Source: Anaerolineales bacterium (GTDB lineage Bacteria > Chloroflexota > Anaerolineae > Anaerolineales > UBA11579). Taken from it: a DNA stretch of 64,000 bases. The position numbers and the translations under genes are program-made. Below the pieces are notes generated by a model, which worked only from the letters and a program-made list of their open reading frames with translations, searched no databases and was not told the DNA's origin. The stretch is from assembly GCA_016932165.1 (NCBI GenBank), contig JAFGDK010000074.1, positions 1 to 64,000 on the forward strand. Reading direction: 5' to 3'. This document shows positions 1-64,000 of this stretch, piece after piece; positions within the stretch are counted from its first letter, which is position 1; every line of letters begins with the position of its first letter.

Positions 1-99
1 ATACATGATTAACAAATCTTTTTTACGAGATTAAATCAGGTTGGGAAGGCAGGTGGTTTTGACTGTGAAACAATAATTCCGGGCAAGGAGCTCAGTGGA

Positions 100-1344
100 C
101 TAATCTTTATCGCCGCTTTCTACCTTCTGGATAATCTGGTGTGCTAACCCGAGCAATCTTTCGGTGTCGATCTGATTATCTTCTGTTTCAGAACGCCAGA
201 AATGATCAAGCAGTTCAGTTTGGGTCATACTGCCGATCAGTGTGCCTTCGGGAAGACGGCCGCGTACCTCTCGTTTGGGGCGTTTGACCAGATGGAACTC
301 AAAGGCTTCACTGGCCAGATCGTGCAGCATGCCTTCATCGATCAACGGCTCCCACTCATGGGGATACTCAATTGTCAGCCGGACAATTGCATCCCGGATC
401 TGATCCTCTTCAGGCATCGCCTTGCGCAGCTTTTCAGATACCTTTTCTTCAGATACCAATTGGACCGAACGCTCAACAAAACTCCTGATCCCGTTGATCT
501 CGCACCATTGATAATTGGTCTTGCCTTTGTACACTTCCGCCATCACGTAGAATTTCTTCTCGTGCGCTTCGCCCCAATCGACCCTCTCTATCGAGCCGGG
601 ATACACGACCGGTGGATGGTTCCCTTCATTCAAGTCCTGGGGTTTATGGATGTGCCCCATGGCCACATAGTCCAGACGTTTGTCTTTGACCAGACCGCTG
701 GAGAGCACCAGATCGTTGCCCAGGATCACGGACCGTTCGCCGCCATAGGAGGCGCCCTGGATGGAAGCATGCGCCGTCAGGATGGTGGGGAGTTCCGGAT
801 CTGCCTTGTCCAGCCATTTGTCCACCAGGTCACCCAGATTGGTTTCCAGCTGCTGGTAGAGTTTATCTGGTTCTGCCAGAGACATCCCCAGGTGAGCGAC
901 CATCCCAGAACGAGAAATCCAAGGCAAGGCGATCAGCTGGAGAGGAAGCCCCCAGAGGTTTTCCGAGAGGTAGAACCTGGGTCGGTCGGCTACGATGATG
1001 TTGGGAATCTCCAGAGTGTTGAACTCTTCCAGGGCGTGCGCCCGGTTGAGACTGGGGGTTAGATCATGGTTGCCAACCAACAATATCGTGGGGATATCGG
1101 CATTCGACAGACGGATGATTCGCCTCTCCCACTCGCGCTGGTAAGTTGGGGCTGGGTTGCGGTCTTTGTAGGCGTCCCCGGCAAAGATTACCAGGTCTAC
1201 CTGCTCTTCTATCGCCGCAGCGATGATCTTGTCCAGTGAATTAAGGAAATCGACCACCCGCAGTGGAAGCCCGGTGTCCGGGTCCTGGCGGCCGTAGTTA
1301 GCCATGTTGATATGGGCATCCGCAAAATGTAAGATTTTTACCAT
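100..1344 (-). CDS. DNA repair exonuclease SbcD/Mre11-like metallophosphoesterase
   Basis: ORF with metallophosphoesterase motifs (HFADAHIN, FAGDAYKD, GNHDL, TAHAS, GHIHKP). Confidence 0.85.
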   Translation of the reverse strand: MVKILHFADAHINMANYGRQDPDTGLPLRVVDFLNSLDKIIAAAIEEQVDLVIFAGDAYKDRNPAPTYQREWERRIIRLSNADIPTILLVGNHDLTPSLNRAHALEEFNTLEIPNIIVADRPRFYLSENLWGLPLQLIALPWISRSGMVAHLGMSLAEPDKLYQQLETNLGDLVDKWLDKADPELPTILTAHASIQGASYGGERSVILGNDLVLSSGLVKDKRLDYVAMGHIHKPQDLNEGNHPPVVYPGSIERVDWGEAHEKKFYVMAEVYKGKTNYQWCEINGIRSFVERSVQLVSEEKVSEKLRKAMPEEDQIRDAIVRLTIEYPHEWEPLIDEGMLHDLASEAFEFHLVKRPKREVRGRLPEGTLIGSMTQTELLDHFWRSETEDNQIDTERLLGLAHQIIQKVESGDKD

Positions 1345-2753
1345 CAGGGGGTCACTCCCAGTTCTTCCAGTTTGGTGCGGCCGGGGGTGAAGCTGGGATT
1401 GAGGTAGATGGTTTGCTTCAGGTCTTCCACTGCGTTGCCTGTCTCGCCAATTGCCAGGTAGGCCAGAGCTCGCCAGTAGAGGCTTTCTTCCAGGGTGGGA
1501 TCTTCGATAAATTCATATAAAGTGGTATTGGCCAGGTTGATCACATCCTGATAGCGGCCGGAATAGTAATAAGCCCAGTAAGGCCCGGTCTGGTACCACA
1601 TGATGCGGTAGGGCCGGCGAGTTTCGGCGGTTTCCCCTTCTTCTGATTGGCCCAATCCAGCATATAGAAGAAAGGCATAATCGTAGGCGAAAGCTGCATC
1701 CACATATTCATACAACTGCACGTGGCTGGTACCTTTATTGAACCAGGCGAAGAATTCATCAATGCCTTCCTCGGTGCTAATCTCGGCGTTGGCGATATCC
1801 AGGGCATGGCGGTTGGCCCAATCATTGTCTGCCCATTCTCCCAGCAAATCAAGAATCGTTTGCAGGTCCTCTGGTGGATAGACGACCATGAAGAGGTAGT
1901 TGAACCCCCGCCAGCCATCCACAAATTCCGGATAAGGAACTTGCAGATTTTCTCCGGGCTCCAAATAGGCATCCTGGACAATGAAAACCCCCTTGGCTTC
2001 ATCATAACCGGTAACGAAAAGGTAATGTCCCATCCAGGCGATCTTGCCGGTATAGTCCCGTTCGTAATAGCCTTTCTCAATCAGCACCGGGTAGTTGTGG
2101 GAGAGGAGCCGTTTAATCACCTCGATCTCACCGCCGTAGCGGCTGAGCATGGCAAATCTTGTTTTGTCATTCACGAAGTCGACCATTTCGTAAGGCATCA
2201 CGTTCTTGTCTGATTTGCCGCGGTCAATAAAGTTCTTTTCTGGGTCACTTTCACCGGGTTTGATCGCTTTGGCAACGTCATCCCGGTTGCCCGTCCAGCC
2301 CCAGAAATTCAGTGCCATGGTCAGGTTGGCCGGGCCGCAGTAGTTCCAGCGTTCATGCTGGTGCACGTAGGTGACCTGGTTGCGTAAGTCAATTGAGGCA
2401 GGCAAAGGGGTGGGGGTGATGGTTGGAGGAATGGTTGGTTGGGAGGTGTCTTCTGGAGCCGGGGTAGCAGTCGGGGTGCCGATGGGTGTGATTGTAAGCG
2501 CTTGCATCGTCTCGGCAACGATGGTTTCAATTTCATCCTGGCCTTCCGGGACAAAAACAGCCTCATCCGGCGGGTTAAGCAGATAGGTGATCCTGGTTTG
2601 CAACAAATCTAACCGATGACTGATGCGGGTGCGGACAGGCGGCAGCAGCAAGCTGGTCCCACCAACTACCAGCAGGGCCGCAAAGATCAAAAGGCGCTGG
2701 CTGCGTTTTCTGCGCCGCTCAATTTTCAGCCGGGATGCCTGGTTTTCATGCAT
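1344..2753 (-). CDS. Membrane-anchored C39-family peptidase with C-terminal TPR-like repeats
   Basis: N-terminal TM, Pro/Thr-rich linker, NYCGPANLTMAL Cys motif and GHYLFVTGYD His motif; TPR-like C terminus. Confidence 0.75.
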   Translation of the reverse strand: MHENQASRLKIERRRKRSQRLLIFAALLVVGGTSLLLPPVRTRISHRLDLLQTRITYLLNPPDEAVFVPEGQDEIETIVAETMQALTITPIGTPTATPAPEDTSQPTIPPTITPTPLPASIDLRNQVTYVHQHERWNYCGPANLTMALNFWGWTGNRDDVAKAIKPGESDPEKNFIDRGKSDKNVMPYEMVDFVNDKTRFAMLSRYGGEIEVIKRLLSHNYPVLIEKGYYERDYTGKIAWMGHYLFVTGYDEAKGVFIVQDAYLEPGENLQVPYPEFVDGWRGFNYLFMVVYPPEDLQTILDLLGEWADNDWANRHALDIANAEISTEEGIDEFFAWFNKGTSHVQLYEYVDAAFAYDYAFLLYAGLGQSEEGETAETRRPYRIMWYQTGPYWAYYYSGRYQDVINLANTTLYEFIEDPTLEESLYWRALAYLAIGETGNAVEDLKQTIYLNPSFTPGRTKLEELGVTP

Positions 2754-2792
2754 AAAGGGGATTATATCATCGAAGAAATTAGGTTAACCAAC

Positions 2793-3680
2793 TCAAAACA
2801 GCTTCATTTGAGACGCTTTTGAGGAGATTTTCTCCGGGGTAAACTTCGGCATGGAGAGGTTGATTCCAAATTTGTCACACACCTCCCTGGTCAGATCATA
2901 GAGCTTTTGAGCATCATCTGCGGGAGCGAAGTACCTGAGGCCAAATTTTTGGCGGTACTGGGTGCTGAGTCCGGGAAAATGTTGGTCCAATTGCTGATAG
3001 AGATATTCACGCTGGCGGTCCCGCATAGTCAGCCCGAAGGAAGGAAGCAGGTAACTAGCGCCGTGGTCTGCCGCCATTTGGATGATGGCGCCCACATTTT
3101 CTGAGTTGTCTTCGATCATCGGCAACAGCGGCATTAGCAGTACCCCGGTGTAGATGCCCCTGCCCGCAATTTGGGCCATCGCCTGGAACCGGCGGGAAAC
3201 TTTTGGCGCCCCGGGTTCCAGTTTTTTGCCCAAATCATCATCCGCCGTGGTGACGGTAAAGCTGACTGCTGCGAAGGTTTTGTTAATCTCCACCAGGGTG
3301 TCCAAATCTTTCAGCACCAGGTCGCTTTTGGTGAGGACATGCACAGGGAACTGATTCTTTGCGATCACCTGCAATGCACCCCCGGTGAGATTGTATTGTT
3401 TTTCTACCGGCATGTACGGGTCATTCATCGAGCCGGTGCCGATTGTGCCTCTGATTCGTTTCCGGGGGAGCGAATCGGCAAGCAAGTCTACTGCGTTGAT
3501 CTTGACAATCACCTCGCTGTCGAAGTTCTCGATCTGATAGCATTCACTGCGCGAATCGCAATAGATGCAGCGGTGCTGGCAGCCGCGATACAGGTTCATA
3601 TTATATTTCAACCCGAACCAGTCATCCGGCTGTTTGACCGGATTGAGGATGCCCTTGGTGTGCGTCTCAGTGATCATCAT
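2793..3680 (-). CDS. Spore photoproduct lyase (SPL)-like radical SAM protein
   Basis: GCQHRCIYCDSRSECY CxxxCxxC-type motif, GTGSMNDPYMPVEK; typical SPL-family radical SAM layout. Confidence 0.85.
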   Translation of the reverse strand: MMITETHTKGILNPVKQPDDWFGLKYNMNLYRGCQHRCIYCDSRSECYQIENFDSEVIVKINAVDLLADSLPRKRIRGTIGTGSMNDPYMPVEKQYNLTGGALQVIAKNQFPVHVLTKSDLVLKDLDTLVEINKTFAAVSFTVTTADDDLGKKLEPGAPKVSRRFQAMAQIAGRGIYTGVLLMPLLPMIEDNSENVGAIIQMAADHGASYLLPSFGLTMRDRQREYLYQQLDQHFPGLSTQYRQKFGLRYFAPADDAQKLYDLTREVCDKFGINLSMPKFTPEKISSKASQMKLF

Positions 3681-3814
3681 TCTTCAACCATGATTGGGAG
3701 CCTTTGGGCTTTGTTAATACTATATTCGACTTCACCAGGCAGCAGGGGGATGCCGTCAAAGCCGGTTTCTTCTACGAACTTTCGGGTGATCTCCAGAATC
3801 TCTTCAGCTTGCAT
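3677..3814 (-). CDS. Short ORF, C-terminal DUF4332/HhH-like segment (possible small gene or 5'-truncated relic), ATGA overlap with SPL-like gene
   Basis: Reading the minus strand gives MQAEEILEITRKFVEETGFDGIPLLPGEVEYSINKAQRLPIMVEE*; frame stays open upstream (VHHDAGITSIKKLAA) to a TAG near 3869 but lacks ATG/GTG there. Confidence 0.4.
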   Translation of the reverse strand: MQAEEILEITRKFVEETGFDGIPLLPGEVEYSINKAQRLPIMVEE

Positions 3815-3870
3815 GGCTGCCAACTTTTTGATCGAGGTGATCCCGGCATCGTGGTGGACTACTCCCCTCT

Positions 3871-3891
3871 ATTATAACAGAACATATGTTC
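3871..3891 (-). promoter_or_regulatory. LexA/SOS-type box GAACATATGTTC (3880-3891) adjacent to TATAAT -10 on minus strand
   Basis: Perfect GAAC-N4-GTTC palindrome immediately upstream of minus-strand TATAAT. Confidence 0.65.
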
Positions 3892-3979
3892 ATTTATTCG
3901 GGCTTTGGCCCTTTTCCGGGTGTGATTTAAATCCTGCATGCCTATGATAAAATCACCCACATAAATCCAGGTCACCACC

Positions 3980-5953
3980 ATGGCGAAATTGAAGCAATTC
4001 TTCAAGAAAAATAACGGGATCATCTCCTTCTTCCTGCTGGCTGCAGGATTCCTGGTTTATATCCTCCGTTCAATTCATTACGCACAAACCATACCTTCAA
4101 CGGTTTGGGATGAAGGTATGTACATGTACAAGGGTTATCTGTTCACGTCGGGGAAATTCCCACCATTTGAGGATTTTGGTGTGTGGACCAATCAGATGCC
4201 GCTGGCATATTTTGTGGCCGGTCTGCCGCAGGTGCTGTTTGGTCCAGGGCTCAGAGCAGGACGGGTGTTTGCCGTGGTGATCGGGACAGCATCGCTGTTT
4301 GGATTAGGACTTGGCGCAAGAAGATTGCGCGGTAATTGGTGGGCGGCTGCCATGGTATGGGCGGTTTCGCTTAACCAGGGCTGGGTGATGGCTTTCAGCC
4401 AGGTGTTTTCCCAGAGCATGGTTAGCTTCTTCCTGGCCTGGATGATCTTCTTTTTGTCTGGCAAACGGGAGTCGGTATGGGAGATCGGGCTGGCAGGATT
4501 GTTTGCTTCCTTGGCCGGGATGGTCAGGATCAATGTGCTGCCGGTATTGGTCCTGCTGGTGGTTTATGTGATCTGGCGCTATGGCTGGAAATCCGGGATG
4601 GTCGCTGCCGCGGCCGGATTGTTGCCGATCGTGGTGATCCATGCAGTTTATTGGCCGAATATTCTCAAGCTTTGGGCATACTGGATTCCGGAGAAGCTGT
4701 TCCCGGCAATTGCTGAATACCGTTCCCCCTGGCGGGAGGTGTTCCTGCCGGAAAACTTTTCCTGGTTACGTGTAGCTGATTGGTGGGGTGATCAGGACCA
4801 TTTGGCCTGGGTTGGGATCAAGACTTTCGTTGATGGTCTGCGTGCCAATTTTATCTCATGGTATGGAATTGTCGTTGTGCTGATCCTCTGGCCCAGATCA
4901 GGGAAATGGAAAACTGATCATGACAGAAAATTGGCGGTCTTCTATACCGGCACTTACCTGATCATGTTTCTTGTGCATACCTGGGTTTCGATGGGCGGTA
5001 AGACCTGCCAGTTCAGCTGCTTCCCCGGTTATTTCCTGTTTTTCAACTGGTTTGGGTTGATGGCGGTGGTCACCACAGCTGGTTCGTGGAAGAAGCGCGT
5101 TAATTACATCACTCAGATCGTGCTGATCGTATTACTGCTGGCAATCGTGTACCTATTCTTTGTACAGCTGGGAGACAACTTCAGGGCAGCACGATCGTTC
5201 ATTCTGATTGACTTGCTTGGAGTCTCCCTGGAAGCCCTAATGAAGAAACCCGGGGCAGAACTAGGTTCCTTCTGGCAATTTTTAGAGTCCAGCCTCAGTT
5301 TTGACAGTTTGCGCTGGTTACGCTTCTTCTGGTTGAGCGATCTGATGACAAAGGTGCTCTGGGGTCTTGGCGCATTCGTCATCGTATTGGTTTTCCCATT
5401 GCTGATCCGTAAGCTTTTCTTCAGTAAATGGCCAACACAAGTAAACTTTGGAACCCTGGTGATGGTATCCCTCCTGGCAGGCGGTGTAATTGCCGGGAGT
5501 ACTGGCTTGCTGGCTCAACCGATGCGGGTGACCGTGTGTGCTGAAAATGTGATTGAGCGCCAGGAACTTGTCGGCGAAAAATTGTCTGAAATTATCCCTG
5601 ATGGGGCGCAGGTTTTTTGGGATGTAAAATCCAGCGTGCCGTTGTTGTATCTTGATGATGTTAATCTTTTCCTTCCGCAGTTGAACGACCGGTTTACCTA
5701 TATCCCGCAGAGTCAGCAAACAGTAGGCCAAAATCAAACCAAAGCCCGTTTCGGCTGGTGGGATTACCAGATTGGGTTGGAATGGATTGAGGAGACAGAT
5801 ATCATCGTGGCCCAGAACATGGTCTATGACCATCTGTGGGATTGGAAAAATAAAGTCGAGCAGGGAGAGTTTGATATTATTCTGGTGACCGAACCCTATG
5901 ATACCTGCACCGGTACGAGATCGGAACTCATTGTTCTGAAACCAAGTCCTTGA
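3980..5953 (+). CDS. Multi-TM glycosyltransferase family 39/ArnT-like membrane protein
   Basis: Many TM segments, N-terminal periplasmic acidic motif (TVWDEGMYMYKG) typical of GT-C enzymes. Confidence 0.7.
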   Translation: MAKLKQFFKKNNGIISFFLLAAGFLVYILRSIHYAQTIPSTVWDEGMYMYKGYLFTSGKFPPFEDFGVWTNQMPLAYFVAGLPQVLFGPGLRAGRVFAVVIGTASLFGLGLGARRLRGNWWAAAMVWAVSLNQGWVMAFSQVFSQSMVSFFLAWMIFFLSGKRESVWEIGLAGLFASLAGMVRINVLPVLVLLVVYVIWRYGWKSGMVAAAAGLLPIVVIHAVYWPNILKLWAYWIPEKLFPAIAEYRSPWREVFLPENFSWLRVADWWGDQDHLAWVGIKTFVDGLRANFISWYGIVVVLILWPRSGKWKTDHDRKLAVFYTGTYLIMFLVHTWVSMGGKTCQFSCFPGYFLFFNWFGLMAVVTTAGSWKKRVNYITQIVLIVLLLAIVYLFFVQLGDNFRAARSFILIDLLGVSLEALMKKPGAELGSFWQFLESSLSFDSLRWLRFFWLSDLMTKVLWGLGAFVIVLVFPLLIRKLFFSKWPTQVNFGTLVMVSLLAGGVIAGSTGLLAQPMRVTVCAENVIERQELVGEKLSEIIPDGAQVFWDVKSSVPLLYLDDVNLFLPQLNDRFTYIPQSQQTVGQNQTKARFGWWDYQIGLEWIEETDIIVAQNMVYDHLWDWKNKVEQGEFDIILVTEPYDTCTGTRSELIVLKPSP

Positions 5954-5955
5954 GA

Positions 5956-5990
5956 ACAAAATAGGCTGGCGATTCGCCAGCCTATTTTGT
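5956..5990. terminator. Bidirectional intrinsic terminator between convergent genes
   Basis: ACAAAATAGGCTGGCGA-T-TCGCCAGCCTATTTTGT, 17 nt arms. Confidence 0.85.
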
Positions 5991-6013
5991 ACGTCAGGGA
6001 TATTTAATTTTAA

Positions 6014-7966
6014 TTATTCTTCAGTGAACTCGCCTTCGAGGACTTCATCTTCACCCGTTTTGCTGCTGTTTCCATTCCCATTTCCATTGGTCGCCTGGCC
6101 GCCATAGTTGGGGAAGTCTGAGCCGGGCATGCCTCCGGGTGCACCTCCTGGCTGCTGCTGCCCTTGCTGGGCATAGAGCTGCTGGCTGATGGCGTGGAAG
6201 GCGTTTTGCAGGGCTTCGGTCTCCTGTTTGATGCGGTGAATATCATCTGTCTCTGCTGCTTTCCGCAGCGACTCGATCTGTGATTCGATATTGGTTTTGT
6301 CCGCCGCGGGCACCTTATCACCCAATTCTTTCAGGGTCTTCTCAGTCTGGTACGCCAGGCTGTCGGCATTGTTCTTAACTGTGATCAGCTCTCGTCGCTT
6401 TTGGTCTTCTGCTTTGTGCTGCTGAGCCTGCTGCACCATGCTTTCGATATCTCTGTCGCTCAAGTTGGTGCTGGCGGTGATCGTGATCTTTTGCTCTTTG
6501 CCGGTGGCCTTATCTTTGGCGGTCACGTTGAGGATTCCATTGGCGTCAATGTCGAAGGTGACTTCCACCTGCGGGATGCCGCGCTGGGCTGGGGGAATGC
6601 CTTCCAGGCGGAAGCGTCCCAGACTCATGTTATCGGAGGCCATGGTGCGCTCACCCTGGAGGATATGGATATCTACGGCAGTCTGGTTATCCTCGGCGGT
6701 TGAGAAAACCTCGTTCTTGCGCACCGGGATGGTGGTATTGCGCTCGATCATCGGGGTCATCACCGCGCCGAGGGTCTCTATGCCCAGGGTCAGCGGAGTG
6801 ACATCCAGAAGGAGGACATCTTTTACTTCCCCGCCCAGCACACCGGCCTGGATGGCGGCGCCTACAGAGACAACCTCGTCCGGGTTGACGCCTTTATGTG
6901 GGGTTTTCCCGGTGATTGATTCAACCAACTCTTGCACCATCGGCATCCGGGTGGAGCCGCCGACGAGGACGACTTCATCCAGGTCGGATGGTGAGAGGTT
7001 GGCGTCTTTGAGAGCAGCATGGAAGGGGGTTTTGATACGGGCAACCAGATCTTCGGTGAGCTGCTCAAATTTAGCCCGGCTGATCTTTTTGACTAGATGC
7101 TTGGGCCCGCTGGCATCTGCGGTAATGTAGGGCAGGTTGACCTCAGTCTCCATCACGGTGGAGAGCTCAATCTTGGCCTTCTCAGCCGCTTCGCGCAACC
7201 GCTGGAGGGCCTGGCGGTCATTCCTCAGGTCAATCCCCTGTTCTTTTTTGAATTCATCTGCCAGGTAGTTGACGATCTTCTCGTCCCAATCGTCACCGCC
7301 GAGGTGGGTATCACCATTGGTGGATTTCACTTCGATGACACCATCACCAACCTCAAGGATCGAGACATCAAAGGTGCCGCCGCCAAGGTCAAAGACCAGG
7401 ATGGTTTCGTTTTCTTTTTTGTCCAACCCGTAAGCCAGAGCGGCTGCAGTTGGCTCGTTGATGATCCGCAACACTTCCAGCCCGGCGATTTTGCCGGCAT
7501 CTTTGGTGGCCTGGCGCTGGCTGTCGTTGAAGTAAGCGGGTACAGTGATCACCGCCTGGGTGACCGGCGTGCCGAGGTAGGCTTCGGCATCTGCTTTAAG
7601 CTTGGACAGCACCATGGCAGAAATTTCCTGCGGGCTGTACTCATTGCCAGTCTGAGGGACTTTCACGCGGGCATCACCATTGGGGCCAGAAATTACACTG
7701 AATGGAACCATCTCACGCTCGGTCTGGACTTCATCAAAGCGCCGGCCCATGAAGCGTTTGATCGAGTAAATTGTATTTTCAGGGTTGATCACGGCCTGGC
7801 GTTTGGCAGTTTGGCCGACCAGACGTTCGCCATTCTTTGTAAATCCGACCACGGAGGGCAGCAACCGCGAACCTTCGGCGGTGGTGATCACGGTGGGATC
7901 GCCACCTTCCATTACAGAGACAACGCTGTTGGTGGTTCCGAGGTCAATTCCGATAATTTTCGACAT
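6014..7966 (-). CDS. dnaK: Molecular chaperone DnaK (Hsp70)
   Basis: [59 protein letters not shown]. Confidence 0.98.
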
Positions 7967-8139
7967 AATCTTTCTCCTATCTATGAGTTATTTTTAACAA
8001 AATAATTTCATTTTTCCAGCCAGAACTAGCCTGAGGGCTGTCTGGCATATTGTTAAGCATAAGATAATTTTCATAGATGATGATAAGAGGAATATTGGAG
8101 AAGTATTAGAAGGCATTTCTTCCCTGGTTATGGTAGCAT

Positions 8140-8745
8140 TTGAGCATGCCAATTATGATCAATACAACCGAAGTTCGATGGTTTTACCCCTCCGAAATTC
8201 CTTCAAAAATACAAGCCTGGTTTACCGGTTTAGGCGATATCCAACACCAACTACCCCGAACTGACCTCTATTTGCCTGGAAGTGGTCCGGGGATGGGGGT
8301 TAAGCTGCGAGAAGGCCGATTGGAAATAAAATTCCGTTGCAGGCAGAATGGTAGCTTAACCCTATCCAAGAAAATTGCGGGTAATGTTGAAAACTGGCGT
8401 AAGTGGGGATTTCCAATACCATCCAGCAAACCAGCTTGGATACCGGTGGAAAAGGAAAGGCAGATTCTCTATTACCAGGTTGCCGCAGGTGACAAGGTAG
8501 AGCGTTCTACACCCGATGTGATCCCAAGTCAGGGAGGCGGGGTCGAACTCACCCGGGCAGTGCTAGGAGGAGAAGAGCTATGGTGGACGATCGGGATTGA
8601 GGTTTTTGCGCCTGATGCCAGGAGATTCGATGTACTCGAAATGATCGCCCGGTTGGTATTCAATCATTTCCCCGCCGGCTTACAGGTTGGGAATTCTTTC
8701 AGTTATCCTGTCCTGGTTAGAAAGTATAGAGGAGCGAAAAGATGA
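8140..8745 (+). CDS. Hypothetical protein, possibly CYTH-like
   Basis: Good ORF; EVRWFY...GVKLREGRLEIKFR resembles CYTH-type beta strands; weak assignment. Confidence 0.5.
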   Translation: MSMPIMINTTEVRWFYPSEIPSKIQAWFTGLGDIQHQLPRTDLYLPGSGPGMGVKLREGRLEIKFRCRQNGSLTLSKKIAGNVENWRKWGFPIPSSKPAWIPVEKERQILYYQVAAGDKVERSTPDVIPSQGGGVELTRAVLGGEELWWTIGIEVFAPDARRFDVLEMIARLVFNHFPAGLQVGNSFSYPVLVRKYRGAKR

Positions 8746-9839
8746 AGCGATTGGAGCAATTGCAATTTTTACGGTTTTTTGCCTCACTTTGGATTGTGAT
8801 CTATCATTTTGGGGTAGGTACAGTGCCATTTGACAGAGAACCTTTCATCCGGGTGGTAAGGGGAGATTCTTTTATTGTCAGCTTTTTCTTTGTTCTTTCG
8901 GGTTTTATTATCGCGTATGTCTATTATCCCCAGGCACTGAAAGGGATTAACTTCAAGGATTTTTTGGTTAAGCGCCTTTCCAGATTTTTACCTCTCTATT
9001 GGGTTACTCTGGCGATCATGATGGTTCTGTTTTGGCAAAAGTCTTCCCGCCCGGTATTTGTCAGCGCGCTTGAGATTCCACTACTCCACGCCTGGGTGCC
9101 AAATGCGTTATTTGGGTTTAATTTTCCTGATTGGGCTATGTCTGTATTTTTGGCTATCTATGCGATCTTTCCACTGTTGTTCTCCTGGATAGTGCGTCAG
9201 GGTGATAAGAAAGCAGGCCAGTTGATTATCGGCTTCTGGGTTGCCAGCCAGCTAGTTATTCATATACTGGATGCCATATTTTCTGGTGGCGGCATTTCCT
9301 GGTGGGGAGATTTTATCCGCTTCAACCCGCTGTTCCACCTGAATACGTTTCTTTTGGGTGTATTGGGGGGCTATTATTATCGTCTTCACTGGGTGGAAAA
9401 ACCCGCCAATCAAAGCGTTAATTCCATCCAGATCGTTTTAGCTGCAATTCTGTTTACCGGATTTGCCTTGTATCGGTATGAATTGCAGCAGGCAACCCCT
9501 TTCAGGTTAGCCTTTGCCACCGGATTATTGGCTCCTTATTACCTCTGGGTCCTCATCTTACTGGCCAGAGATACCGGCAGGCTTTCTAATTTTTTAAGTT
9601 CAAGAGTTCTGGTGATGTTAGGTGATCTCAGCTTTTCAATATATTTACTGCAAAGTCCGGTGTATGAGCTTTATGAAAAGCACTTGCTTCCCCGGTTTGA
9701 ATTCCATTTCCCCTGGTCAGAACCGTTTCATTTTTATATCTACCTGATTCTGCTGTTTGCAGCTGCTTTTTTCAGCCGCCATTTGTTCGAAATTCCAATA
9801 CAAAGGTTCATCCGCCAGCGTTTGGTTGCATCTGGGTGA
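8742..9839 (+). CDS. Acyltransferase family 3 (OafA/YrhL-like)
   Basis: MKRLEQLQFLRFFASLWIVIYHFGVG, multi-TM. Confidence 0.9.
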   Translation: MKRLEQLQFLRFFASLWIVIYHFGVGTVPFDREPFIRVVRGDSFIVSFFFVLSGFIIAYVYYPQALKGINFKDFLVKRLSRFLPLYWVTLAIMMVLFWQKSSRPVFVSALEIPLLHAWVPNALFGFNFPDWAMSVFLAIYAIFPLLFSWIVRQGDKKAGQLIIGFWVASQLVIHILDAIFSGGGISWWGDFIRFNPLFHLNTFLLGVLGGYYYRLHWVEKPANQSVNSIQIVLAAILFTGFALYRYELQQATPFRLAFATGLLAPYYLWVLILLARDTGRLSNFLSSRVLVMLGDLSFSIYLLQSPVYELYEKHLLPRFEFHFPWSEPFHFYIYLILLFAAAFFSRHLFEIPIQRFIRQRLVASG

Positions 9840-9881
9840 GGAAGGACTGATCCGCAACGATTAGTGGATATTCTCTCTTTA

Positions 9882-10505
9882 TCAATCCAGTTTGCGGCCA
9901 TAGTAGATCACCGATGGTTTGCCAAATCGGGGATACTGGCTCAATTTGGAAAGCCCTTGTTTCTCATAGAATGAGATCCCCGTCTGGTTGTTTCCGGCAA
10001 CTCCAAGATGATATCCCTTGACTGAATTTTGGATTAGATTATTTTCGTAAGCTTCGAATAACCTGCTTCCAATGCCAGTGCGCTGGAAATCAGGATGCAC
10101 GTTGATGTGCAGATGGGCCGGGTATTCTGTGATGAGACTGCCCACAGTGTTTCGGAAACTTCCTCGCATGTTTAGATACCCGCGCCACTGCGAGAAGGTT
10201 TTTGGGGACAACTTTCGCCAATGATCTCTGGCCTTTGGAAGCATGATGGACAAGAGACGTTGTTCTTGCTGGCGAGTATCAAGCGTACCGACAATGTAGC
10301 CGACAACTTTTTCCAGATCACATCTCTCAGCTACAAAGCAGTTTTCGGGTTCGTGCCATAAGTAATCCAGGCACCAGCGCAGGGCGAGAAGGTAAGGATC
10401 AATTTTAAGGTCGCCGGTAAGGTGACAGATCTCGATTATCTCCTGTTCATCTGTCGGTCTGCTGGTTCGGGTTGAAATCAGGGGCATGAAATAAATTATA
10501 ACCAA
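9882..10505 (-). CDS. GNAT family N-acetyltransferase
   Basis: INVHPDFQRTGIGSRLFEAYENN acetyl-CoA binding motif. Confidence 0.85.
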   Translation of the reverse strand: MVIIYFMPLISTRTSRPTDEQEIIEICHLTGDLKIDPYLLALRWCLDYLWHEPENCFVAERCDLEKVVGYIVGTLDTRQQEQRLLSIMLPKARDHWRKLSPKTFSQWRGYLNMRGSFRNTVGSLITEYPAHLHINVHPDFQRTGIGSRLFEAYENNLIQNSVKGYHLGVAGNNQTGISFYEKQGLSKLSQYPRFGKPSVIYYGRKLD

Positions 10506-10562
10506 TCCTGAAAGATGTCAATCATCGATTATTGTGGACTTGATTTGAAAAACTACCTGTGT

Positions 10563-10596
10563 TATAATTTAGAAAATTTAGGTTAGGCTAAATTTA
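10563..10596 (+). promoter_or_regulatory. -10 element TATAAT followed by DtxR/IdeR-type iron box TTAGGTTAGGCTAAATTTA (10578-10596)
   Basis: 16/19 match by eye to the DtxR/IdeR box TTAGGTTAGSCTAACCTAA. Confidence 0.7.
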
Positions 10597-10623
10597 GATT
10601 TATCAATACATAAGGAGCTTGGT

Positions 10624-11667
10624 ATGCCACATTCGTTGATTACATTATTAATTGGCCTGGGCGCGATCGGCTTGGTTGGGTGGTTTTTCTGGCCGGATAC
10701 CGGCCTTTACTCCCGTCTGCGCCGTGTCCGCCGGCTGACCTCAAGAGTGCTCCAGGAGGATGCTCTCAAACATATTCAAAAACAAGAGCTCAGCGGACGG
10801 CATGTGACCGTTCTGAGTGTGGCGGGGGCATTGGGAATCGACACCAACGCCGCCATCCAGGTGCTAACCGAGTTGGTTGAGTCTGGGTTAATTGACCACA
10901 ACGGGGAAGATTACATTCTTACCCAGAAAGGTGGGCAACTGGCGATGAATGTTATCCGGGCGCACCGTCTTTGGGAGCAATACCTGGCAGAACACACTGG
11001 CTATGACCCATCCGAATGGCACAGCCAAGCAGAACGCTTGGAGCATGATTTCTCCTCAGCTGAGCTAGATGAACTGGCTGGCGTGTTGGGCAACCCGGTC
11101 TACGACCCGCATGGGGATCCAATTCCGTCTAGCGAGGGGAGGGTTTTCGATCTTGATGCGATCGGACTCCACGAACTGGAACTGAACCAGTTTGCCCGGA
11201 TTGTGCATGTGGGGGATGAGCCAGAGATCGTGGCTGCCCAGATCGAAGCTGAAGGGCTGCTGCCGGGGATGATTTTACGGGTATCCGAGAAGACGAAAGA
11301 CCGGGTTCGGTTCTGGTCCAACGGCGAGGAACATCTCCTGGCGCCGATTGTGGCTGCCAGTATCAGCGTCCAGCCCTTGGAAGATGACCATCTGGTTGAT
11401 GTGGATCAGTCTGCGGTTTATCTTGATCAACTGGAAGAAGGGCAAAAGGGTAGAGTGGTTCAGTTGATGCCCAGGCTGCGCGGTGCCGAGCGGCGCCGTC
11501 TGATGGATCTAGGGATGCTGCCCGGGACCACGATTGCAGCCGAATTAAGCAGTCCACTGGGCAGCCCGGTGGCATATCGGATTCGTGATTCTCTTATCGC
11601 CCTGCGCAATGACCAGGCCCGTAATATTAAAATAGAACCAATTACAGATGAGGAAAACCATGCCTGA
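10624..11667 (+). CDS. Membrane-anchored DtxR-family iron-dependent regulator fused to two FeoA-like domains
   Basis: N-terminal TM (LITLLIGLGAIGLVGWFFW), winged HTH and DtxR dimerisation region, then two SH3/FeoA-like segments (second: RRRLMDLGMLPGTTI). Confidence 0.8.
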   Translation: MPHSLITLLIGLGAIGLVGWFFWPDTGLYSRLRRVRRLTSRVLQEDALKHIQKQELSGRHVTVLSVAGALGIDTNAAIQVLTELVESGLIDHNGEDYILTQKGGQLAMNVIRAHRLWEQYLAEHTGYDPSEWHSQAERLEHDFSSAELDELAGVLGNPVYDPHGDPIPSSEGRVFDLDAIGLHELELNQFARIVHVGDEPEIVAAQIEAEGLLPGMILRVSEKTKDRVRFWSNGEEHLLAPIVAASISVQPLEDDHLVDVDQSAVYLDQLEEGQKGRVVQLMPRLRGAERRRLMDLGMLPGTTIAAELSSPLGSPVAYRIRDSLIALRNDQARNIKIEPITDEENHA

Positions 11668-12520
11668 ACATAAAACGAAACACCCTCAAAAAATCATACT
11701 GACCGATGCTTCCGGCTGTGAAGGCTGCCCGGCGCACAACGCGGCCAATTTGCTCAAGCTGGGTGTCGATATGAAGGACTGGGATTATGTGGTGGCATTG
11801 GCCGGAAATCCGAACACTGGTAAGAGCACGGTCTTCAATGCCCTCACTGGTCTGCGGCAGCATACTGGCAACTGGCCGGGCAAAACAGTCACCCGGGCTG
11901 AGGGGGGCTTTGAGTATGGGGATGCCCGTTATAAGATCGTGGATTTGCCTGGGACTTATTCCCTGCTGGCCACCAGCCTGGATGAACAAGTAGCGCGGAA
12001 TTTTATTCTCTTTGGGCAGCCCGATGTCACCGTTGTGGTGGTGGACGCTTCCCGGCTGGAGAGAAACCTTAACCTGGCCTTGCAGGTGATGGAGATCACC
12101 GATCGGGTGGTGATTTGTCTCAACCTGATCGATGAGGCCAAGCGTCACGGCTTAACTGTGGATGAACGCAGGCTGGCACGCGATCTCGGTGTGCCGGTGG
12201 TGCCAACTTCCGCCCGGTATAACCAGGGGCTGGATGCGCTGGTGGAAGCCATCCATGAGGTGGCAACTGGCAAAGTGCGGCCTAAACCACGAAAGGTGGA
12301 GACGCATTCAAAGATATTAAAATCTGCGGTGGAGAAAATACAAGCCCAGATATTGCAGCTTTATCCTGATTTGCCAAACTCGCGCTGGGTTGCCTTGCGC
12401 TTATTGGATGGTGATGAAGATATCATCCGATCCCTGCGCAATGGTGAACTCGGACAGCTGGTCCAGCTGGAAGATGCAGCAGCCGACCCGCACCAAATCC
12501 TGGTGAAGGAGGGGGCATGA
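11648..12520 (+). CDS. feoB: Ferrous iron transport protein B, GTPase part (FeoB N)
   Basis: G1 [16 protein letters not shown]3 DLPGTYSL, G4 NLID; helical-bundle remainder. Confidence 0.93.
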
Positions 12521-13953
12521 TGAACGAGAACTATCAACAAGATGTAGACCAAATTCTGCGCAACGCGCAAGAACTGCGCGCCCAGGTGGGGGTGGACTTC
12601 CATGAAAAACTGGTTGAAGCGGTGTACACCGATGCCTCCTATCTGGCCGACCGGGCGGTCGTCCGACCGGAGCAGGCTCCTCGTTTTGACCTCGACCGCA
12701 CCATCGACCGCATTGTGACTGACAAACGCTGGGGCTTTGTGTTGATGATCCTTCTATTTGCGCTGGTGCTGTGGATCACGATAGAAGGCGCTAATGTGCC
12801 GTCCCAGATGATTGCCAGTGTGCTATTGGATACTGTTCACCCATGGCTGAAGGGATTGGCCGCGGCGATCAATATGCCCTGGTGGCTGGACGGACTGCTG
12901 ATCGACGGAATGTATTTGGCGACGGCCTGGGTGGTGAGCGTGATGCTCCCGCCGATGGCAATCTTTTTCCCGTTGTTTACCTTGCTGGAGGATTTCGGTT
13001 ACCTGCCGAGGGTATCCTTCAACCTGGATGCGCTGTTCCGCAAGTCGGGGGCGCATGGCAAGCAAGCCCTCTCGATGATGATGGGGTTCGGCTGCAATGC
13101 CGCTGGTGTGGTTGCTACCCGGATCATTGACAGCCCGCGCGAGCGTTTGATCGCGATCATTACGAATAACTTTGCCCTGTGTAACGGCCGCTGGCCGACG
13201 CAGATTCTGATCGCCACAGTATTCATCGGCGGCTTGGTACCCGCTCACCTGGCTGGGATGATCTCGGCGGCTACGGTGGTGGGAGTTGCCTTGCTGGGTG
13301 TCGGGTTCACCTTCCTGGTCAGCTGGTTCCTCTCGCGCACAGTTCTGCGCGGTGAAGTTTCCACCTTCAGCCTTGAGCTGCCACCGTACCGCCCACCGCG
13401 TTTCTGGCAGACGTTGTACACCTCCTTGATTGACCGTACGATCTATGTGCTCTGGCGGGCGGTTGTCTTTGCGCTGCCGGCAGGGGCGGTGATCTGGCTG
13501 GTCTCCAACATCACCATTTCCGGGACCAGTATCGCCGAGTATGTGATCAATTTCGTGGAACCTTTCGGCCTTCTGCTCGGGTTAAACGGCGTGATCTTGT
13601 TGGCATACATCGTCGCGATCCCCGCTAATGAGATCGTCATCCCTACCATCCTGATGTTGACCGTGCTGGTGACCGGTGTTGGAGGGGGAGAGGGAGCGGG
13701 GGTAATGTTTGATTTAGATTCGATCTCGGACACCTACGCGCTTTTCCAGGCAGGGGGCTGGACGCTGCTGACAGCCGTGAACCTGATGCTCTTCAGCTTG
13801 GTACATAACCCATGCTCCACCACGATCTACACGATCTACAAGGAAACGGGCAGTGTGAAATGGACCACATTCGCTGCTTTGCTGCCGGTGGGGATGGGTT
13901 TTGCACTCACATTCGTTGTTGCCCAGGTCTGGCGCTTGGTAGCGGCGGTTTAG
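12517..13953 (+). CDS. feoB: Ferrous iron transport protein B, membrane part (FeoB gate/C)
   Basis: Multi-[47 protein letters not shown]; own SD AAGGAGG before ATG. Confidence 0.93.
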
Positions 13954-14079
13954 ACTTAAAGTTTAAACGAATCTCGGGAAGGGCTCTTGATTTCGAAGAA
14001 ATAAGAATCCTCCTTTCTCTTGATGGGTGGGTTCTCGGTCCTCTTGACTCAGAGAACCTGCCCCTCTTGGTAATCTGAA

Positions 14080-14544
14080 ATGCAGGGATTCATGCTTCGA
14101 AATGCTGAAAAGCAAGATTCCATCGCCATCCGCACACTGGTGCGGTCTGCCAATTTGAATCCATTTGGTTTAAATTGGCGCCGGTTTGTGGTGGCAGTGA
14201 ACCTCTCCAGGCACGTGATTGGATGCGTTCAGTTAAAGCCCCACCGAGACGGTTCATTGGAATTGGCGTCATTGGTCGTAAAGGAGGAGTGGCGGGGTAG
14301 CGGTATCGCCAGAGCGCTGATCGAAAAGATCGTCGAAAATCATGATGGTTGTCTTTATCTGATGTGCCGAACTGATCTGGGTTCTTTTTATGAGCAGTTT
14401 GGGTTTAATCAGGCAGCCAATCAGGCATTACCACCTTTCTTCCGCCGGGTCAGCAAGCTTGCTGATAGATTGCAGCAAATCACAAAAAAGAAAGAGGGGG
14501 TTTTGATCATGTGCCGGGATTGCGGTGAATTGGGGTTGACCTGA
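14080..14544 (+). CDS. GNAT family N-acetyltransferase
   Basis: LASLVVKEEWRGSGIARALIEKIVE. Confidence 0.8.
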   Translation: MQGFMLRNAEKQDSIAIRTLVRSANLNPFGLNWRRFVVAVNLSRHVIGCVQLKPHRDGSLELASLVVKEEWRGSGIARALIEKIVENHDGCLYLMCRTDLGSFYEQFGFNQAANQALPPFFRRVSKLADRLQQITKKKEGVLIMCRDCGELGLT

Positions 14545-14572
14545 AAGCTTCTTCTGGTACATAATTTGAGAC

Positions 14573-16009
14573 ATGGTTCAAAGGCGGAATATCTCATTTT
14601 TCTGGATGATTTTCCTTGTGGCCTCATTCCTCAGGTTGATACCGGTGATCGCTGCCAGAGATATGACCATTGGACTGGATGATATGTTCCAGTATGATAT
14701 GCTTGCCCGCAGCCTGGCAGCCGGGGAGGGTTTCCGCTGGTATGGGGAGGACGATCTTGAACTGGTGGAGCGCTACTTGCCTGTCGAGTTCATCAAAGGA
14801 GAGTATGACCCCAGAGGCGTGCTGACCTCTTTCCGAGCGCCGGGTTATCCCATTTTCCTGTCATTGATCTACCGGGTGTCTGCCCTTGAGGATCGGTTTT
14901 TGATTGCCCGGTTGGTGCAGGCGTTTCTGATGGCTTCTATCGCTCCTCTGACTTGGCTGCTGGGCCGCAGGCTTTTCCCTGAAAATCAAAAGGTTGGGAA
15001 AGTTGCAGCCTGGTTTGTGACATTCTACCCTTACCTGTTGGTTTACCCGCTTGCACTAGCAACCGAGGTGATCTTCATCCCACTGGTACTGGCTTGTATC
15101 CTGTTTATCCTCAAGGCGGCAGACTCGCACCGCTGGCAAGATTACCTGCTGGCAGGCGCACTGCTGGGCTACGCTGCGCTGACCCGCTCGGTGGTGCTGG
15201 CTTTATTTCCTTTTATCCTGCTCTGGGTCTGGTTCCTGGTCAGAGACCAGCGCGGTGTTTTGCTGCTGCTGGTGAGCGTGCTAATATTTGTGATTCCCTG
15301 GACAGTGCGCAATACCCGTCTGCACGGCACCTTTACCTCAGTGGAGAATAACATGGGCTACACGGTTTATATGGGCTACCACCCTGAAACAGAAGGGAAG
15401 TTCCAATACCCGCAATCCCTGGAATTGATGCACTTTCTGGATGACGCCGAACGCAACCGGGTTGGGATTGAGAAAACAATCGGTTTTATCAGGGATGACC
15501 CCGGCCGGGTACCGTATCTGGTGCTGCGTAAGCTGGGTTATTTTTTCAGCCTGGAGCGCAAGGCACTCACCTATTTTTACAGTAACAACTTCCTCGGCTA
15601 CATCCCGCAAGCGTGGCTGATTTTAATTTTTTGCATCTTTATGCTGCCTTTTACCGTGCTGATGATCTTTACTGTACCCGGGCTGGTGGTTCAGGAATGG
15701 ACGAAACCACGAATCTTGGTTGGGATAGTGCTATTTGTGTATTTTGCCCCCCATCTGCTACTGCTGGCAGAACCTCGATTTCATTTAACGATTGTGCCTT
15801 TGCTGGCCGTGTTTGCTGCGAATGCCTGGCTGGATCGAAAGAAGATCATCGCTGATTTATTCCGGCAAAGCAGCAAGTGGAAATTGGCCCTGACGGTGGT
15901 GCTGATCGGACTGCTTTTTATCAATTGGGGCACAGAGCTCTGGCTGGATGCTGAACAATTAAAATTATTGTTCAGTCCGGAGGGAAACCGGCTGTATCTG
16001 AATTATTAG
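14573..16009 (+). CDS. Glycosyltransferase family 39/PMT-like membrane protein
   Basis: Multi-TM, FRAPGYPIFLSLIYR, typical GT-C layout. Confidence 0.75.
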   Translation: MVQRRNISFFWMIFLVASFLRLIPVIAARDMTIGLDDMFQYDMLARSLAAGEGFRWYGEDDLELVERYLPVEFIKGEYDPRGVLTSFRAPGYPIFLSLIYRVSALEDRFLIARLVQAFLMASIAPLTWLLGRRLFPENQKVGKVAAWFVTFYPYLLVYPLALATEVIFIPLVLACILFILKAADSHRWQDYLLAGALLGYAALTRSVVLALFPFILLWVWFLVRDQRGVLLLLVSVLIFVIPWTVRNTRLHGTFTSVENNMGYTVYMGYHPETEGKFQYPQSLELMHFLDDAERNRVGIEKTIGFIRDDPGRVPYLVLRKLGYFFSLERKALTYFYSNNFLGYIPQAWLILIFCIFMLPFTVLMIFTVPGLVVQEWTKPRILVGIVLFVYFAPHLLLLAEPRFHLTIVPLLAVFAANAWLDRKKIIADLFRQSSKWKLALTVVLIGLLFINWGTELWLDAEQLKLLFSPEGNRLYLNY

Positions 16010-16019
16010 GCGGTGAAGG

Positions 16020-16640
16020 ATGAAAGATTTATTCAGATTTAATCTCAAGTTCAATAGGAAGATCGTGATTGCGACGATTTCATCGACCTTATTGCTGATG
16101 GTGGATCACTATCACCGTTTGACCGATTTTAAACCGCTGGACCGCTTCATTTTGTATCTGCTGATCCCCCTATTGATCATTATCGTAGTGCTGAGGGAGA
16201 ATCCTAAAGAGTATGGATTCCAATTGGGGGATTGGAAAGCTGGCTTGGCATTGACCGGGATCGTGATCGCCATTGCTGCCCCGATTTTATGGGTCACCGC
16301 TAGAGGCGACCCCACCATGCAAAAATACTATGAATGGCTCCTGGGACCGGATTTGCCCACCTACGTGTTCCTCGATCTGATCGGTTGGGAGTTCATCTTC
16401 AGAGGGTGGCTGCTGTTTGGTTATGCCCGGGTTTACGGTTCGGACGCCCTCTGGCTGCAGTCGGTTCCTTTTGCCCTGGCGCATATTGGCAAGCCAGAGA
16501 TAGAGACATTCTCGACGATCTTTGGCGGGTTCCTGTTTGGGCTGGTTGCCTGGCGGACAAAATCGTTTCTCTACCCGTTTCTGATCCATTACTTTATTTT
16601 TGCGTTTACCGTGTTGGTGGCTGGCGGAGTGTTTGGTTAA
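16020..16640 (+). CDS. CPBP family intramembrane metalloprotease (Abi/CAAX-like)
   Basis: WEFIFRGWLLFG and SVPFALAHIGKPEIE motifs. Confidence 0.8.
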   Translation: MKDLFRFNLKFNRKIVIATISSTLLLMVDHYHRLTDFKPLDRFILYLLIPLLIIIVVLRENPKEYGFQLGDWKAGLALTGIVIAIAAPILWVTARGDPTMQKYYEWLLGPDLPTYVFLDLIGWEFIFRGWLLFGYARVYGSDALWLQSVPFALAHIGKPEIETFSTIFGGFLFGLVAWRTKSFLYPFLIHYFIFAFTVLVAGGVFG

Positions 16641-16648
16641 CTAGAGCG

Positions 16649-17356
16649 ATGCGTACTTATAACTTTGAATACCATCCAGAGATCATCGAGGTATTTCCCA
16701 ATATCCAGGCCGGGGTATTGCTGGGCGTAGGGATTACCAACCAGCCCTCGCCTGATAAATTGAGGCAGCTCTATTATTCAGAGCAGGCCAAAATCCTGAA
16801 GAAGATGGGGGATACTCCTTTGAGTCGATTGCCCGGCCTGGCTGCCTGGCGGGCTGCCTTCCGGCAGTTTGGGGTCAACCCGACCAAGTACCGCAGCGCG
16901 ATTGAGGCTTTGCTACGCCGACTGATCAAGAAAGGCGATATCCCTTCGATCAATACTTTAGTGGATATCGGCAACCTGGTCAGCATCCGGTACCAAATCC
17001 CGGTGGCAGTGTTTGATGTCAACCGGACGAAAGGATCTATTCTGGTGCGCTTTGCCAACGGAGAGGAATTTTTTACTCCACTGTTCATGGAAGAAGCGGA
17101 ACATCCTGAAGTGGGGGAGGTGGTGTTTACCGATGGGAATGACCTGGTAGCGGCCAGACGCTGGTGCTGGCGTCAGAGCGACCAGAGCGCAGCCCGGATG
17201 GATACCACGGCAGTGATGATTGTCACCGAGGCGCACCATGACAACGCGTCAGATGATATTACCCAGGCAGTTGCAGATTTGAGAGGGCTATGCGAGCAAT
17301 TCCTAGGTGGGGAATGGTCTTCTGGCATGCTCAATGCCGGGGTAACGGTATTCTAA
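16649..17356 (+). CDS. B3/B4 tRNA-binding domain protein (PheT B3/4-like)
   Basis: In-frame start MRTYNFEYHPEIIEVFPNIQAGVLLG; RSAIEALLRR, LVDIGNLVSIRYQIPVAVFD typical of B3/4 proteins. Confidence 0.8.
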   Translation: MRTYNFEYHPEIIEVFPNIQAGVLLGVGITNQPSPDKLRQLYYSEQAKILKKMGDTPLSRLPGLAAWRAAFRQFGVNPTKYRSAIEALLRRLIKKGDIPSINTLVDIGNLVSIRYQIPVAVFDVNRTKGSILVRFANGEEFFTPLFMEEAEHPEVGEVVFTDGNDLVAARRWCWRQSDQSAARMDTTAVMIVTEAHHDNASDDITQAVADLRGLCEQFLGGEWSSGMLNAGVTVF

Positions 17357-17358
17357 TC

Positions 17359-17742
17359 CTAATCCAGGTGGCCTTTCTTCATCGCAGAAAGCTGCTGCTG
17401 TTTTGCCTTTGACATCTTCGCCACCACCAGATCGTAGGAATGGTCAATCAGCTCAAATAACAGGTCGTTTGGCAGACTGCCGTCGATTAACACGGTATTC
17501 CAGTGCTGCTTGTTCATGTGGTAGCCGGGGATGATCGCTTGGTAAAGCGCGCGCAACGCCAGGGCATCATCGGGATCGCATTTAAGGTTAATCCGCAGGG
17601 AATCGGCATCCTCCGGGATCAGGGCGAACATTTTGTCGAGCACTTTGTAAACCCGGGCGGTTTCGTCAAAGGGGTAGGTTGCCCGCGTTCCCGGTTTTGA
17701 GAGGCAATAGGCGTCCAGTTTCTCATAGGTCATCGTGCACAT
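17359..17742 (-). CDS. MmcQ/YjbR family DNA-binding protein
   Basis: YCLSKPGTRATYPFDETARVYKVLDKMFALI, LIDHSYDLVVAKMSK. Confidence 0.9.
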   Translation of the reverse strand: MCTMTYEKLDAYCLSKPGTRATYPFDETARVYKVLDKMFALIPEDADSLRINLKCDPDDALALRALYQAIIPGYHMNKQHWNTVLIDGSLPNDLLFELIDHSYDLVVAKMSKAKQQQLSAMKKGHLD

Positions 17743-17786
17743 GTGATTGTCTTCATGCTGTTGCCAGCAGAGATTGCCCTCCAGCG

Positions 17787-18824
17787 TCAGAGAGAATAAA
17801 ACCTGGTAAACGGCTTGCTCAGCCTGGATGAAATTGTTTTGATCAAGTAAGCAGATATCAAACTGAGGGCAAAAACGAGCAGATAGGCGGTAAACCTTCC
17901 CGGTAGATATTTTTGGAAAAGGGTGACAAAAATAAAGTGGATCAGATATATTTCATAACTGATTGAAGCAATAAAATTTAATAACCGGTTCAAGGTGGAT
18001 TCAGCCGATCTAATTAGACCGGCGATTCCCATGATAAAGGCATAGCTGCAGATCAGCGCCAGAAAAATCACCAGGAAATTATGAAGAGCTGTATTGGCAA
18101 CCCGTGATAAACCAAAATAGCCAACAAACGATAATAATGAGATCATCACCCAGAACAAATTTTTCCTGTCCTTGGATTCCTCAGAAAACTGGACGTGATA
18201 GGCAACAAACATTCCCATGGCAAAAACAAGATAATGGAAAGTCAGCCTTAGCAGCGGAGCGGCAGATATGCGCAGGTACAAATCCCCATAATTTAGCGAG
18301 AGATTCGTTCCTGATCCTGGATTGCTTCGAATCAATGCCAGGGCTAAAAAAAACGAGAACAAAAAAAGGATGAACCCATAGCGGTACTTTAGTACCAGAT
18401 TTCTGGTCAGATCAAAAGAAATGTAACAAACAAGGATCAGGGTAACAAACCATAATTGTTCACCGAAGGTGGTGATATTGAAGAAATATTGAAAGCCGGT
18501 TAGAGAAACCAGGAAATCTGAAATGTCAATGGCCTTTGATAGGTCAAAGATGATTGTTATGGTTAGAATGATGATCAATGAGAGCCAATAAGAGGGGTAA
18601 ATTCTGAGCAACCGTTTTTGATACCAGGACCTGTCGATTTTTTGATGCTGATAGCGTATCATCAGCAAGTAGCCAGATAGTCCCACAAAGATGATATTCA
18701 GGATAAATCCGCCGGTTGCCAACAATCCCAAAACAGGTATATGCAGGCGTTTTGTATGGTAATTGACGATCAGCAAAGCGGCGATGGCTCTGACTGCTGC
18801 GATCCCGGGAATTTCTTTTTTCAC
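17787..18824 (-). CDS. Acyltransferase family 3
   Basis: MKKEIPGIAAVRAIAALLIVNYHT, multi-TM. Confidence 0.85.
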   Translation of the reverse strand: MKKEIPGIAAVRAIAALLIVNYHTKRLHIPVLGLLATGGFILNIIFVGLSGYLLMIRYQHQKIDRSWYQKRLLRIYPSYWLSLIIILTITIIFDLSKAIDISDFLVSLTGFQYFFNITTFGEQLWFVTLILVCYISFDLTRNLVLKYRYGFILFLFSFFLALALIRSNPGSGTNLSLNYGDLYLRISAAPLLRLTFHYLVFAMGMFVAYHVQFSEESKDRKNLFWVMISLLSFVGYFGLSRVANTALHNFLVIFLALICSYAFIMGIAGLIRSAESTLNRLLNFIASISYEIYLIHFIFVTLFQKYLPGRFTAYLLVFALSLISAYLIKTISSRLSKPFTRFYSL

Positions 18825-20441
18825 TCAAGCCTGCTTGTGCGGGATTTTGCTCAGGGCATACTCCGCCAGGGCGGTGATCGTCAGGCTGGGGTTAATTCCT
18901 GGATTGGCCGGCATCACCGAGCCGTCGATCACATACAGGCCGGGGTAGTTGTGCACCTGGAAGTCCAGACCGATAACCCCTTCCTTGGCTGTCCTGCCGA
19001 TGGGGCAACCTCCCATGATGTGGGCAGTTGTGGGCATCCCCAGCAGGGTTTCCGCCACTGATCCAACCGGAGCGCCATCCACCAACTCAGCCATTCTATT
19101 GGTGATCTGATGTCCAATCTCGATCTTGGCTGGGATGGTTTCTTTGTGTCCTTTCTCGAATACGAGACCTGGTCGGAAGAAGGTCCAGGAATTGCGCCCC
19201 AGCCGGACATTGACCATGTTGTCCTCGGTTTGCATGATCAACAGGATGGTGGTTCGTTCTGCCCAGCCAGGTTTGATCAGGGATGCGAACAGGTCACGCG
19301 GGCGGGTGATCAAACGCAGGAACAGTTGGCCAAGGCGTTTGATGGCGGGCTGATCAGAATCGATCAGCGGCCAGGCAAGCAGTCTAATCAGCCCTGATTT
19401 TGCTGGATAGCGGGTCGGTTCGATGCGGGTGATCTCATCCGCCTTGAAGATCGAGCTGATTGAAATGTTGTCGGAATAATCAATGTCATCCCGGTAAGCA
19501 GTAGCCCCGGTGAGGGCTTCGCTGTTAGTGCGCACCTGGTTTCCCAATTTGGGGGAGAGATTTGGCAGTGTTTTGGTGATCTCTCTGGCACGGAAGAGCA
19601 GTTTTAAAGTACCCAGCACACCGGCGGCCAGGATGACGTTTTTGGCTCGGAAGGTTCTCTTCTGCTTTCCGATTATCCTGGCAGGGTTAAAGGTGCTGAC
19701 CTGATAACGAGCGCCATCTGGCTGGACACTGTCTAGCTGCCAGATGTCCCTGACCTGAGTTTGCGGCAACACCTCGACACCCATTTTTTCTGCAAAGTAG
19801 AGATAATTCTTGGGTAGGGTGTTCTTGGCATTGTGACGGCACCCCACCAGGCATCCGCCGCAGAACTGGCAGGTATTGCGGATTGGCCCCTCGCCGTTGA
19901 AGAAGGGATCAGCAATCGGCTGACCTTCTTTGCCCTTGGGTCCGAAAAAGACACCCACTTCTGTGGCGGCAAATGTGTCTTCAGTGCCAAGTTCGGTGGA
20001 TATCTGGCGCAATTTATGATCTGCGTCTGTCAGCCGTGGATTGGTGGCCACCCCAAGCATTTTTCTGGCAGTCTGGTAATGGGGGGTGAGTTCTGCCTTC
20101 CAATCAGCGAGGTCTTTCCAGGCGGGTGCATCGAAGAGCATGTCCTCAGGCTGCATGAGAACATTCGCAAAGCCAAGACTTCCCCCACCGACACCCGAGC
20201 CATGCAGGATCAACATTCCGTTCAAAAGGCTCATCTGGAAGATGCCAAAGCTGCGCAATGCGGGGTTATATAGATACTTCCAAAACTGCCAGTTGGATTC
20301 AGCAAAATCCTCATCATTGAAACGCTTACCGCGCTCAAGCACGAGGACGGAGTATCCCTTCTCGGCCAACCGCATGGCAGACACGGATCCGCCGAAGCCG
20401 GATCCAATGACAATGTAATCGTAGGTGGTTGGATTATTCAT
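18825..20441 (-). CDS. GMC-type oxidoreductase (cholesterol oxidase-like)
   Basis: YIVIGSGFGGSVSAMRLAEKG FAD motif, GSGVGGGSLGFANV, VIDGSVMPANPGINPSLTITALAEYA. Confidence 0.9.
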   Translation of the reverse strand: MNNPTTYDYIVIGSGFGGSVSAMRLAEKGYSVLVLERGKRFNDEDFAESNWQFWKYLYNPALRSFGIFQMSLLNGMLILHGSGVGGGSLGFANVLMQPEDMLFDAPAWKDLADWKAELTPHYQTARKMLGVATNPRLTDADHKLRQISTELGTEDTFAATEVGVFFGPKGKEGQPIADPFFNGEGPIRNTCQFCGGCLVGCRHNAKNTLPKNYLYFAEKMGVEVLPQTQVRDIWQLDSVQPDGARYQVSTFNPARIIGKQKRTFRAKNVILAAGVLGTLKLLFRAREITKTLPNLSPKLGNQVRTNSEALTGATAYRDDIDYSDNISISSIFKADEITRIEPTRYPAKSGLIRLLAWPLIDSDQPAIKRLGQLFLRLITRPRDLFASLIKPGWAERTTILLIMQTEDNMVNVRLGRNSWTFFRPGLVFEKGHKETIPAKIEIGHQITNRMAELVDGAPVGSVAETLLGMPTTAHIMGGCPIGRTAKEGVIGLDFQVHNYPGLYVIDGSVMPANPGINPSLTITALAEYALSKIPHKQA

Positions 20442-20659
20442 GTCTTTGATCTGCTAGCCAATTGAAAGATTGGCTTTTCCTATAGTACCTTATTTTTCAT
20501 CTGTCTCCAATTTATTTGTTAATGCTCCTCCAACAATATGTTTATCTTACGATGATTGGATACTAATATTCTTCATATACAGCGATAGTAAGATAGCTCT
20601 GAGGTTAAAACTCTAAGTTACGCAATCAAACAACTATTACTGATTTCGGAGGTATTGAA

Positions 20660-21058
20660 ATGACAACTTATTATGTTTCTCCCCGCACTCGCATGCTTCG
20701 CCGTTACCGTGAGCTGGATGCCCCTCGCCCTGATGTCCAGATTCCCCTGGATGTAATCGCAGAAGGCGATGATTATATTCTGGTGGCCTACGTGCCTGGT
20801 GTAAGCGCAGATGATTTGCAGATCGAAATCCTCGAGGATGTGGTCAGCATCAAAGGCGAGTTTCACAGTGACCTAGCTGAGGATGCAAAACTGCTCCGCA
20901 ACGAGATCCCGACTGGTGCCTTTGCCCGCTCAATGCGCCTGCCCTCCCCATTGAATGCTGCCGGCGCTGAAGCTGAAGTGATCAACGGCGTACTCAAGCT
21001 GCGGGTGCCCAAGGCTGAAGAAGCCAAGGCCAAGCAGATTAAGGTCAAAGTGAAATAA
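20660..21058 (+). CDS. Hsp20/alpha-crystallin family small heat shock protein
   Basis: Alpha-crystallin domain: YILVAYVPGVSADDLQIEILEDVVSIKGEF ... NGVLKLRVPKAEEAKAKQIKV. Confidence 0.92.
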   Translation: MTTYYVSPRTRMLRRYRELDAPRPDVQIPLDVIAEGDDYILVAYVPGVSADDLQIEILEDVVSIKGEFHSDLAEDAKLLRNEIPTGAFARSMRLPSPLNAAGAEAEVINGVLKLRVPKAEEAKAKQIKVKVK

Positions 21059-21101
21059 CCACTATACTCCCAAACTCCATAGCGAACATCTTCTAGTGGA
21101 G

Positions 21102-21132
21102 AAATCGCCCCTGAAGTCAGGGGCGATTTTTT
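21102..21132 (+). terminator. Intrinsic terminator after hsp20
   Basis: AAATCGCCCCTGA/TCAGGGGCGATTT followed by T run. Confidence 0.85.
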
Positions 21133-21180
21133 ATGGTCGCTTTAGTCAGTTGAGGGCGAGACGCTTGACTGGGGAATGAT

Positions 21181-21972
21181 TTACAGCGTACCCTTATACA
21201 TCCCGCCGTCCAGGCTGAGCATCACACCGGTGATGTAGGCAGCCGCAGGTGAGACGATGAACACCGCCGCGTTGGCAAATTCCTCCGGGGTGGCCATCCT
21301 GCCCAGCGGGGAGTCGGCCATTTGTTTGGCGATTTCTTCCTCAATGGTGGTGCCGGCGGCTTCCGCCCTCGGTGCCATCAGTTCCCGGACGCGCTCGGTC
21401 TCCGTCCAGCCTGGCAAAATCGAGTTGAAGCGGATTGCATCAGCACCGAGTTCCAGCGCTAGGGTCTTGGTCAGGCCGATAGTGGCCAGCCGGATGCTGT
21501 TGGAGAGTACCAGATTGGGGATCGGCTGTTTGACTGAATAGGAGGTGATCGTGAGTACGCTGGCAGCCTTGGATTTGCGCAGGTAGGGCAGGGCTGCCCG
21601 GATCATCCGCACGTGGCTCATGAATGAGAGGTCTACGGCTTTCTCCCAGGCGGCCTCATCGATACTCTCAAATGCACCGGGTGGCGGACCGCCGGCATTG
21701 GTGACGAGGATATCTACGCCGCCTAACCGATCTGCTGCCGCTGAGACCATTTTCTGCGGAAAATAAGGGTCGGTCAGGTCACCGGCGAAGGGGTAGATCT
21801 GCTGTCTGGTTTCGCTGGCCAGCCTTTCCGCCGCGGACTTGATCTTTTCTTCGTTCCGGCTGTTGATGGCCACATCTACACCTTCCTGGGCCAGCCCGCG
21901 GGCAACAGCATATCCCAACCCCTTGCTGGCTCCGCAGACAATGGCCTTTTTCTTGTTTAATCCGAGATCCAT
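21181..21972 (-). CDS. SDR family oxidoreductase
   Basis: AIVCGASKGLGYAVARGLAQEG, NAGGPPPG, C-terminal ITGVMLSLDGGMYKGTL. Confidence 0.92.
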   Translation of the reverse strand: MDLGLNKKKAIVCGASKGLGYAVARGLAQEGVDVAINSRNEEKIKSAAERLASETRQQIYPFAGDLTDPYFPQKMVSAAADRLGGVDILVTNAGGPPPGAFESIDEAAWEKAVDLSFMSHVRMIRAALPYLRKSKAASVLTITSYSVKQPIPNLVLSNSIRLATIGLTKTLALELGADAIRFNSILPGWTETERVRELMAPRAEAAGTTIEEEIAKQMADSPLGRMATPEEFANAAVFIVSPAAAYITGVMLSLDGGMYKGTL

Positions 21973-21985
21973 TTATTCCTCCTTT

Positions 21986-22270
21986 TCAGACCAGCTCGAT
22001 TTGCACATCTTCTACTTCAACGTCACGCCATTCCTGATCCACCCAGTTGGCGGCTTTCTGGAGTATGCTGCGGGTGTGGTTTGGGTCATTGCTGACCAGG
22101 GTGCAGCCGATCACAGCCCGGCCCCAGATATCCTGGTCATCCACCTCTGCTGTAGAAAGGTTATAGTTCTTGTGCAGACGTGCTAGCAAGGGCTTGAGGC
22201 GGCCGCGTTTCTCTTTCAGCGAGTTGCATCCGGGGATACGCAGGATCAATACCAGAACGCCAATAGACAT
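21986..22270 (-). CDS. DUF503 family protein
   Basis: LVLILRIPGCNSLKEKRGRLKPLLARLHKNYNLSTAEV. Confidence 0.9.
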   Translation of the reverse strand: MSIGVLVLILRIPGCNSLKEKRGRLKPLLARLHKNYNLSTAEVDDQDIWGRAVIGCTLVSNDPNHTRSILQKAANWVDQEWRDVEVEDVQIELV

Positions 22271-22429
22271 AGTTGAAGCCCTACCTGGTAAAAATGTGTT
22301 GGGTAGACGACGGTTATTATTTTATCAAAAACTGCAACCGGTGAGAGAATTGTGGGTTTTTGCTTGTAAACAGATTTGTCACTTAAAAGCAATTAAAAAA
22401 TCTTGTGGAGAGTATTGTATAATCCAGAT

Positions 22430-23119
22430 ATGAACAAGAAAAATTCGATTGAAAATGCAGGCGGACCCAGGTGGGGAATCATTGCGCTGATTGCCATCGT
22501 GGTCATCGTGGCGTTGGCAAGTTTGGCAGTGGTGAACAGGGTGAACAAGGTCACTGGCGAGCTGCTTTCGCCGGTACAGTCTTTGGGCACGCAAGCAGCA
22601 AAGGTGCTCAATCCCACACCGACGGTGATCCCAGACCCAGTGACGATCATTCACAATATCCAGGCATTGGCGCGCCTTGAAACCATCCAATACACTATGG
22701 AAAAGGTCATCACTGCCGAAAGCGGTCATGCTGAAGCGTTGGAATTTTTGTTTGGGGATAAACTGTTGCTGATTGCTTATGGGGAAGTGATCGCCGGGAT
22801 CGACATGTCCAAGGTAGAGGTGGAGGATCTGGTGCTGAAGAATGGCGTTCTTTACGCCACCTTGCCATCCGCGGAAATCTTTGTTGCCGAATTAGACAAC
22901 GAAAAAACCAATGTCTATGATCGGGATACCGGCTTATTTTCTCAAGGCAACATAGACCTTGAAACAATTGCCCGGCAGGCAGCTGAAGACGCGATCCTGG
23001 AAGCTGCACTGGATGATGGTATCCTAGTACAGGCCGAGATCAACGCTGAACATTATCTCAGCCGTTTGTTCAAGGCGCTTGGCTATCCAGATGTGGTTTT
23101 TGAGTTTGCTGACGAGTAG
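22430..23119 (+). CDS. DUF4230-like membrane-anchored protein
   Basis: N-terminal TM then VTIIHNIQALARLETIQYTMEKVITAESG; start ATG downstream of ORF-track start. Confidence 0.75.
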   Translation: MNKKNSIENAGGPRWGIIALIAIVVIVALASLAVVNRVNKVTGELLSPVQSLGTQAAKVLNPTPTVIPDPVTIIHNIQALARLETIQYTMEKVITAESGHAEALEFLFGDKLLLIAYGEVIAGIDMSKVEVEDLVLKNGVLYATLPSAEIFVAELDNEKTNVYDRDTGLFSQGNIDLETIARQAAEDAILEAALDDGILVQAEINAEHYLSRLFKALGYPDVVFEFADE

Positions 23120-23146
23120 GTCTCTCTTGAGACTAGCATCGAAATA

Positions 23147-23183
23147 AAAGACATCAGCCTCTTCAGAGGAGGCTGATGTCTTT
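23147..23183. terminator. Bidirectional intrinsic terminator between convergent genes
   Basis: AAAGACATCAGCCTC/GAGGCTGATGTCTTT. Confidence 0.8.
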
Positions 23184-23204
23184 GTGGGGGAGGGAAGGCA
23201 GGAA

Positions 23205-24320
23205 TTACTCCTCACCGGGAAAGCGCTTTACACCGGTAATGGATCTGGCAATCAGCTTGCCATTCTCATCTTCCAGGTAGAGTACCAAAATGCGCATATC
23301 TTTTTCCAGGTCATCCAGGTCGTTGACATTCCAGCCGTTGATGCGGGTGTTTTCGTCAATGGTGAAGTGCATCACCTGCCCGTTGGCATCCAGGGTGAGT
23401 TGATTGGCGTTGATCGATTTGATGATCCCGTTGGTGCGCTTCAATCGAAGGACGGGTTCATCGGCAACCAGTACAGCCTTGGCTTCATTTGCTTCTGTTT
23501 CTCTTGGGTGTACCACGATCAGCACCATGCCGATTGCCAAATCCCCAGTCCCATCAACCTCACCCGCCCGGTCTTTGAAGATGGTATTCTCCGTCAACAA
23601 GAAGGTGTGGGTCAGACCGCGACGGTCTGTGATGGTGATCTTATCGCCAGCGATCTCGGCAAGCCTGCCGCTGGTCTGGGCAAATTCACGGGGTTGGATT
23701 TTTTGGGTGACCACAGCTTTGACCAGTAAATCGCCGTTTTCCTGTTTCAGCGCAATCACGCCGACTCTGTCACCTTTTTCAAGATCTTCCAGGGTTTCTA
23801 TTCCGTCAGCATAGCGGGTGTGTTCATCGACAGTGAAGGTTAGCTTCTCCCCATTGCGGGTTTCAATTTTAAAGAAGCCCCCACCAGTGGTCACCATGCT
23901 GACCTCTCCTGATACCCGAAGCAATTTTAGGCGGTTGGGATCGAAATCCTCAGGCAGGAGTACCACCAGACGGGCGCTGAAACCGCCCCAACTGTCTTCG
24001 TGGTTATACACCCCCACATACATCCCGATTTCCAGATCGCTAAACGATGCTTCTCCGGGTTGCTCACCGTTTCGGGTTCTATAAACGGTCTCATCCGTCA
24101 CGGTGAGGATGTGCAGTTCTCCGTTCAAGGCTTCTACCGTGAACTCACCCGCACCAATTTCGAGAATCTGTCCGATCAGCATCCGGTGATTGGGGTCGAG
24201 ATCCTCTCCGCTTTTGCCGGATGAACGGGCTTTGGCAGAGGCTGCGCCAGTGACCAGCCCAGCTGCCAGCAGTGCAATAACAATCGGAAAACTTATCTTT
24301 TTTAACATGGTTTTCTCCAA
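23205..24320 (-). CDS. Secreted DUF5666-like repeat protein
   Basis: Signal peptide then repeated small beta segments (GQILEIGAGEFTVEALNGELHILTVTDETVYR; GRLAEIAGDKITITDRRGLTHTFLLTENTIFKDR). Confidence 0.65.
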   Translation of the reverse strand: MEKTMLKKISFPIVIALLAAGLVTGAASAKARSSGKSGEDLDPNHRMLIGQILEIGAGEFTVEALNGELHILTVTDETVYRTRNGEQPGEASFSDLEIGMYVGVYNHEDSWGGFSARLVVLLPEDFDPNRLKLLRVSGEVSMVTTGGGFFKIETRNGEKLTFTVDEHTRYADGIETLEDLEKGDRVGVIALKQENGDLLVKAVVTQKIQPREFAQTSGRLAEIAGDKITITDRRGLTHTFLLTENTIFKDRAGEVDGTGDLAIGMVLIVVHPRETEANEAKAVLVADEPVLRLKRTNGIIKSINANQLTLDANGQVMHFTIDENTRINGWNVNDLDDLEKDMRILVLYLEDENGKLIARSITGVKRFPGEE

Positions 24321-24525
24321 TTTCCTTTGAATGGGTTGTCTTGATGACTGCCTCCAGTTTAAATCCTGGAGGAAAAATGCTTGTCAAAGGGTTGTAAAAA
24401 GGGCGTAAAAACGTGCAGAGGTTTGCAGGCAGCATGCCACGGGCAGTAACTTGTATTGGTGCATGGTAGATCAGATTTAAACCACATAAAGTGTATAGGA
24501 TTTTATGGACACACCTAATTTTTGT

Positions 24526-24555
24526 TTGACAAGCTCCCCTCCGCAAGGGTATAAT
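24526..24555 (+). promoter_or_regulatory. Strong sigma70-type promoter: TTGACA-18 nt-TATAAT
   Basis: Perfect consensus hexamers, 18 nt spacer. Confidence 0.85.
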
Positions 24556-24560
24556 TAGGC

Positions 24561-24708
24561 TTGCAGTGAGACAGATTTGCCTTATATGCAAATCTGGTGG
24601 TCCGCGGCGCATAACTGTAAAAGGATTGCATATCGAACAGAAATAGCTTCGAACACCCATTCTTTTCGTTCTTACGCTCGGCTTGTGTCTCACAGCCGAT
24701 TTTTTTTT
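24561..24708 (+). ncRNA. Candidate structured RNA/attenuator leader upstream of infA, ending in an intrinsic terminator
   Basis: Own promoter; hairpin AGATTTGC/GCAAATCT; GTGAGACA (24566-24573) complementary to TGTCTCAC (24686-24693), which overlaps terminator hairpin CGGCTTGTG-TCT-CACAGCCG (24679-24698) plus T9. Confidence 0.6.
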
Positions 24709-24729
24709 GACCAGATTTTAGGAGATTGT

Positions 24730-24978
24730 ATGGCGAAAGATGATGACAAGATCAAAGTAGAGGGGACTGTGATAGAAGCTCTGCCGGGCACACAGTTCAA
24801 GGTACGCCTGGATAATGGGCATGAGGTGCTAGCCTATTTATCTGGCAAAATGCGGCGTTACTACATCCGCATTCTGCTGGGAGACCGGGTGGCCATGGAA
24901 ATGTCCCCTTATGATCTTAGCCGCGGCAGGATCACATATCGCTACAATAAGAAGCGAGTTCCCAAGAATCCTGCATGA
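24730..24978 (+). CDS. infA: Translation initiation factor IF-1
   Basis: [73 protein letters not shown]. Confidence 0.98.
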
Positions 24979-24990
24979 CTAATCGTTAAC

Positions 24991-25026
24991 AAAAGCACAC
25001 TTCTCTGATTTGAGAAGCGTGTTTTT
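24991..25026 (+). terminator. Intrinsic terminator after infA
   Basis: AAAAGCACACTTCTC...GAGAAGCGTGTTTTTT. Confidence 0.8.
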
Positions 25027-25075
25027 TGGTGGACAGGGAACCGGTTTGGTTTGATAGCCGAATCTTATTCCTGTT

Positions 25076-25804
25076 TTATCCATTTTTCAGGGGACGTTTG
25101 GCAGGAATCCCTACTCGACGGGGGTATGTGGATGGAGTAAGGGCTGATTTTTCAATCACCAACAGGTAGCGTTTATCTCTTGCTTTTGGAAGTTGAACCT
25201 CAACAGGAGGCAAGCTTTTGCCTCCGAGGAGCGCAATGGCCTCTTTTGCCTGTGCAAGCTCTTGGATTGCAGTCTCTCCTTTCTGGGCAAGCATGATCCC
25301 CCCGACCTTGACCAAAGGCAGCAAATATTCCACCAATACCGGCAGGTTGGCAACAGCCCGCGCCAGGGCAAGATCATATTGCTCGCGGTGCTCGGGCATC
25401 TGGCCGAGGGTTTCTGCCCGTTCAGTAAGTACTGCCACCTGATCCAGGTCTAATTCTTGCACAACCAGGGATAAAAATGCGGTCTTTTTAGCTACCGAGT
25501 CAGCCAGAATGAGATTCATCTCAGGGTAGAGCAGTTTCAGCGGCAGACCGGGAAAGCCGCCGCCTGTACCGATATCGATCACTCTAGTTTTAGGCCGGTT
25601 TGATAGTACTAAGTGGCAGCTCAGTGAATCCAGAAAATGCTTGATGCGCACTTCATCAGGGTCATTGATGCTGGTCAGGTTGATTTTTTGATTCCACTCA
25701 GCTAACAGGTCGGCATAGCGGTGTGCGCTGGCCAGTTGGGCGATATTCAGGGAATCGCCGGTCAAATCCTCAAATTCCTGTGAAAGGAGGTCAAAGTTTT
25801 TCAT
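25076..25804 (-). CDS. rsmG: 16S rRNA (guanine(527)-N(7))-methyltransferase RsmG
   Basis: NLTSINDPDEVRIKHFLDSL, VIDIGTGGGFPGLPLKLLYPEM, ARAVANLPVLVEYLLPLVKVGG; start at MKNFDLL. Confidence 0.95.
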   Translation of the reverse strand: MKNFDLLSQEFEDLTGDSLNIAQLASAHRYADLLAEWNQKINLTSINDPDEVRIKHFLDSLSCHLVLSNRPKTRVIDIGTGGGFPGLPLKLLYPEMNLILADSVAKKTAFLSLVVQELDLDQVAVLTERAETLGQMPEHREQYDLALARAVANLPVLVEYLLPLVKVGGIMLAQKGETAIQELAQAKEAIALLGGKSLPPVEVQLPKARDKRYLLVIEKSALTPSTYPRRVGIPAKRPLKNG

Positions 25805-25902
25805 GATAGGAAAATTATACCGCTTGCCATCAGATTTTTGATTGGCTACAATGAGAAGGATCATGCAAAGCGTATTTTGCTTGAAGGTAGGGAGTATTAG
25901 AT

Positions 25903-27207
25903 TTGTTGAAAAAAACAGCAGCGCTGATCATCCTGATCCTGGGGTTGGCCGGGCTGCCGCATCCTGTCTATGCACAGGGTGACCTGCCAGATTCGGCCTT
26001 CATTGATGATCTGGTTGCTTATGGGCAGACCTATCCACTCTCCTGCGAATCGCGCTCAGCCTCCGACCTGGCAGCTTATTGGGGCATCAGTGCCCCAGAG
26101 ATTCAATTCTTCAACCGGTTGCCAGTCTCCGATAACCCCGAGAAAGGCTTTGTGGGCAGTGTGTTTGGCGCTTGGGGCGGTACACCTCCGAATGCGTATG
26201 GTGTGCATGCCAAGCCGGTGGCCGCGCTGTTGCGTGAATACGGATTGGATGCCGCTGCCCGCCGGGGGATGACCATCGAAGATTTAAAGAATGAAATCGC
26301 CAATGGACGCCCGGTAATCGTCTGGGTGGTGGGGCATGTCTGGCAGGGCACATCAAAGGAGTATCAAGCCAAAGATGGCAGCACCGTGATTGTTGCTCCA
26401 TACGAGCATACCATGATCGCTTACGGCTATGATCCCGGAGGGATTTACCTGGCAGATGCCGGGAATGCAAGCCGCAGGCAGTATGCGTACCGCGTTTTTG
26501 AATCATCCTGGGCAGTTTTGGGCAATATGGCTGTCACTGCTGACGGGGGCAGAGAGGTTGAGGTAGACCACCAGTACTTTACCAGCGGGGATACTTATAC
26601 TGTCCAAAAAGGGGATTATCTATCAGAACTTGCCAGGCAGTGGGGGATGGACTGGAAAGAATTGGCTGATATCAATAATATTGGTTGGCCGTATACCATC
26701 TATCCAGGCCAGGTATTGGTTACAAATTGGGATGCCAACCTGCAGGCTCCGGCAGAAACATCCCAACCAACCAAGACGCCAAAAGAGACAATCGTACCTG
26801 AACCAACACCCACACCTGGGGAGGACCCGCCGGTGGCTGCCAAAGCGGATCAAGAAGGTGGGATCATTCCGCCCCCTGAGAATTACACCGTTCAAAAGGG
26901 CGAACATCTGATGCAAATTGCCCGAAATCTCAACCTCAACTGGCAGGCGATTGCCGAAATGAACCATCTGCTGCCGCCTTACCAGCTGTACCCCGGTCTC
27001 GTGCTGACTTTACCAGGTCCCGGCAGTGCCCTGGACGAGAGCGAATCCGGCCAGCCTTTCACCGGGGAAACCTATGTGGTTCAAAAAGGGGAATATCTAT
27101 ACAGAATTGGCAAGAAGATAGGGATTAACTGGCGTTTGCTGGCTGACTTTAATGGGATCCATTCGCCATATATTGTCTATCCCAATCAGGTGCTGCGAAT
27201 TCCGTAG
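25903..27207 (+). CDS. Secreted C39-like peptidase domain with three LysM repeats
   Basis: Signal peptide; YPLSCESRSASDLAAYWG Cys motif; GRPVIVWVVGHVW; three YTVQKG..L..IA... LysM repeats. Confidence 0.85.
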   Translation: MLKKTAALIILILGLAGLPHPVYAQGDLPDSAFIDDLVAYGQTYPLSCESRSASDLAAYWGISAPEIQFFNRLPVSDNPEKGFVGSVFGAWGGTPPNAYGVHAKPVAALLREYGLDAAARRGMTIEDLKNEIANGRPVIVWVVGHVWQGTSKEYQAKDGSTVIVAPYEHTMIAYGYDPGGIYLADAGNASRRQYAYRVFESSWAVLGNMAVTADGGREVEVDHQYFTSGDTYTVQKGDYLSELARQWGMDWKELADINNIGWPYTIYPGQVLVTNWDANLQAPAETSQPTKTPKETIVPEPTPTPGEDPPVAAKADQEGGIIPPPENYTVQKGEHLMQIARNLNLNWQAIAEMNHLLPPYQLYPGLVLTLPGPGSALDESESGQPFTGETYVVQKGEYLYRIGKKIGINWRLLADFNGIHSPYIVYPNQVLRIP

Positions 27208-27225
27208 AAGAAAAATGTTATCTCT

Positions 27226-28428
27226 TCAGGATATCTGATCCAACACCCCGCTATCAATTTTCCATTTGCGCCAGTTCGAGATGCGGCTAGAATCAAATAG
27301 CTGTAGATCAGTGGTGGTCAGCAGGGCTTGTTTGTGCGCTGAGACGCGTTGGACCAGATCAGACCGGCGGGTTTCATCCAATTCGGCCAGTACCTCATCC
27401 AGCAGCAATACGGGAGAGGAGCCAGTTTTCATCCTCATCCAGGCCATCTCTGCCAGTTTCATGGTCATCATCGTGGTGCGCACCTGTCCGCGGGAACCGA
27501 AAGTTCCCAGGTCGATGCCATTACTCAGGAAGCGCAACTCGTCACGGTGAGGCCCGATGGTTGTTACCCCGCGGGCTATCTCCTGGCGGCGTTTTTCACG
27601 AAGTGCGGCGAGCAAACCCTGCTCAATCTGGGCGCGGGTAAACCCTGTGCGGTCTGGCGGGGTGTAGATCAGCGCGGGCTGCGCCGGGGATTGGCCGGTT
27701 GGATCGAAGGCGGGCTGGTAGTCCAGATGAAGGATTTCGCTTCCACTGGTGATATCATGATGGATCGTGCGGGCTGTCAGGTCCAGTTCGTTAATTGCGT
27801 GGATCCGTTGGAAGATGATCTCTGCACCGCGTTTGGCCAGTCGTTCATCCCAAAAGGTAAGCTGGTCTGGGTCTCCACCGTTTTCGTTGAGCTGTTTCAG
27901 CAGGGCGTTACGCTGGGAGACCACCTTGTTATATTCAATCAGAGTAATTGCCGCGTTTGGCACCACCTGGCTGATCGCCAGATCAAGATAGCGGCGGCGT
28001 TCTTCAGGCGGGCCTTCTACCACGCGCATCATCTGTGGCAGGAAAAGCACCGCATTGAACTGCCCAATTGCTTCCCGGACTGGTTTTTTTACCCCATCCA
28101 CCAGAACTTCTTTTCGTGCTCTTGAAACACCGTTTTGGGTATGTTCCTGGATGATGCGGATTTCAATTTTGTGCGCATGCCCCTGTTTACGGAATTCCCC
28201 CACAATCCGGGCGACTGCCAGCTTTTCCCGGGCGTGGATCAGGTTGATCAACTGCCTGTCGCTGCTGGCATGGTAGGTGGACATGGTTGCCAGGAAGAAG
28301 ATGGCTTCCAGCAGGCTGGTTTTGCCCTGTGCGTTTTTGCCAAGAATCAGGGTGGTGCCTTCTGGCACATCAATATCCACGCGGGCAAGGTTGCGGAAGT
28401 TTGTCAGCGAAATGCGGGTGAGCTGCAT
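27226..28428 (-). CDS. recF: DNA replication and repair protein RecF
   Basis: LTNFRNLARVDIDVPEGTTLILGKNAQGKTSLLEAIFFLAT; GPHRDELRFL; GSRGQVRT; LLDEVLAELD. Confidence 0.95.
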   Translation of the reverse strand: MQLTRISLTNFRNLARVDIDVPEGTTLILGKNAQGKTSLLEAIFFLATMSTYHASSDRQLINLIHAREKLAVARIVGEFRKQGHAHKIEIRIIQEHTQNGVSRARKEVLVDGVKKPVREAIGQFNAVLFLPQMMRVVEGPPEERRRYLDLAISQVVPNAAITLIEYNKVVSQRNALLKQLNENGGDPDQLTFWDERLAKRGAEIIFQRIHAINELDLTARTIHHDITSGSEILHLDYQPAFDPTGQSPAQPALIYTPPDRTGFTRAQIEQGLLAALREKRRQEIARGVTTIGPHRDELRFLSNGIDLGTFGSRGQVRTTMMTMKLAEMAWMRMKTGSSPVLLLDEVLAELDETRRSDLVQRVSAHKQALLTTTDLQLFDSSRISNWRKWKIDSGVLDQIS

Positions 28429-28440
28429 TTGAGAAGAATA

Positions 28441-28998
28441 TCAGACGGAGAGGGGCGGTTGGTCAATCTCATCGATTGCTCCGCCGGCCTCAGCCCTTTC
28501 TTGGGCGGCAAGGATTTCTTCAAGCTCGTAGACTTCATCTGTCCGGTCTGTGAATAAAATCCCGTTGGTATGGTCGATCTCATGCTGGAAGATTCGTGCC
28601 AGCCATCCTGAGGCTTTGATCTTGACCACTTTACCATGCCGATCCTGGGCTTTAATAGTCACAGATTCTGCCCGTTCCACGTTGCCAAGCAGATCCGGGA
28701 TCGAAAGACACCCTTCAAATCCAAAGACTGTCTCTTTAGACATTTTACTGATCTCAGGATTGACAAGGGTATAGAGTGTTGGGGGGATTTCTTCATCTTC
28801 TTCATCACCAAACTCAACCACAATCACACGTAAAAGCTGGTCTACCTGTGGTCCGGCCAGCCCGACGCCTGGAGCATCGCGCATGGTTTCAACCATATCA
28901 TCAATTAACTGCTGGAGCTTTGGCCCAAAGTCTGTTACTGGTTTGGCTTTGGTGTGCAGCACCTCATCAGGGACTAAAACAATATCTAACACTACCAT
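28441..28998 (-). CDS. def: Peptide deformylase
   Basis: GVGLAGPQVD, GFEGCLSIPD, FQHEIDHTNGILF. Confidence 0.96.
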   Translation of the reverse strand: MVVLDIVLVPDEVLHTKAKPVTDFGPKLQQLIDDMVETMRDAPGVGLAGPQVDQLLRVIVVEFGDEEDEEIPPTLYTLVNPEISKMSKETVFGFEGCLSIPDLLGNVERAESVTIKAQDRHGKVVKIKASGWLARIFQHEIDHTNGILFTDRTDEVYELEEILAAQERAEAGGAIDEIDQPPLSV

Positions 28999-29037
28999 AT
29001 CGTTATTTTATCGCATTTTCAGTAAGATTGAAATTGG

Positions 29038-30741
29038 TTAGATAGAGTCTTCTTCTTCATCTTCCAGATCGACGAAGAACTCCTGGTCTTCATACAATTC
29101 TGCCTCCGCCTGAATCTCGTGGTAAGCGCGCAGCCAGCGGGAAATATGCGCCCGGTCCTTCTCCATTTCGGTTTCATCCTGTTTGAGTTTGATCTGTTCC
29201 TGGCGGTAATAGATATCCTGCTGCACCTGAGCGGGATTGTGGACATCATAAAAGATCAGGGTTTCGTCTGCCACCACTACCTTCACCATCCCAAAATTCA
29301 GCAGCAGGCGCAATATCCCCTTACGGTTGTGTTCCAAGCTAATGATATTCCTGATCGGTGCTGTCCGGCTGATCTCCTCCCCAAAGGGTTTTTTCTCGCT
29401 GTCGATCAACTTGTCATCTTTGGTGATTTTATAAATATCGTTGTACCAGTCCAGAGAGTGGTAGGCAATCACCATGATGCAGCCGAGGATGCCTAAAAAC
29501 CAAAAGGTGATAAATGATTTTGCCGGGAAGAACATGCCCAAAACGGTGAAGTTGTTGGTCAGGGCGTAAAACAATAATGCAATCAGGCTGATTAACAAGA
29601 GAAGCGAGAACCAGGTTTTAGAGAGTAAAACCCACCAGTGACGGTGATAAGTAATAGTTTTTCCGTCTGGGGAGACCTCTCTTGTACGCAGCAGTTTGAA
29701 TCCGGCGGGCGATTCATCCTCCGGTGATTCGACATAGAATACCGGATCTTCAATGACCTCTCCTGCTTCCAGACCCAGGCCTCGGCGGATGGATTGACGA
29801 AGCCGCTTTTCTTCAATGTTTTCTGTCTTTTTTCGGACGCGCATTAATAATTCTTCAATTTCACCTTTCATCTGCTTGGGGTGATTCACAGTGGTGAGTT
29901 TGAGGCTGCCCGTGCCAGTGAAGGTGCGTACCAGCACATCTCCATAATCCAGAATCCTGCCAAGCTGGGTGGTTTTCACATCTACCGACTGGACCGCGGC
30001 CAAAGGCGCTTCCTGCCGGGCTGCTGCCTGGAAAATGATCTGCTCCAACCAGATGACCCTTTGATTGGTCAGGATAAAGTAATCGTTGCGCCAGTCCAGG
30101 AAGACCCAGATCATCCAGATGAATGCGGGAATTAAAATGATAACGCTGATGATCAGGAAGATTGTCGGGATGGTGACGTTGTAGGAAATGTAAAGGAAAC
30201 CCACCCCCACACCCGCGGTAATCAAAGGTTGAAACATCCGGTCGATCATCCGGATAGGATGCCGCCGGGTGAGGATTTGGACGATTTCGCCAGGATGCAG
30301 CCAGGGGAAGACGGTTTGCCTAGTTTTGCGACGGGTATTCATCAGGGTGGTTATGAATTTATCGACGGACGGGTAAGTATCGAGCATGTGTTCAAAATCC
30401 CCAGCGTGCATGACCAGGAAGGTCGTCTCTTCCAGGGTGGTGATACTGAAAGACCGCGGCCGCCCGGTAATCAGAGATTCCTCACCAAACTTATCGCCAG
30501 CTTCAAAAAAACCATAGTCAAGTTCTTCCTCATTCGCATCAAGCCCCCAAACACGCACACTGCCCTCGTAAATAAAGTAGAAAACACTCCCCGGATCGCC
30601 CTGCTTAAAGAGTACTTTCTCAGCTTCCAACTTGTATTCTTCCAGCCGCTTGGCAATATCGGAGATGAATTCGTCATCAACACCATTGAACATCTGGCGT
30701 TGTTTGAGGAATGCAATCCGGTCTTCTCTCTTGATGGCCAT
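29038..30741 (-). CDS. Cyclic nucleotide-binding domain protein with membrane and bacterial PH-like segments
   Basis: LFKQGDPGSVFYFIYEGSVRVWG...FGEESLITGRPRSFSI cNMP-binding domain; TM pairs; YFILTNQRVIWLEQ bPH-like segment. Confidence 0.75.
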   Translation of the reverse strand: MAIKREDRIAFLKQRQMFNGVDDEFISDIAKRLEEYKLEAEKVLFKQGDPGSVFYFIYEGSVRVWGLDANEEELDYGFFEAGDKFGEESLITGRPRSFSITTLEETTFLVMHAGDFEHMLDTYPSVDKFITTLMNTRRKTRQTVFPWLHPGEIVQILTRRHPIRMIDRMFQPLITAGVGVGFLYISYNVTIPTIFLIISVIILIPAFIWMIWVFLDWRNDYFILTNQRVIWLEQIIFQAAARQEAPLAAVQSVDVKTTQLGRILDYGDVLVRTFTGTGSLKLTTVNHPKQMKGEIEELLMRVRKKTENIEEKRLRQSIRRGLGLEAGEVIEDPVFYVESPEDESPAGFKLLRTREVSPDGKTITYHRHWWVLLSKTWFSLLLLISLIALLFYALTNNFTVLGMFFPAKSFITFWFLGILGCIMVIAYHSLDWYNDIYKITKDDKLIDSEKKPFGEEISRTAPIRNIISLEHNRKGILRLLLNFGMVKVVVADETLIFYDVHNPAQVQQDIYYRQEQIKLKQDETEMEKDRAHISRWLRAYHEIQAEAELYEDQEFFVDLEDEEEDSI

Positions 30742-30876
30742 GGTTCGATTTTAGCATGGTTCATCAATTCGGATGCGGGTTATCAATGGATGAGATATGA
30801 GGGAATCGAGGTCATCAATGTCCAGCTCAAACTGTGCTAAAATCTGAAAAATCTGTTTTGAAAATAGGAGAAACCG

Positions 30877-32337
30877 ATGCCAATTCATTTTGGAACTGAT
30901 GGTTGGCGTGCTGTAATTTCAGACACGTTTACTTTTTATAACCTGCGCCTGGTCACCCAAGCGATTTCAGACGCGCTGTTGGCGGAACATCGCAATACTG
31001 GCTCATTGAAAACCGGCCAGGAGAATGGATTGAATGTTGTTGTCGGATTTGACACCCGCTTTCTTTCAGACCGGTATGCGGCAGATGTTGCCCGGGTGCT
31101 GGCCGCCAACGGTTTTCACGTTTATCTGGCTCAGTCAGACTGCCCCACGCCGGCTATCTCGTACGCCATCCCCCAACTCAAAGCGGTTGCAGGGATCATG
31201 ATCACAGCTTCGCACAATGCGCCCCGCTATAATGGGGTAAAGTTGAAAGCGGCTTATGGTGGAGCGGCTCCGGATGAGCAGTGCCGCCGGGTGGAAGTTT
31301 ACCTGAATGATAATGAATCTCGCGGCCGCGGTCCTAATCAGATGGATTTTGAACAGGCCAGACGCCTGGAATTGATCGAACGTTTTAACCCAATCCCCAT
31401 GTATTATGATCATCTGCGCACCTTGATTGATTTTGACGCCATTGCTGAGAATCCGATCATGGTGGTGGTGGACTCTATGTTTGGCTCTGGCCGGGGGGTG
31501 ATCAAAGGTATTCTCCAGGGGACAGGTTGTGAAGTGTATGAAGTCCGGGGGGAGATGAACCCAGGCTTTGGCGGTGTGCATCCTGAGCCGATTGGCAAGC
31601 ATCTCGGCCCGCTTGCCGGGGCGATCAGCCAGGGGTACGGGGTACTCGGCTTGGCCACAGATGGGGATGCCGACCGGATCGGCGCTATGGATGAGCGCGG
31701 TAATTTTGTGGACCCGCATAAGATCATGGCTTTGTCGATCAAGCACCTGGTAGAAAAACGCGGGATGAGCGGAGCTGTGGTGCGGACTGTCTCCTCCACC
31801 CGGATGATTGACCGTCTGGCAAAGAAAAACGGCCTCAAAGTATACGAAACCCCGGTGGGTTTCAACTACATCGCAGACCTGATGTTGTCGCAGGATATCC
31901 TGCTTGGCGGCGAGGAATCTGGCGGGATTTCTTTCAAAGGGCATATCCCTGAGGGAGATGGGATTTTAATGGCGCTGCTATTATTAGAGATTGTCTCTAC
32001 TTCGGGCGGTTCTTTGTACCAACTGGTCGAAGATCTTCTCGCTGAGGTGGGGCCAGCGTTTTACGAGCGCACCGACCTGCGTTTGCGCAAGCCTGTGGAA
32101 AAAGCGTCCATGACCCGGCGTCTGGCAGACGATGCCCCAGTCAGTATTGGCGGTGAGAATGTGGTTCAGATCTCGACTACAGATGGCTGTAAATATGTGC
32201 TCAATGATGATTCCTGGCTGCTGATACGCCCATCTGGGACAGAGCCGGTACTTCGGGTATATGCTGAGGGACGCAGCCCTGAAATGGTGCGTGCCTTGCT
32301 GGATTATGGTGAGAAAGTGGCTGAAAAAGCAGTATAG
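30877..32337 (+). CDS. Phosphoglucomutase/phosphomannomutase family protein
   Basis: FGTDGWRAVIS, GIMITASHNAPRYNGVK, ATDGDADRIGAMDERG, GEESGGISFKGHIPEGDG, RPSGTEPVLRVYAEG. Confidence 0.95.
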   Translation: MPIHFGTDGWRAVISDTFTFYNLRLVTQAISDALLAEHRNTGSLKTGQENGLNVVVGFDTRFLSDRYAADVARVLAANGFHVYLAQSDCPTPAISYAIPQLKAVAGIMITASHNAPRYNGVKLKAAYGGAAPDEQCRRVEVYLNDNESRGRGPNQMDFEQARRLELIERFNPIPMYYDHLRTLIDFDAIAENPIMVVVDSMFGSGRGVIKGILQGTGCEVYEVRGEMNPGFGGVHPEPIGKHLGPLAGAISQGYGVLGLATDGDADRIGAMDERGNFVDPHKIMALSIKHLVEKRGMSGAVVRTVSSTRMIDRLAKKNGLKVYETPVGFNYIADLMLSQDILLGGEESGGISFKGHIPEGDGILMALLLLEIVSTSGGSLYQLVEDLLAEVGPAFYERTDLRLRKPVEKASMTRRLADDAPVSIGGENVVQISTTDGCKYVLNDDSWLLIRPSGTEPVLRVYAEGRSPEMVRALLDYGEKVAEKAV

Positions 32338-32392
32338 AAGAACTGATTAACGCAAAAACACAGATCTGTTGCGTGTCTGTGGTTTTGCCTGC

Positions 32393-33091
32393 CTATAGTT
32401 CCAAAACCGGTCCGTCCTTGCAGACTAATTTGGTTTCGCCACTTGTGATCCTCACTGCACAGATACCGCAATCAGCCAATCCTGCGCAAGGCAGCTGGCT
32501 GAAGACCAGAATCTGGCAGGGGCAGCCAAATGGAGAAAATTGGGATAAGACCCCGCAAGCTGAGGAGAACTCCTCAAGTTCCACGGAGCAGGCAGCATAA
32601 TCCGCCCATTTCAACCCATCGCTGATCTGCGCCAGTTTGCTCACCTCTATCCGTGCTGGCAGGCGGGGTGGAAGGGAATCAGGGTCAGATTTAATGAACA
32701 TCGCCACCTCACCGCCGCGCGCCAATAAAGCTGCGGCCAGGGGGAGTAGATGGTCACTCAGATCGCTAAATGCGATTAAGGCGAGCCGGCGAGCTTTTTC
32801 GGGGATTTGGAATCCTTTACCTAGTGGGCCGCGAACCTGGAGTAGATCACCCGGAACCCAATGGGGTGGAAGAGGTCTGGCGGTGGTGAAGTATTCGGAG
32901 GGGGCTTCAGTATCTGGCAAACCGCCCAAGTATAGGCTGACACCTGCTGCACAGCTATCGTCTGATGGGTGGTGGACTTGGAGGTATTGTCCCGGAACAG
33001 GGATGGGGATACCCGCTAGATGGATTTTTGCCAGGTTGGAGCCGCCATAGGCCTGTCTGATCTCCAATATCTTACCCGTTCCCAGCTTCAT
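32393..33091 (-). CDS. PyrK-like dihydroorotate dehydrogenase electron-transfer subunit
   Basis: FNR-like fold region and C-terminal CAGLADCGICAV...LVCKDGPVLEL 2Fe-2S motif. Confidence 0.75.
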   Translation of the reverse strand: MKLGTGKILEIRQAYGGSNLAKIHLAGIPIPVPGQYLQVHHPSDDSCAAGVSLYLGGLPDTEAPSEYFTTARPLPPHWVPGDLLQVRGPLGKGFQIPEKARRLALIAFSDLSDHLLPLAAALLARGGEVAMFIKSDPDSLPPRLPARIEVSKLAQISDGLKWADYAACSVELEEFSSACGVLSQFSPFGCPCQILVFSQLPCAGLADCGICAVRITSGETKLVCKDGPVLEL

Positions 33092-33299
33092 GTTTGCAGT
33101 GTAGCATGTATCCTGCAGTCAGGCAACCTCTCAGCGAACATTGGATTGGCACATAATCAAACCTCCAAACTATCATAGGAATAGCAGCAATCCCATACTT
33201 TGTAGGATGTTTTTAGTCGGGAAATTTTATAAAACTTTAATACTCAAACACTATAATAGTGCTGATTGCAAATTACCTAACTCAAAATGGAGGAATAAG

Positions 33300-34364
33300 A
33301 TGAATCTTGTTACCGTGGTGAAAGGTTTGGCTGCATTCTCATGGCTTGCACTGCTTGGTGTGATCGTGTTCATTGTTATGCGTGCTGCCAGGGATAAGAC
33401 CACCAAAGGCGCAGTGAGCATCATAGTGGGTGTGATTGCGATTGCCCTGGTCTTGAACATTGTGGCTGCCGGGCTGGTATTTGTGGAACCGACCGAGCGC
33501 GGTGTGGTGGTGACCGCTTTAGGCGAAGGTGGTGTCCGAGATGAAGCCTTGCCCCCAGGTTTGAACTGGGTGGTTCCGTTCTTTGATCGGGTGGTGAAAT
33601 ATACAATCTCGCGGCAGACTTACACCATGTCGATTGCACATACCGAGGGTGACCGGATAGGCGACGACTCGATTGAGGCGCGCACGTCTGATGGTCAGCT
33701 GGTGAGAGTAGATGCATCTCTGATCTTTGCGATTGACCCTAACAGGGTGGTGGATGTGCATATTTCGTGGCAAAACACCTACCTTGATGGCCTGATCCGC
33801 ACGATTGCCCGCGGTGTGATCCGCGATGCTGTTTCTCAGTATGGGATTGAAGAAGTCTACAGCTCTCAGCGGCAGGCTCTCACCGATGAAATCAACCGCG
33901 ATATGGCCATTCGGCTGGAAAAAGAGGGCTTTGTACTGGTGGACTTTGTACTGCGCAACATCGCCTTCTCGGATGAATATGCTGCCTCGGTTGAGCAGAA
34001 GCAGATTGCTGAACAGCAAGCCCAGCAGGCTGCCTTTGTGGTCGAGCAGCGCCGCCAGGAGGCAGAACAAGCCCGCCAGGAAGCTGAGGGTCTGGCAGAT
34101 GCGGTCGTGATCCGGGCAGAGGGCCAAGCCGAGGCGCGGGTCATCGAGGCACAGGCCGAAGCCCAGGCCAGATTGCTGCAGGCGGAGGCGGAAGCGAAAG
34201 CCCTTGAATTGTTAGGTCAAGCGCTGGCAGCCAATCCGGATGTGATCCAACTCCAGTATATTGAAAAGATCGCCCCGAATATCAGTGTAATTCTGCTGCC
34301 GGGTGATAATCCTTTCCTGTTCCCCTTGCCGGGGTTAGAAGAAACAATTACAATTCCTGAATAG
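33300..34364 (+). CDS. SPFH/prohibitin family protein
   Basis: TM then VEPTERGVVVTALGEGGVRDEALPPGLNWVVPFFDRVVKYTISRQTY; Ala/Glu-rich coiled coil. Confidence 0.9.
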   Translation: MNLVTVVKGLAAFSWLALLGVIVFIVMRAARDKTTKGAVSIIVGVIAIALVLNIVAAGLVFVEPTERGVVVTALGEGGVRDEALPPGLNWVVPFFDRVVKYTISRQTYTMSIAHTEGDRIGDDSIEARTSDGQLVRVDASLIFAIDPNRVVDVHISWQNTYLDGLIRTIARGVIRDAVSQYGIEEVYSSQRQALTDEINRDMAIRLEKEGFVLVDFVLRNIAFSDEYAASVEQKQIAEQQAQQAAFVVEQRRQEAEQARQEAEGLADAVVIRAEGQAEARVIEAQAEAQARLLQAEAEAKALELLGQALAANPDVIQLQYIEKIAPNISVILLPGDNPFLFPLPGLEETITIPE

Positions 34365-34385
34365 GATTGAATTGAGTATAATATC

Positions 34386-34413
34386 CGGCGGGAATTCACT
34401 TCCCGCCGTTTTT
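34386..34413 (+). terminator. Intrinsic terminator between SPFH gene and selD
   Basis: CGGCGGGAA-TTCAC-TTCCCGCCG followed by T5. Confidence 0.8.
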
Positions 34414-34427
34414 ATAAGGAGACACCG

Positions 34428-35501
34428 TTGAGTACCAAGCCGCGTGACACTGAATCCGGAAAAAAGATCCGCCTGACCAGTTACTCCCGCTGTGCGGGTT
34501 GAGCATCTAAACTAAGCGCGGAAGCGCTGGCGCAGGTGCTGCGACCAGTTAAAGGGGTTTTTTCGGGGTTGGAGTTTCCGGACCTGCTGGTGGGGCTGAA
34601 CGATCCTGATGATGCTGCTGTCTGGCGGCTGGATGAAGCCCGTGCATTGGTGGTGACCACTGATTTTTTTACACCGGTGGTGGATGACCCCTATGATTAC
34701 GGTGCGATCGCGGCTGCCAACAGCCTGTCCGATGTGTATGCGATGGGTGGTAAGCCTTTTCTGGCTTTGAATGTATTGGGATTGCCAGAGTCTCTGGCCG
34801 CAGATGTCGGCGGGCAAATATTGCTTGGCGGTGCAGAGAAAGCCAAAGAAGCGGGCGTGGTAGTGGCTGGTGGCCACAGCATTCAGGATGAAGAACCTAA
34901 ATACGGCCTGATTGTGCTGGGATTCGTGCACCCTGAGAAGGCTATCACCAAAACCGGGGCAAAACCCGGAGACCGGCTGTTCCTGACCAAACCGTTGGGG
35001 TTTGGCGTGACCACATCGGCGTTGAAGAAAGAAAAAGCCGATCCGGCGGATGTTCAAGAGGTGATCGGCTGGATGAAACAATTGAATGATAAATCGGCTG
35101 ATCTGGCGGTTAGCATTGGTGTGCGCGGATGTACCGATATCACCGGATTCAGCCTGCTGGGGCATGCTGCTGAAATGGCGGAAGGTTCAGGGGTGGGGCT
35201 GCGGCTCCACTTCAGCCAGATTCCGGTTGTAGATTGTGGTTACAAATATGCACAAGAGTGGCACTTCCCTGGGGGAGCCTTTAATAATCGTTTGTATTTT
35301 GGCAAGCAGGTCTCCTTCAATGTGGATCTGGATGAATACAAGCAGATGCTGCTCTTTGATCCCCAGACCAGCGGTGGGCTGTTATTAAGCGTTCCGCCTG
35401 GAGGGATTGAGAAATTTGTCTCCCTGGCGAAGAAAGTTGATCAACCCATATGGGAAATCGGCGAAGTAGTTGAAGGCCATGGGATTGTGGTATTGGACTG
35501 A
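34428..35501 (+). CDS. selD: Selenide, water dikinase SelD, selenocysteine-containing (in-frame TGA at 34500-34502)
   Basis: TTG start after AAGGAG; translation STKPRDTESGKKIRLTSYSRCAG-U-ASKLSAEALAQVLRPVKGVFSGLEFPDLLVGLNDPDDAAVW; SelD signatures VYAMGGKPFLALNVLG, LVAGG-like VVVAGGHSIQDEEPKYGL, TDITGFSLLGHAAEMAEGS. Confidence 0.93.
34511..34530 (+). promoter_or_regulatory. Candidate bacterial SECIS hairpin downstream of selD UGA
   Basis: AGCGC-GGAA-GCGCT, 12 nt after the UGA codon. Confidence 0.6.
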
Positions 35502-35527
35502 CCGCCAAACATTGATATAAAACAAAG

Positions 35528-35562
35528 GTGAAACAACCTCCATCGATTGGAGGTTGTTTCAC
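35528..35562. terminator. Hairpin between convergent selD and metallophosphoesterase genes
   Basis: GTGAAACAACCTCCA-TCGAT-TGGAGGTTGTTTCAC, 15 bp stem; T-rich tail on minus strand side. Confidence 0.65.
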
Positions 35563-35597
35563 GTAAGAGAGGAGAAAAGAAAGTTGAGGAGTAATCC

Positions 35598-36989
35598 CTA
35601 TAGGCAGCAGGATTTACTTTCCACTTCTTTTGGGTAGAATTTCTGGCTGAAGCCAGACCAATAATCAAAGGACCAATCCGGTTCCCCTGGCCGGGAGGAT
35701 TTTGAGGGATTCTCACCTGGGCCATATAGTACTGCATAGGCCAGGGCTTTTATGCTGCCAAAATACTCGTGGTCCCTGGAGGTGGGGATTACATTTCGCC
35801 AGGTGCCGGTGTTGATATGGTAGCGCTCAACGCCGTCTCTGGTATTAATCAATGAGACTTCCGGGGTGTGGGTATGCCCGGTAATCACACATTTTATTGA
35901 ACCGCCGTTCTGGTAGAGGGCTGCTTCGCGTCCTGCAAAATTGCCTGATTCGGGGAGGTGAGCGCGTTGGCTGATAAGGCGTGAGATGCGCTGGATTACC
36001 CACAGCGGAATTCCACTGCGCCATGGTCTGAGTTTTAGAAGGGTCAGGATGGTACCTGCGAGACTGCTTTCCGTTGGGTTGTAACGCCCCAATTCCTGTA
36101 AGAAGAATCGGTTCTTGGCCATCATCTCGAAGGTTTCGATCATAATCGGCTCGAGATAGCGCCAGACCTGGCGGGGGGTCATATTGGGAGTGGTCAGTAA
36201 ATAATGCATGGTTGCCGTTAACGGACGGACATCATCGAAATTTGCCAGCCTGGTGTACAGATTTTGCAGATTTTTGTTGTTTTCAATTTCTTGCCGGTCA
36301 TAGGTCTGGGTAAAAAAGTAGAGCAGTTTGTTGCCAAATTCCAGCGCTAGAAAGTCTCCCAATGAAGGGGCATCGTAGATTTCTTCCGCGATCGAATTTG
36401 GGATATGTTCGTTGTGGTTAAATTTCTTGGAGAAATTGGCGCTATCATATTCATGCCCATGACGGATCAGGGCAATTGGGCTGCCATCTGGGGAGAAGGT
36501 GTGGGTGTGAGGAATGTAGCTGTCATCATCACCAATTCCGAGCAGCAACCGGGCCTTGCGACGGGTGGCAGGGGTCGCATTTACGATCCTGTCGTGATTG
36601 CCTATGAGGTAATGCAGCTTCACAGGGATATTGAAATAATTTTGCAGGTTGCGGAAGATGTCGAGAGTGGCGCCGGCGTGTTCTTCTTCTGCAATTGAAT
36701 CCAGGATTTCAAGAATTCGCTGCTCAAGGATTACACCGGGTTTGATTTGGCTGAGGTGTACATAGGGCCGGATTTCATCCTGGTACCAGACGGGGGATTT
36801 GAACATTTCAAAAATGTCACCTGCCAGCACCAGATCAAGATGATTGGCTTGATTGACCTCAGCCTCGCGCACCAGCCTGGTCACAAAACGCTGGTAGGTA
36901 ATGTGCTCAAGGTTTTTATTGCTGAATAAGGTGCTGTTTACACCGTTATTGGCATGTACAAGGTGTAGGTCGGAGATCACTGCGAGCAT
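35598..36989 (-). CDS. Calcineurin-like metallophosphoesterase
   Basis: MLAVISDLHLVHANNG, VLAGDIFEMF, LIGNHDRIV, ITGHTHTPEV. Confidence 0.9.
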   Translation of the reverse strand: MLAVISDLHLVHANNGVNSTLFSNKNLEHITYQRFVTRLVREAEVNQANHLDLVLAGDIFEMFKSPVWYQDEIRPYVHLSQIKPGVILEQRILEILDSIAEEEHAGATLDIFRNLQNYFNIPVKLHYLIGNHDRIVNATPATRRKARLLLGIGDDDSYIPHTHTFSPDGSPIALIRHGHEYDSANFSKKFNHNEHIPNSIAEEIYDAPSLGDFLALEFGNKLLYFFTQTYDRQEIENNKNLQNLYTRLANFDDVRPLTATMHYLLTTPNMTPRQVWRYLEPIMIETFEMMAKNRFFLQELGRYNPTESSLAGTILTLLKLRPWRSGIPLWVIQRISRLISQRAHLPESGNFAGREAALYQNGGSIKCVITGHTHTPEVSLINTRDGVERYHINTGTWRNVIPTSRDHEYFGSIKALAYAVLYGPGENPSKSSRPGEPDWSFDYWSGFSQKFYPKEVESKSCCL

Positions 36990-37158
36990 TGTAAGTTTCT
37001 CTTATTTAGTTGCGTCTAAAAATTAATTACACTCAAGTTATAGCATTGAACAGCTAGAATGTAGTTAACGATATGTCAAAGTCTATTTAAGGTTTATTTC
37101 AACACCCTGCCGGTGAAAAGATTCACCCAGGGAATCAGAATATCAAGGAGATAAAAAA

Positions 37159-37680
37159 ATGCTAATTGGTGAACGATTGGAAAAAGCGATCAACGAACAG
37201 ATTGGGAATGAATTTGGCGCAAGCATGGAATATTTACAGATTGCCTCTTATTTTGACACAGAGGATATGCTCAAATTCGCCGCTATCTTTTTTAATCAGG
37301 CGGCTGAAGAAAATGCACATGCGATGAAACTGTTGCGGTATGTGCTGGATGCCGGCGGGGAGGTTGAGATTCCGGCGATTACCAAGCCGCGTAAGCAGTT
37401 TGAGTCTGCCGCAGATGCTGTCCAGGTAGCCCTAGATTGGGAGGTCACCGTGACAGGTCAGATCAATAATCTGATGCAGATAGCAGTAGAAGAAAAGGAT
37501 TTCATCGCTCAGGAATTCCTGCGCTGGTTTGTGAATGAACAGCTTGAGGAAATCTCCAAGATGAGCACGATCCTGAACATCATCAAACGGGCAGGAAAGG
37601 ACCTTCTCACCGCTGAGACATACATCACTGAGATGATTGCCGAGATCCAAACTGTGGAGGGCGGTGCGGCAAAAGAGTAA
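37159..37680 (+). CDS. Ferritin
   Basis: EFGASMEYLQIASYFDTEDMLKFAAIFFNQAAEENAHAMKLLRYVLDAGGEVEIPAI; FLRWFVNEQLEEISKM. Confidence 0.93.
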   Translation: MLIGERLEKAINEQIGNEFGASMEYLQIASYFDTEDMLKFAAIFFNQAAEENAHAMKLLRYVLDAGGEVEIPAITKPRKQFESAADAVQVALDWEVTVTGQINNLMQIAVEEKDFIAQEFLRWFVNEQLEEISKMSTILNIIKRAGKDLLTAETYITEMIAEIQTVEGGAAKE

Positions 37681-37700
37681 AGACTGCCAGGATTTATTTG

Positions 37701-37736
37701 GAAACACCTTGATCTTAAATCAGGGTGTTTCTTTTT
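37701..37736 (+). terminator. Intrinsic terminator after ferritin gene
   Basis: GAAACACCTTGAT-CTTAA-ATCAGGGTGTTTC + T run. Confidence 0.8.
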
Positions 37737-37869
37737 GGGGAGAGGGCTAGAAATATTTACCCAAATTAGATAAATTATGTGTTAAAATTACTGTTGTTAA
37801 AAGCTTGTAAACAGACAAAAGTTTACTATAATAAGTTAATGGATAATTATGACTAAAAGGAGGATTGCG

Positions 37870-38067
37870 ATGGCCTTTGAATATACAAATTCAAAAGGGA
37901 AAACCTACTACCTTCATGGACGGTGGACCACACTCAAGGGTGGCGGGGAGCGAATGATCTATTTCTTCGCTGGCGAGGTCAAGGATGGCGCGTTGGATGC
38001 AGTTCCGGATGGCTATATGGTCTCTGAGACCAAGAGCGGTTTACCAGTCTTGAAAAAGGCCGCGTAG
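37870..38067 (+). CDS. Small conserved-looking hypothetical protein (65 aa)
   Basis: AAAAGGAGG SD then MAFEYTNSKGKTYYLHGRWTTLKGGGERMIYFFAGEVKDGALDAVPDGYMVSETKSGLPVLKKAA; own terminator. Confidence 0.75.
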   Translation: MAFEYTNSKGKTYYLHGRWTTLKGGGERMIYFFAGEVKDGALDAVPDGYMVSETKSGLPVLKKAA

Positions 38068-38090
38068 TTCTTTCTGCATTCATTGATGTT

Positions 38091-38123
38091 AAAAAACACA
38101 ACCGACTGGTTGTGTTTTTTTTT
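38091..38123 (+). terminator. Intrinsic terminator after small ORF
   Basis: AAAAAACACAACC-GACT-GGTTGTGTTTTTTTTT. Confidence 0.85.
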
Positions 38124-38212
38124 CTTGGTCTCTGCAGCGGATATTGACCCAAATTTCACAATCATTTATAATTCACACACAATCAATCTGAGCCGGAATC
38201 CTATAGGCTCTT

Positions 38213-38355
38213 CATACCTTCGGGGCAGGGTGAGTGACAGGTCTAGACCTGTTGCAATTCCCGATCGGTGGTACAGCCCACGAGCAGGTTTTTCCAGCCT
38301 GCATGATCTGGTGTAATTCCAGGGCCGACGGTATAGTCCGGATGAAAGAAGGATG
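38213..38355 (+). ncRNA. FMN riboswitch (RFN element) aptamer
   Basis: CATACCTTCGGGGCAGGGTGAG...AATTCCCGATCGGTGGTACAGCCCACGAGC...CTGGTGTAATTCCAGGGCCGACGGTATAGTCCGGATGAAAGAAGGATG. Confidence 0.95.
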
Positions 38356-38405
38356 CACCAGGCAAGCGCGAGAGCGCGGATCTCCTGTGTGCCGAAAGCA
38401 GCACC

Positions 38406-38432
38406 CCGAAAACATATCGTTTTCGGTTTTTT
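38406..38432 (+). terminator. Expression-platform terminator of FMN riboswitch
   Basis: CCGAAAAC-ATATC-GTTTTCGG-TTTTTT. Confidence 0.85.
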
Positions 38433-38505
38433 GTTCTAGGCGTTGTCTTTCTGGATTGAAATCCTTTTCCAGCCCCGGGGGAAATTGGCTGGTGGCATCT
38501 CAATT

Positions 38506-39312
38506 ATGGAGAAAAACAGGAGTGAACTAAAAATATCTGCAAAAGGCAGGAGGAATGGCCTCTTCCTGCTGCCGTTCACCATCGCGCTGGCCCTCTTCCT
38601 CTGGTATCTGATCGTGTGGCTGGGAGATTTGCCGTCGTTTATCCTGCCGACACCTGATTTGGTAATAGCTCGCTTTCTTCAAATCTTACAGGATGGTTCT
38701 CTGTTAAAGCATTTTGGCATCACATTAGGGGAAGTCTTGCTTGGGTTGGGTTTTGGTTCTGTGACAGCAGCCTTGTTGGGGTATCTTCTGGCAAAATCCA
38801 AGCGTCTGGAGCGGCTTCTGGCGCCATATATTGTGGCCAGCCAATCAGTGCCAGTGGTGGCGATTGCCCCACTGCTGATCATCTGGTTTGGTCCTGGGCT
38901 GCTCTCAAAGGTGTTGATCTGCGCCCTGATTGTGTTCTTCCCGATTTTAATCAACACTGTGGTGGGCGTCCGGGCAGTGCCAGCAGACCTGTATGATCTG
39001 ATGCGCTCCCTGAAAGCCACCCGCTGGCAGGTGTTCAGCCAACTGGAGGTGCCGGCAGCTATGCCAGTGCTGCTGGGCGGTCTGCGCATTGGCGCCACCC
39101 TCTCAGTGATCGGCGCAGTGGTGGGAGAATTTGTTGGATCTGACCGCGGGCTTGGTTTCCTGATCAATGTGGGACGCGGCCAATATGATGTTGCCCTGGT
39201 GTTTGTGGCTGTTTTTAGTCTGGTGTTCATGGCGTTGATGCTTTATGGCCTGGTTGTTTTATTGGAGTCTCGGTTGCTGGCATGGCAGCAGCGGCCTGAA
39301 GATGATGAATGA
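38506..39312 (+). CDS. ribX: ABC transporter permease, riboflavin-type (RibX-like)
   Basis: BPD-type permease (LFLWYLIVWLGDLPSFILPTP...; DLYDLMRSLKATRWQVFSQLEVPAAMPVLLGGLRIGATLSVIGAVVGEF), directly downstream of FMN riboswitch. Confidence 0.8.
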   Translation: MEKNRSELKISAKGRRNGLFLLPFTIALALFLWYLIVWLGDLPSFILPTPDLVIARFLQILQDGSLLKHFGITLGEVLLGLGFGSVTAALLGYLLAKSKRLERLLAPYIVASQSVPVVAIAPLLIIWFGPGLLSKVLICALIVFFPILINTVVGVRAVPADLYDLMRSLKATRWQVFSQLEVPAAMPVLLGGLRIGATLSVIGAVVGEFVGSDRGLGFLINVGRGQYDVALVFVAVFSLVFMALMLYGLVVLLESRLLAWQQRPEDDE

Positions 39313-39333
39313 TTACCATACAGGAGATTACGG

Positions 39334-40335
39334 TTGATGATGAAACGGATAACAAGAATTTTACTGAGTGGCATGATTTTGGCGGTTTTCCTGGCTGCTT
39401 GTGGGTCTGGGAGTGAACCGGAAGAGATAATCACTGAGGGAGATTTAATCGAAGTGATTCTCCCGCTGGGATATATTCCAAATATCCAGTTTGCGCCGTT
39501 GTACGTTGCTGTGGAAAAAGGATACTTTAAAGAGGCTGGCTTTGATGTCAGTTTTGATTACCGGTTCGAGACGGATGGTTTGGCATTGGTGGGCCAGGGT
39601 GAGCTTCCCTTTGCAGTTGTCTCAGGCGAGCAGGTGCTGCTGGCTCGTGCCCAGGGTGTACCGGTGAAGTATGTGGTTTCTTGGTATCAGAACTTCCCGG
39701 TCGGTGTGACTGCCAAGGTTGAATCTGGCATCCGCACCCCAGAAGACCTGGTAGGCAAAAGTGTAGGGCTTCCTGGTCTCTACGGTGCGAATTACATTGG
39801 TCTGATCGCCTTGCTGAATGCTGCTGGTGTGGATCCGGCCGATCTCACCTTGGAGTCGATTGGTTATAACCAGGTGGAGGCTTTGGTTTCTGATCAGCAA
39901 GATGCGGTGGCAATTTATGTCACCAATGAGCCGGTGCAATTACGCGCCCAGGGATATGAGATCGATGAGATCCATGTGTCTGATTATGTGCAGTTAGTTG
40001 GCAACGGAATCATTACCAATGAAGAACTGATTGCCACCGATCCGCAGCTGGTTGAGCGATTTGTGAAAGCATTTTTAGAGGGCTTGGCCGATGCAATCGC
40101 TGACCCCGAAGAAGCCTACCAGCTCAGCCTGAACCATGTGGAAGGGTTGGCCGATGCGGATAAGACCATCCAAATGGAAGTGCTTCGCCGCTCGATTGGT
40201 TATTGGGAAGCGGAACCTTTAGGAAAAATTAATCCGGACGGCTGGGATAATATGCTGGAAGTACTTCTAAGTATGGAGCTGCTGGCCGAGCCGATCCCGG
40301 TTGAGGAGGCTTACACTACGGAATTTGTGAAGTGA
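39334..40335 (+). CDS. ribY: ABC transporter substrate-binding lipoprotein, NMT1/riboflavin-type (RibY-like)
   Basis: Lipobox LAACGSG; LGYIPNIQFAPLYVAVEKGYFKEAGFDVSFDYRFETDGLALVGQGELPFAV. Confidence 0.82.
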   Translation: MMMKRITRILLSGMILAVFLAACGSGSEPEEIITEGDLIEVILPLGYIPNIQFAPLYVAVEKGYFKEAGFDVSFDYRFETDGLALVGQGELPFAVVSGEQVLLARAQGVPVKYVVSWYQNFPVGVTAKVESGIRTPEDLVGKSVGLPGLYGANYIGLIALLNAAGVDPADLTLESIGYNQVEALVSDQQDAVAIYVTNEPVQLRAQGYEIDEIHVSDYVQLVGNGIITNEELIATDPQLVERFVKAFLEGLADAIADPEEAYQLSLNHVEGLADADKTIQMEVLRRSIGYWEAEPLGKINPDGWDNMLEVLLSMELLAEPIPVEEAYTTEFVK

Positions 40336-40342
40336 GGTTAGA

Positions 40343-41110
40343 TTGAGCGCTGCTGACGCCGCCTTTCTGATTGTAGATCGGCTGTCTGTTTCATTCCCCA
40401 ATGGAAATGGGGGGTTGAATGTATTGGACGATATCTCCTTTTCAATCCAAGAATCGGAGTTTGTTTGCCTGTTGGGTCCCTCTGGCAGCGGCAAATCTAC
40501 TTTGCTTCGGATACTGGCTGGCTTGTTGGCTTATCAGCATGGGGAGGTAATCCTGGACAGGCAGCGGTTGGATGGGCCTCGGTCTGGCGTGGGAATTGTG
40601 TTCCAGAAGGCTAACCTGATGCCCTGGCGCACCGTGCGGGAAAATATTCAACTCCCTCTTGATCTGAACTCGGGCAGCCAATCAATTTCAGCCGAAACAG
40701 TGGAGGAATTGATTGATCTGGTAGGATTGTCTGGCTTTGAGGATACCCTGCCGCGTGAGTTGTCAGGTGGGATGGCACAGCGGGTGGCCATTGCTCGCGC
40801 CCTGGTGCATGATCCAGGCTTGCTGCTGCTGGATGAGCCCTTTGGGGCTTTGGATGCCCTGACGCGGGAACGCATGGCAGGTGAGTTACTGCGTATTTGG
40901 CACGCCCGTCAGAAAACTGTGTTCATGGTGACACATGATATTGGTGAGGCTGTTTACCTTTCAGACCGGGTGCTGGCTTTCTCTGACCGGCCAGCAAAAA
41001 TCAGCCTCGATTTGAAGGTGGATTTACCGCGCCCCCGCGAGCTAGAGATGCGGTATACTCCTGTATTTGGAGAGATGGCTCTCCAATTAAGGAATGCACT
41101 GCGGCCCTGA
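40343..41110 (+). CDS. ABC transporter ATP-binding protein of the FMN-riboswitch operon
   Basis: LLGPSGSGKSTLLRILAGLL, LSGGMAQRVAIARALVHDPGLLLLDEPFGALD. Confidence 0.93.
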   Translation: MSAADAAFLIVDRLSVSFPNGNGGLNVLDDISFSIQESEFVCLLGPSGSGKSTLLRILAGLLAYQHGEVILDRQRLDGPRSGVGIVFQKANLMPWRTVRENIQLPLDLNSGSQSISAETVEELIDLVGLSGFEDTLPRELSGGMAQRVAIARALVHDPGLLLLDEPFGALDALTRERMAGELLRIWHARQKTVFMVTHDIGEAVYLSDRVLAFSDRPAKISLDLKVDLPRPRELEMRYTPVFGEMALQLRNALRP

Positions 41111-41137
41111 AAAATTGGAGAATAATTGGAGCATGCA

Positions 41138-42043
41138 ATGAAGAAATTAATATTTGGACTGGTGTTGATCGGTGTGTTGAGCGTGACCTCGCTTGCTGGT
41201 GCTCAAACAAGCTTAAAATTTGATCAGGTGCAGATCCAGTTCTGGCCGGAGTATGACCGCCCTGAAATGTTGGTGATTTTTACCCTGGAACTGCCGGCTG
41301 AACAGGCTTTGCCGGTAGAGCTGTCTGTGCGTATTCCGGCACGGGTAGCCTCCCCCACTGCTGTGGCTGTGCTGGAAGGAAATCAGCTTGTCACCAGGGA
41401 GTATTCGCTCTCATCCGAGGACCCGTGGACGGTGGTTACTCTGACAGCGGATTCTCCGGTGATCCAATTGGAATATTACGACCCCCTCCTAAGCCAATCT
41501 GACCGATCTCGTGATTTCCAATTCGAATGGTTTTTTGATTATCCACTTGATGAACTGGTGATCGCTGTCAAACAGCCGGTTCATGCTGTTGATCTGGTCT
41601 TCTCGCCTGATCTAGGTGTACCAACCGCCGGGGCAGATGGGTTGGATTTCTATAGTGCCAGTTTTGGAGCGCTGCCGGCTGGGGAGGTCTTCGCCTTCTC
41701 ACTGCAGTACCAAAAATCCGATGACCTGCTCAGCGCTGAACTGCTCTCCCAACCACTGGCTGAGGAGAGTGTTCAACCAGGCGCCACTGCAGGACAACAA
41801 AACCAATTCCCCGCCTGGGGATGGGTGATTGTCGGCGCGGGTGCGGTGATTATTGCTGCTGGGGGTGTATATCTCTGGTCTATCAACACCCCAACGGCAT
41901 TCAGCCGCTACCGGCAGAAGAAAGCTCGTTCACGCACTGCCAGATCTGGCGTGCCAGATGTTGTTTATTGCCATCAGTGCGGATTCCAGGCCAAACGGGG
42001 GGATAATTTCTGCCGCGAATGTGGTGAAAAATTGCGCCGCTAG
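41138..42043 (+). CDS. Secreted/membrane protein with C-terminal zinc ribbon, at head of ccm cluster
   Basis: Signal peptide, beta-rich domain, TM, YCHQCGFQAKRGDNFCRECGEKLRR. Confidence 0.7.
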   Translation: MKKLIFGLVLIGVLSVTSLAGAQTSLKFDQVQIQFWPEYDRPEMLVIFTLELPAEQALPVELSVRIPARVASPTAVAVLEGNQLVTREYSLSSEDPWTVVTLTADSPVIQLEYYDPLLSQSDRSRDFQFEWFFDYPLDELVIAVKQPVHAVDLVFSPDLGVPTAGADGLDFYSASFGALPAGEVFAFSLQYQKSDDLLSAELLSQPLAEESVQPGATAGQQNQFPAWGWVIVGAGAVIIAAGGVYLWSINTPTAFSRYRQKKARSRTARSGVPDVVYCHQCGFQAKRGDNFCRECGEKLRR

Positions 42044-42215
42044 GGTTGCTTATGACATTTGTCCCTTGAGATCTAGGGCAAGTGTAATAGACTAAATCAG
42101 ATATTCTTGGTAAGATTAGTTTTGGCAAGTTTAAATGAATAGGAAAGGTAAATTTTCGACAAACAGTTCTACTAGTAGTAAAATTTATTGCTTTTAGACC
42201 TGTATGGAGGTTTGA

Positions 42216-42734
42216 ATGGAACACCTTGATTCTTATGAAGAGCCGGTTGGCAATCCCAATCGCGCAAAATTTATTTTTGGCGGATTGGTAATCCTGGCAG
42301 CAGTAGTGTACTTAATCATTTCATCAACACGCGCAGGAGCCCAATATTTCTTTACAGTTGATGAATTGATGGCCAGAGGGGAGAATGCGGTAGGAACCCG
42401 AGCCAAGATCTCCGGCGCAGTGATTGGAGAAACCATTGATTATGATGCTGAGTCCCTCACCCTGCGTTTCACGGTTGCCCATGTGCCCGCAGACAATGAT
42501 CTCCTGGAAGATGAAGGCGGGCTGGCAATAGCCCTCCATCAGGCAGTGACAGACCCAAATCGAAAGCGTATGGAAGTGGTTTATTACGGCGTGATGCCAG
42601 ACTTGCTTCAAAATGAAGCGCAGGCGATCATGACTGGCGAACTGGGTGAGAACGGTGTTTTTGTAGCTGATGAACTGCTGCTTAAATGCCCCACCAGGTA
42701 TGATGAAGCACTACCTGAGCAATCTGAGGGATAA
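42216..42734 (+). CDS. ccmE: Cytochrome c maturation protein CcmE (CxxxY variant)
   Basis: N-terminal TM, FFTVDELMARGENAVGTRAKISGAVIGETIDYD, VVYYGVMPDLLQNEAQAIMTGEL, LLLKCPTRYDE. Confidence 0.92.
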   Translation: MEHLDSYEEPVGNPNRAKFIFGGLVILAAVVYLIISSTRAGAQYFFTVDELMARGENAVGTRAKISGAVIGETIDYDAESLTLRFTVAHVPADNDLLEDEGGLAIALHQAVTDPNRKRMEVVYYGVMPDLLQNEAQAIMTGELGENGVFVADELLLKCPTRYDEALPEQSEG

Positions 42735-42806
42735 GAAAACCCTTTAGCGAGGTGCAAACCTCTCAGCCATCCATTTTTATCGTTTTCTTGAAAAGGAGAT
42801 GCCTTC

Positions 42807-44921
42807 ATGGTTGACACGCTTGTGAATTTTGGTCTTGGGGCATTGGTCTTGACGTTTGTTGTCTCCCTGTATGGAATTGGGGCGGCGGTGTTGGGGTATT
42901 TGCGTAAGCAGGATAATTTGCTGGAAAGTGCCAGGCACGCGATGTTGCTGACCTTTCCTCTGTTGACCATTTCAGTCACTATGATCGTAATCCTCTTGCT
43001 ACAAAACCATTTTGAAGTTTCATATGTTTCTCAGGTGACTAGCCGCAGTATGCCGGCTTATTTGAAAGTGACCGCGCTTTGGGGCGGGCAGCCGGGTTCC
43101 CTGTTGTTTTGGTCCTGGTTGATGGCTATCTTTTCCACCATGGTCGCCCTGCGGGATTGGTCCCGTGACCGGGAATTTATGCCCTGGGTGATCATTGTGG
43201 TATTGGTGACCCTGACTTTCTTCCTTGTGCTGACGGTTTTCTTCGAGAATCCGTTTGCCCGCCTGTGGGCTGTGCAGAATGCGATGGGTGGTGAAGTGGT
43301 TGAGTCACTTTTCCGTCCAGCTGGTGCCACCCTGTTTGCTCCCCAGGATGGCCAGGGGTTGAATCCATTATTGCGCCATCCGGGGATGTTGATTCATCCC
43401 CCCATGCAGTACCTGGGTTTTGTCTCCTTTGTGATTCCGTATGCATTTGCGATTGCCGCGCTGATCACTGGCCGTACAGATACGCGGTGGATCAGGATCA
43501 CCCGCAAATGGACCCTGTGGGCCTGGTTGTTCCTTTCGCTCGGCCTGGTGCTGGGGATGCGCTGGGCATATGATGTGCTTGGTTGGGGCGGGTATTGGGG
43601 CTGGGATCCGGTAGAAAACGCCGCCCTGATGCCCTGGCTGACGGCAACGCCTTTCCTTCATTCGGTGATGATCCAGGAAAAACGCGGCCAGCTAAAGCGC
43701 TGGAATATGATTCTGGTGATCCTGACCTATGACTTGATTCTGTTTGGTACTTTTCTGGTGCGTTCCGGGGTACTTTCATCGGTGCATGCCTTTGCCGCAA
43801 GTCCTATTGGGCCTTTATTCTTTGGGTTCATTGCGCTTACCTTTGGTGTATCGGTCTATTTGCTCACCCAGCGCTGGGATGCTCTGCACACCGATACGCA
43901 GATGACTTCCTGGTTTTCCCGGGAGGCATTCTTCCTGTTGAACAACTTATTCTTCGTCGCCATTTTGGTAATTGTCTTCGTGGGGGTGACCTATCCGATC
44001 ACCACTGAGGCGCTGGGTTTTGTGGGTGAGGCATTCCCTTCGGTGAGTCATATCTTCACAGGGCAAAAAGTGACGGTTGGAGCGGATTGGTATGAGCGCG
44101 CCACCGGCCCGTTTTGGGCTGCGCTGATCTTTCTGATGGGGGTTTGCCCGTTGACTGCCTGGCGGATTTCGACGATGAAATCGTTGGGCCGCAACATCTG
44201 GAAGCCGACAGCGGTCTCCTTTGTCGTCCCGGTAGTATTGGTGGCCGTTGGAATGCGCAATTGGCTGGGTGTATTTGCCTTCTGGTTGACTGCCCTGGTG
44301 ACTGCCGTGACCGTGTACGAGTTTTATAAAGGCGCGGCAGCCCGCAGCCGGCGCAACCAAACGAACTTTTTTGTTGAGTTATGGAAATTAATTGGCCGCA
44401 ACCGCCGGCGCTATGGGGGTTACATGATCCATTTCGGGATTGTGCTGATGGCCCTGGGTGTAATCGGCATTGAGATGTTCCAGACTCAAACTCAGGCAAC
44501 TATCGGTCTGGGCGAATCTGCTACGCTGGGTGAATATGATATCACCTACGATTCGCTGGCTGAGTTTGATACCGCCGACAACCGCAACGTAGCCCGTGCG
44601 GTGGTCAGCGTGTATAAGGATGGCGACAGGGTCGGCGAGCTTTACCCGCGCCGGGATTTTTTCTATGAATCCCGCCAGCCGATGACCATCCCCGGGGTAC
44701 GCAGCACGCTGGGAGATGATTTTTATATCATCCTAGTTGATTGGCAGCCGATTTCAACCCAGCGAGCGACATTTAAGCTGTACCATAATCCTTTGGTCAA
44801 CTGGCTGTGGATTGGTTCGTTTGTGCTTATTTTTGGGACGCTGGTCGCCGCTTGGCCCGAGAGGGAGAACGAAGCTGTCCGTACAGCTGCTCATGAGACC
44901 CGGGCTGCTGTGACTGGATGA
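42807..44921 (+). CDS. ccmF: Haem lyase CcmF/CcsA-type
   Basis: ALWGGQPGSLLFWSWL, VLGWGGYWGWDPVENAALMPWLTATPFLHSVMIQEKRG WWD-type motif. Confidence 0.95.
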   Translation: MVDTLVNFGLGALVLTFVVSLYGIGAAVLGYLRKQDNLLESARHAMLLTFPLLTISVTMIVILLLQNHFEVSYVSQVTSRSMPAYLKVTALWGGQPGSLLFWSWLMAIFSTMVALRDWSRDREFMPWVIIVVLVTLTFFLVLTVFFENPFARLWAVQNAMGGEVVESLFRPAGATLFAPQDGQGLNPLLRHPGMLIHPPMQYLGFVSFVIPYAFAIAALITGRTDTRWIRITRKWTLWAWLFLSLGLVLGMRWAYDVLGWGGYWGWDPVENAALMPWLTATPFLHSVMIQEKRGQLKRWNMILVILTYDLILFGTFLVRSGVLSSVHAFAASPIGPLFFGFIALTFGVSVYLLTQRWDALHTDTQMTSWFSREAFFLLNNLFFVAILVIVFVGVTYPITTEALGFVGEAFPSVSHIFTGQKVTVGADWYERATGPFWAALIFLMGVCPLTAWRISTMKSLGRNIWKPTAVSFVVPVVLVAVGMRNWLGVFAFWLTALVTAVTVYEFYKGAAARSRRNQTNFFVELWKLIGRNRRRYGGYMIHFGIVLMALGVIGIEMFQTQTQATIGLGESATLGEYDITYDSLAEFDTADNRNVARAVVSVYKDGDRVGELYPRRDFFYESRQPMTIPGVRSTLGDDFYIILVDWQPISTQRATFKLYHNPLVNWLWIGSFVLIFGTLVAAWPERENEAVRTAAHETRAAVTG

Positions 44922-45451
44922 TGGTTGAGGAGATGAAGATGCGTAATCTCAGGATCTGGCTGTTGGCTTTGCTGGTGGTGGTCGCTGTCTATGGGGCTGC
45001 TCCACCGAAGGTGGTACTTGCCCAAGATAATGGACCGCAGCCGACGCCGTCTGATGATGAGGTCAATGCGATTGCCCGTGAGATGTATTGCCCGGTATGT
45101 GAAAATATTCCCCTGGATGTGTGCGGGACACAAGCCTGCGCCCAGTGGCGTGAGCAAATCCGGGAAAAACTGGCCGAGGGATGGACAGAAGACCAGATCA
45201 AGGATTATTTTGTGCAGCTTTACGGAGACCGGGTGTTATCCGAACCGCCGCGCCGGGGCTTGAACTGGGTTATTTATATCGTTCCTGGGCTGGCTTTTGT
45301 CGTTGGAGCATATGTGCTCTACCGTGGGATTAAGACCTGGACTGCGCCGGTAGTTGATGAGCCAGAATCTGAAGAAATGGCAGATACCGGGGCAGAGGAA
45401 AAGGATGAGTATATCTCCAAGTTGGAAGAGGAACTGAAGAAACGAGGATGA
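44918..45451 (+). CDS. ccmH: CcmH-like cytochrome c biogenesis protein
   Basis: MYCPVCENIPLDVCGTQACAQWREQIREKLAEGWTEDQIKDYFVQLYGDRVLSEPPRRG. Confidence 0.88.
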   Translation: MMVEEMKMRNLRIWLLALLVVVAVYGAAPPKVVLAQDNGPQPTPSDDEVNAIAREMYCPVCENIPLDVCGTQACAQWREQIREKLAEGWTEDQIKDYFVQLYGDRVLSEPPRRGLNWVIYIVPGLAFVVGAYVLYRGIKTWTAPVVDEPESEEMADTGAEEKDEYISKLEEELKKRG

Positions 45452-45482
45452 CCATTGCTTGTTTTTTAGGAGTAATTCAAAT

Positions 45483-46046
45483 ATGACTGATCAATTGCAA
45501 ACATCGGAGCCTGTAAAAAACAAGAGATCGCCAATCTGGCAAATCGTGATCTGGGGATCTGTGATTATATTATTGGGAATCGTCGCCATACAGTTGATTA
45601 AATCCCAGCAGGGATCTATTGAGGTCGGTAAACCGGCCCCTGACTTTGTACTCACCACTTTCGAAGGCGAGGAATATGCCACCGAAGAGTTGCAGGGTAA
45701 GGTACTGCTAGTCAACTTCTGGGCCTCGTGGTGTAACCCCTGTGAATTGGAAGCGGCAGACCTGCAAACTGCCTGGGAATTGTATGAGCCGACGGGCGAA
45801 GTGGTCTTTTTGGGGGTGGATTGGACGGACACCGATACTGAAGCGCGTGAATATATGGAAAAATTTGGGATCACCTATCCCAGCGGTCCGGATTACGGCA
45901 CACGCATATCCCAGGCTTTCCGCACTACAGGAGTGCCTGAAACCTATATCATTGATAAGGATGGGGTGTTAGCCTACGTGAAGATGGGCCCGTTTGCTTC
46001 GCTGCAAGAGATCATGGCGGCAATTGATCCTTTGTTGGCGCCATAG
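45483..46046 (+). CDS. TlpA/ResA-type thioredoxin-like protein (CcmG role)
   Basis: VLLVNFWASWCNPCELEAADLQ, TTGVPETYIIDKDG. Confidence 0.9.
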   Translation: MTDQLQTSEPVKNKRSPIWQIVIWGSVIILLGIVAIQLIKSQQGSIEVGKPAPDFVLTTFEGEEYATEELQGKVLLVNFWASWCNPCELEAADLQTAWELYEPTGEVVFLGVDWTDTDTEAREYMEKFGITYPSGPDYGTRISQAFRTTGVPETYIIDKDGVLAYVKMGPFASLQEIMAAIDPLLAP

Positions 46047-46060
46047 GTGAGGAATTAAGT

Positions 46061-46543
46061 ATGGATGTCGGTTCGATTTTACTGCTGTTGGCCTTGGTGG
46101 TTGTTGTAGGCGCTTTTATTGCCAGTCCCTTGCGGGGCGGGAGGAAGAGATCTTTGCAGCCTGAGATCAATATCGAACTCTCGGAACTGTTGGCTGAGCG
46201 CGAGCGTGTGCTGGAGGCCCTGGCTGAGCTGGACTTTGACAATGAAATGGGGAAGGTGCCAGAAACACTTTACCCGGTTCAGCGGGAAGCCCTCGTCAAG
46301 CGCGGGGCGGCTGTGCTGCGGCTGCTAGATGAGCACACGCTAGAGATCAAAGATGAGAGGGCTGAAATCCTTAAGATCGAGTACGACCGGTCGGATTCGA
46401 TTGAGGCCAAGATTGCTGCTAGGCGCATGGTAAAACCCTCAGATTTTGCAAGAAAAGATACTAAAGATAATTTTTGTGCAAATTGTGGTGCAAAACTCCG
46501 GCTGGACGATAAATTCTGCCCCGGCTGCGGGCAAAAACTGTAA
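46061..46543 (+). CDS. CcmI-like membrane protein with C-terminal zinc ribbon
   Basis: TM; LLAERERVLEALAELDFDNEMGKVPETLYPVQREALVKRGAAVLRLL; CANCGAKLRLDDKFCPGCGQKL. Confidence 0.75.
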   Translation: MDVGSILLLLALVVVVGAFIASPLRGGRKRSLQPEINIELSELLAERERVLEALAELDFDNEMGKVPETLYPVQREALVKRGAAVLRLLDEHTLEIKDERAEILKIEYDRSDSIEAKIAARRMVKPSDFARKDTKDNFCANCGAKLRLDDKFCPGCGQKL

Positions 46544-46566
46544 TCAACCTCCCTTCAGGATTTTCA

Positions 46567-48471
46567 ATGAGAATGAAACGATTTTTGTTATTGAGTAACG
46601 GTTTGTTGGCGCTAATCGCCCTTTCCGCATGCAGTCTATCCCTGGCCCAGGATGTGCCTCCGCCGCCAGGCTATCAGCCGCCAGTATATGAAGAGCCAGA
46701 AATTTTAACTGGGGCAGCCCCACAGGTGCTGCCGAATCCTGAAAATGGTAGTTTGATCTATGCCCAGAAATGCGAAGCCTGTCACGGCATTACCGGGCTG
46801 GGTGATGGGCCGGATTCTACGGCTTTGCCCAATGAGGTTGCCCGGATCGGGGCAGCCAATATTGCCAACCTGGCTTCACCGCTGGAATGGTATTCGATCA
46901 CCCTTCAGGGAAATATAGACAATTTCATGCCGCCCTTTGAGGGCAGCCTCTCCCCGGCAGATGTTTGGGATGTTTTATCTTATATTTACACATTCAGCGC
47001 TTCTCCTGGAGCCATTTCTCAGGGGGAAGAAGTATTTGCCAATACCTGCGCAGCCTGCCATGGTGCTGACGGTTCCGGAAGCGATGTGCCGGGAGCGGCA
47101 AATTTCCAGGATGCGGAGCGCATGGTTCTCCTGTCTGTGAATGATATTGTCCAGAAAGCGGCTACCGGCAACGGGAATCAAGACCACGTTTTCAGTACCC
47201 AATTGGATGCTGCTGAGATCGAGGCGGTTGCCTTGTATGTCCGCTCCCTCAACTTCCCTCTGGAAGGGGAAGTGGTGGAAGAGTTAGCAGATCAACCGGC
47301 AGCAGGAGAACCAGGGGCGGATCAAGCCGAAGAGTCGGGAGAGCCTGCTGTTGAGGAAGGAACTGGTGAAGAGCCGCTGGTTGGTGAGCCAGGAGAAGAA
47401 CTGGCAACTGTTGTCGGACTGGTGACCAATGGCTCAGGGGGGGAACTGCCGGCGGGGCTTGAAGTCCAATTGGAAGTATACCAATCCTTTGAGTTGGTTT
47501 ATTCCGATTCTGTCCTCGCAAACCCAGACGGTAGATACCAATTTGAGGATGTTCTGTTGGACCCGGAGTTGATCTATATCACCCTGGTGGAGACAGATAA
47601 CGCCTTCTTCCCTTCAGCATTCCACCTGGGTGACCAAACTGTGGGAGAGACCATTGATTTGCCGATCACGATCTATGACGGAACTACAGAAACCAGCGCT
47701 CTGGCAGTCTCTCGTCTGCACGCCTTCTTCCAGTTTACCGACCAGGGGACAGTGCAGATCATTCACCAGGTTTCTATCTCTAACCGCGGCAACCAGATGG
47801 TTGCCCCACAGCGTGATACCGAACCAGTGCTGAGTTTTACTCTGCCAGAAGGTGCTACCAACTTGATATTCCAGAATGGTGTGATCGGCAATCCTTACGT
47901 GCAGACCACCAACGGATTTGCTGATCCTACTCCGGTCATTCCGGGGGAGAACAGTTATGAAATCCTTTTTGCATACGAGATGCCTTTTGACCGCAAACTG
48001 GAATGGCAGCTTCCCCTTGATTTGCCTACTGATGTGGCGGTAATTTTTGTAGAGGGTGAGAGTCTAAAACTGGATAGTGAAACCTTGTTGCCATCGGGTA
48101 CTGAAGCCATTGATCAGGGTGTGTTCCAGGTACTGATCGCCAATGAACTCGCTGCAGGCCAGACGATAGATTTGCAGCTCAGTACCCCGCTTCTCAGCGG
48201 AGGAGATACCTTTGCCCAGAACAATTGGATCACGATCTTGCTTGGCGTAGTTGGTCTGGGATTGGCTGGGTTTGGTGCCTGGCGGTTCTTCGTACCTGTG
48301 TCTGATGAAGAACGTGACCTGGAGGAGGATCAGGATCAATTGATCGATGTGATCATTGCCCTGGATGAAAAATTTGAAGCTGGGTTGATTGATGAGGAAC
48401 CCTACCTTAAGGAACGCGAGGCTCTAAAATCTCAACTTCAAGCCCTGCTTGATGAGGGAGATATCGCCTAG
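46567..48471 (+). CDS. Dihaem c-type cytochrome lipoprotein
   Basis: LSACSLS lipobox; CEACHGITG and CAACHGADG CxxCH motifs; C-terminal TM. Confidence 0.88.
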   Translation: MRMKRFLLLSNGLLALIALSACSLSLAQDVPPPPGYQPPVYEEPEILTGAAPQVLPNPENGSLIYAQKCEACHGITGLGDGPDSTALPNEVARIGAANIANLASPLEWYSITLQGNIDNFMPPFEGSLSPADVWDVLSYIYTFSASPGAISQGEEVFANTCAACHGADGSGSDVPGAANFQDAERMVLLSVNDIVQKAATGNGNQDHVFSTQLDAAEIEAVALYVRSLNFPLEGEVVEELADQPAAGEPGADQAEESGEPAVEEGTGEEPLVGEPGEELATVVGLVTNGSGGELPAGLEVQLEVYQSFELVYSDSVLANPDGRYQFEDVLLDPELIYITLVETDNAFFPSAFHLGDQTVGETIDLPITIYDGTTETSALAVSRLHAFFQFTDQGTVQIIHQVSISNRGNQMVAPQRDTEPVLSFTLPEGATNLIFQNGVIGNPYVQTTNGFADPTPVIPGENSYEILFAYEMPFDRKLEWQLPLDLPTDVAVIFVEGESLKLDSETLLPSGTEAIDQGVFQVLIANELAAGQTIDLQLSTPLLSGGDTFAQNNWITILLGVVGLGLAGFGAWRFFVPVSDEERDLEEDQDQLIDVIIALDEKFEAGLIDEEPYLKEREALKSQLQALLDEGDIA

Positions 48472-49197
48472 ATGGCTGAGATCATTGTCCAGAAGCTGGT
48501 CAAGCGCTTTGGCCTAAAAAGTGTTCTCAAAGGATTGGACTTTGAGGCTAAAGCGGGTGAATTTGTGGGCTTGCTGGGACCCAATGGTGCTGGTAAAACC
48601 ACTCTTTTGAGGATTCTGGCATCGCTCTCCCGCCCGACAATCGGGCTGGTAAAGGTTGCCGGTTTCCGGCTGCCCCAGCAGGCAGCCGGCGTGCGAGCTA
48701 GTTTGGGGGTGCTGTCTCACCAGACAATGCTTTACGGCAACCTGTCTGGGGAAGAAAATTTAAAGTTCTTTGGCAAGGTCTATAACGTCGGGGACCTTGA
48801 AACCAGGATTATTGAAGTACTGGATTTGGTCGATTTGGCCAAGCGCCGACGTGATCTGGTGCGCACATACTCACGCGGCATGGCCCAAAGGCTGGCGATT
48901 GCCCGTGCCATGATCCATAACCCAGCCATCCTGCTGCTGGATGAACCTTATACCGGACTTGACCAGGATGCCAGCCTAATGCTGGATGCCATTCTCAAAC
49001 AGATCGCTGCCCAGGGACGCACCGTGGTGATGACATCGCACGATCTGGTTCGGACAGCTGAACTTTGTTCCCGCTTTGATGTGCTATCCCGCGGCAAAAT
49101 CATCGCCTCTGCCAGGCGGGGTGAGATTCCGCGCGATGGTCTGCTTGCTTTCTACCGTCAGGCGATAAACCCTGAAAGGGAAGTGGAGAATGCCTAA
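48472..49197 (+). CDS. ccmA: Haem exporter ATP-binding protein CcmA
   Basis: LLGPNGAGKTTLLRILASLSRPTIG, YSRGMAQRLAIARAMIHNPAILLLDEPYTGLD. Confidence 0.92.
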   Translation: MAEIIVQKLVKRFGLKSVLKGLDFEAKAGEFVGLLGPNGAGKTTLLRILASLSRPTIGLVKVAGFRLPQQAAGVRASLGVLSHQTMLYGNLSGEENLKFFGKVYNVGDLETRIIEVLDLVDLAKRRRDLVRTYSRGMAQRLAIARAMIHNPAILLLDEPYTGLDQDASLMLDAILKQIAAQGRTVVMTSHDLVRTAELCSRFDVLSRGKIIASARRGEIPRDGLLAFYRQAINPEREVENA

Positions 49198-49882
49198 GCA
49201 GCCGTCTCTCACCTCTTTTTGGAAGGCAATGTGGGCGGTCGTCTGGAAAGACCTGTCTGCTGAACGGCGCAGCCGGGAAATATTCTCTGTGATGGTGGTG
49301 TTCTCTTTGCTGGTGGTGATCATCTCAAATTTCGCCCTGGACCTCAATCCCAAGACGCAGCGTGAAATCACCGCTGGGATGTTGTGGATCACCTTTACCT
49401 TTGCCGGAACGCTCGGCTTGAACCGTTCGATGGCAATCGAGAAAGAGAATAACTGCCTGGACGGCTTGCTGCTGTCCCCGGTGGACCGCACTGCGATCCT
49501 GTTTGGTAAGGTGATTGGCAATCTGCTCTTCATCTTCATGGTTGAGATTATCGTGTTACCGCTGTTCAGCATATTTAACAACATCAATTTACTGAATGCC
49601 GGTCTACTGATCACACTGGTGTTGGGGTCGATCGGCTACGTAGTGGTGGGCACCTTTCTGTCTACGATCACGGTGCAGACCCGGACAGGCAATATCCTAC
49701 TGCCGATCCTGCAGTTCCCGATCATATTGCCGGTGATTATCTCTGCTGTGCGGGCAAGCACCTTCTTTTTGCAGAACCAACCGATGGAGTTAATCTGGCC
49801 GAATTTAAACCTGATGATTGCATTTGATCTGATCTATATTGCCCTGGGCGTAATCTTTTTTGACTATCTGGTAGAGGAATAA
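49190..49882 (+). CDS. ccmB: Haem exporter permease CcmB
   Basis: Multi-TM, WKDLSAERRSREIFSVMVVFSLLVVII, ILLPILQFPIILPVIISAVRAS. Confidence 0.92.
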   Translation: MPKQPSLTSFWKAMWAVVWKDLSAERRSREIFSVMVVFSLLVVIISNFALDLNPKTQREITAGMLWITFTFAGTLGLNRSMAIEKENNCLDGLLLSPVDRTAILFGKVIGNLLFIFMVEIIVLPLFSIFNNINLLNAGLLITLVLGSIGYVVVGTFLSTITVQTRTGNILLPILQFPIILPVIISAVRASTFFLQNQPMELIWPNLNLMIAFDLIYIALGVIFFDYLVEE

Positions 49883-49909
49883 TCCTGAAATTAAGAAGGA
49901 GAAGATAGA

Positions 49910-50608
49910 ATGAAACCACAACCTCTGATACTAAAAATATTAAATTGGGTCTCCGGGATTTTGCTGGTGATTGCCACATATCTGGCCATCATCTGGGCGC
50001 CGACTGAAGCCGTGATGGGCGATGTCCAGCGGGTATTTTACTTCCACGTGGCCACAGGCTGGGTGGGGATGATTGGCTTCTTGCTGGCAGTCTTCTCTGG
50101 GATCATGTACCTGATCAAATCGGATCTGAAATGGGATACCATCGGGTTGGCTGGGATAGAAATAGGCCTAATATTCTCGTTTATCAATATTGTCACCGGT
50201 TCGATCTGGGCGCGCCCGATCTGGAATACTTGGTGGACTTGGGACCCGCGCCTGGTGACAGCCACGATCATGGAATTGGTCTACCTGGCTTATCTCATGC
50301 TGCGGCAGGGGATTGATGACCCAATCCGCCGGGCACGTTTTGGGGCGATCTATGCAATCCTCGGTTTTGTCAGTGTGCCGTTCTCATTCCTCTCCATCCG
50401 TATCTGGCGCACGATCCACCCGGTGGTGGTTGGCAGCGGAGATCCTGGGGCTGAAGGCACCTTTGACATGACCCCGGATATGCAGACAGCCTTCTTTTTC
50501 AGCCTGTTCACTTTCACGGTGTTTGGCATCACCTTGTTGTGGCACCGCATCCGGATTGGGCAGCTGCAAGATAAAGTGGAACAGAAGAAACTGGAATTGA
50601 TGAGCTAA
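49910..50608 (+). CDS. ccmC: Cytochrome c assembly protein CcmC
   Basis: RVFYFHVATGWVGMIGF, GSIWARPIWNTWWTWDPRLVTATIMELVYLAYLMLR. Confidence 0.95.
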   Translation: MKPQPLILKILNWVSGILLVIATYLAIIWAPTEAVMGDVQRVFYFHVATGWVGMIGFLLAVFSGIMYLIKSDLKWDTIGLAGIEIGLIFSFINIVTGSIWARPIWNTWWTWDPRLVTATIMELVYLAYLMLRQGIDDPIRRARFGAIYAILGFVSVPFSFLSIRIWRTIHPVVVGSGDPGAEGTFDMTPDMQTAFFFSLFTFTVFGITLLWHRIRIGQLQDKVEQKKLELMS

Positions 50609-50623
50609 CAGGAGGCCCCTCAA

Positions 50624-50764
50624 ATGGCTGATACTTTAAATTACATGATTTTAGGGTTTGTGGTGATCTTTGTGACCATCGGCCTCCACATTTGGAGTCT
50701 GATCAACCGCAGCAACCGCCTGAAGAAGGACCTGGCGCTGCTGGAGGATATGGCCGAAGAATAG
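50624..50764 (+). CDS. ccmD: CcmD-like small membrane protein (46 aa, not in the ORF track)
   Basis: GGAGG SD; MADTLNYMILGFVVIFVTIGLHIWSLINRSNRLKKDLALLEDMAEE. Confidence 0.8.
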   Translation: MADTLNYMILGFVVIFVTIGLHIWSLINRSNRLKKDLALLEDMAEE

Positions 50765-50785
50765 AGCCTAACAATTGTACTAGCA

Positions 50786-50844
50786 AATCATTAGAAGGGC
50801 GGTTGCTGATTGCAGTGCAGTCAGTAGCTGCCCTTCTAATGATT
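50786..50844. repeat. Long inverted repeat/hairpin between convergent genes
   Basis: AATCATTAGAAGGGC ... GCCCTTCTAATGATT, 15 nt perfect arms, partly self-complementary centre. Confidence 0.8.
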
Positions 50845-50880
50845 GTGAGCGCAGCCAAGCTGTAACAATAGTACCATTGC

Positions 50881-52611
50881 TTATTTCCCGCCCGAGAACA
50901 CGATCCTATCCCGATACTTGTGACTTCTGTTTGTATCCGGGTCGAAGGCTGTCTTGCTCCATGTATCATTGCTTTTCAGATGGAGATCCATCACTTTGAG
51001 CGGTTTGGGATCCAGTCCCTGAGCTTCTCGCTTATCGTTCTCTTTTTTGATCTTTTTGTTTTCTTCGTTGATCTTGTCAATATAATAGCGGGATTTGTAA
51101 TGGTCGAACATGCGCATAAATTCAGTGGCGACGATGGCTGCCAGCCGCTTGTTGCCGCTGATCAAGAGAGCGTTCTCATCATTGTCATCACAGGAAGCTT
51201 GGGAAAAATTGGCAGACCCGATTAATACTTGTGGCTTATCTCCCCACGGGTCGATGACAATGGTTTTGGTGTGGATCTTGTGCTTGCCAAAGGCTTTTGC
51301 ATCCCAGCTTTTGCCCATGTAACTGGTCAGACGGGTGGGTGTAAAGAAGCGGGTGCACCGTTTGCTGAACTGCTCGATCTTCTTCTGGGCAGTGCTGTTG
51401 GTCAGACCGTACTCAACAATATCCCGGGAGTTTCCATGGAGTGCATCGACCATGATCTGATCCACGCCAAAGGGGGCGCTGATCAAGACTGCAGATTCGG
51501 CAGAATTGATTAAATCCGCGGCGGCTTCCAGGATCTCGAACTCCTTGACCGGGGAAAAGAAGATTTTTTCTGCAAACGGGTTGGGGGGTGTGTTTGCCAG
51601 GTCCATGATTGCCCGGTTAGCCTTTTTGCTGTCCGCCTTGGCTGGATTCCCTCTCAAGGCCTGGAAGTAATCTTCATAAAATTGTACTGATTGCGGATCT
51701 CGCACGATCAGGGCGGCATTGGTCTGGAAATAGAAGGCATTTTCAGAGAAATTTGCTGAGCCTGTCCATACCCGCCAGGGAATGCCGCCGACCAGGTGGA
51801 TAACCATCTTGTTGTGGCTGATATTAACCGTTGAGCGTTTTTCGCGGTGGTTTTGCAACTCAAAATGCTGGATGACCTTCTCTGTCTCTTCGGTTGAATT
51901 TTTGCTTGGCCTGGCATCGTGGACAATATGCACATCTACCTGGCGGTCGATGGCATCTTTAAATGCCTGGGCAACTTCATGGTCGTGGAATTCATAGATG
52001 GCCACATGCAGGGCATCTCCAGGCTGCGCCTGGGCAATGAATGCCAGTAGAGACTCTTTCAACCCCCTGGAGAGCCAGTGGTAAGCTTTTTCACCAACTT
52101 CGTGTGGAGGTGTGTTTTGGAAACGGGAGAGGTAGGCCATGGCTGCAGTCACTCCCCGGTTGACGAAGATGCCTAGGTCGCCGGGATCTTCTGGGGAAGG
52201 GGTGACATGGAATTTAAGGGGTTCACCGTCCCTCACCGGGTTTCCCGGCGTGCCGCGGATTGGAAATACTTCATACAGGTATTCTCGGGTAGGTCTCAGG
52301 GTGTAGTCATTCCAGCGGAAGCGCTGAAAAGGCGCTTGCAGCGATCGGACGTCTTCCGCACGCCCATCATCGGTCTCCTTGAAACGTTTATATCCTCCCA
52401 GCCAGTCGAGGCGCATCAATTCCCCTGTCCCGGCATTAAAATCTGACCGGCGGACGGCAAAGCCGAGTAATCCTAAGCGGTCACCGGGGTCGAGAAGATC
52501 CCAGCCGATGATGGTTGAGTGTGTGCCAACCAGGGCTGCGCCTTTTAGTTTGCCACTGGCGGCCCGGATAACCGGTTGATAAGGATTTGCCATTGGGAAC
52601 CTCCTGTTCAT
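50881..52611 (-). CDS. Phospholipase D-like (PLDc) domain protein
   Basis: Two HxK motifs: ISHNKMVIHLVGG...GSANFSENAF and IHTKTIVIDPWGDKPQVLIGSANFSQAS. Confidence 0.88.
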   Translation of the reverse strand: MNRRFPMANPYQPVIRAASGKLKGAALVGTHSTIIGWDLLDPGDRLGLLGFAVRRSDFNAGTGELMRLDWLGGYKRFKETDDGRAEDVRSLQAPFQRFRWNDYTLRPTREYLYEVFPIRGTPGNPVRDGEPLKFHVTPSPEDPGDLGIFVNRGVTAAMAYLSRFQNTPPHEVGEKAYHWLSRGLKESLLAFIAQAQPGDALHVAIYEFHDHEVAQAFKDAIDRQVDVHIVHDARPSKNSTEETEKVIQHFELQNHREKRSTVNISHNKMVIHLVGGIPWRVWTGSANFSENAFYFQTNAALIVRDPQSVQFYEDYFQALRGNPAKADSKKANRAIMDLANTPPNPFAEKIFFSPVKEFEILEAAADLINSAESAVLISAPFGVDQIMVDALHGNSRDIVEYGLTNSTAQKKIEQFSKRCTRFFTPTRLTSYMGKSWDAKAFGKHKIHTKTIVIDPWGDKPQVLIGSANFSQASCDDNDENALLISGNKRLAAIVATEFMRMFDHYKSRYYIDKINEENKKIKKENDKREAQGLDPKPLKVMDLHLKSNDTWSKTAFDPDTNRSHKYRDRIVFSGGK

Positions 52612-52816
52612 CCTGAAGAGTAAAGACTTTTTTCCTGATGGTTTTTATTGGGGGTTGGTTGGCCTCAGGTTGAGTTGCATGGCCGCAAATTGTTTATACA
52701 CTAACCACACCTAAATTGCAACCTGAGCAGCTACATGATGTAGCGGGTATATTGGGGATTGGTTCTACTGATGGCAACCATTTGCGTAATTTTCCCAATC
52801 AGAATAGAATGAAGTC

Positions 52817-54127
52817 ATGCCTGAGAAGAAAGAACAAAATCCGGAAGATCGGCATCTGAGTTACATTGAACGCTCTCCATTTTGGGGCACCAATGTTAAA
52901 TTAATCGTTGGGATTTCACTGGTTGCTGTGGCAGCTGGTCTATTGTTCCAATTCCAGCGGATTCTGACGCCATTGGCTTTTGCGGCGATAATTTCTTACC
53001 TGCTCTATTCCGTGATTGAACTGCTCGTAGAGCGCACCTTCTTTTCTTGGCGTGGGGCAACCAATGTGGTCTTTCTACTGCTGATTGCGCTGCTGCTGAC
53101 TTCGCTTTCGGCCATGGTGGTCGCGCTGGTAAACCAGTTTGAAGAGTTGTTCAAGATTATATCCACTTTCGTGAATGATCTGCCGGCGCTGGTGGAAGAC
53201 TTCCTGAGCAGTGATCCGGTGCTGCTGATCCCATTGATCAATTATGAGTTTGATCTTGGTGAGTACATCCGGACCTTGAATATTGATCTGCTGGCGCTCA
53301 GTGAGCAGCTTCTTTCTACTATTCAGCCGGTGTTGGGGCAGGCAGGAAGTTTGGTTACCAAATTAGCAACCTCTGCTTTTGGCGGCTTGGGTTGGACTGG
53401 CTTTGTTTTGATTGTTTCTTATTTGTTCCTCAGCGAGGCAAAGCAGGGGCGCGAGTTCTTGGTGCGGGAATTGGAAGGCATGTCGTATGACATTGGGCGG
53501 ATGACAAGGGAACTGACCTATGTTTGGGATGCCTTCCTGCGCGGCCAGCTCTTTGTCTTCCTGATCTCATCCAGTACGATGTTTATTCTGATGAACATAC
53601 TCGGCGTGCGCTATGCCCTGGGTCTGGCGATCTTGGCGGGCTTCGCCCGTTTTATCCCTTACCTGGGCCAGTATATCTCTGCGATCGTCAATGCGCTGGT
53701 GGCGTATTTCCTGGCAGAGGGAAACTATCTGGGGATCCAACCAGTTCCTTATATGCTCCTGGTGGTTGGATTGGCTTTTCTCCATGATCAGGTCTACGAT
53801 TCGCTGGTCATCCCGCGTTTTATTGGAAATTTCCTGGGAGTACATCCCGCTCTGGTGCTGATTGCTGCCTTCATTATCACCAGTTGGATCGGCGTGCTGG
53901 GCTTGCTGGTAGCTGCTCCGGTGCTCTCCAGCGCTCAATTGATCTTGCGCTACGTGGTTCGCAAGCTTATGGACCAGGATCCGTGGCCTGATCCTGAGAC
54001 ACCACCACCAACCCTTGGTGAACAATTAAGTAAGGTGTTCCAGTCTGTAAGAAACTGGTTGAAGCTGATCCCTCAACAAGTGAAAGACTTTTTTAGTTCA
54101 TTAAGTAAAAGGATAAAAAGAAAATGA
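52817..54127 (+). CDS. AI-2E family transporter (PerM/UPF0118)
   Basis: Multi-TM; GFARFIPYLGQYISAIVNALVAYF, FLGVHPALVLIAAFI. Confidence 0.9.
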   Translation: MPEKKEQNPEDRHLSYIERSPFWGTNVKLIVGISLVAVAAGLLFQFQRILTPLAFAAIISYLLYSVIELLVERTFFSWRGATNVVFLLLIALLLTSLSAMVVALVNQFEELFKIISTFVNDLPALVEDFLSSDPVLLIPLINYEFDLGEYIRTLNIDLLALSEQLLSTIQPVLGQAGSLVTKLATSAFGGLGWTGFVLIVSYLFLSEAKQGREFLVRELEGMSYDIGRMTRELTYVWDAFLRGQLFVFLISSSTMFILMNILGVRYALGLAILAGFARFIPYLGQYISAIVNALVAYFLAEGNYLGIQPVPYMLLVVGLAFLHDQVYDSLVIPRFIGNFLGVHPALVLIAAFIITSWIGVLGLLVAAPVLSSAQLILRYVVRKLMDQDPWPDPETPPPTLGEQLSKVFQSVRNWLKLIPQQVKDFFSSLSKRIKRK

Positions 54128-54303
54128 CTGAAGGACCTGAAATCAAAACGACAACGATTACCGAAACTGAGAATATGGGTGCCTGGAAGGCGGAGGAACC
54201 TGATGGGGAAGTGGTATACAATCTGCAATTGAACAATGTGACTATTCATTTCTTCCAGGAAGAGTGGGATGAATTCCTTGATTTGGTGAAGGGTTTAAAG
54301 TAA
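54124..54303 (+). CDS. Small hypothetical protein (59 aa), ATGA overlap with AI-2E transporter
   Basis: MTEGPEIKTTTITETENMGAWKAEEPDGEVVYNLQLNNVTIHFFQEEWDEFLDLVKGLK; start overlaps upstream stop. Confidence 0.65.
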   Translation: MTEGPEIKTTTITETENMGAWKAEEPDGEVVYNLQLNNVTIHFFQEEWDEFLDLVKGLK

Positions 54304-54426
54304 AAAACACTCTCCAGGGTCTCGTTTTCCTGCTTTCTGTCTAAGGATTAATCGGTCATGGTATTATCACGGACTTAGCATCTTATCGCGCTTGAATTCA
54401 GTTTTTCAGCATGTTACACTGTATTC

Positions 54427-56049
54427 ATGTCAGTCTCAATTCTCATCTCTACATCAAATGCTGGCTTCGGTGAACTGGTCAGCCAGATCTTACTGGAGAC
54501 CGGAGAGTATGACCTAACCGTCGCCAGGAATAAAACAGCCACGCTGACCGCTCTGGAAGACATAGATTCAGGGCTATTAATTCTGGAAACTGATTTGGAA
54601 GGCGATTCGATCGAGAGTCTCGTTGCTGAAGCCCGGAAATTGGTCCCAGAGCTGCTGCTGATCGTGATTGTTGCCGAAGGTAAGTCTGAAAAGGAACTGG
54701 AAGAGGGTTTATGCCCGGATGCCATCTTATTGAAACCGGTTTACTTGCCAGACCTGGTGAATAGTGTGGAACAAGTGTTGGCGAAAGGAGAATTGAAGAC
54801 CCCTGGTGCAACTGGACCACTCGTAAAGGTAGAAGCACCCGCTGGAGAAAAATCTCCTGCGCCGCAGTGGCTGAGCGACGTTAACCTGGCAGCACAATAT
54901 CTCACCAGCCTGACACTCGAATCTGCTGCGCAGGCTTCCTTGATCACCAATCTAGACCAGATCTGGGCTTATGCCGGGGAATTACCCCAACCCGCGGCTG
55001 AGGAACTTGCACGCACGGTCAGCCAACACTTCCAGAATGGCGGCGGCAGTGATCTGGCCCGCTTTATCCGACTAGAGCAAACCGGCAGTGAGTATATGCT
55101 CTACGCTACCGGGTTGGGCGGACCGTTTGTGCTCTCAACAGTATTTGATACCGAGATGCCTTTCAGTAAGATTCGAGCGCAAGCCAGCAACCTGGCGATG
55201 GCGCTGGCTTCTCCTCCCCCGCCAGAGGAGGTTGAGGACCTTCTGGAGTATGATGATGAAGAAGAATTCTTCAAAGAGGGTGAAGCACTGGAATTGTGGC
55301 CTTTGCTTGACGATGTTCCGCCGCCGATCCCTGATTTGGTGTCTGAGGATTTCGTTGAGCAGAAAGAGATCAGTCTGCTGGAAGAGTTGATGGAAGGTTC
55401 GGTTCCCGATGAATTCTCCTCTGATACGATGGTTATTTCGGGTTTGTACCACTCCGCACGGCCTGATGCCAGTGAACAGCAAGATTTGGGAGAGACAGCG
55501 GTTTCTGCCAGCAAGCAGAGAGCGGAGGAAACCGTAAGAGAATTGGATGTGCAACGGGATGCTGAAGATATGGAAGAAAGTTCCCCTCAGCACGAGGCAA
55601 ATCTGGAGGATCTTCCCACGGCCGAAGAGGAGATTGTGGTAGAGCCTGTTTCTCCCTCGATGTATAATCTCACCTACGCCTGTGTGCTGATTCCGCGCTT
55701 CCTAGATCACCACCTGATTGGTGATGTTGCCCAACGGCTGTCTGATTGGATTACCCATCTGTGTGTTGCATTTGGCTGGCGTTTGGAACAACTAACGATT
55801 AGCCCGAAGTATGTCCAGTGGATGGTAAATGTTCCCCCCAATACCTCTCCGGGATATCTGATGCGTACTATTCGTGAACACACTTCCCGGCGCATGTTTG
55901 TGGAATTTCCCGCCTTGGATCAGGAAAACCTTGTTGGAGATTTTTGGGCTCCCGGGTATCTCGTTCTGGGGACGCCGCAGCCGCCTCCGATCACCTTGAT
56001 TGAGGAATTCATCGAGAATACTCGCAGCCGCCAGGGTTTACAGGAATAA
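54427..56049 (+). CDS. REC-like + Roadblock-like + acidic linker + catalytically degenerate IS200/Y1-transposase-fold protein
   Basis: N-term REC-like (LLILETDLEGDS...AILLKPVYLPDLVNSVEQVL); middle Roadblock-like; C-term LEQLTISPKYVQWMVNVPPNTSPGYLMRTIREHTSRRMFVEFPAL...GDFWAPGYLVLGT...IEEFIENTRS aligns with IS200 TnpA pattern. Confidence 0.82.
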   Translation: MSVSILISTSNAGFGELVSQILLETGEYDLTVARNKTATLTALEDIDSGLLILETDLEGDSIESLVAEARKLVPELLLIVIVAEGKSEKELEEGLCPDAILLKPVYLPDLVNSVEQVLAKGELKTPGATGPLVKVEAPAGEKSPAPQWLSDVNLAAQYLTSLTLESAAQASLITNLDQIWAYAGELPQPAAEELARTVSQHFQNGGGSDLARFIRLEQTGSEYMLYATGLGGPFVLSTVFDTEMPFSKIRAQASNLAMALASPPPPEEVEDLLEYDDEEEFFKEGEALELWPLLDDVPPPIPDLVSEDFVEQKEISLLEELMEGSVPDEFSSDTMVISGLYHSARPDASEQQDLGETAVSASKQRAEETVRELDVQRDAEDMEESSPQHEANLEDLPTAEEEIVVEPVSPSMYNLTYACVLIPRFLDHHLIGDVAQRLSDWITHLCVAFGWRLEQLTISPKYVQWMVNVPPNTSPGYLMRTIREHTSRRMFVEFPALDQENLVGDFWAPGYLVLGTPQPPPITLIEEFIENTRSRQGLQE

Positions 56050-56091
56050 ATCACCACCTGCAAGCACTAATCTTTGCACTATAATAGGAGC

Positions 56092-58884
56092 ATGCCCGAA
56101 ACACTTTATTTGCTCGATGGCTATGCTTTAGCTTACCGTACGTATTTTGCTTTGTCTGGCCCAGGCGCTTCCCGCTGGATGACCAGCAAAGGTGAGCCGA
56201 CCGCTGGTGTCTTTGGTTTTGCCAGCGTATTGCTGCGCATCCTGGAGCAGGAAAAACCGGATTATCTGGCCGTGGCTTTTGATGTTGGAAAGACCTTTCG
56301 TGATGATCTGTTCCCCGACTACAAAGCCACCAGAGAAAAAATGCCCGATGATCTGCGTGTTCAGATCAACCGCATCCGCCAGTTGGTGGATGCGTTCAAC
56401 ATCCCCCGGCTGGAGGTTCAGGGGTATGAGGCCGACGATGTGCTCGGCAGCGCAGCCCGGGCAGCTGTTGATGCGGGCTTGGGCGTCAAGATCATTACTG
56501 GCGACCGGGATTTACTCCAGTTGGTTGATTCAAGAGTGATCGTCAATTTGCCCGGTCGCAGCCTTTCTGAGGCCCAGGACTATACTGCCGATACTGTGAT
56601 GGAATCTCTGGGTGTGCGACCGGACCAGGTGGTGGACTATAAAGCCTTGTGCGGGGACCAATCTGACAATATCCCCGGCGTGCGCGGGGTGGGGAAGAAA
56701 ACCGCAGAAAGCCTGTTGGCAAAATATGGCACCCTGGATGAGATTTATACCCATCTGGAAGAGCTTGCACCCAGCCAGCGAAAAAAGTTGGAAGAAGATA
56801 GAGAAAACGCCTACTTGAGTCAAAAATTGGCCCGGATCGTTACTGACCTTGAGGTCAAGATTGATCTTGAGAAAGCTACCATTACCAACTTCTCTGCGGA
56901 GAATGTGGCTGAACTGTTCAGACAGCTTGAATTCCGATCTTTAATGGGGCGCTTGCAAACGGTGATGGAAAGCCTGGGAATGGTTGAACCTCTTGAGCCA
57001 GCGATCATCTCCGGACAGCAGATGGCGATGTTCCCATCGGTTGTTGCCGGCACTGTAGAAACCGGGTTGGAGACGGTGATTGTGGACAGCGAGGACAAGC
57101 TGGCAGCCCTGGTCGCTGATCTGGATTCGGCGGAAATGATCGCCTTCGATACTGAAACCACTGGCACAGATAAAATGCAGGCCAACCTGGTAGGAATCTC
57201 CTTCGCAACTAGGATCGGAAAGGGCTATTATGTTCCGGTAGGTCATGCCTCTGGCGAGCAGCTTCCTTTGGAACAGGTGATCAATGCCATCCGGCCGGCA
57301 ATGACCAATCCGGGTATCGCTAAAGCTGGGCATAATCTCAAATATGATTATGTGATGCTTTTCCGTCATGGCTTAAAAGTTCACCCGCTGGGGTTTGATA
57401 CCATGCTGGCTGAGTGGCTTCGGGATCCTGCCTCTCGGAACCTTGGGTTAAAGAATCTTTCCTGGGTTCGGCTGGGTTTCCGGATGATTGAAATTGAGGA
57501 ACTGATCGGCAAGGGTAAGAATCAGATTACGATGGCAAAGGTGCCGATTGAACAGGCTGCAGTATACGCCGCCGCTGACGCCGAGACAGTTCTCCGTCTG
57601 GTGCCTGAATTGAAAAAGGACCTGGCAGCAGTAGGCGGGGCAACACTCTTTGAGTCGATGGAAATGCCGCTGGTCGGGCTCCTTTCCGAGATGGAGATGA
57701 ATGGCATTGAGCTGGATGACAACTTTCTGGCGCAGATGTCTGTTGAGTTGGCTTCCCGGATGACAGAACTTGAAGAGGAGATATTTGCCCGGGTAGGCGT
57801 CAACTTTAATCTTAACTCAACCCAGCAGCTTTCTGATGCCTTGTTTAACAAGCTTGGTTTGCAGCCGCCGGAAGGCGCTAGAAAGACCGCCAGTGGGCAC
57901 TATTCCACTGCCGCAGGGGTGCTTGAGCTTCTTCAAACCCAGGATCCAGTGGTGCAGATGGTGCTGGAGCATCGCGAACTGGCCAAATTAAAATCTACTT
58001 ATGTGGATGCCCTTCCCGCCCAGATTAATCCGGTAACCAAACGCGTGCATACCTCTTACCAGCAAACCGGGTCTGTCACCGGACGTTTAGCTTCGTCAGA
58101 TCCTAATTTGCAGAATATCCCCATCCGCTCTGAGATGGGGCGAAAAGTTAGGCAGGCTTTTGTGGCTGCGCCGGGGAATGTGCTTCTGGGAGTGGATTAT
58201 TCACAGGTGGAACTCCGGATCGTGGCACATATGGCGGACGATGATGCGATGATAAAAGCTTTTCTCAAAGATCAAGACATCCATGCCACCACAGCTTCGG
58301 CGGTGTACGGCGTTTCTTTGGATGAGGTAACATCTGATCAGCGAAGGCATGCCAAGGCGATCAACTTCGGTCTGATCTATGGAATGAGCCCGTTTGGTCT
58401 CACCCGCACCACGGATCTGACCCTGGCAGAAGCGGAAGATTTTGTTGCGGCTTATTTTACACAGTTCCCTGGGGTGAAAAAATTCCTTGATGGTCTCCGT
58501 CAACAGGTGCAGGAGAAAGAATATGTTGAAACCTTGCTTGGGCGAAAACGGTATTTTCCTGGTTTAAGTACGCAAAGCAATCAAAACATCCGCAGCCGCC
58601 AGCTTCGTGAAGCGATCAATGCGCCGATTCAAGGTACGGCGGCTGATATTATGAAGGTGGCAATGCTGGATGTATCCAAAGCTTTAAATGAATCCGGACT
58701 GGGTGCAAAATTGTTGCTTCAGGTGCATGACGAAATCGTGCTTGAATGTCCTCAAAGCGAACTAATAGATACCGCTGCTCTGGTTAAGGATCAAATGTCT
58801 CATGCCTATACCTTAAAAGTTCCACTCAAGACGGATGCGCGTGCCGGTGTGAATTGGGGTAAAATGAAACCTGTTGGGATATAA
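56092..58884 (+). CDS. polA: DNA polymerase I (5' nuclease, 3'-5' exonuclease, polymerase)
   Basis: MPETLYLLDGYALAYRTYFAL; IAFDTETTGTDKM, GHNLKYDYV; YSQVELRIVAHMADD, RRHAKAINFGLIYGMSPFGL, LLQVHDEIVLE. Confidence 0.98.
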   Translation: MPETLYLLDGYALAYRTYFALSGPGASRWMTSKGEPTAGVFGFASVLLRILEQEKPDYLAVAFDVGKTFRDDLFPDYKATREKMPDDLRVQINRIRQLVDAFNIPRLEVQGYEADDVLGSAARAAVDAGLGVKIITGDRDLLQLVDSRVIVNLPGRSLSEAQDYTADTVMESLGVRPDQVVDYKALCGDQSDNIPGVRGVGKKTAESLLAKYGTLDEIYTHLEELAPSQRKKLEEDRENAYLSQKLARIVTDLEVKIDLEKATITNFSAENVAELFRQLEFRSLMGRLQTVMESLGMVEPLEPAIISGQQMAMFPSVVAGTVETGLETVIVDSEDKLAALVADLDSAEMIAFDTETTGTDKMQANLVGISFATRIGKGYYVPVGHASGEQLPLEQVINAIRPAMTNPGIAKAGHNLKYDYVMLFRHGLKVHPLGFDTMLAEWLRDPASRNLGLKNLSWVRLGFRMIEIEELIGKGKNQITMAKVPIEQAAVYAAADAETVLRLVPELKKDLAAVGGATLFESMEMPLVGLLSEMEMNGIELDDNFLAQMSVELASRMTELEEEIFARVGVNFNLNSTQQLSDALFNKLGLQPPEGARKTASGHYSTAAGVLELLQTQDPVVQMVLEHRELAKLKSTYVDALPAQINPVTKRVHTSYQQTGSVTGRLASSDPNLQNIPIRSEMGRKVRQAFVAAPGNVLLGVDYSQVELRIVAHMADDDAMIKAFLKDQDIHATTASAVYGVSLDEVTSDQRRHAKAINFGLIYGMSPFGLTRTTDLTLAEAEDFVAAYFTQFPGVKKFLDGLRQQVQEKEYVETLLGRKRYFPGLSTQSNQNIRSRQLREAINAPIQGTAADIMKVAMLDVSKALNESGLGAKLLLQVHDEIVLECPQSELIDTAALVKDQMSHAYTLKVPLKTDARAGVNWGKMKPVGI

Positions 58885-58906
58885 CTGAAGCATATCTGGA
58901 AAAACG

Positions 58907-61216
58907 ATGAACGATCGCGAAAAAACCTATCATGAGGCTATGAATCAGGGCCATTCGGCAGCCTGGGATCAGGATTGGGAATCGGCTGCCAAATACTATA
59001 CTGCGGCTATAGAAACCAAGCCCAACAGTGTGCAGGCAATTAATAACCTCGGATTGGCTTACTTCCAACTTCAACGTTTTAACGATGCTGAAGCCTGTTA
59101 TAAACAGGCTAATAAACTCTCTCCGGATGACCCTCTGGCAATCGAGAGGTTAGCTCAAATCTGTGAGCGGACAGGGAAATTAAAAGAGGCGGCAGAGCAT
59201 TCGATGAATGCTGCAGAACAATATCTGCGATTGAAAGATGTGGATAAGGCGATTGTTAACTGGCAGCGGGTAACCCTGTTGATCCCTGAACACCTCAAAG
59301 CCCATTCCCGGCTTGCGCTGGTTTATGAACGTTTGGGGAAAACTGATCAGGCCGTCGATGAATACCTTGCCGTGGCAGCGCTTTTACAAAATATAGGGCA
59401 GGTCAGCAAGGCTGTTCAGATCGTCGAGAAAGCACTAAAGCTTTCTCCTGAGAATGAAAGTGCTCTTGATGCGCAGGAATTAGTCCGTTCTAATAAGACC
59501 TTGCCAAAACCGCGGCGCCAACACGGCGCCACTGGTCCATTGCGGATGGCTGCGCTGCGCGAGATGGAGAAAGAATCCAAACCTGAGAGGACAAATGTTT
59601 CAAAAAGAGGGCCAGATCCGATCGCAGAAGCCAGACAGCTGGCGCTTACAGATTTGGCTGGTTTGCTTTTCGAGGTTTCATTGGATGACCTGGATCCAGA
59701 GAGTACACAATCAGGTCTGCGGAGTATGTTCGGCCGGTCGAAGAACGGGGAGTTGCAAGATATTTCCCGCCATTTGGGAAATGCCATAGACCTCCAAACG
59801 CGGGCAGAGAACGCCGAAGCAGTGAAGCAGTTGAAGGGTGCCATTGAACTGGGACTTGATATCGCAGCTTCAAATTTTAATATAGGATTGCTGTACCATT
59901 CACTGGGACAGAAGGAGCGATCCAATCGCCATTTGCTCAAGGCGATCCGCGATGAAAAATTTGCACTGGCATCGCACCTGTTGATTGCTCAACAACACCG
60001 CAGCAATAATAATTTGCAGAAAGCTGCCATTTCTTATCTCGAAGCTTTGCGAGAAGCAGATATCCAGATCATCGAGCTTGAACATAAAGCCAGCTTGCGA
60101 AGCCAGTATGAACCGCTGATTGAGGGGTTTTCGCAGCAGCGTGATACGAGCATATTGGAGCAAATCTGCGACAATGTCACCGAGATGTTGGTGCGTCAGA
60201 ACTGGCGCGACCATATTGCAAAAACCCGCAAACAAATGCCAGGCAGCGGCGGCAGCGCCCCGATCCCATTGGCTGAAATCCTGACAGAGGCCAAAGATTC
60301 CCGGATTGTTGAAGGACTGGCCCGGATCAATGAGATAGCCTCAAAGGGATATCTCCGTTCTGCGATGGAGGAGGCTTATATGCTTCTCTCGATTGCGCCC
60401 ACATATCTGCCGCTGCACATTCAGATGGCGGAATTCATGCTCAAAATGGGGAACCAGGATGCTGCCATGCAGAAATTTATTGTGGTTTCCGAGGCATATG
60501 GCACCCGCGGCGAGCATAAACGCGCTACAAATCTGCTCAGCAGGGTGGTGGAATTATCTCCAATGGATTATAAAGCCCGTCATTATCTCATCCAGCGGCT
60601 TGTAGAAACTGGCGACACCGAAGAGGCAGTACACGAGAATATCAAGCTCGCAGATGTGCAATACCGCCTTGCACAGCTTGATCTGGCCCGTAAAACATAC
60701 GAAAGTGCCCTGCGGTTGGCACAAAAGTACAATGCCGGTGAGTCTTGGGTAATCCGAATTTTAAAGCAGATGGCAGACATTGACTTGCAGCGGCTTGATT
60801 GGCGTCAGGCTTTGCGAGTGTTTGAGCAATTGCGAAAGCTTGATCCTGAGGAACAATCTCATCGCCGCCAATTGGTAGAACTGAATGTCCGGCTGGGTCA
60901 GAATAAGCAGGCAGAAGCAGAGCTGGAAAATTTCATCAGTTATCTCTCCAATAAGTCCCAATTGGATACAGCCACGGTTTTCTTGGAGAAATTTATTGAG
61001 GATAATGATTCAATGGCTTTTGCCCGCGATAAGCTGGCTGAGTGCTACCACCAGGCTGGCCGGCCAGAAGAAGCGATTGAACAGTGGGATAGAGTGGCTG
61101 AAATGATGGTCGTCCAGGGGAACCTGGAACGCGCGAAGGAAGTAATCCGGGCTATATTGCTGCTTGATCCTCCCAATGCGGACCAATATCGGGTGGCCTT
61201 ACAGCAATTGGGGTGA
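58907..61216 (+). CDS. Large TPR-repeat protein
   Basis: Serial TPR motifs across 769 aa (AINNLGLAYFQLQRFNDAEACYKQANKLSPDD etc.). Confidence 0.9.
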   Translation: MNDREKTYHEAMNQGHSAAWDQDWESAAKYYTAAIETKPNSVQAINNLGLAYFQLQRFNDAEACYKQANKLSPDDPLAIERLAQICERTGKLKEAAEHSMNAAEQYLRLKDVDKAIVNWQRVTLLIPEHLKAHSRLALVYERLGKTDQAVDEYLAVAALLQNIGQVSKAVQIVEKALKLSPENESALDAQELVRSNKTLPKPRRQHGATGPLRMAALREMEKESKPERTNVSKRGPDPIAEARQLALTDLAGLLFEVSLDDLDPESTQSGLRSMFGRSKNGELQDISRHLGNAIDLQTRAENAEAVKQLKGAIELGLDIAASNFNIGLLYHSLGQKERSNRHLLKAIRDEKFALASHLLIAQQHRSNNNLQKAAISYLEALREADIQIIELEHKASLRSQYEPLIEGFSQQRDTSILEQICDNVTEMLVRQNWRDHIAKTRKQMPGSGGSAPIPLAEILTEAKDSRIVEGLARINEIASKGYLRSAMEEAYMLLSIAPTYLPLHIQMAEFMLKMGNQDAAMQKFIVVSEAYGTRGEHKRATNLLSRVVELSPMDYKARHYLIQRLVETGDTEEAVHENIKLADVQYRLAQLDLARKTYESALRLAQKYNAGESWVIRILKQMADIDLQRLDWRQALRVFEQLRKLDPEEQSHRRQLVELNVRLGQNKQAEAELENFISYLSNKSQLDTATVFLEKFIEDNDSMAFARDKLAECYHQAGRPEEAIEQWDRVAEMMVVQGNLERAKEVIRAILLLDPPNADQYRVALQQLG

Positions 61217-61220
61217 ACTG

Positions 61221-61245
61221 ATCGGGTGAAATACCCCGATTTTTT
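61221..61245 (+). terminator. Intrinsic terminator after TPR gene
   Basis: ATCGGG...CCCGAT followed by T6. Confidence 0.6.
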
Positions 61246-61303
61246 CATCTTTGATTATTCCGGCGATAAAAGTCGCCCTCACAGCAAAAAACTGCCTGCA
61301 ACG

Positions 61304-61342
61304 AAAAAGCTCATCGAATATCTCTGTTCGATGAGCTTTTTT
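61304..61342. terminator. Intrinsic bidirectional terminator
   Basis: AAAAAGCTCATCGAA-TATCTCTG-TTCGATGAGCTTTTTT. Confidence 0.85.
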
Positions 61343-61412
61343 GTTCCACAATGATGGATTTGTGTAATTTGTAGAGAATCTCTCAAACACACCAGTCGGC
61401 AAGGCTCATGTG

Positions 61413-62372
61413 TTAGTACCAAAGACGGAAAGAGGTAACCGTCATATCTTCCAGGGAGGTTATATATGTCATCCGGACAATAACTTCAACAAGGCCAAAT
61501 TCCTCTGAACTGGCGGTGAAAGCCACCTGTGCCAATCCATGTGAATCGGTGGTGATGTTGTTGAGCTGTGTCACCCGTCCGTCTGGAAATTTGATCGTGA
61601 TGAATAGAGATGCCTTTGACAAAGGGGAGCCGTTATTGTCTTTGGCAATCATATTCAACAGTTGAGTTTCATCCTTGGAGAGAACAGCATATTCTGGAAA
61701 AGCGGTCACATCAATCTTTTCAATCTTTTCCCGGTAGATAATGTTGTCGTTATCCTCCGGTTCAAGCAGACGATAATTAGTCTCGTAGGCATAAAAGAAT
61801 TTATAACCCAACGGTGCCAGGATAACCTCAGATTCAAGGGGGTTCTCTGGATACCAGACCAGTTGGCCGAACTCGAAGAATTGCACCAACCGCCCGCGGA
61901 GATATTCCAGCCCTGAAACCGGCTGACCAAGCTGTTCTTCACCACCAAGATGCAAGTAGAAGAGATAGAAGGAATGACAAACCGGGTAGTCCCAGTGGTC
62001 TTGCTGGTAACAATTAGGGGTATCTTTGGTCAGACCGGGAATATAAGTGCCATGTTCGTAGAGTTTTTGGCCTACCGGGGTCAGTTTTACCCTGCTGCCG
62101 GGGGGGTTCTCTGGGTAATATTCAAATCTGACATATTCGAAATACTGCACCGTGCGCCCGGTGTTGGCGTCGATAATCGCTTCTGTGATTGGATTGCCAT
62201 ACACCGTTTTGTAAAAGGGGTTTGCATAGTAATAGGTAAAAAACTCGCCACCCAGATTGTGACCGGTTTCCCCAATATAGTTTGGATATAACTCCTGTGC
62301 AACAGCGCTTTGCACGGTGAGGGTTAATATTAAGATCACGAATAAAACCGCAGTATGCACTTTCCCACTCAT
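61413..62372 (-). CDS. Secreted hypothetical protein with repeated aromatic-rich segments and Ig-like C terminus
   Basis: Signal peptide; repeated TGHNLGGEFFTYY.../LVQFFEFGQLVWYPENPLESEVILAPLG segments; C-terminal PDGRVTQLNNITTDSHGLAQVAFTAS Big-like. Confidence 0.65.
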   Translation of the reverse strand: MSGKVHTAVLFVILILTLTVQSAVAQELYPNYIGETGHNLGGEFFTYYYANPFYKTVYGNPITEAIIDANTGRTVQYFEYVRFEYYPENPPGSRVKLTPVGQKLYEHGTYIPGLTKDTPNCYQQDHWDYPVCHSFYLFYLHLGGEEQLGQPVSGLEYLRGRLVQFFEFGQLVWYPENPLESEVILAPLGYKFFYAYETNYRLLEPEDNDNIIYREKIEKIDVTAFPEYAVLSKDETQLLNMIAKDNNGSPLSKASLFITIKFPDGRVTQLNNITTDSHGLAQVAFTASSEEFGLVEVIVRMTYITSLEDMTVTSFRLWY

Positions 62373-62433
62373 AGTGACATTATTATAGGGAAATTCAGAT
62401 TTCAGACAACCAAAATTGGCAACGAATTTGCAC

Positions 62434-63117
62434 TCAGCCGTTGAGGATGATTTGGGTCAGGGTGGCTACATCCTCCACAACCAGGTCTGCGCCGGCCCTG
62501 AGCAGTTCTTTCTGGTCTCCAAAACCTGACAGCACGCCCACTGTCTGCGCTCCGGCAGCTTTCCCAGAACGGATATCCACGGTGGTATCCCCGATCATCA
62601 GACAGTTTTCCGGGGCGACTTTCATCTCGCCAGCAGCCCAGAGCACTGGATCAGGCCAGGGTTTGGTATGGGCGGTAGTCTGGCCAGATGCAATGCAGAT
62701 GAAGTGCCTGTTCAACCGCTGATGGGTAATAAATTCTTCGGTTCCTGCTTTTCCCCGGGCGCTGACCACAGCCATTGGGTATCTGGCAGCCAGCAGGTCC
62801 AAACTCTCTTTTGTGCCGGGTATCAGAGGCAAATCTTCCCTGGAGGGCCGTAATTTTAGGTCGTTAAGTTTCTCCAGAAGGCTGATTACCGAGGCATCCA
62901 GATGTAGCCGGTCAAGAAGTGTGTAAACCGCGTTTATCGGCGTATCGAGGAACATCACAACCCGGCGTGCCGCCTTATGTACATCCTGGTTAGGAGCCAG
63001 CCGGAAAGCGGGTGTAAACAACCGGACCAACTTGTCTTGATACTGGTCATCGGTATCCCTCAAAGTGCCGTCTACATCAAAACAAAGGGCTTTAATCCTG
63101 TCAAGTTCCAGCGGCAT
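62434..63117 (-). CDS. HAD family hydrolase (phosphoglycolate phosphatase-like)
   Basis: ALCFDVDGTLRDTDDQ; PMAVVSARGKAG; CLMIGDTTVDIRSGKAAGAQTVGVLSGFG. Confidence 0.92.
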   Translation of the reverse strand: MPLELDRIKALCFDVDGTLRDTDDQYQDKLVRLFTPAFRLAPNQDVHKAARRVVMFLDTPINAVYTLLDRLHLDASVISLLEKLNDLKLRPSREDLPLIPGTKESLDLLAARYPMAVVSARGKAGTEEFITHQRLNRHFICIASGQTTAHTKPWPDPVLWAAGEMKVAPENCLMIGDTTVDIRSGKAAGAQTVGVLSGFGDQKELLRAGADLVVEDVATLTQIILNG

Positions 63118-63260
63118 AAGTTCACCTCAGAATAGATTGCGGTATTGTACCAGACCAGTTTCAAGATAAAAACTAGTTGCTATCTCCGTTGAATGCCGTC
63201 CTTCGATGATTTGTGGTATATATTACCTGGCGATATTAATCGTTACAAGAGGACTTTGAT

Positions 63261-63893
63261 ATGGAACGTGGTGAATCTCAACTCGATGAGGCTAAGATGG
63301 TAACTTATGCCCTTGAAGGTGACCTGGATGCTTTCAACCGGCTGGTACTTGCCTATCAGGATATAGCCTATAACGTGGCTTATCGTGTGACGGGGGAACG
63401 GGCTTCAGCTGAGGATGCTGTTCAGGATGCTTTTATTTCTGCATACCGGAAGTTAAAAACATTCAAGGGCGGGTCTTTCAAAGCCTGGCTGTTACGGATT
63501 GTGACCAATGCCTGTCTGGATGAGCTTCGCAGGCTGAAGCGGAGACCGACAATCCCGCTGCAGCCTGTTGGCAATGATGATGAGGAGATTGAATCCCCCG
63601 ACTGGTTGGAGGACCCAGGGGAGTCTCCGGAGGAATCGATCCTCCGTTCGGAGTTAAGCACAGCTATCCAGAATTGCCTGAACGGGCTGGAAGATGATTT
63701 CCGGGTGGTTGTGATCCTGGTAGATATCCAAGGGATGGATTATGCAGAGGCTGCGGAAGCAGTCAATTCCCCCCTGGGAACGATCAAAAGTCGTCTGGCC
63801 AGGGCCAGGGCAAAGATGCAAGATTGTCTGAGGGCAATTGGGGAACTTTTGCCAGGGAATTTCCGTTTAGAAGGTGAGAGGATTTCATCATGA
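63261..63893 (+). CDS. ECF RNA polymerase sigma factor
   Basis: DLDAFNRLVLAYQDIAYNVAYRVTGERASAEDAVQDAFISAYRKLKTFKGGSFKAWLLRIVTNACLDELRR; LGTIKSRLARARAKMQDCL. Confidence 0.96.
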   Translation: MERGESQLDEAKMVTYALEGDLDAFNRLVLAYQDIAYNVAYRVTGERASAEDAVQDAFISAYRKLKTFKGGSFKAWLLRIVTNACLDELRRLKRRPTIPLQPVGNDDEEIESPDWLEDPGESPEESILRSELSTAIQNCLNGLEDDFRVVVILVDIQGMDYAEAAEAVNSPLGTIKSRLARARAKMQDCLRAIGELLPGNFRLEGERISS

Positions 63894-64000
63894 AGATCAA
63901 TAAATCCGGCAACACCATAATTGAAACCCTTTCTGCTTACCTGGATGGACAACTCCCTGAAGAGGAACTTCGTTTGGTACGCGAGAGGTTGGCGCATGAT
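63890..64000 (+). CDS. Probable anti-sigma factor, truncated by window end
   Basis: ATGA overlap with ECF sigma; MKINKSGNTIIETLSAYLDGQLPEEELRLVRERLAHD resembles zf-HC2-type N terminus. Confidence 0.7.
   Translation, partial: MKINKSGNTIIETLSAYLDGQLPEEELRLVRERLAHD

Follow-up and report, generated by a model that had tools for sequence, protein, structure and literature searches.

A REC-Roadblock protein of Anaerolineales with a catalytically dead IS200-type Y1 domain, encoded beside polA

Introduction

Y1 domains of the TnpA type recognise hairpins (PMC8266576), and for TnpA of IS608 an affinity for fork-like DNA has been described, together with a presumed binding to DnaN (PMC6006769). In a genome-wide survey of Y1 proteins, an intact HuH/Y core was described for all members (PMC6006769). 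The known bacterial domestications of IS200-type enzymes, the TnpA-REP proteins or RAYTs, retain the HUH motif and the catalytic Tyr and process REP hairpins (PMC6006769, PMC8266576), and so keep the cutting chemistry. A word search of the survey (PMC6006769) found no mention of response regulators, receivers, polA or inactive members. We also searched the open-access literature for Y1 domains with response regulators and for domesticated IS200 fusions, and did not find the family reported here, although such an absence proves nothing.

The gene studied here, in which this chemistry is lost, lies on a 64,000-nucleotide stretch of an Anaerolineales genome (contig JAFGDK010000074.1), which is called the window below. 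Its Y1 domain shares the fold of the IS200/IS605 TnpA proteins (ISDra2, IS608) over the whole domain, at approximately 17–26% identity in structure alignments, and in sequence is nearest to ISDra2/IS200-type TnpA. It differs in that the family lacks the HUH and Gln ligands, is fused to REC and Roadblock domains, has no TnpB or IS neighbours and is vertically descended. In being a chromosomal, housekeeping-like, domesticated Y1 domain it resembles the RAYTs, but it is dead, has other partner domains, and does not have the intact HUH/Y core by which TnpA-REP proteins are defined (PMC6006769). The middle domain is like MglB by both profile and fold, except that it sits between REC and Y1 and has no linked MglA gene. 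The N-terminal domain is comparable to the atypical (pseudo-) receivers, having the REC fold and the Lys-Pro pair but not the metal-binding acidic residues; however, most relatives in the family still have the acceptor Asp, with Glu found mainly near the window protein.

Domain structure

The open reading frame is complete, with an ATG at 54427, 540 codons and a stop at 56047–56049, and its frame and coordinates are exact. The features of the protein are listed here by window coordinates, with the evidence in brackets.

54427..56049, + strand: whole gene, a REC-Roadblock-linker-dead Y1 protein of 540 aa (ORF, Pfam, AlphaFold)
54433..54786, + strand: REC-like (pseudo-receiver) domain, aa 3–120 (AlphaFold, Foldseek, residue counts over 121 relatives)
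54865..55212, + strand: Roadblock/LC7 (MglB-type) domain, aa 147–262 (AlphaFold, profile, Foldseek)
55213..55659, + strand: acidic, Pro-rich disordered linker, aa 263–411 (pLDDT <50 over most of it)
55303..55335, + strand: short linear motif of the linker, LLDDVPPPIPD, common to related families (alignment)
55660..56019, + strand: Y1 / IS200 TnpA-like domain, aa 412–531, catalytically dead (Pfam, NCBIfam, phmmer, AlphaFold, Foldseek)
55810..55818, + strand: Y462-V463-Q464, in the place of the HUH motif (alignment, family counts)
56008..56010, + strand: F528, in the place of the catalytic Tyr (alignment, family counts)
56020..56037, + strand: T532-R-S-R-Q-G537, family-specific C-terminal motif (conservation)

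An AlphaFold model of the whole protein was built with 34 aligned family sequences. It contains three confident domains, REC-like (3–120), Roadblock (147–262) and Y1 (412–535), with pLDDT >90 nearly throughout each. The initial annotation, made from sequence alone, had proposed a Y1 TnpA-like, a REC-like and a Roadblock/LC7-like domain with a long acidic linker in between. All three domain calls are upheld by the profiles and the structure models, and so is the linker, which is predicted to be disordered and is by dN/dS comparison the fastest-evolving part of the protein. A looser version of its LLDDVPPPIPD motif is present in 38 of 126 members. FHA-type [DE]TxPS motifs appeared by eye to be repeated in the linker; the loose pattern occurs in 68/126 members, mostly singly and in a linker rich in Thr, Ser and Pro, and no claim is made for it. 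In the C-terminal motif, T532 of the window protein occupies the place of the metal-binding Gln of TnpA, and R533, Q536 and G537 are conserved across the family at 98%, 96% and 94%, respectively.

The Y1 domain has lost its metal site

The only Pfam match above threshold in the whole protein is PF01797 (Y1_Tnp), which covers residues 412–531 with an E-value of 6.7e-15, above the cut-off. The NCBIfam IS200 model (NF033573) also matches above its cut-off (E 3.5e-17), and phmmer against the PDB matched DR_0177 and ISDra2 TnpA, with an E-value of 1.6e-11 to 2fyx. When the AlphaFold model was searched with Foldseek, the top-ranked structures were the TnpA proteins of ISDra2, Sulfolobus and ISHp608 (2fyx, TM 0.83 by target length, rmsd 3.0). 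A C-terminal structure that did not match the HUH/Y1 fold would have refuted the assignment; the fold was matched.

The active site is a different matter. In the window protein the HUH motif is replaced by Y462-V-Q464 and the catalytic Tyr by F528, as had been read in the initial annotation (HxH to YVQ, and Phe for Tyr in EFI). Active-site residues were then counted in 126 family members and in 26 active TnpAs of the same class. The bona fide active enzymes keep the two His (25/26 and 26/26), the Tyr (24/24) and the Gln (23/24), whereas in the family the HUH histidine is kept in 7/126 members at the first position and 7/126 at the second, both together in just a single genome. Gln, the third metal ligand, is kept in 8/126. 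The position of the catalytic Tyr is Tyr in 64 members and Phe in 61. The suggestion that loss of both His and the Tyr would be conserved is thus only partly borne out: loss of HUH and Gln is a family trait, but loss of Tyr is not. The metal site (HUH and Gln) was lost before the family diversified, and the drift between Tyr and Phe is as expected of a structural position. In a tree, a branch supported at 100/100 sets all Y1 domains of the family apart from the active TnpAs of the class. Membership of the IS200/IS605 Y1 transposases is therefore met in fold and PF01797 homology, but not in the HUH, Tyr and Gln of an active enzyme. One member, L069 (identical in record to L107), reads HLH where the HUH motif would be and was considered as an ancestral active form; this was ruled out, as it is nested in the dead clade and has Phe at the Tyr position.

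The net charge of the Y1 domain has fallen, to a family mean of +1.0 (and −3 in the window protein) against +3.6 in active TnpAs. The domain has eight well-conserved arginines against three conserved acidic positions, and three family-specific conserved tryptophans, W441, W451 and W465, which are absent from TnpA. Residues that are invariant in TnpA, such as the His of the first strand, have been lost.

Distribution and descent

Of 61 genomes of the order, namely the one that carries the gene and 60 relatives, 48 gave a match. The full-length fusion is present in most families of the order, in family f48, and in more diverged form in f34, f60 and f62 of the class. In a survey of 301 genomes across the phylum, strong matches (E up to 1e-25) were confined to the gene's own order, in 21 genomes, and the named records that carry the family are Chloroflexota, mostly labelled Anaerolineales or Anaerolineae. 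A single-sequence scan of the contig collection gave no match; the family there was found by a profile scan. The architectures recovered were REC-Roadblock-Y1 (115), Roadblock-Y1 (8), REC-Roadblock (5) and Y1 alone (3). These are counts of records rather than species, and include fragments at contig edges and some contigs duplicated across two collections.

Pairwise dN/dS of the Y1 domain is 0.02–0.10 in eight of nine pairs and 0.25 in the other, about the level seen in the Roadblock domain and far lower than in the linker. Averaged across 56 loci, the p-distance of Y1 is 0.27, compared with 0.31 for PolA, and distances for the whole protein correlate with those of PolA (r = 0.92). The gene is vertically inherited, strongly conserved and not mobile. 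The chemistry has been lost, and since then the fold has been maintained as strictly as DNA polymerase I; this implies a use for the binding or scaffolding function by itself. Homologues with intact HUH and Tyr beside IS200 ends would have pointed to a transposon; the homologues are instead dead and vertically inherited, and purifying selection acts on them.

The REC and Roadblock domains

The REC fold is confirmed by a Foldseek match to 3crn (TM 0.87), and REC is detected by Pfam in relatives. The window protein retains the Lys-Pro pair (K103-P104) and has Glu54 at the position where 114 of 121 relatives carry Asp, both as initially annotated. The Glu, however, is limited to close relatives of the window protein and a few others, and the general defect is a different one, namely loss of the receiver acidic pair at positions 9/10 (T9-S10 in the window protein). 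Only 10/121 relatives, mostly deep-branching, combine D54 and K103 with an acidic residue at 9/10. The domain thus meets the definition of a receiver by fold, but not by its set of acidic pair, acceptor Asp and Lys. We conclude that it is a pseudo-receiver through loss of the metal-binding pair, and that relatives of the window protein later altered the acceptor as well. In some members, including L151, L158, L165, L170 and L172, REC is seemingly absent.

In the PDB, the profile of the Roadblock domain finds MglB chains and nothing else (best E 2.8e-5). When the middle domain was modelled on its own (pLDDT 95.5), MglB was the best Foldseek match. With the whole-protein model, Foldseek also matches receivers and Roadblock proteins of the Rag/EGO kind. 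Pfam Robl_LC7 itself recognises just 1/29 members, and the window Roadblock is below Pfam detection; membership of the MglB-type Roadblock/LC7 proteins is met by fold and profile similarity. No MglA gene is linked to the REC-Roadblock-Y1 gene. The genome does encode an MglA-type GTPase, beside an apparent PATAN-type protein (PATAN by sequence, with no profile test), which is a known setting for MglA genes (PMC4316618).

The gene is linked to polA

Downstream of the gene are two further genes of a conserved run:

56092..58884, + strand: polA (DNA polymerase I), 42 nt downstream of the gene (ORF list, neighbour scan)
58907..61216, + strand: TPR protein, third gene of the run (neighbour scan)

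The start of polA is placed at the ATG at 56092, which is preceded by AGGAG; the listed TTG at 56074 is probably wrong. A TATAAT just ahead of this ATG may be there by chance.

Neighbourhoods were compared in 80 named loci, picked by the Y1 motif alone. In 72 of them polA lies downstream on the same strand (70 within 600 nt by script, plus L113 and L139). One further contig ends too early, and seven loci have no polA in the 1.5–5 kb examined downstream. The TPR gene follows polA in 52/80, while the upstream AI-2E transporter gene is common to only 4/80. The initial annotation had mentioned only in passing that the gene is just upstream of polA; this held, and is the strongest functional clue. 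The linkage offers a direct route to testing what the Y1 domain is used for. The gap to polA is 3–14 nt in some relatives, which rules out a cis hairpin in this gap as a general element. In three genomes, ORFs of 759–1023 aa lie between the gene and polA; by eye, with no profile search, they look mutually unrelated and include a MetE-like enzyme and a restriction-modification methylase.

Deep relatives with Y1 are found upstream of polA in f34 and f62, and relatives without Y1 in f24, f23 and f42, with Roadblock forms in f49 and f19. The gene can be lost, as several genomes of the order lack it and have a polA with unrelated neighbours. REC-Roadblock or Roadblock-only genes without Y1 also immediately precede polA in further families of the class (L073:5181-5948, L233, L234, L237). 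The occurrence of the linkage with and without Y1 suggests that the association of a Roadblock protein with polA predates the Y1 fusion or arose separately from it.

No TnpB or IS genes were found among the neighbours scanned, in agreement with the initial annotation. There is no mobile context in the form of TnpB, IS genes or room for IS ends, given the 42 nt to polA and the vertical inheritance, a judgement made without a separate scan for hairpin ends. Rfam elements gave no match in 50000–64000, and PADLOC gave no defence model for the gene's protein or its TPR neighbour. A PLD-like protein, with a PLDc_2 match and weak similarity to NgoFVII, is encoded on the other strand of the window at 50881–52611; its gene is flanked by those for a cytochrome-assembly protein and the AI-2E transporter.

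Possible function

It is shown that the Y1 domain is dead and conserved, and that gene order connects it with polA and the TPR gene. The reading we prefer, with a probability of only roughly 0.45, is that the protein is a host-domesticated signalling adaptor that is linked to Pol I and whose non-cutting Y1 module would bind nucleic acid. Its inferred role would be in DNA repair or replication and not in DNA movement. Roadblock and TnpA domains both normally form dimers, from which we infer a dimeric scaffold. Its pseudo-receiver and MglB-type Roadblock would receive their input from another protein, perhaps the MglA-type GTPase of the same genome (GTPase binding is inferred), and the long flexible linker would carry partner motifs. 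The dead TnpA domain would recognise but not cut structured single-stranded DNA (hairpins, lagging-strand or gap structures), and may thereby place the regulator or its partner at substrates of DNA polymerase I. If this is true, small-GTPase signalling of the MglA/MglB kind is joined to DNA repair or replication in a large and little-studied class.

The earlier idea of an exapted module in a regulator is thus supported, but binding to ssDNA or hairpins remains an inference. In its favour are the eight conserved arginines and the affinity of TnpA for forks and DnaN (PMC6006769), in the absence of any binding data. Against it are the fallen net charge and the lost TnpA-invariant residues, and there is no direct evidence of binding. 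Neither is the gene neighbourhood proof of an interaction with Pol I, given the seven loci without polA nearby and the polA genes elsewhere that lack the gene. That REC can be lost and that no MglA gene is linked also count against the preferred reading.

The most serious alternative, to which we give rather less than an equal chance, is that the dead Y1 domain has lost nucleic-acid binding as well and is a dimerisation and protein-docking module in a GTPase or kinase signalling scaffold, the polA operon being incidental. This would suit the net charge, which in many members is negative or close to zero, the three tryptophans not found in TnpA, the MglB-type Roadblock, and linker motifs conserved in part of the family. 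However, the conserved charged positions are mostly arginine, the long-lived linkage is to polA and not to signalling genes, and standalone dead-Y1 paralogues without REC or Roadblock accompany a DNA endonuclease gene (see below). It is also conceivable, but unlikely, that Y1 binds an mRNA or DNA hairpin at its own locus, making the protein an autoregulator of the polA operon. The gene is adjacent to and co-directional with polA, 42 nt away in the window, and TnpA domains recognise hairpins (PMC8266576); but the gaps of 3–14 nt in some relatives leave no space there for a cis hairpin (this concerns the gap only, not the 5′ leader), no Rfam element was found in 50000–64000, and the paralogues are not near polA.

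Two further explanations have little to support them. Retention or recovery of some other nuclease or ligase chemistry, through the Tyr kept in half of the family, could appeal to the 64/126 members with Tyr and to the one genome (L069) with His at both HUH positions. We consider it very improbable, because Tyr and Phe interchange freely, the window protein has Phe, the metal Gln is missing in nearly all members, and L069 itself carries Phe in the Tyr position and falls inside the dead clade. A decaying or mobile IS200 element, or two genes accidentally read as one, would explain the strong match to IS200 TnpA profiles, but can be practically dismissed: the same fusion occurs in most families of the order, as one clade, with dN/dS mostly 0.02–0.10 and vertical descent, the scanned neighbours include neither TnpB nor an IS gene, and polA begins a mere 42 nt further on.

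Standalone dead-Y1 paralogues and other Y1 proteins

Three genomes contain standalone dead-Y1 paralogues of 171–194 aa, without REC or Roadblock, together with Mrr-type endonuclease and TPR genes:

L258:2517-5347, L259:3372-6095 and L071:1923-6199: standalone dead-Y1 gene, with the Mrr endonuclease and TPR genes following it

The paralogues are not near polA. The Mrr endonuclease gene is PDC-S02-like by PADLOC. The L071 locus has an intervening gene of 448 aa, whose family is unknown. These loci may represent a defence-like or repair operon. They repeat the arrangement of reader, enzyme and TPR protein with another DNA enzyme, the role of Y1 as reader being inferred. A bolder version of the adaptor reading, which is no more than a possibility, is that the Anaerolineae have an undescribed Pol I accessory system, in which a small-GTPase-responsive adaptor, with a dead IS200 transposase that reads structured ssDNA, would place or control Pol I, and a parallel version of the reader would serve the Mrr nuclease.

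Y1 domains with an intact HxH were also observed inside large proteins in three other families of the class (L255:2388-6332, L256:2362-6165, L257:1742-5359), which carry DNA-methyltransferase or DUF1156 domains (Eco57I, N6_N4_Mtase). These Y1 domains resemble the RAYT type, and could be insertions or fusions.
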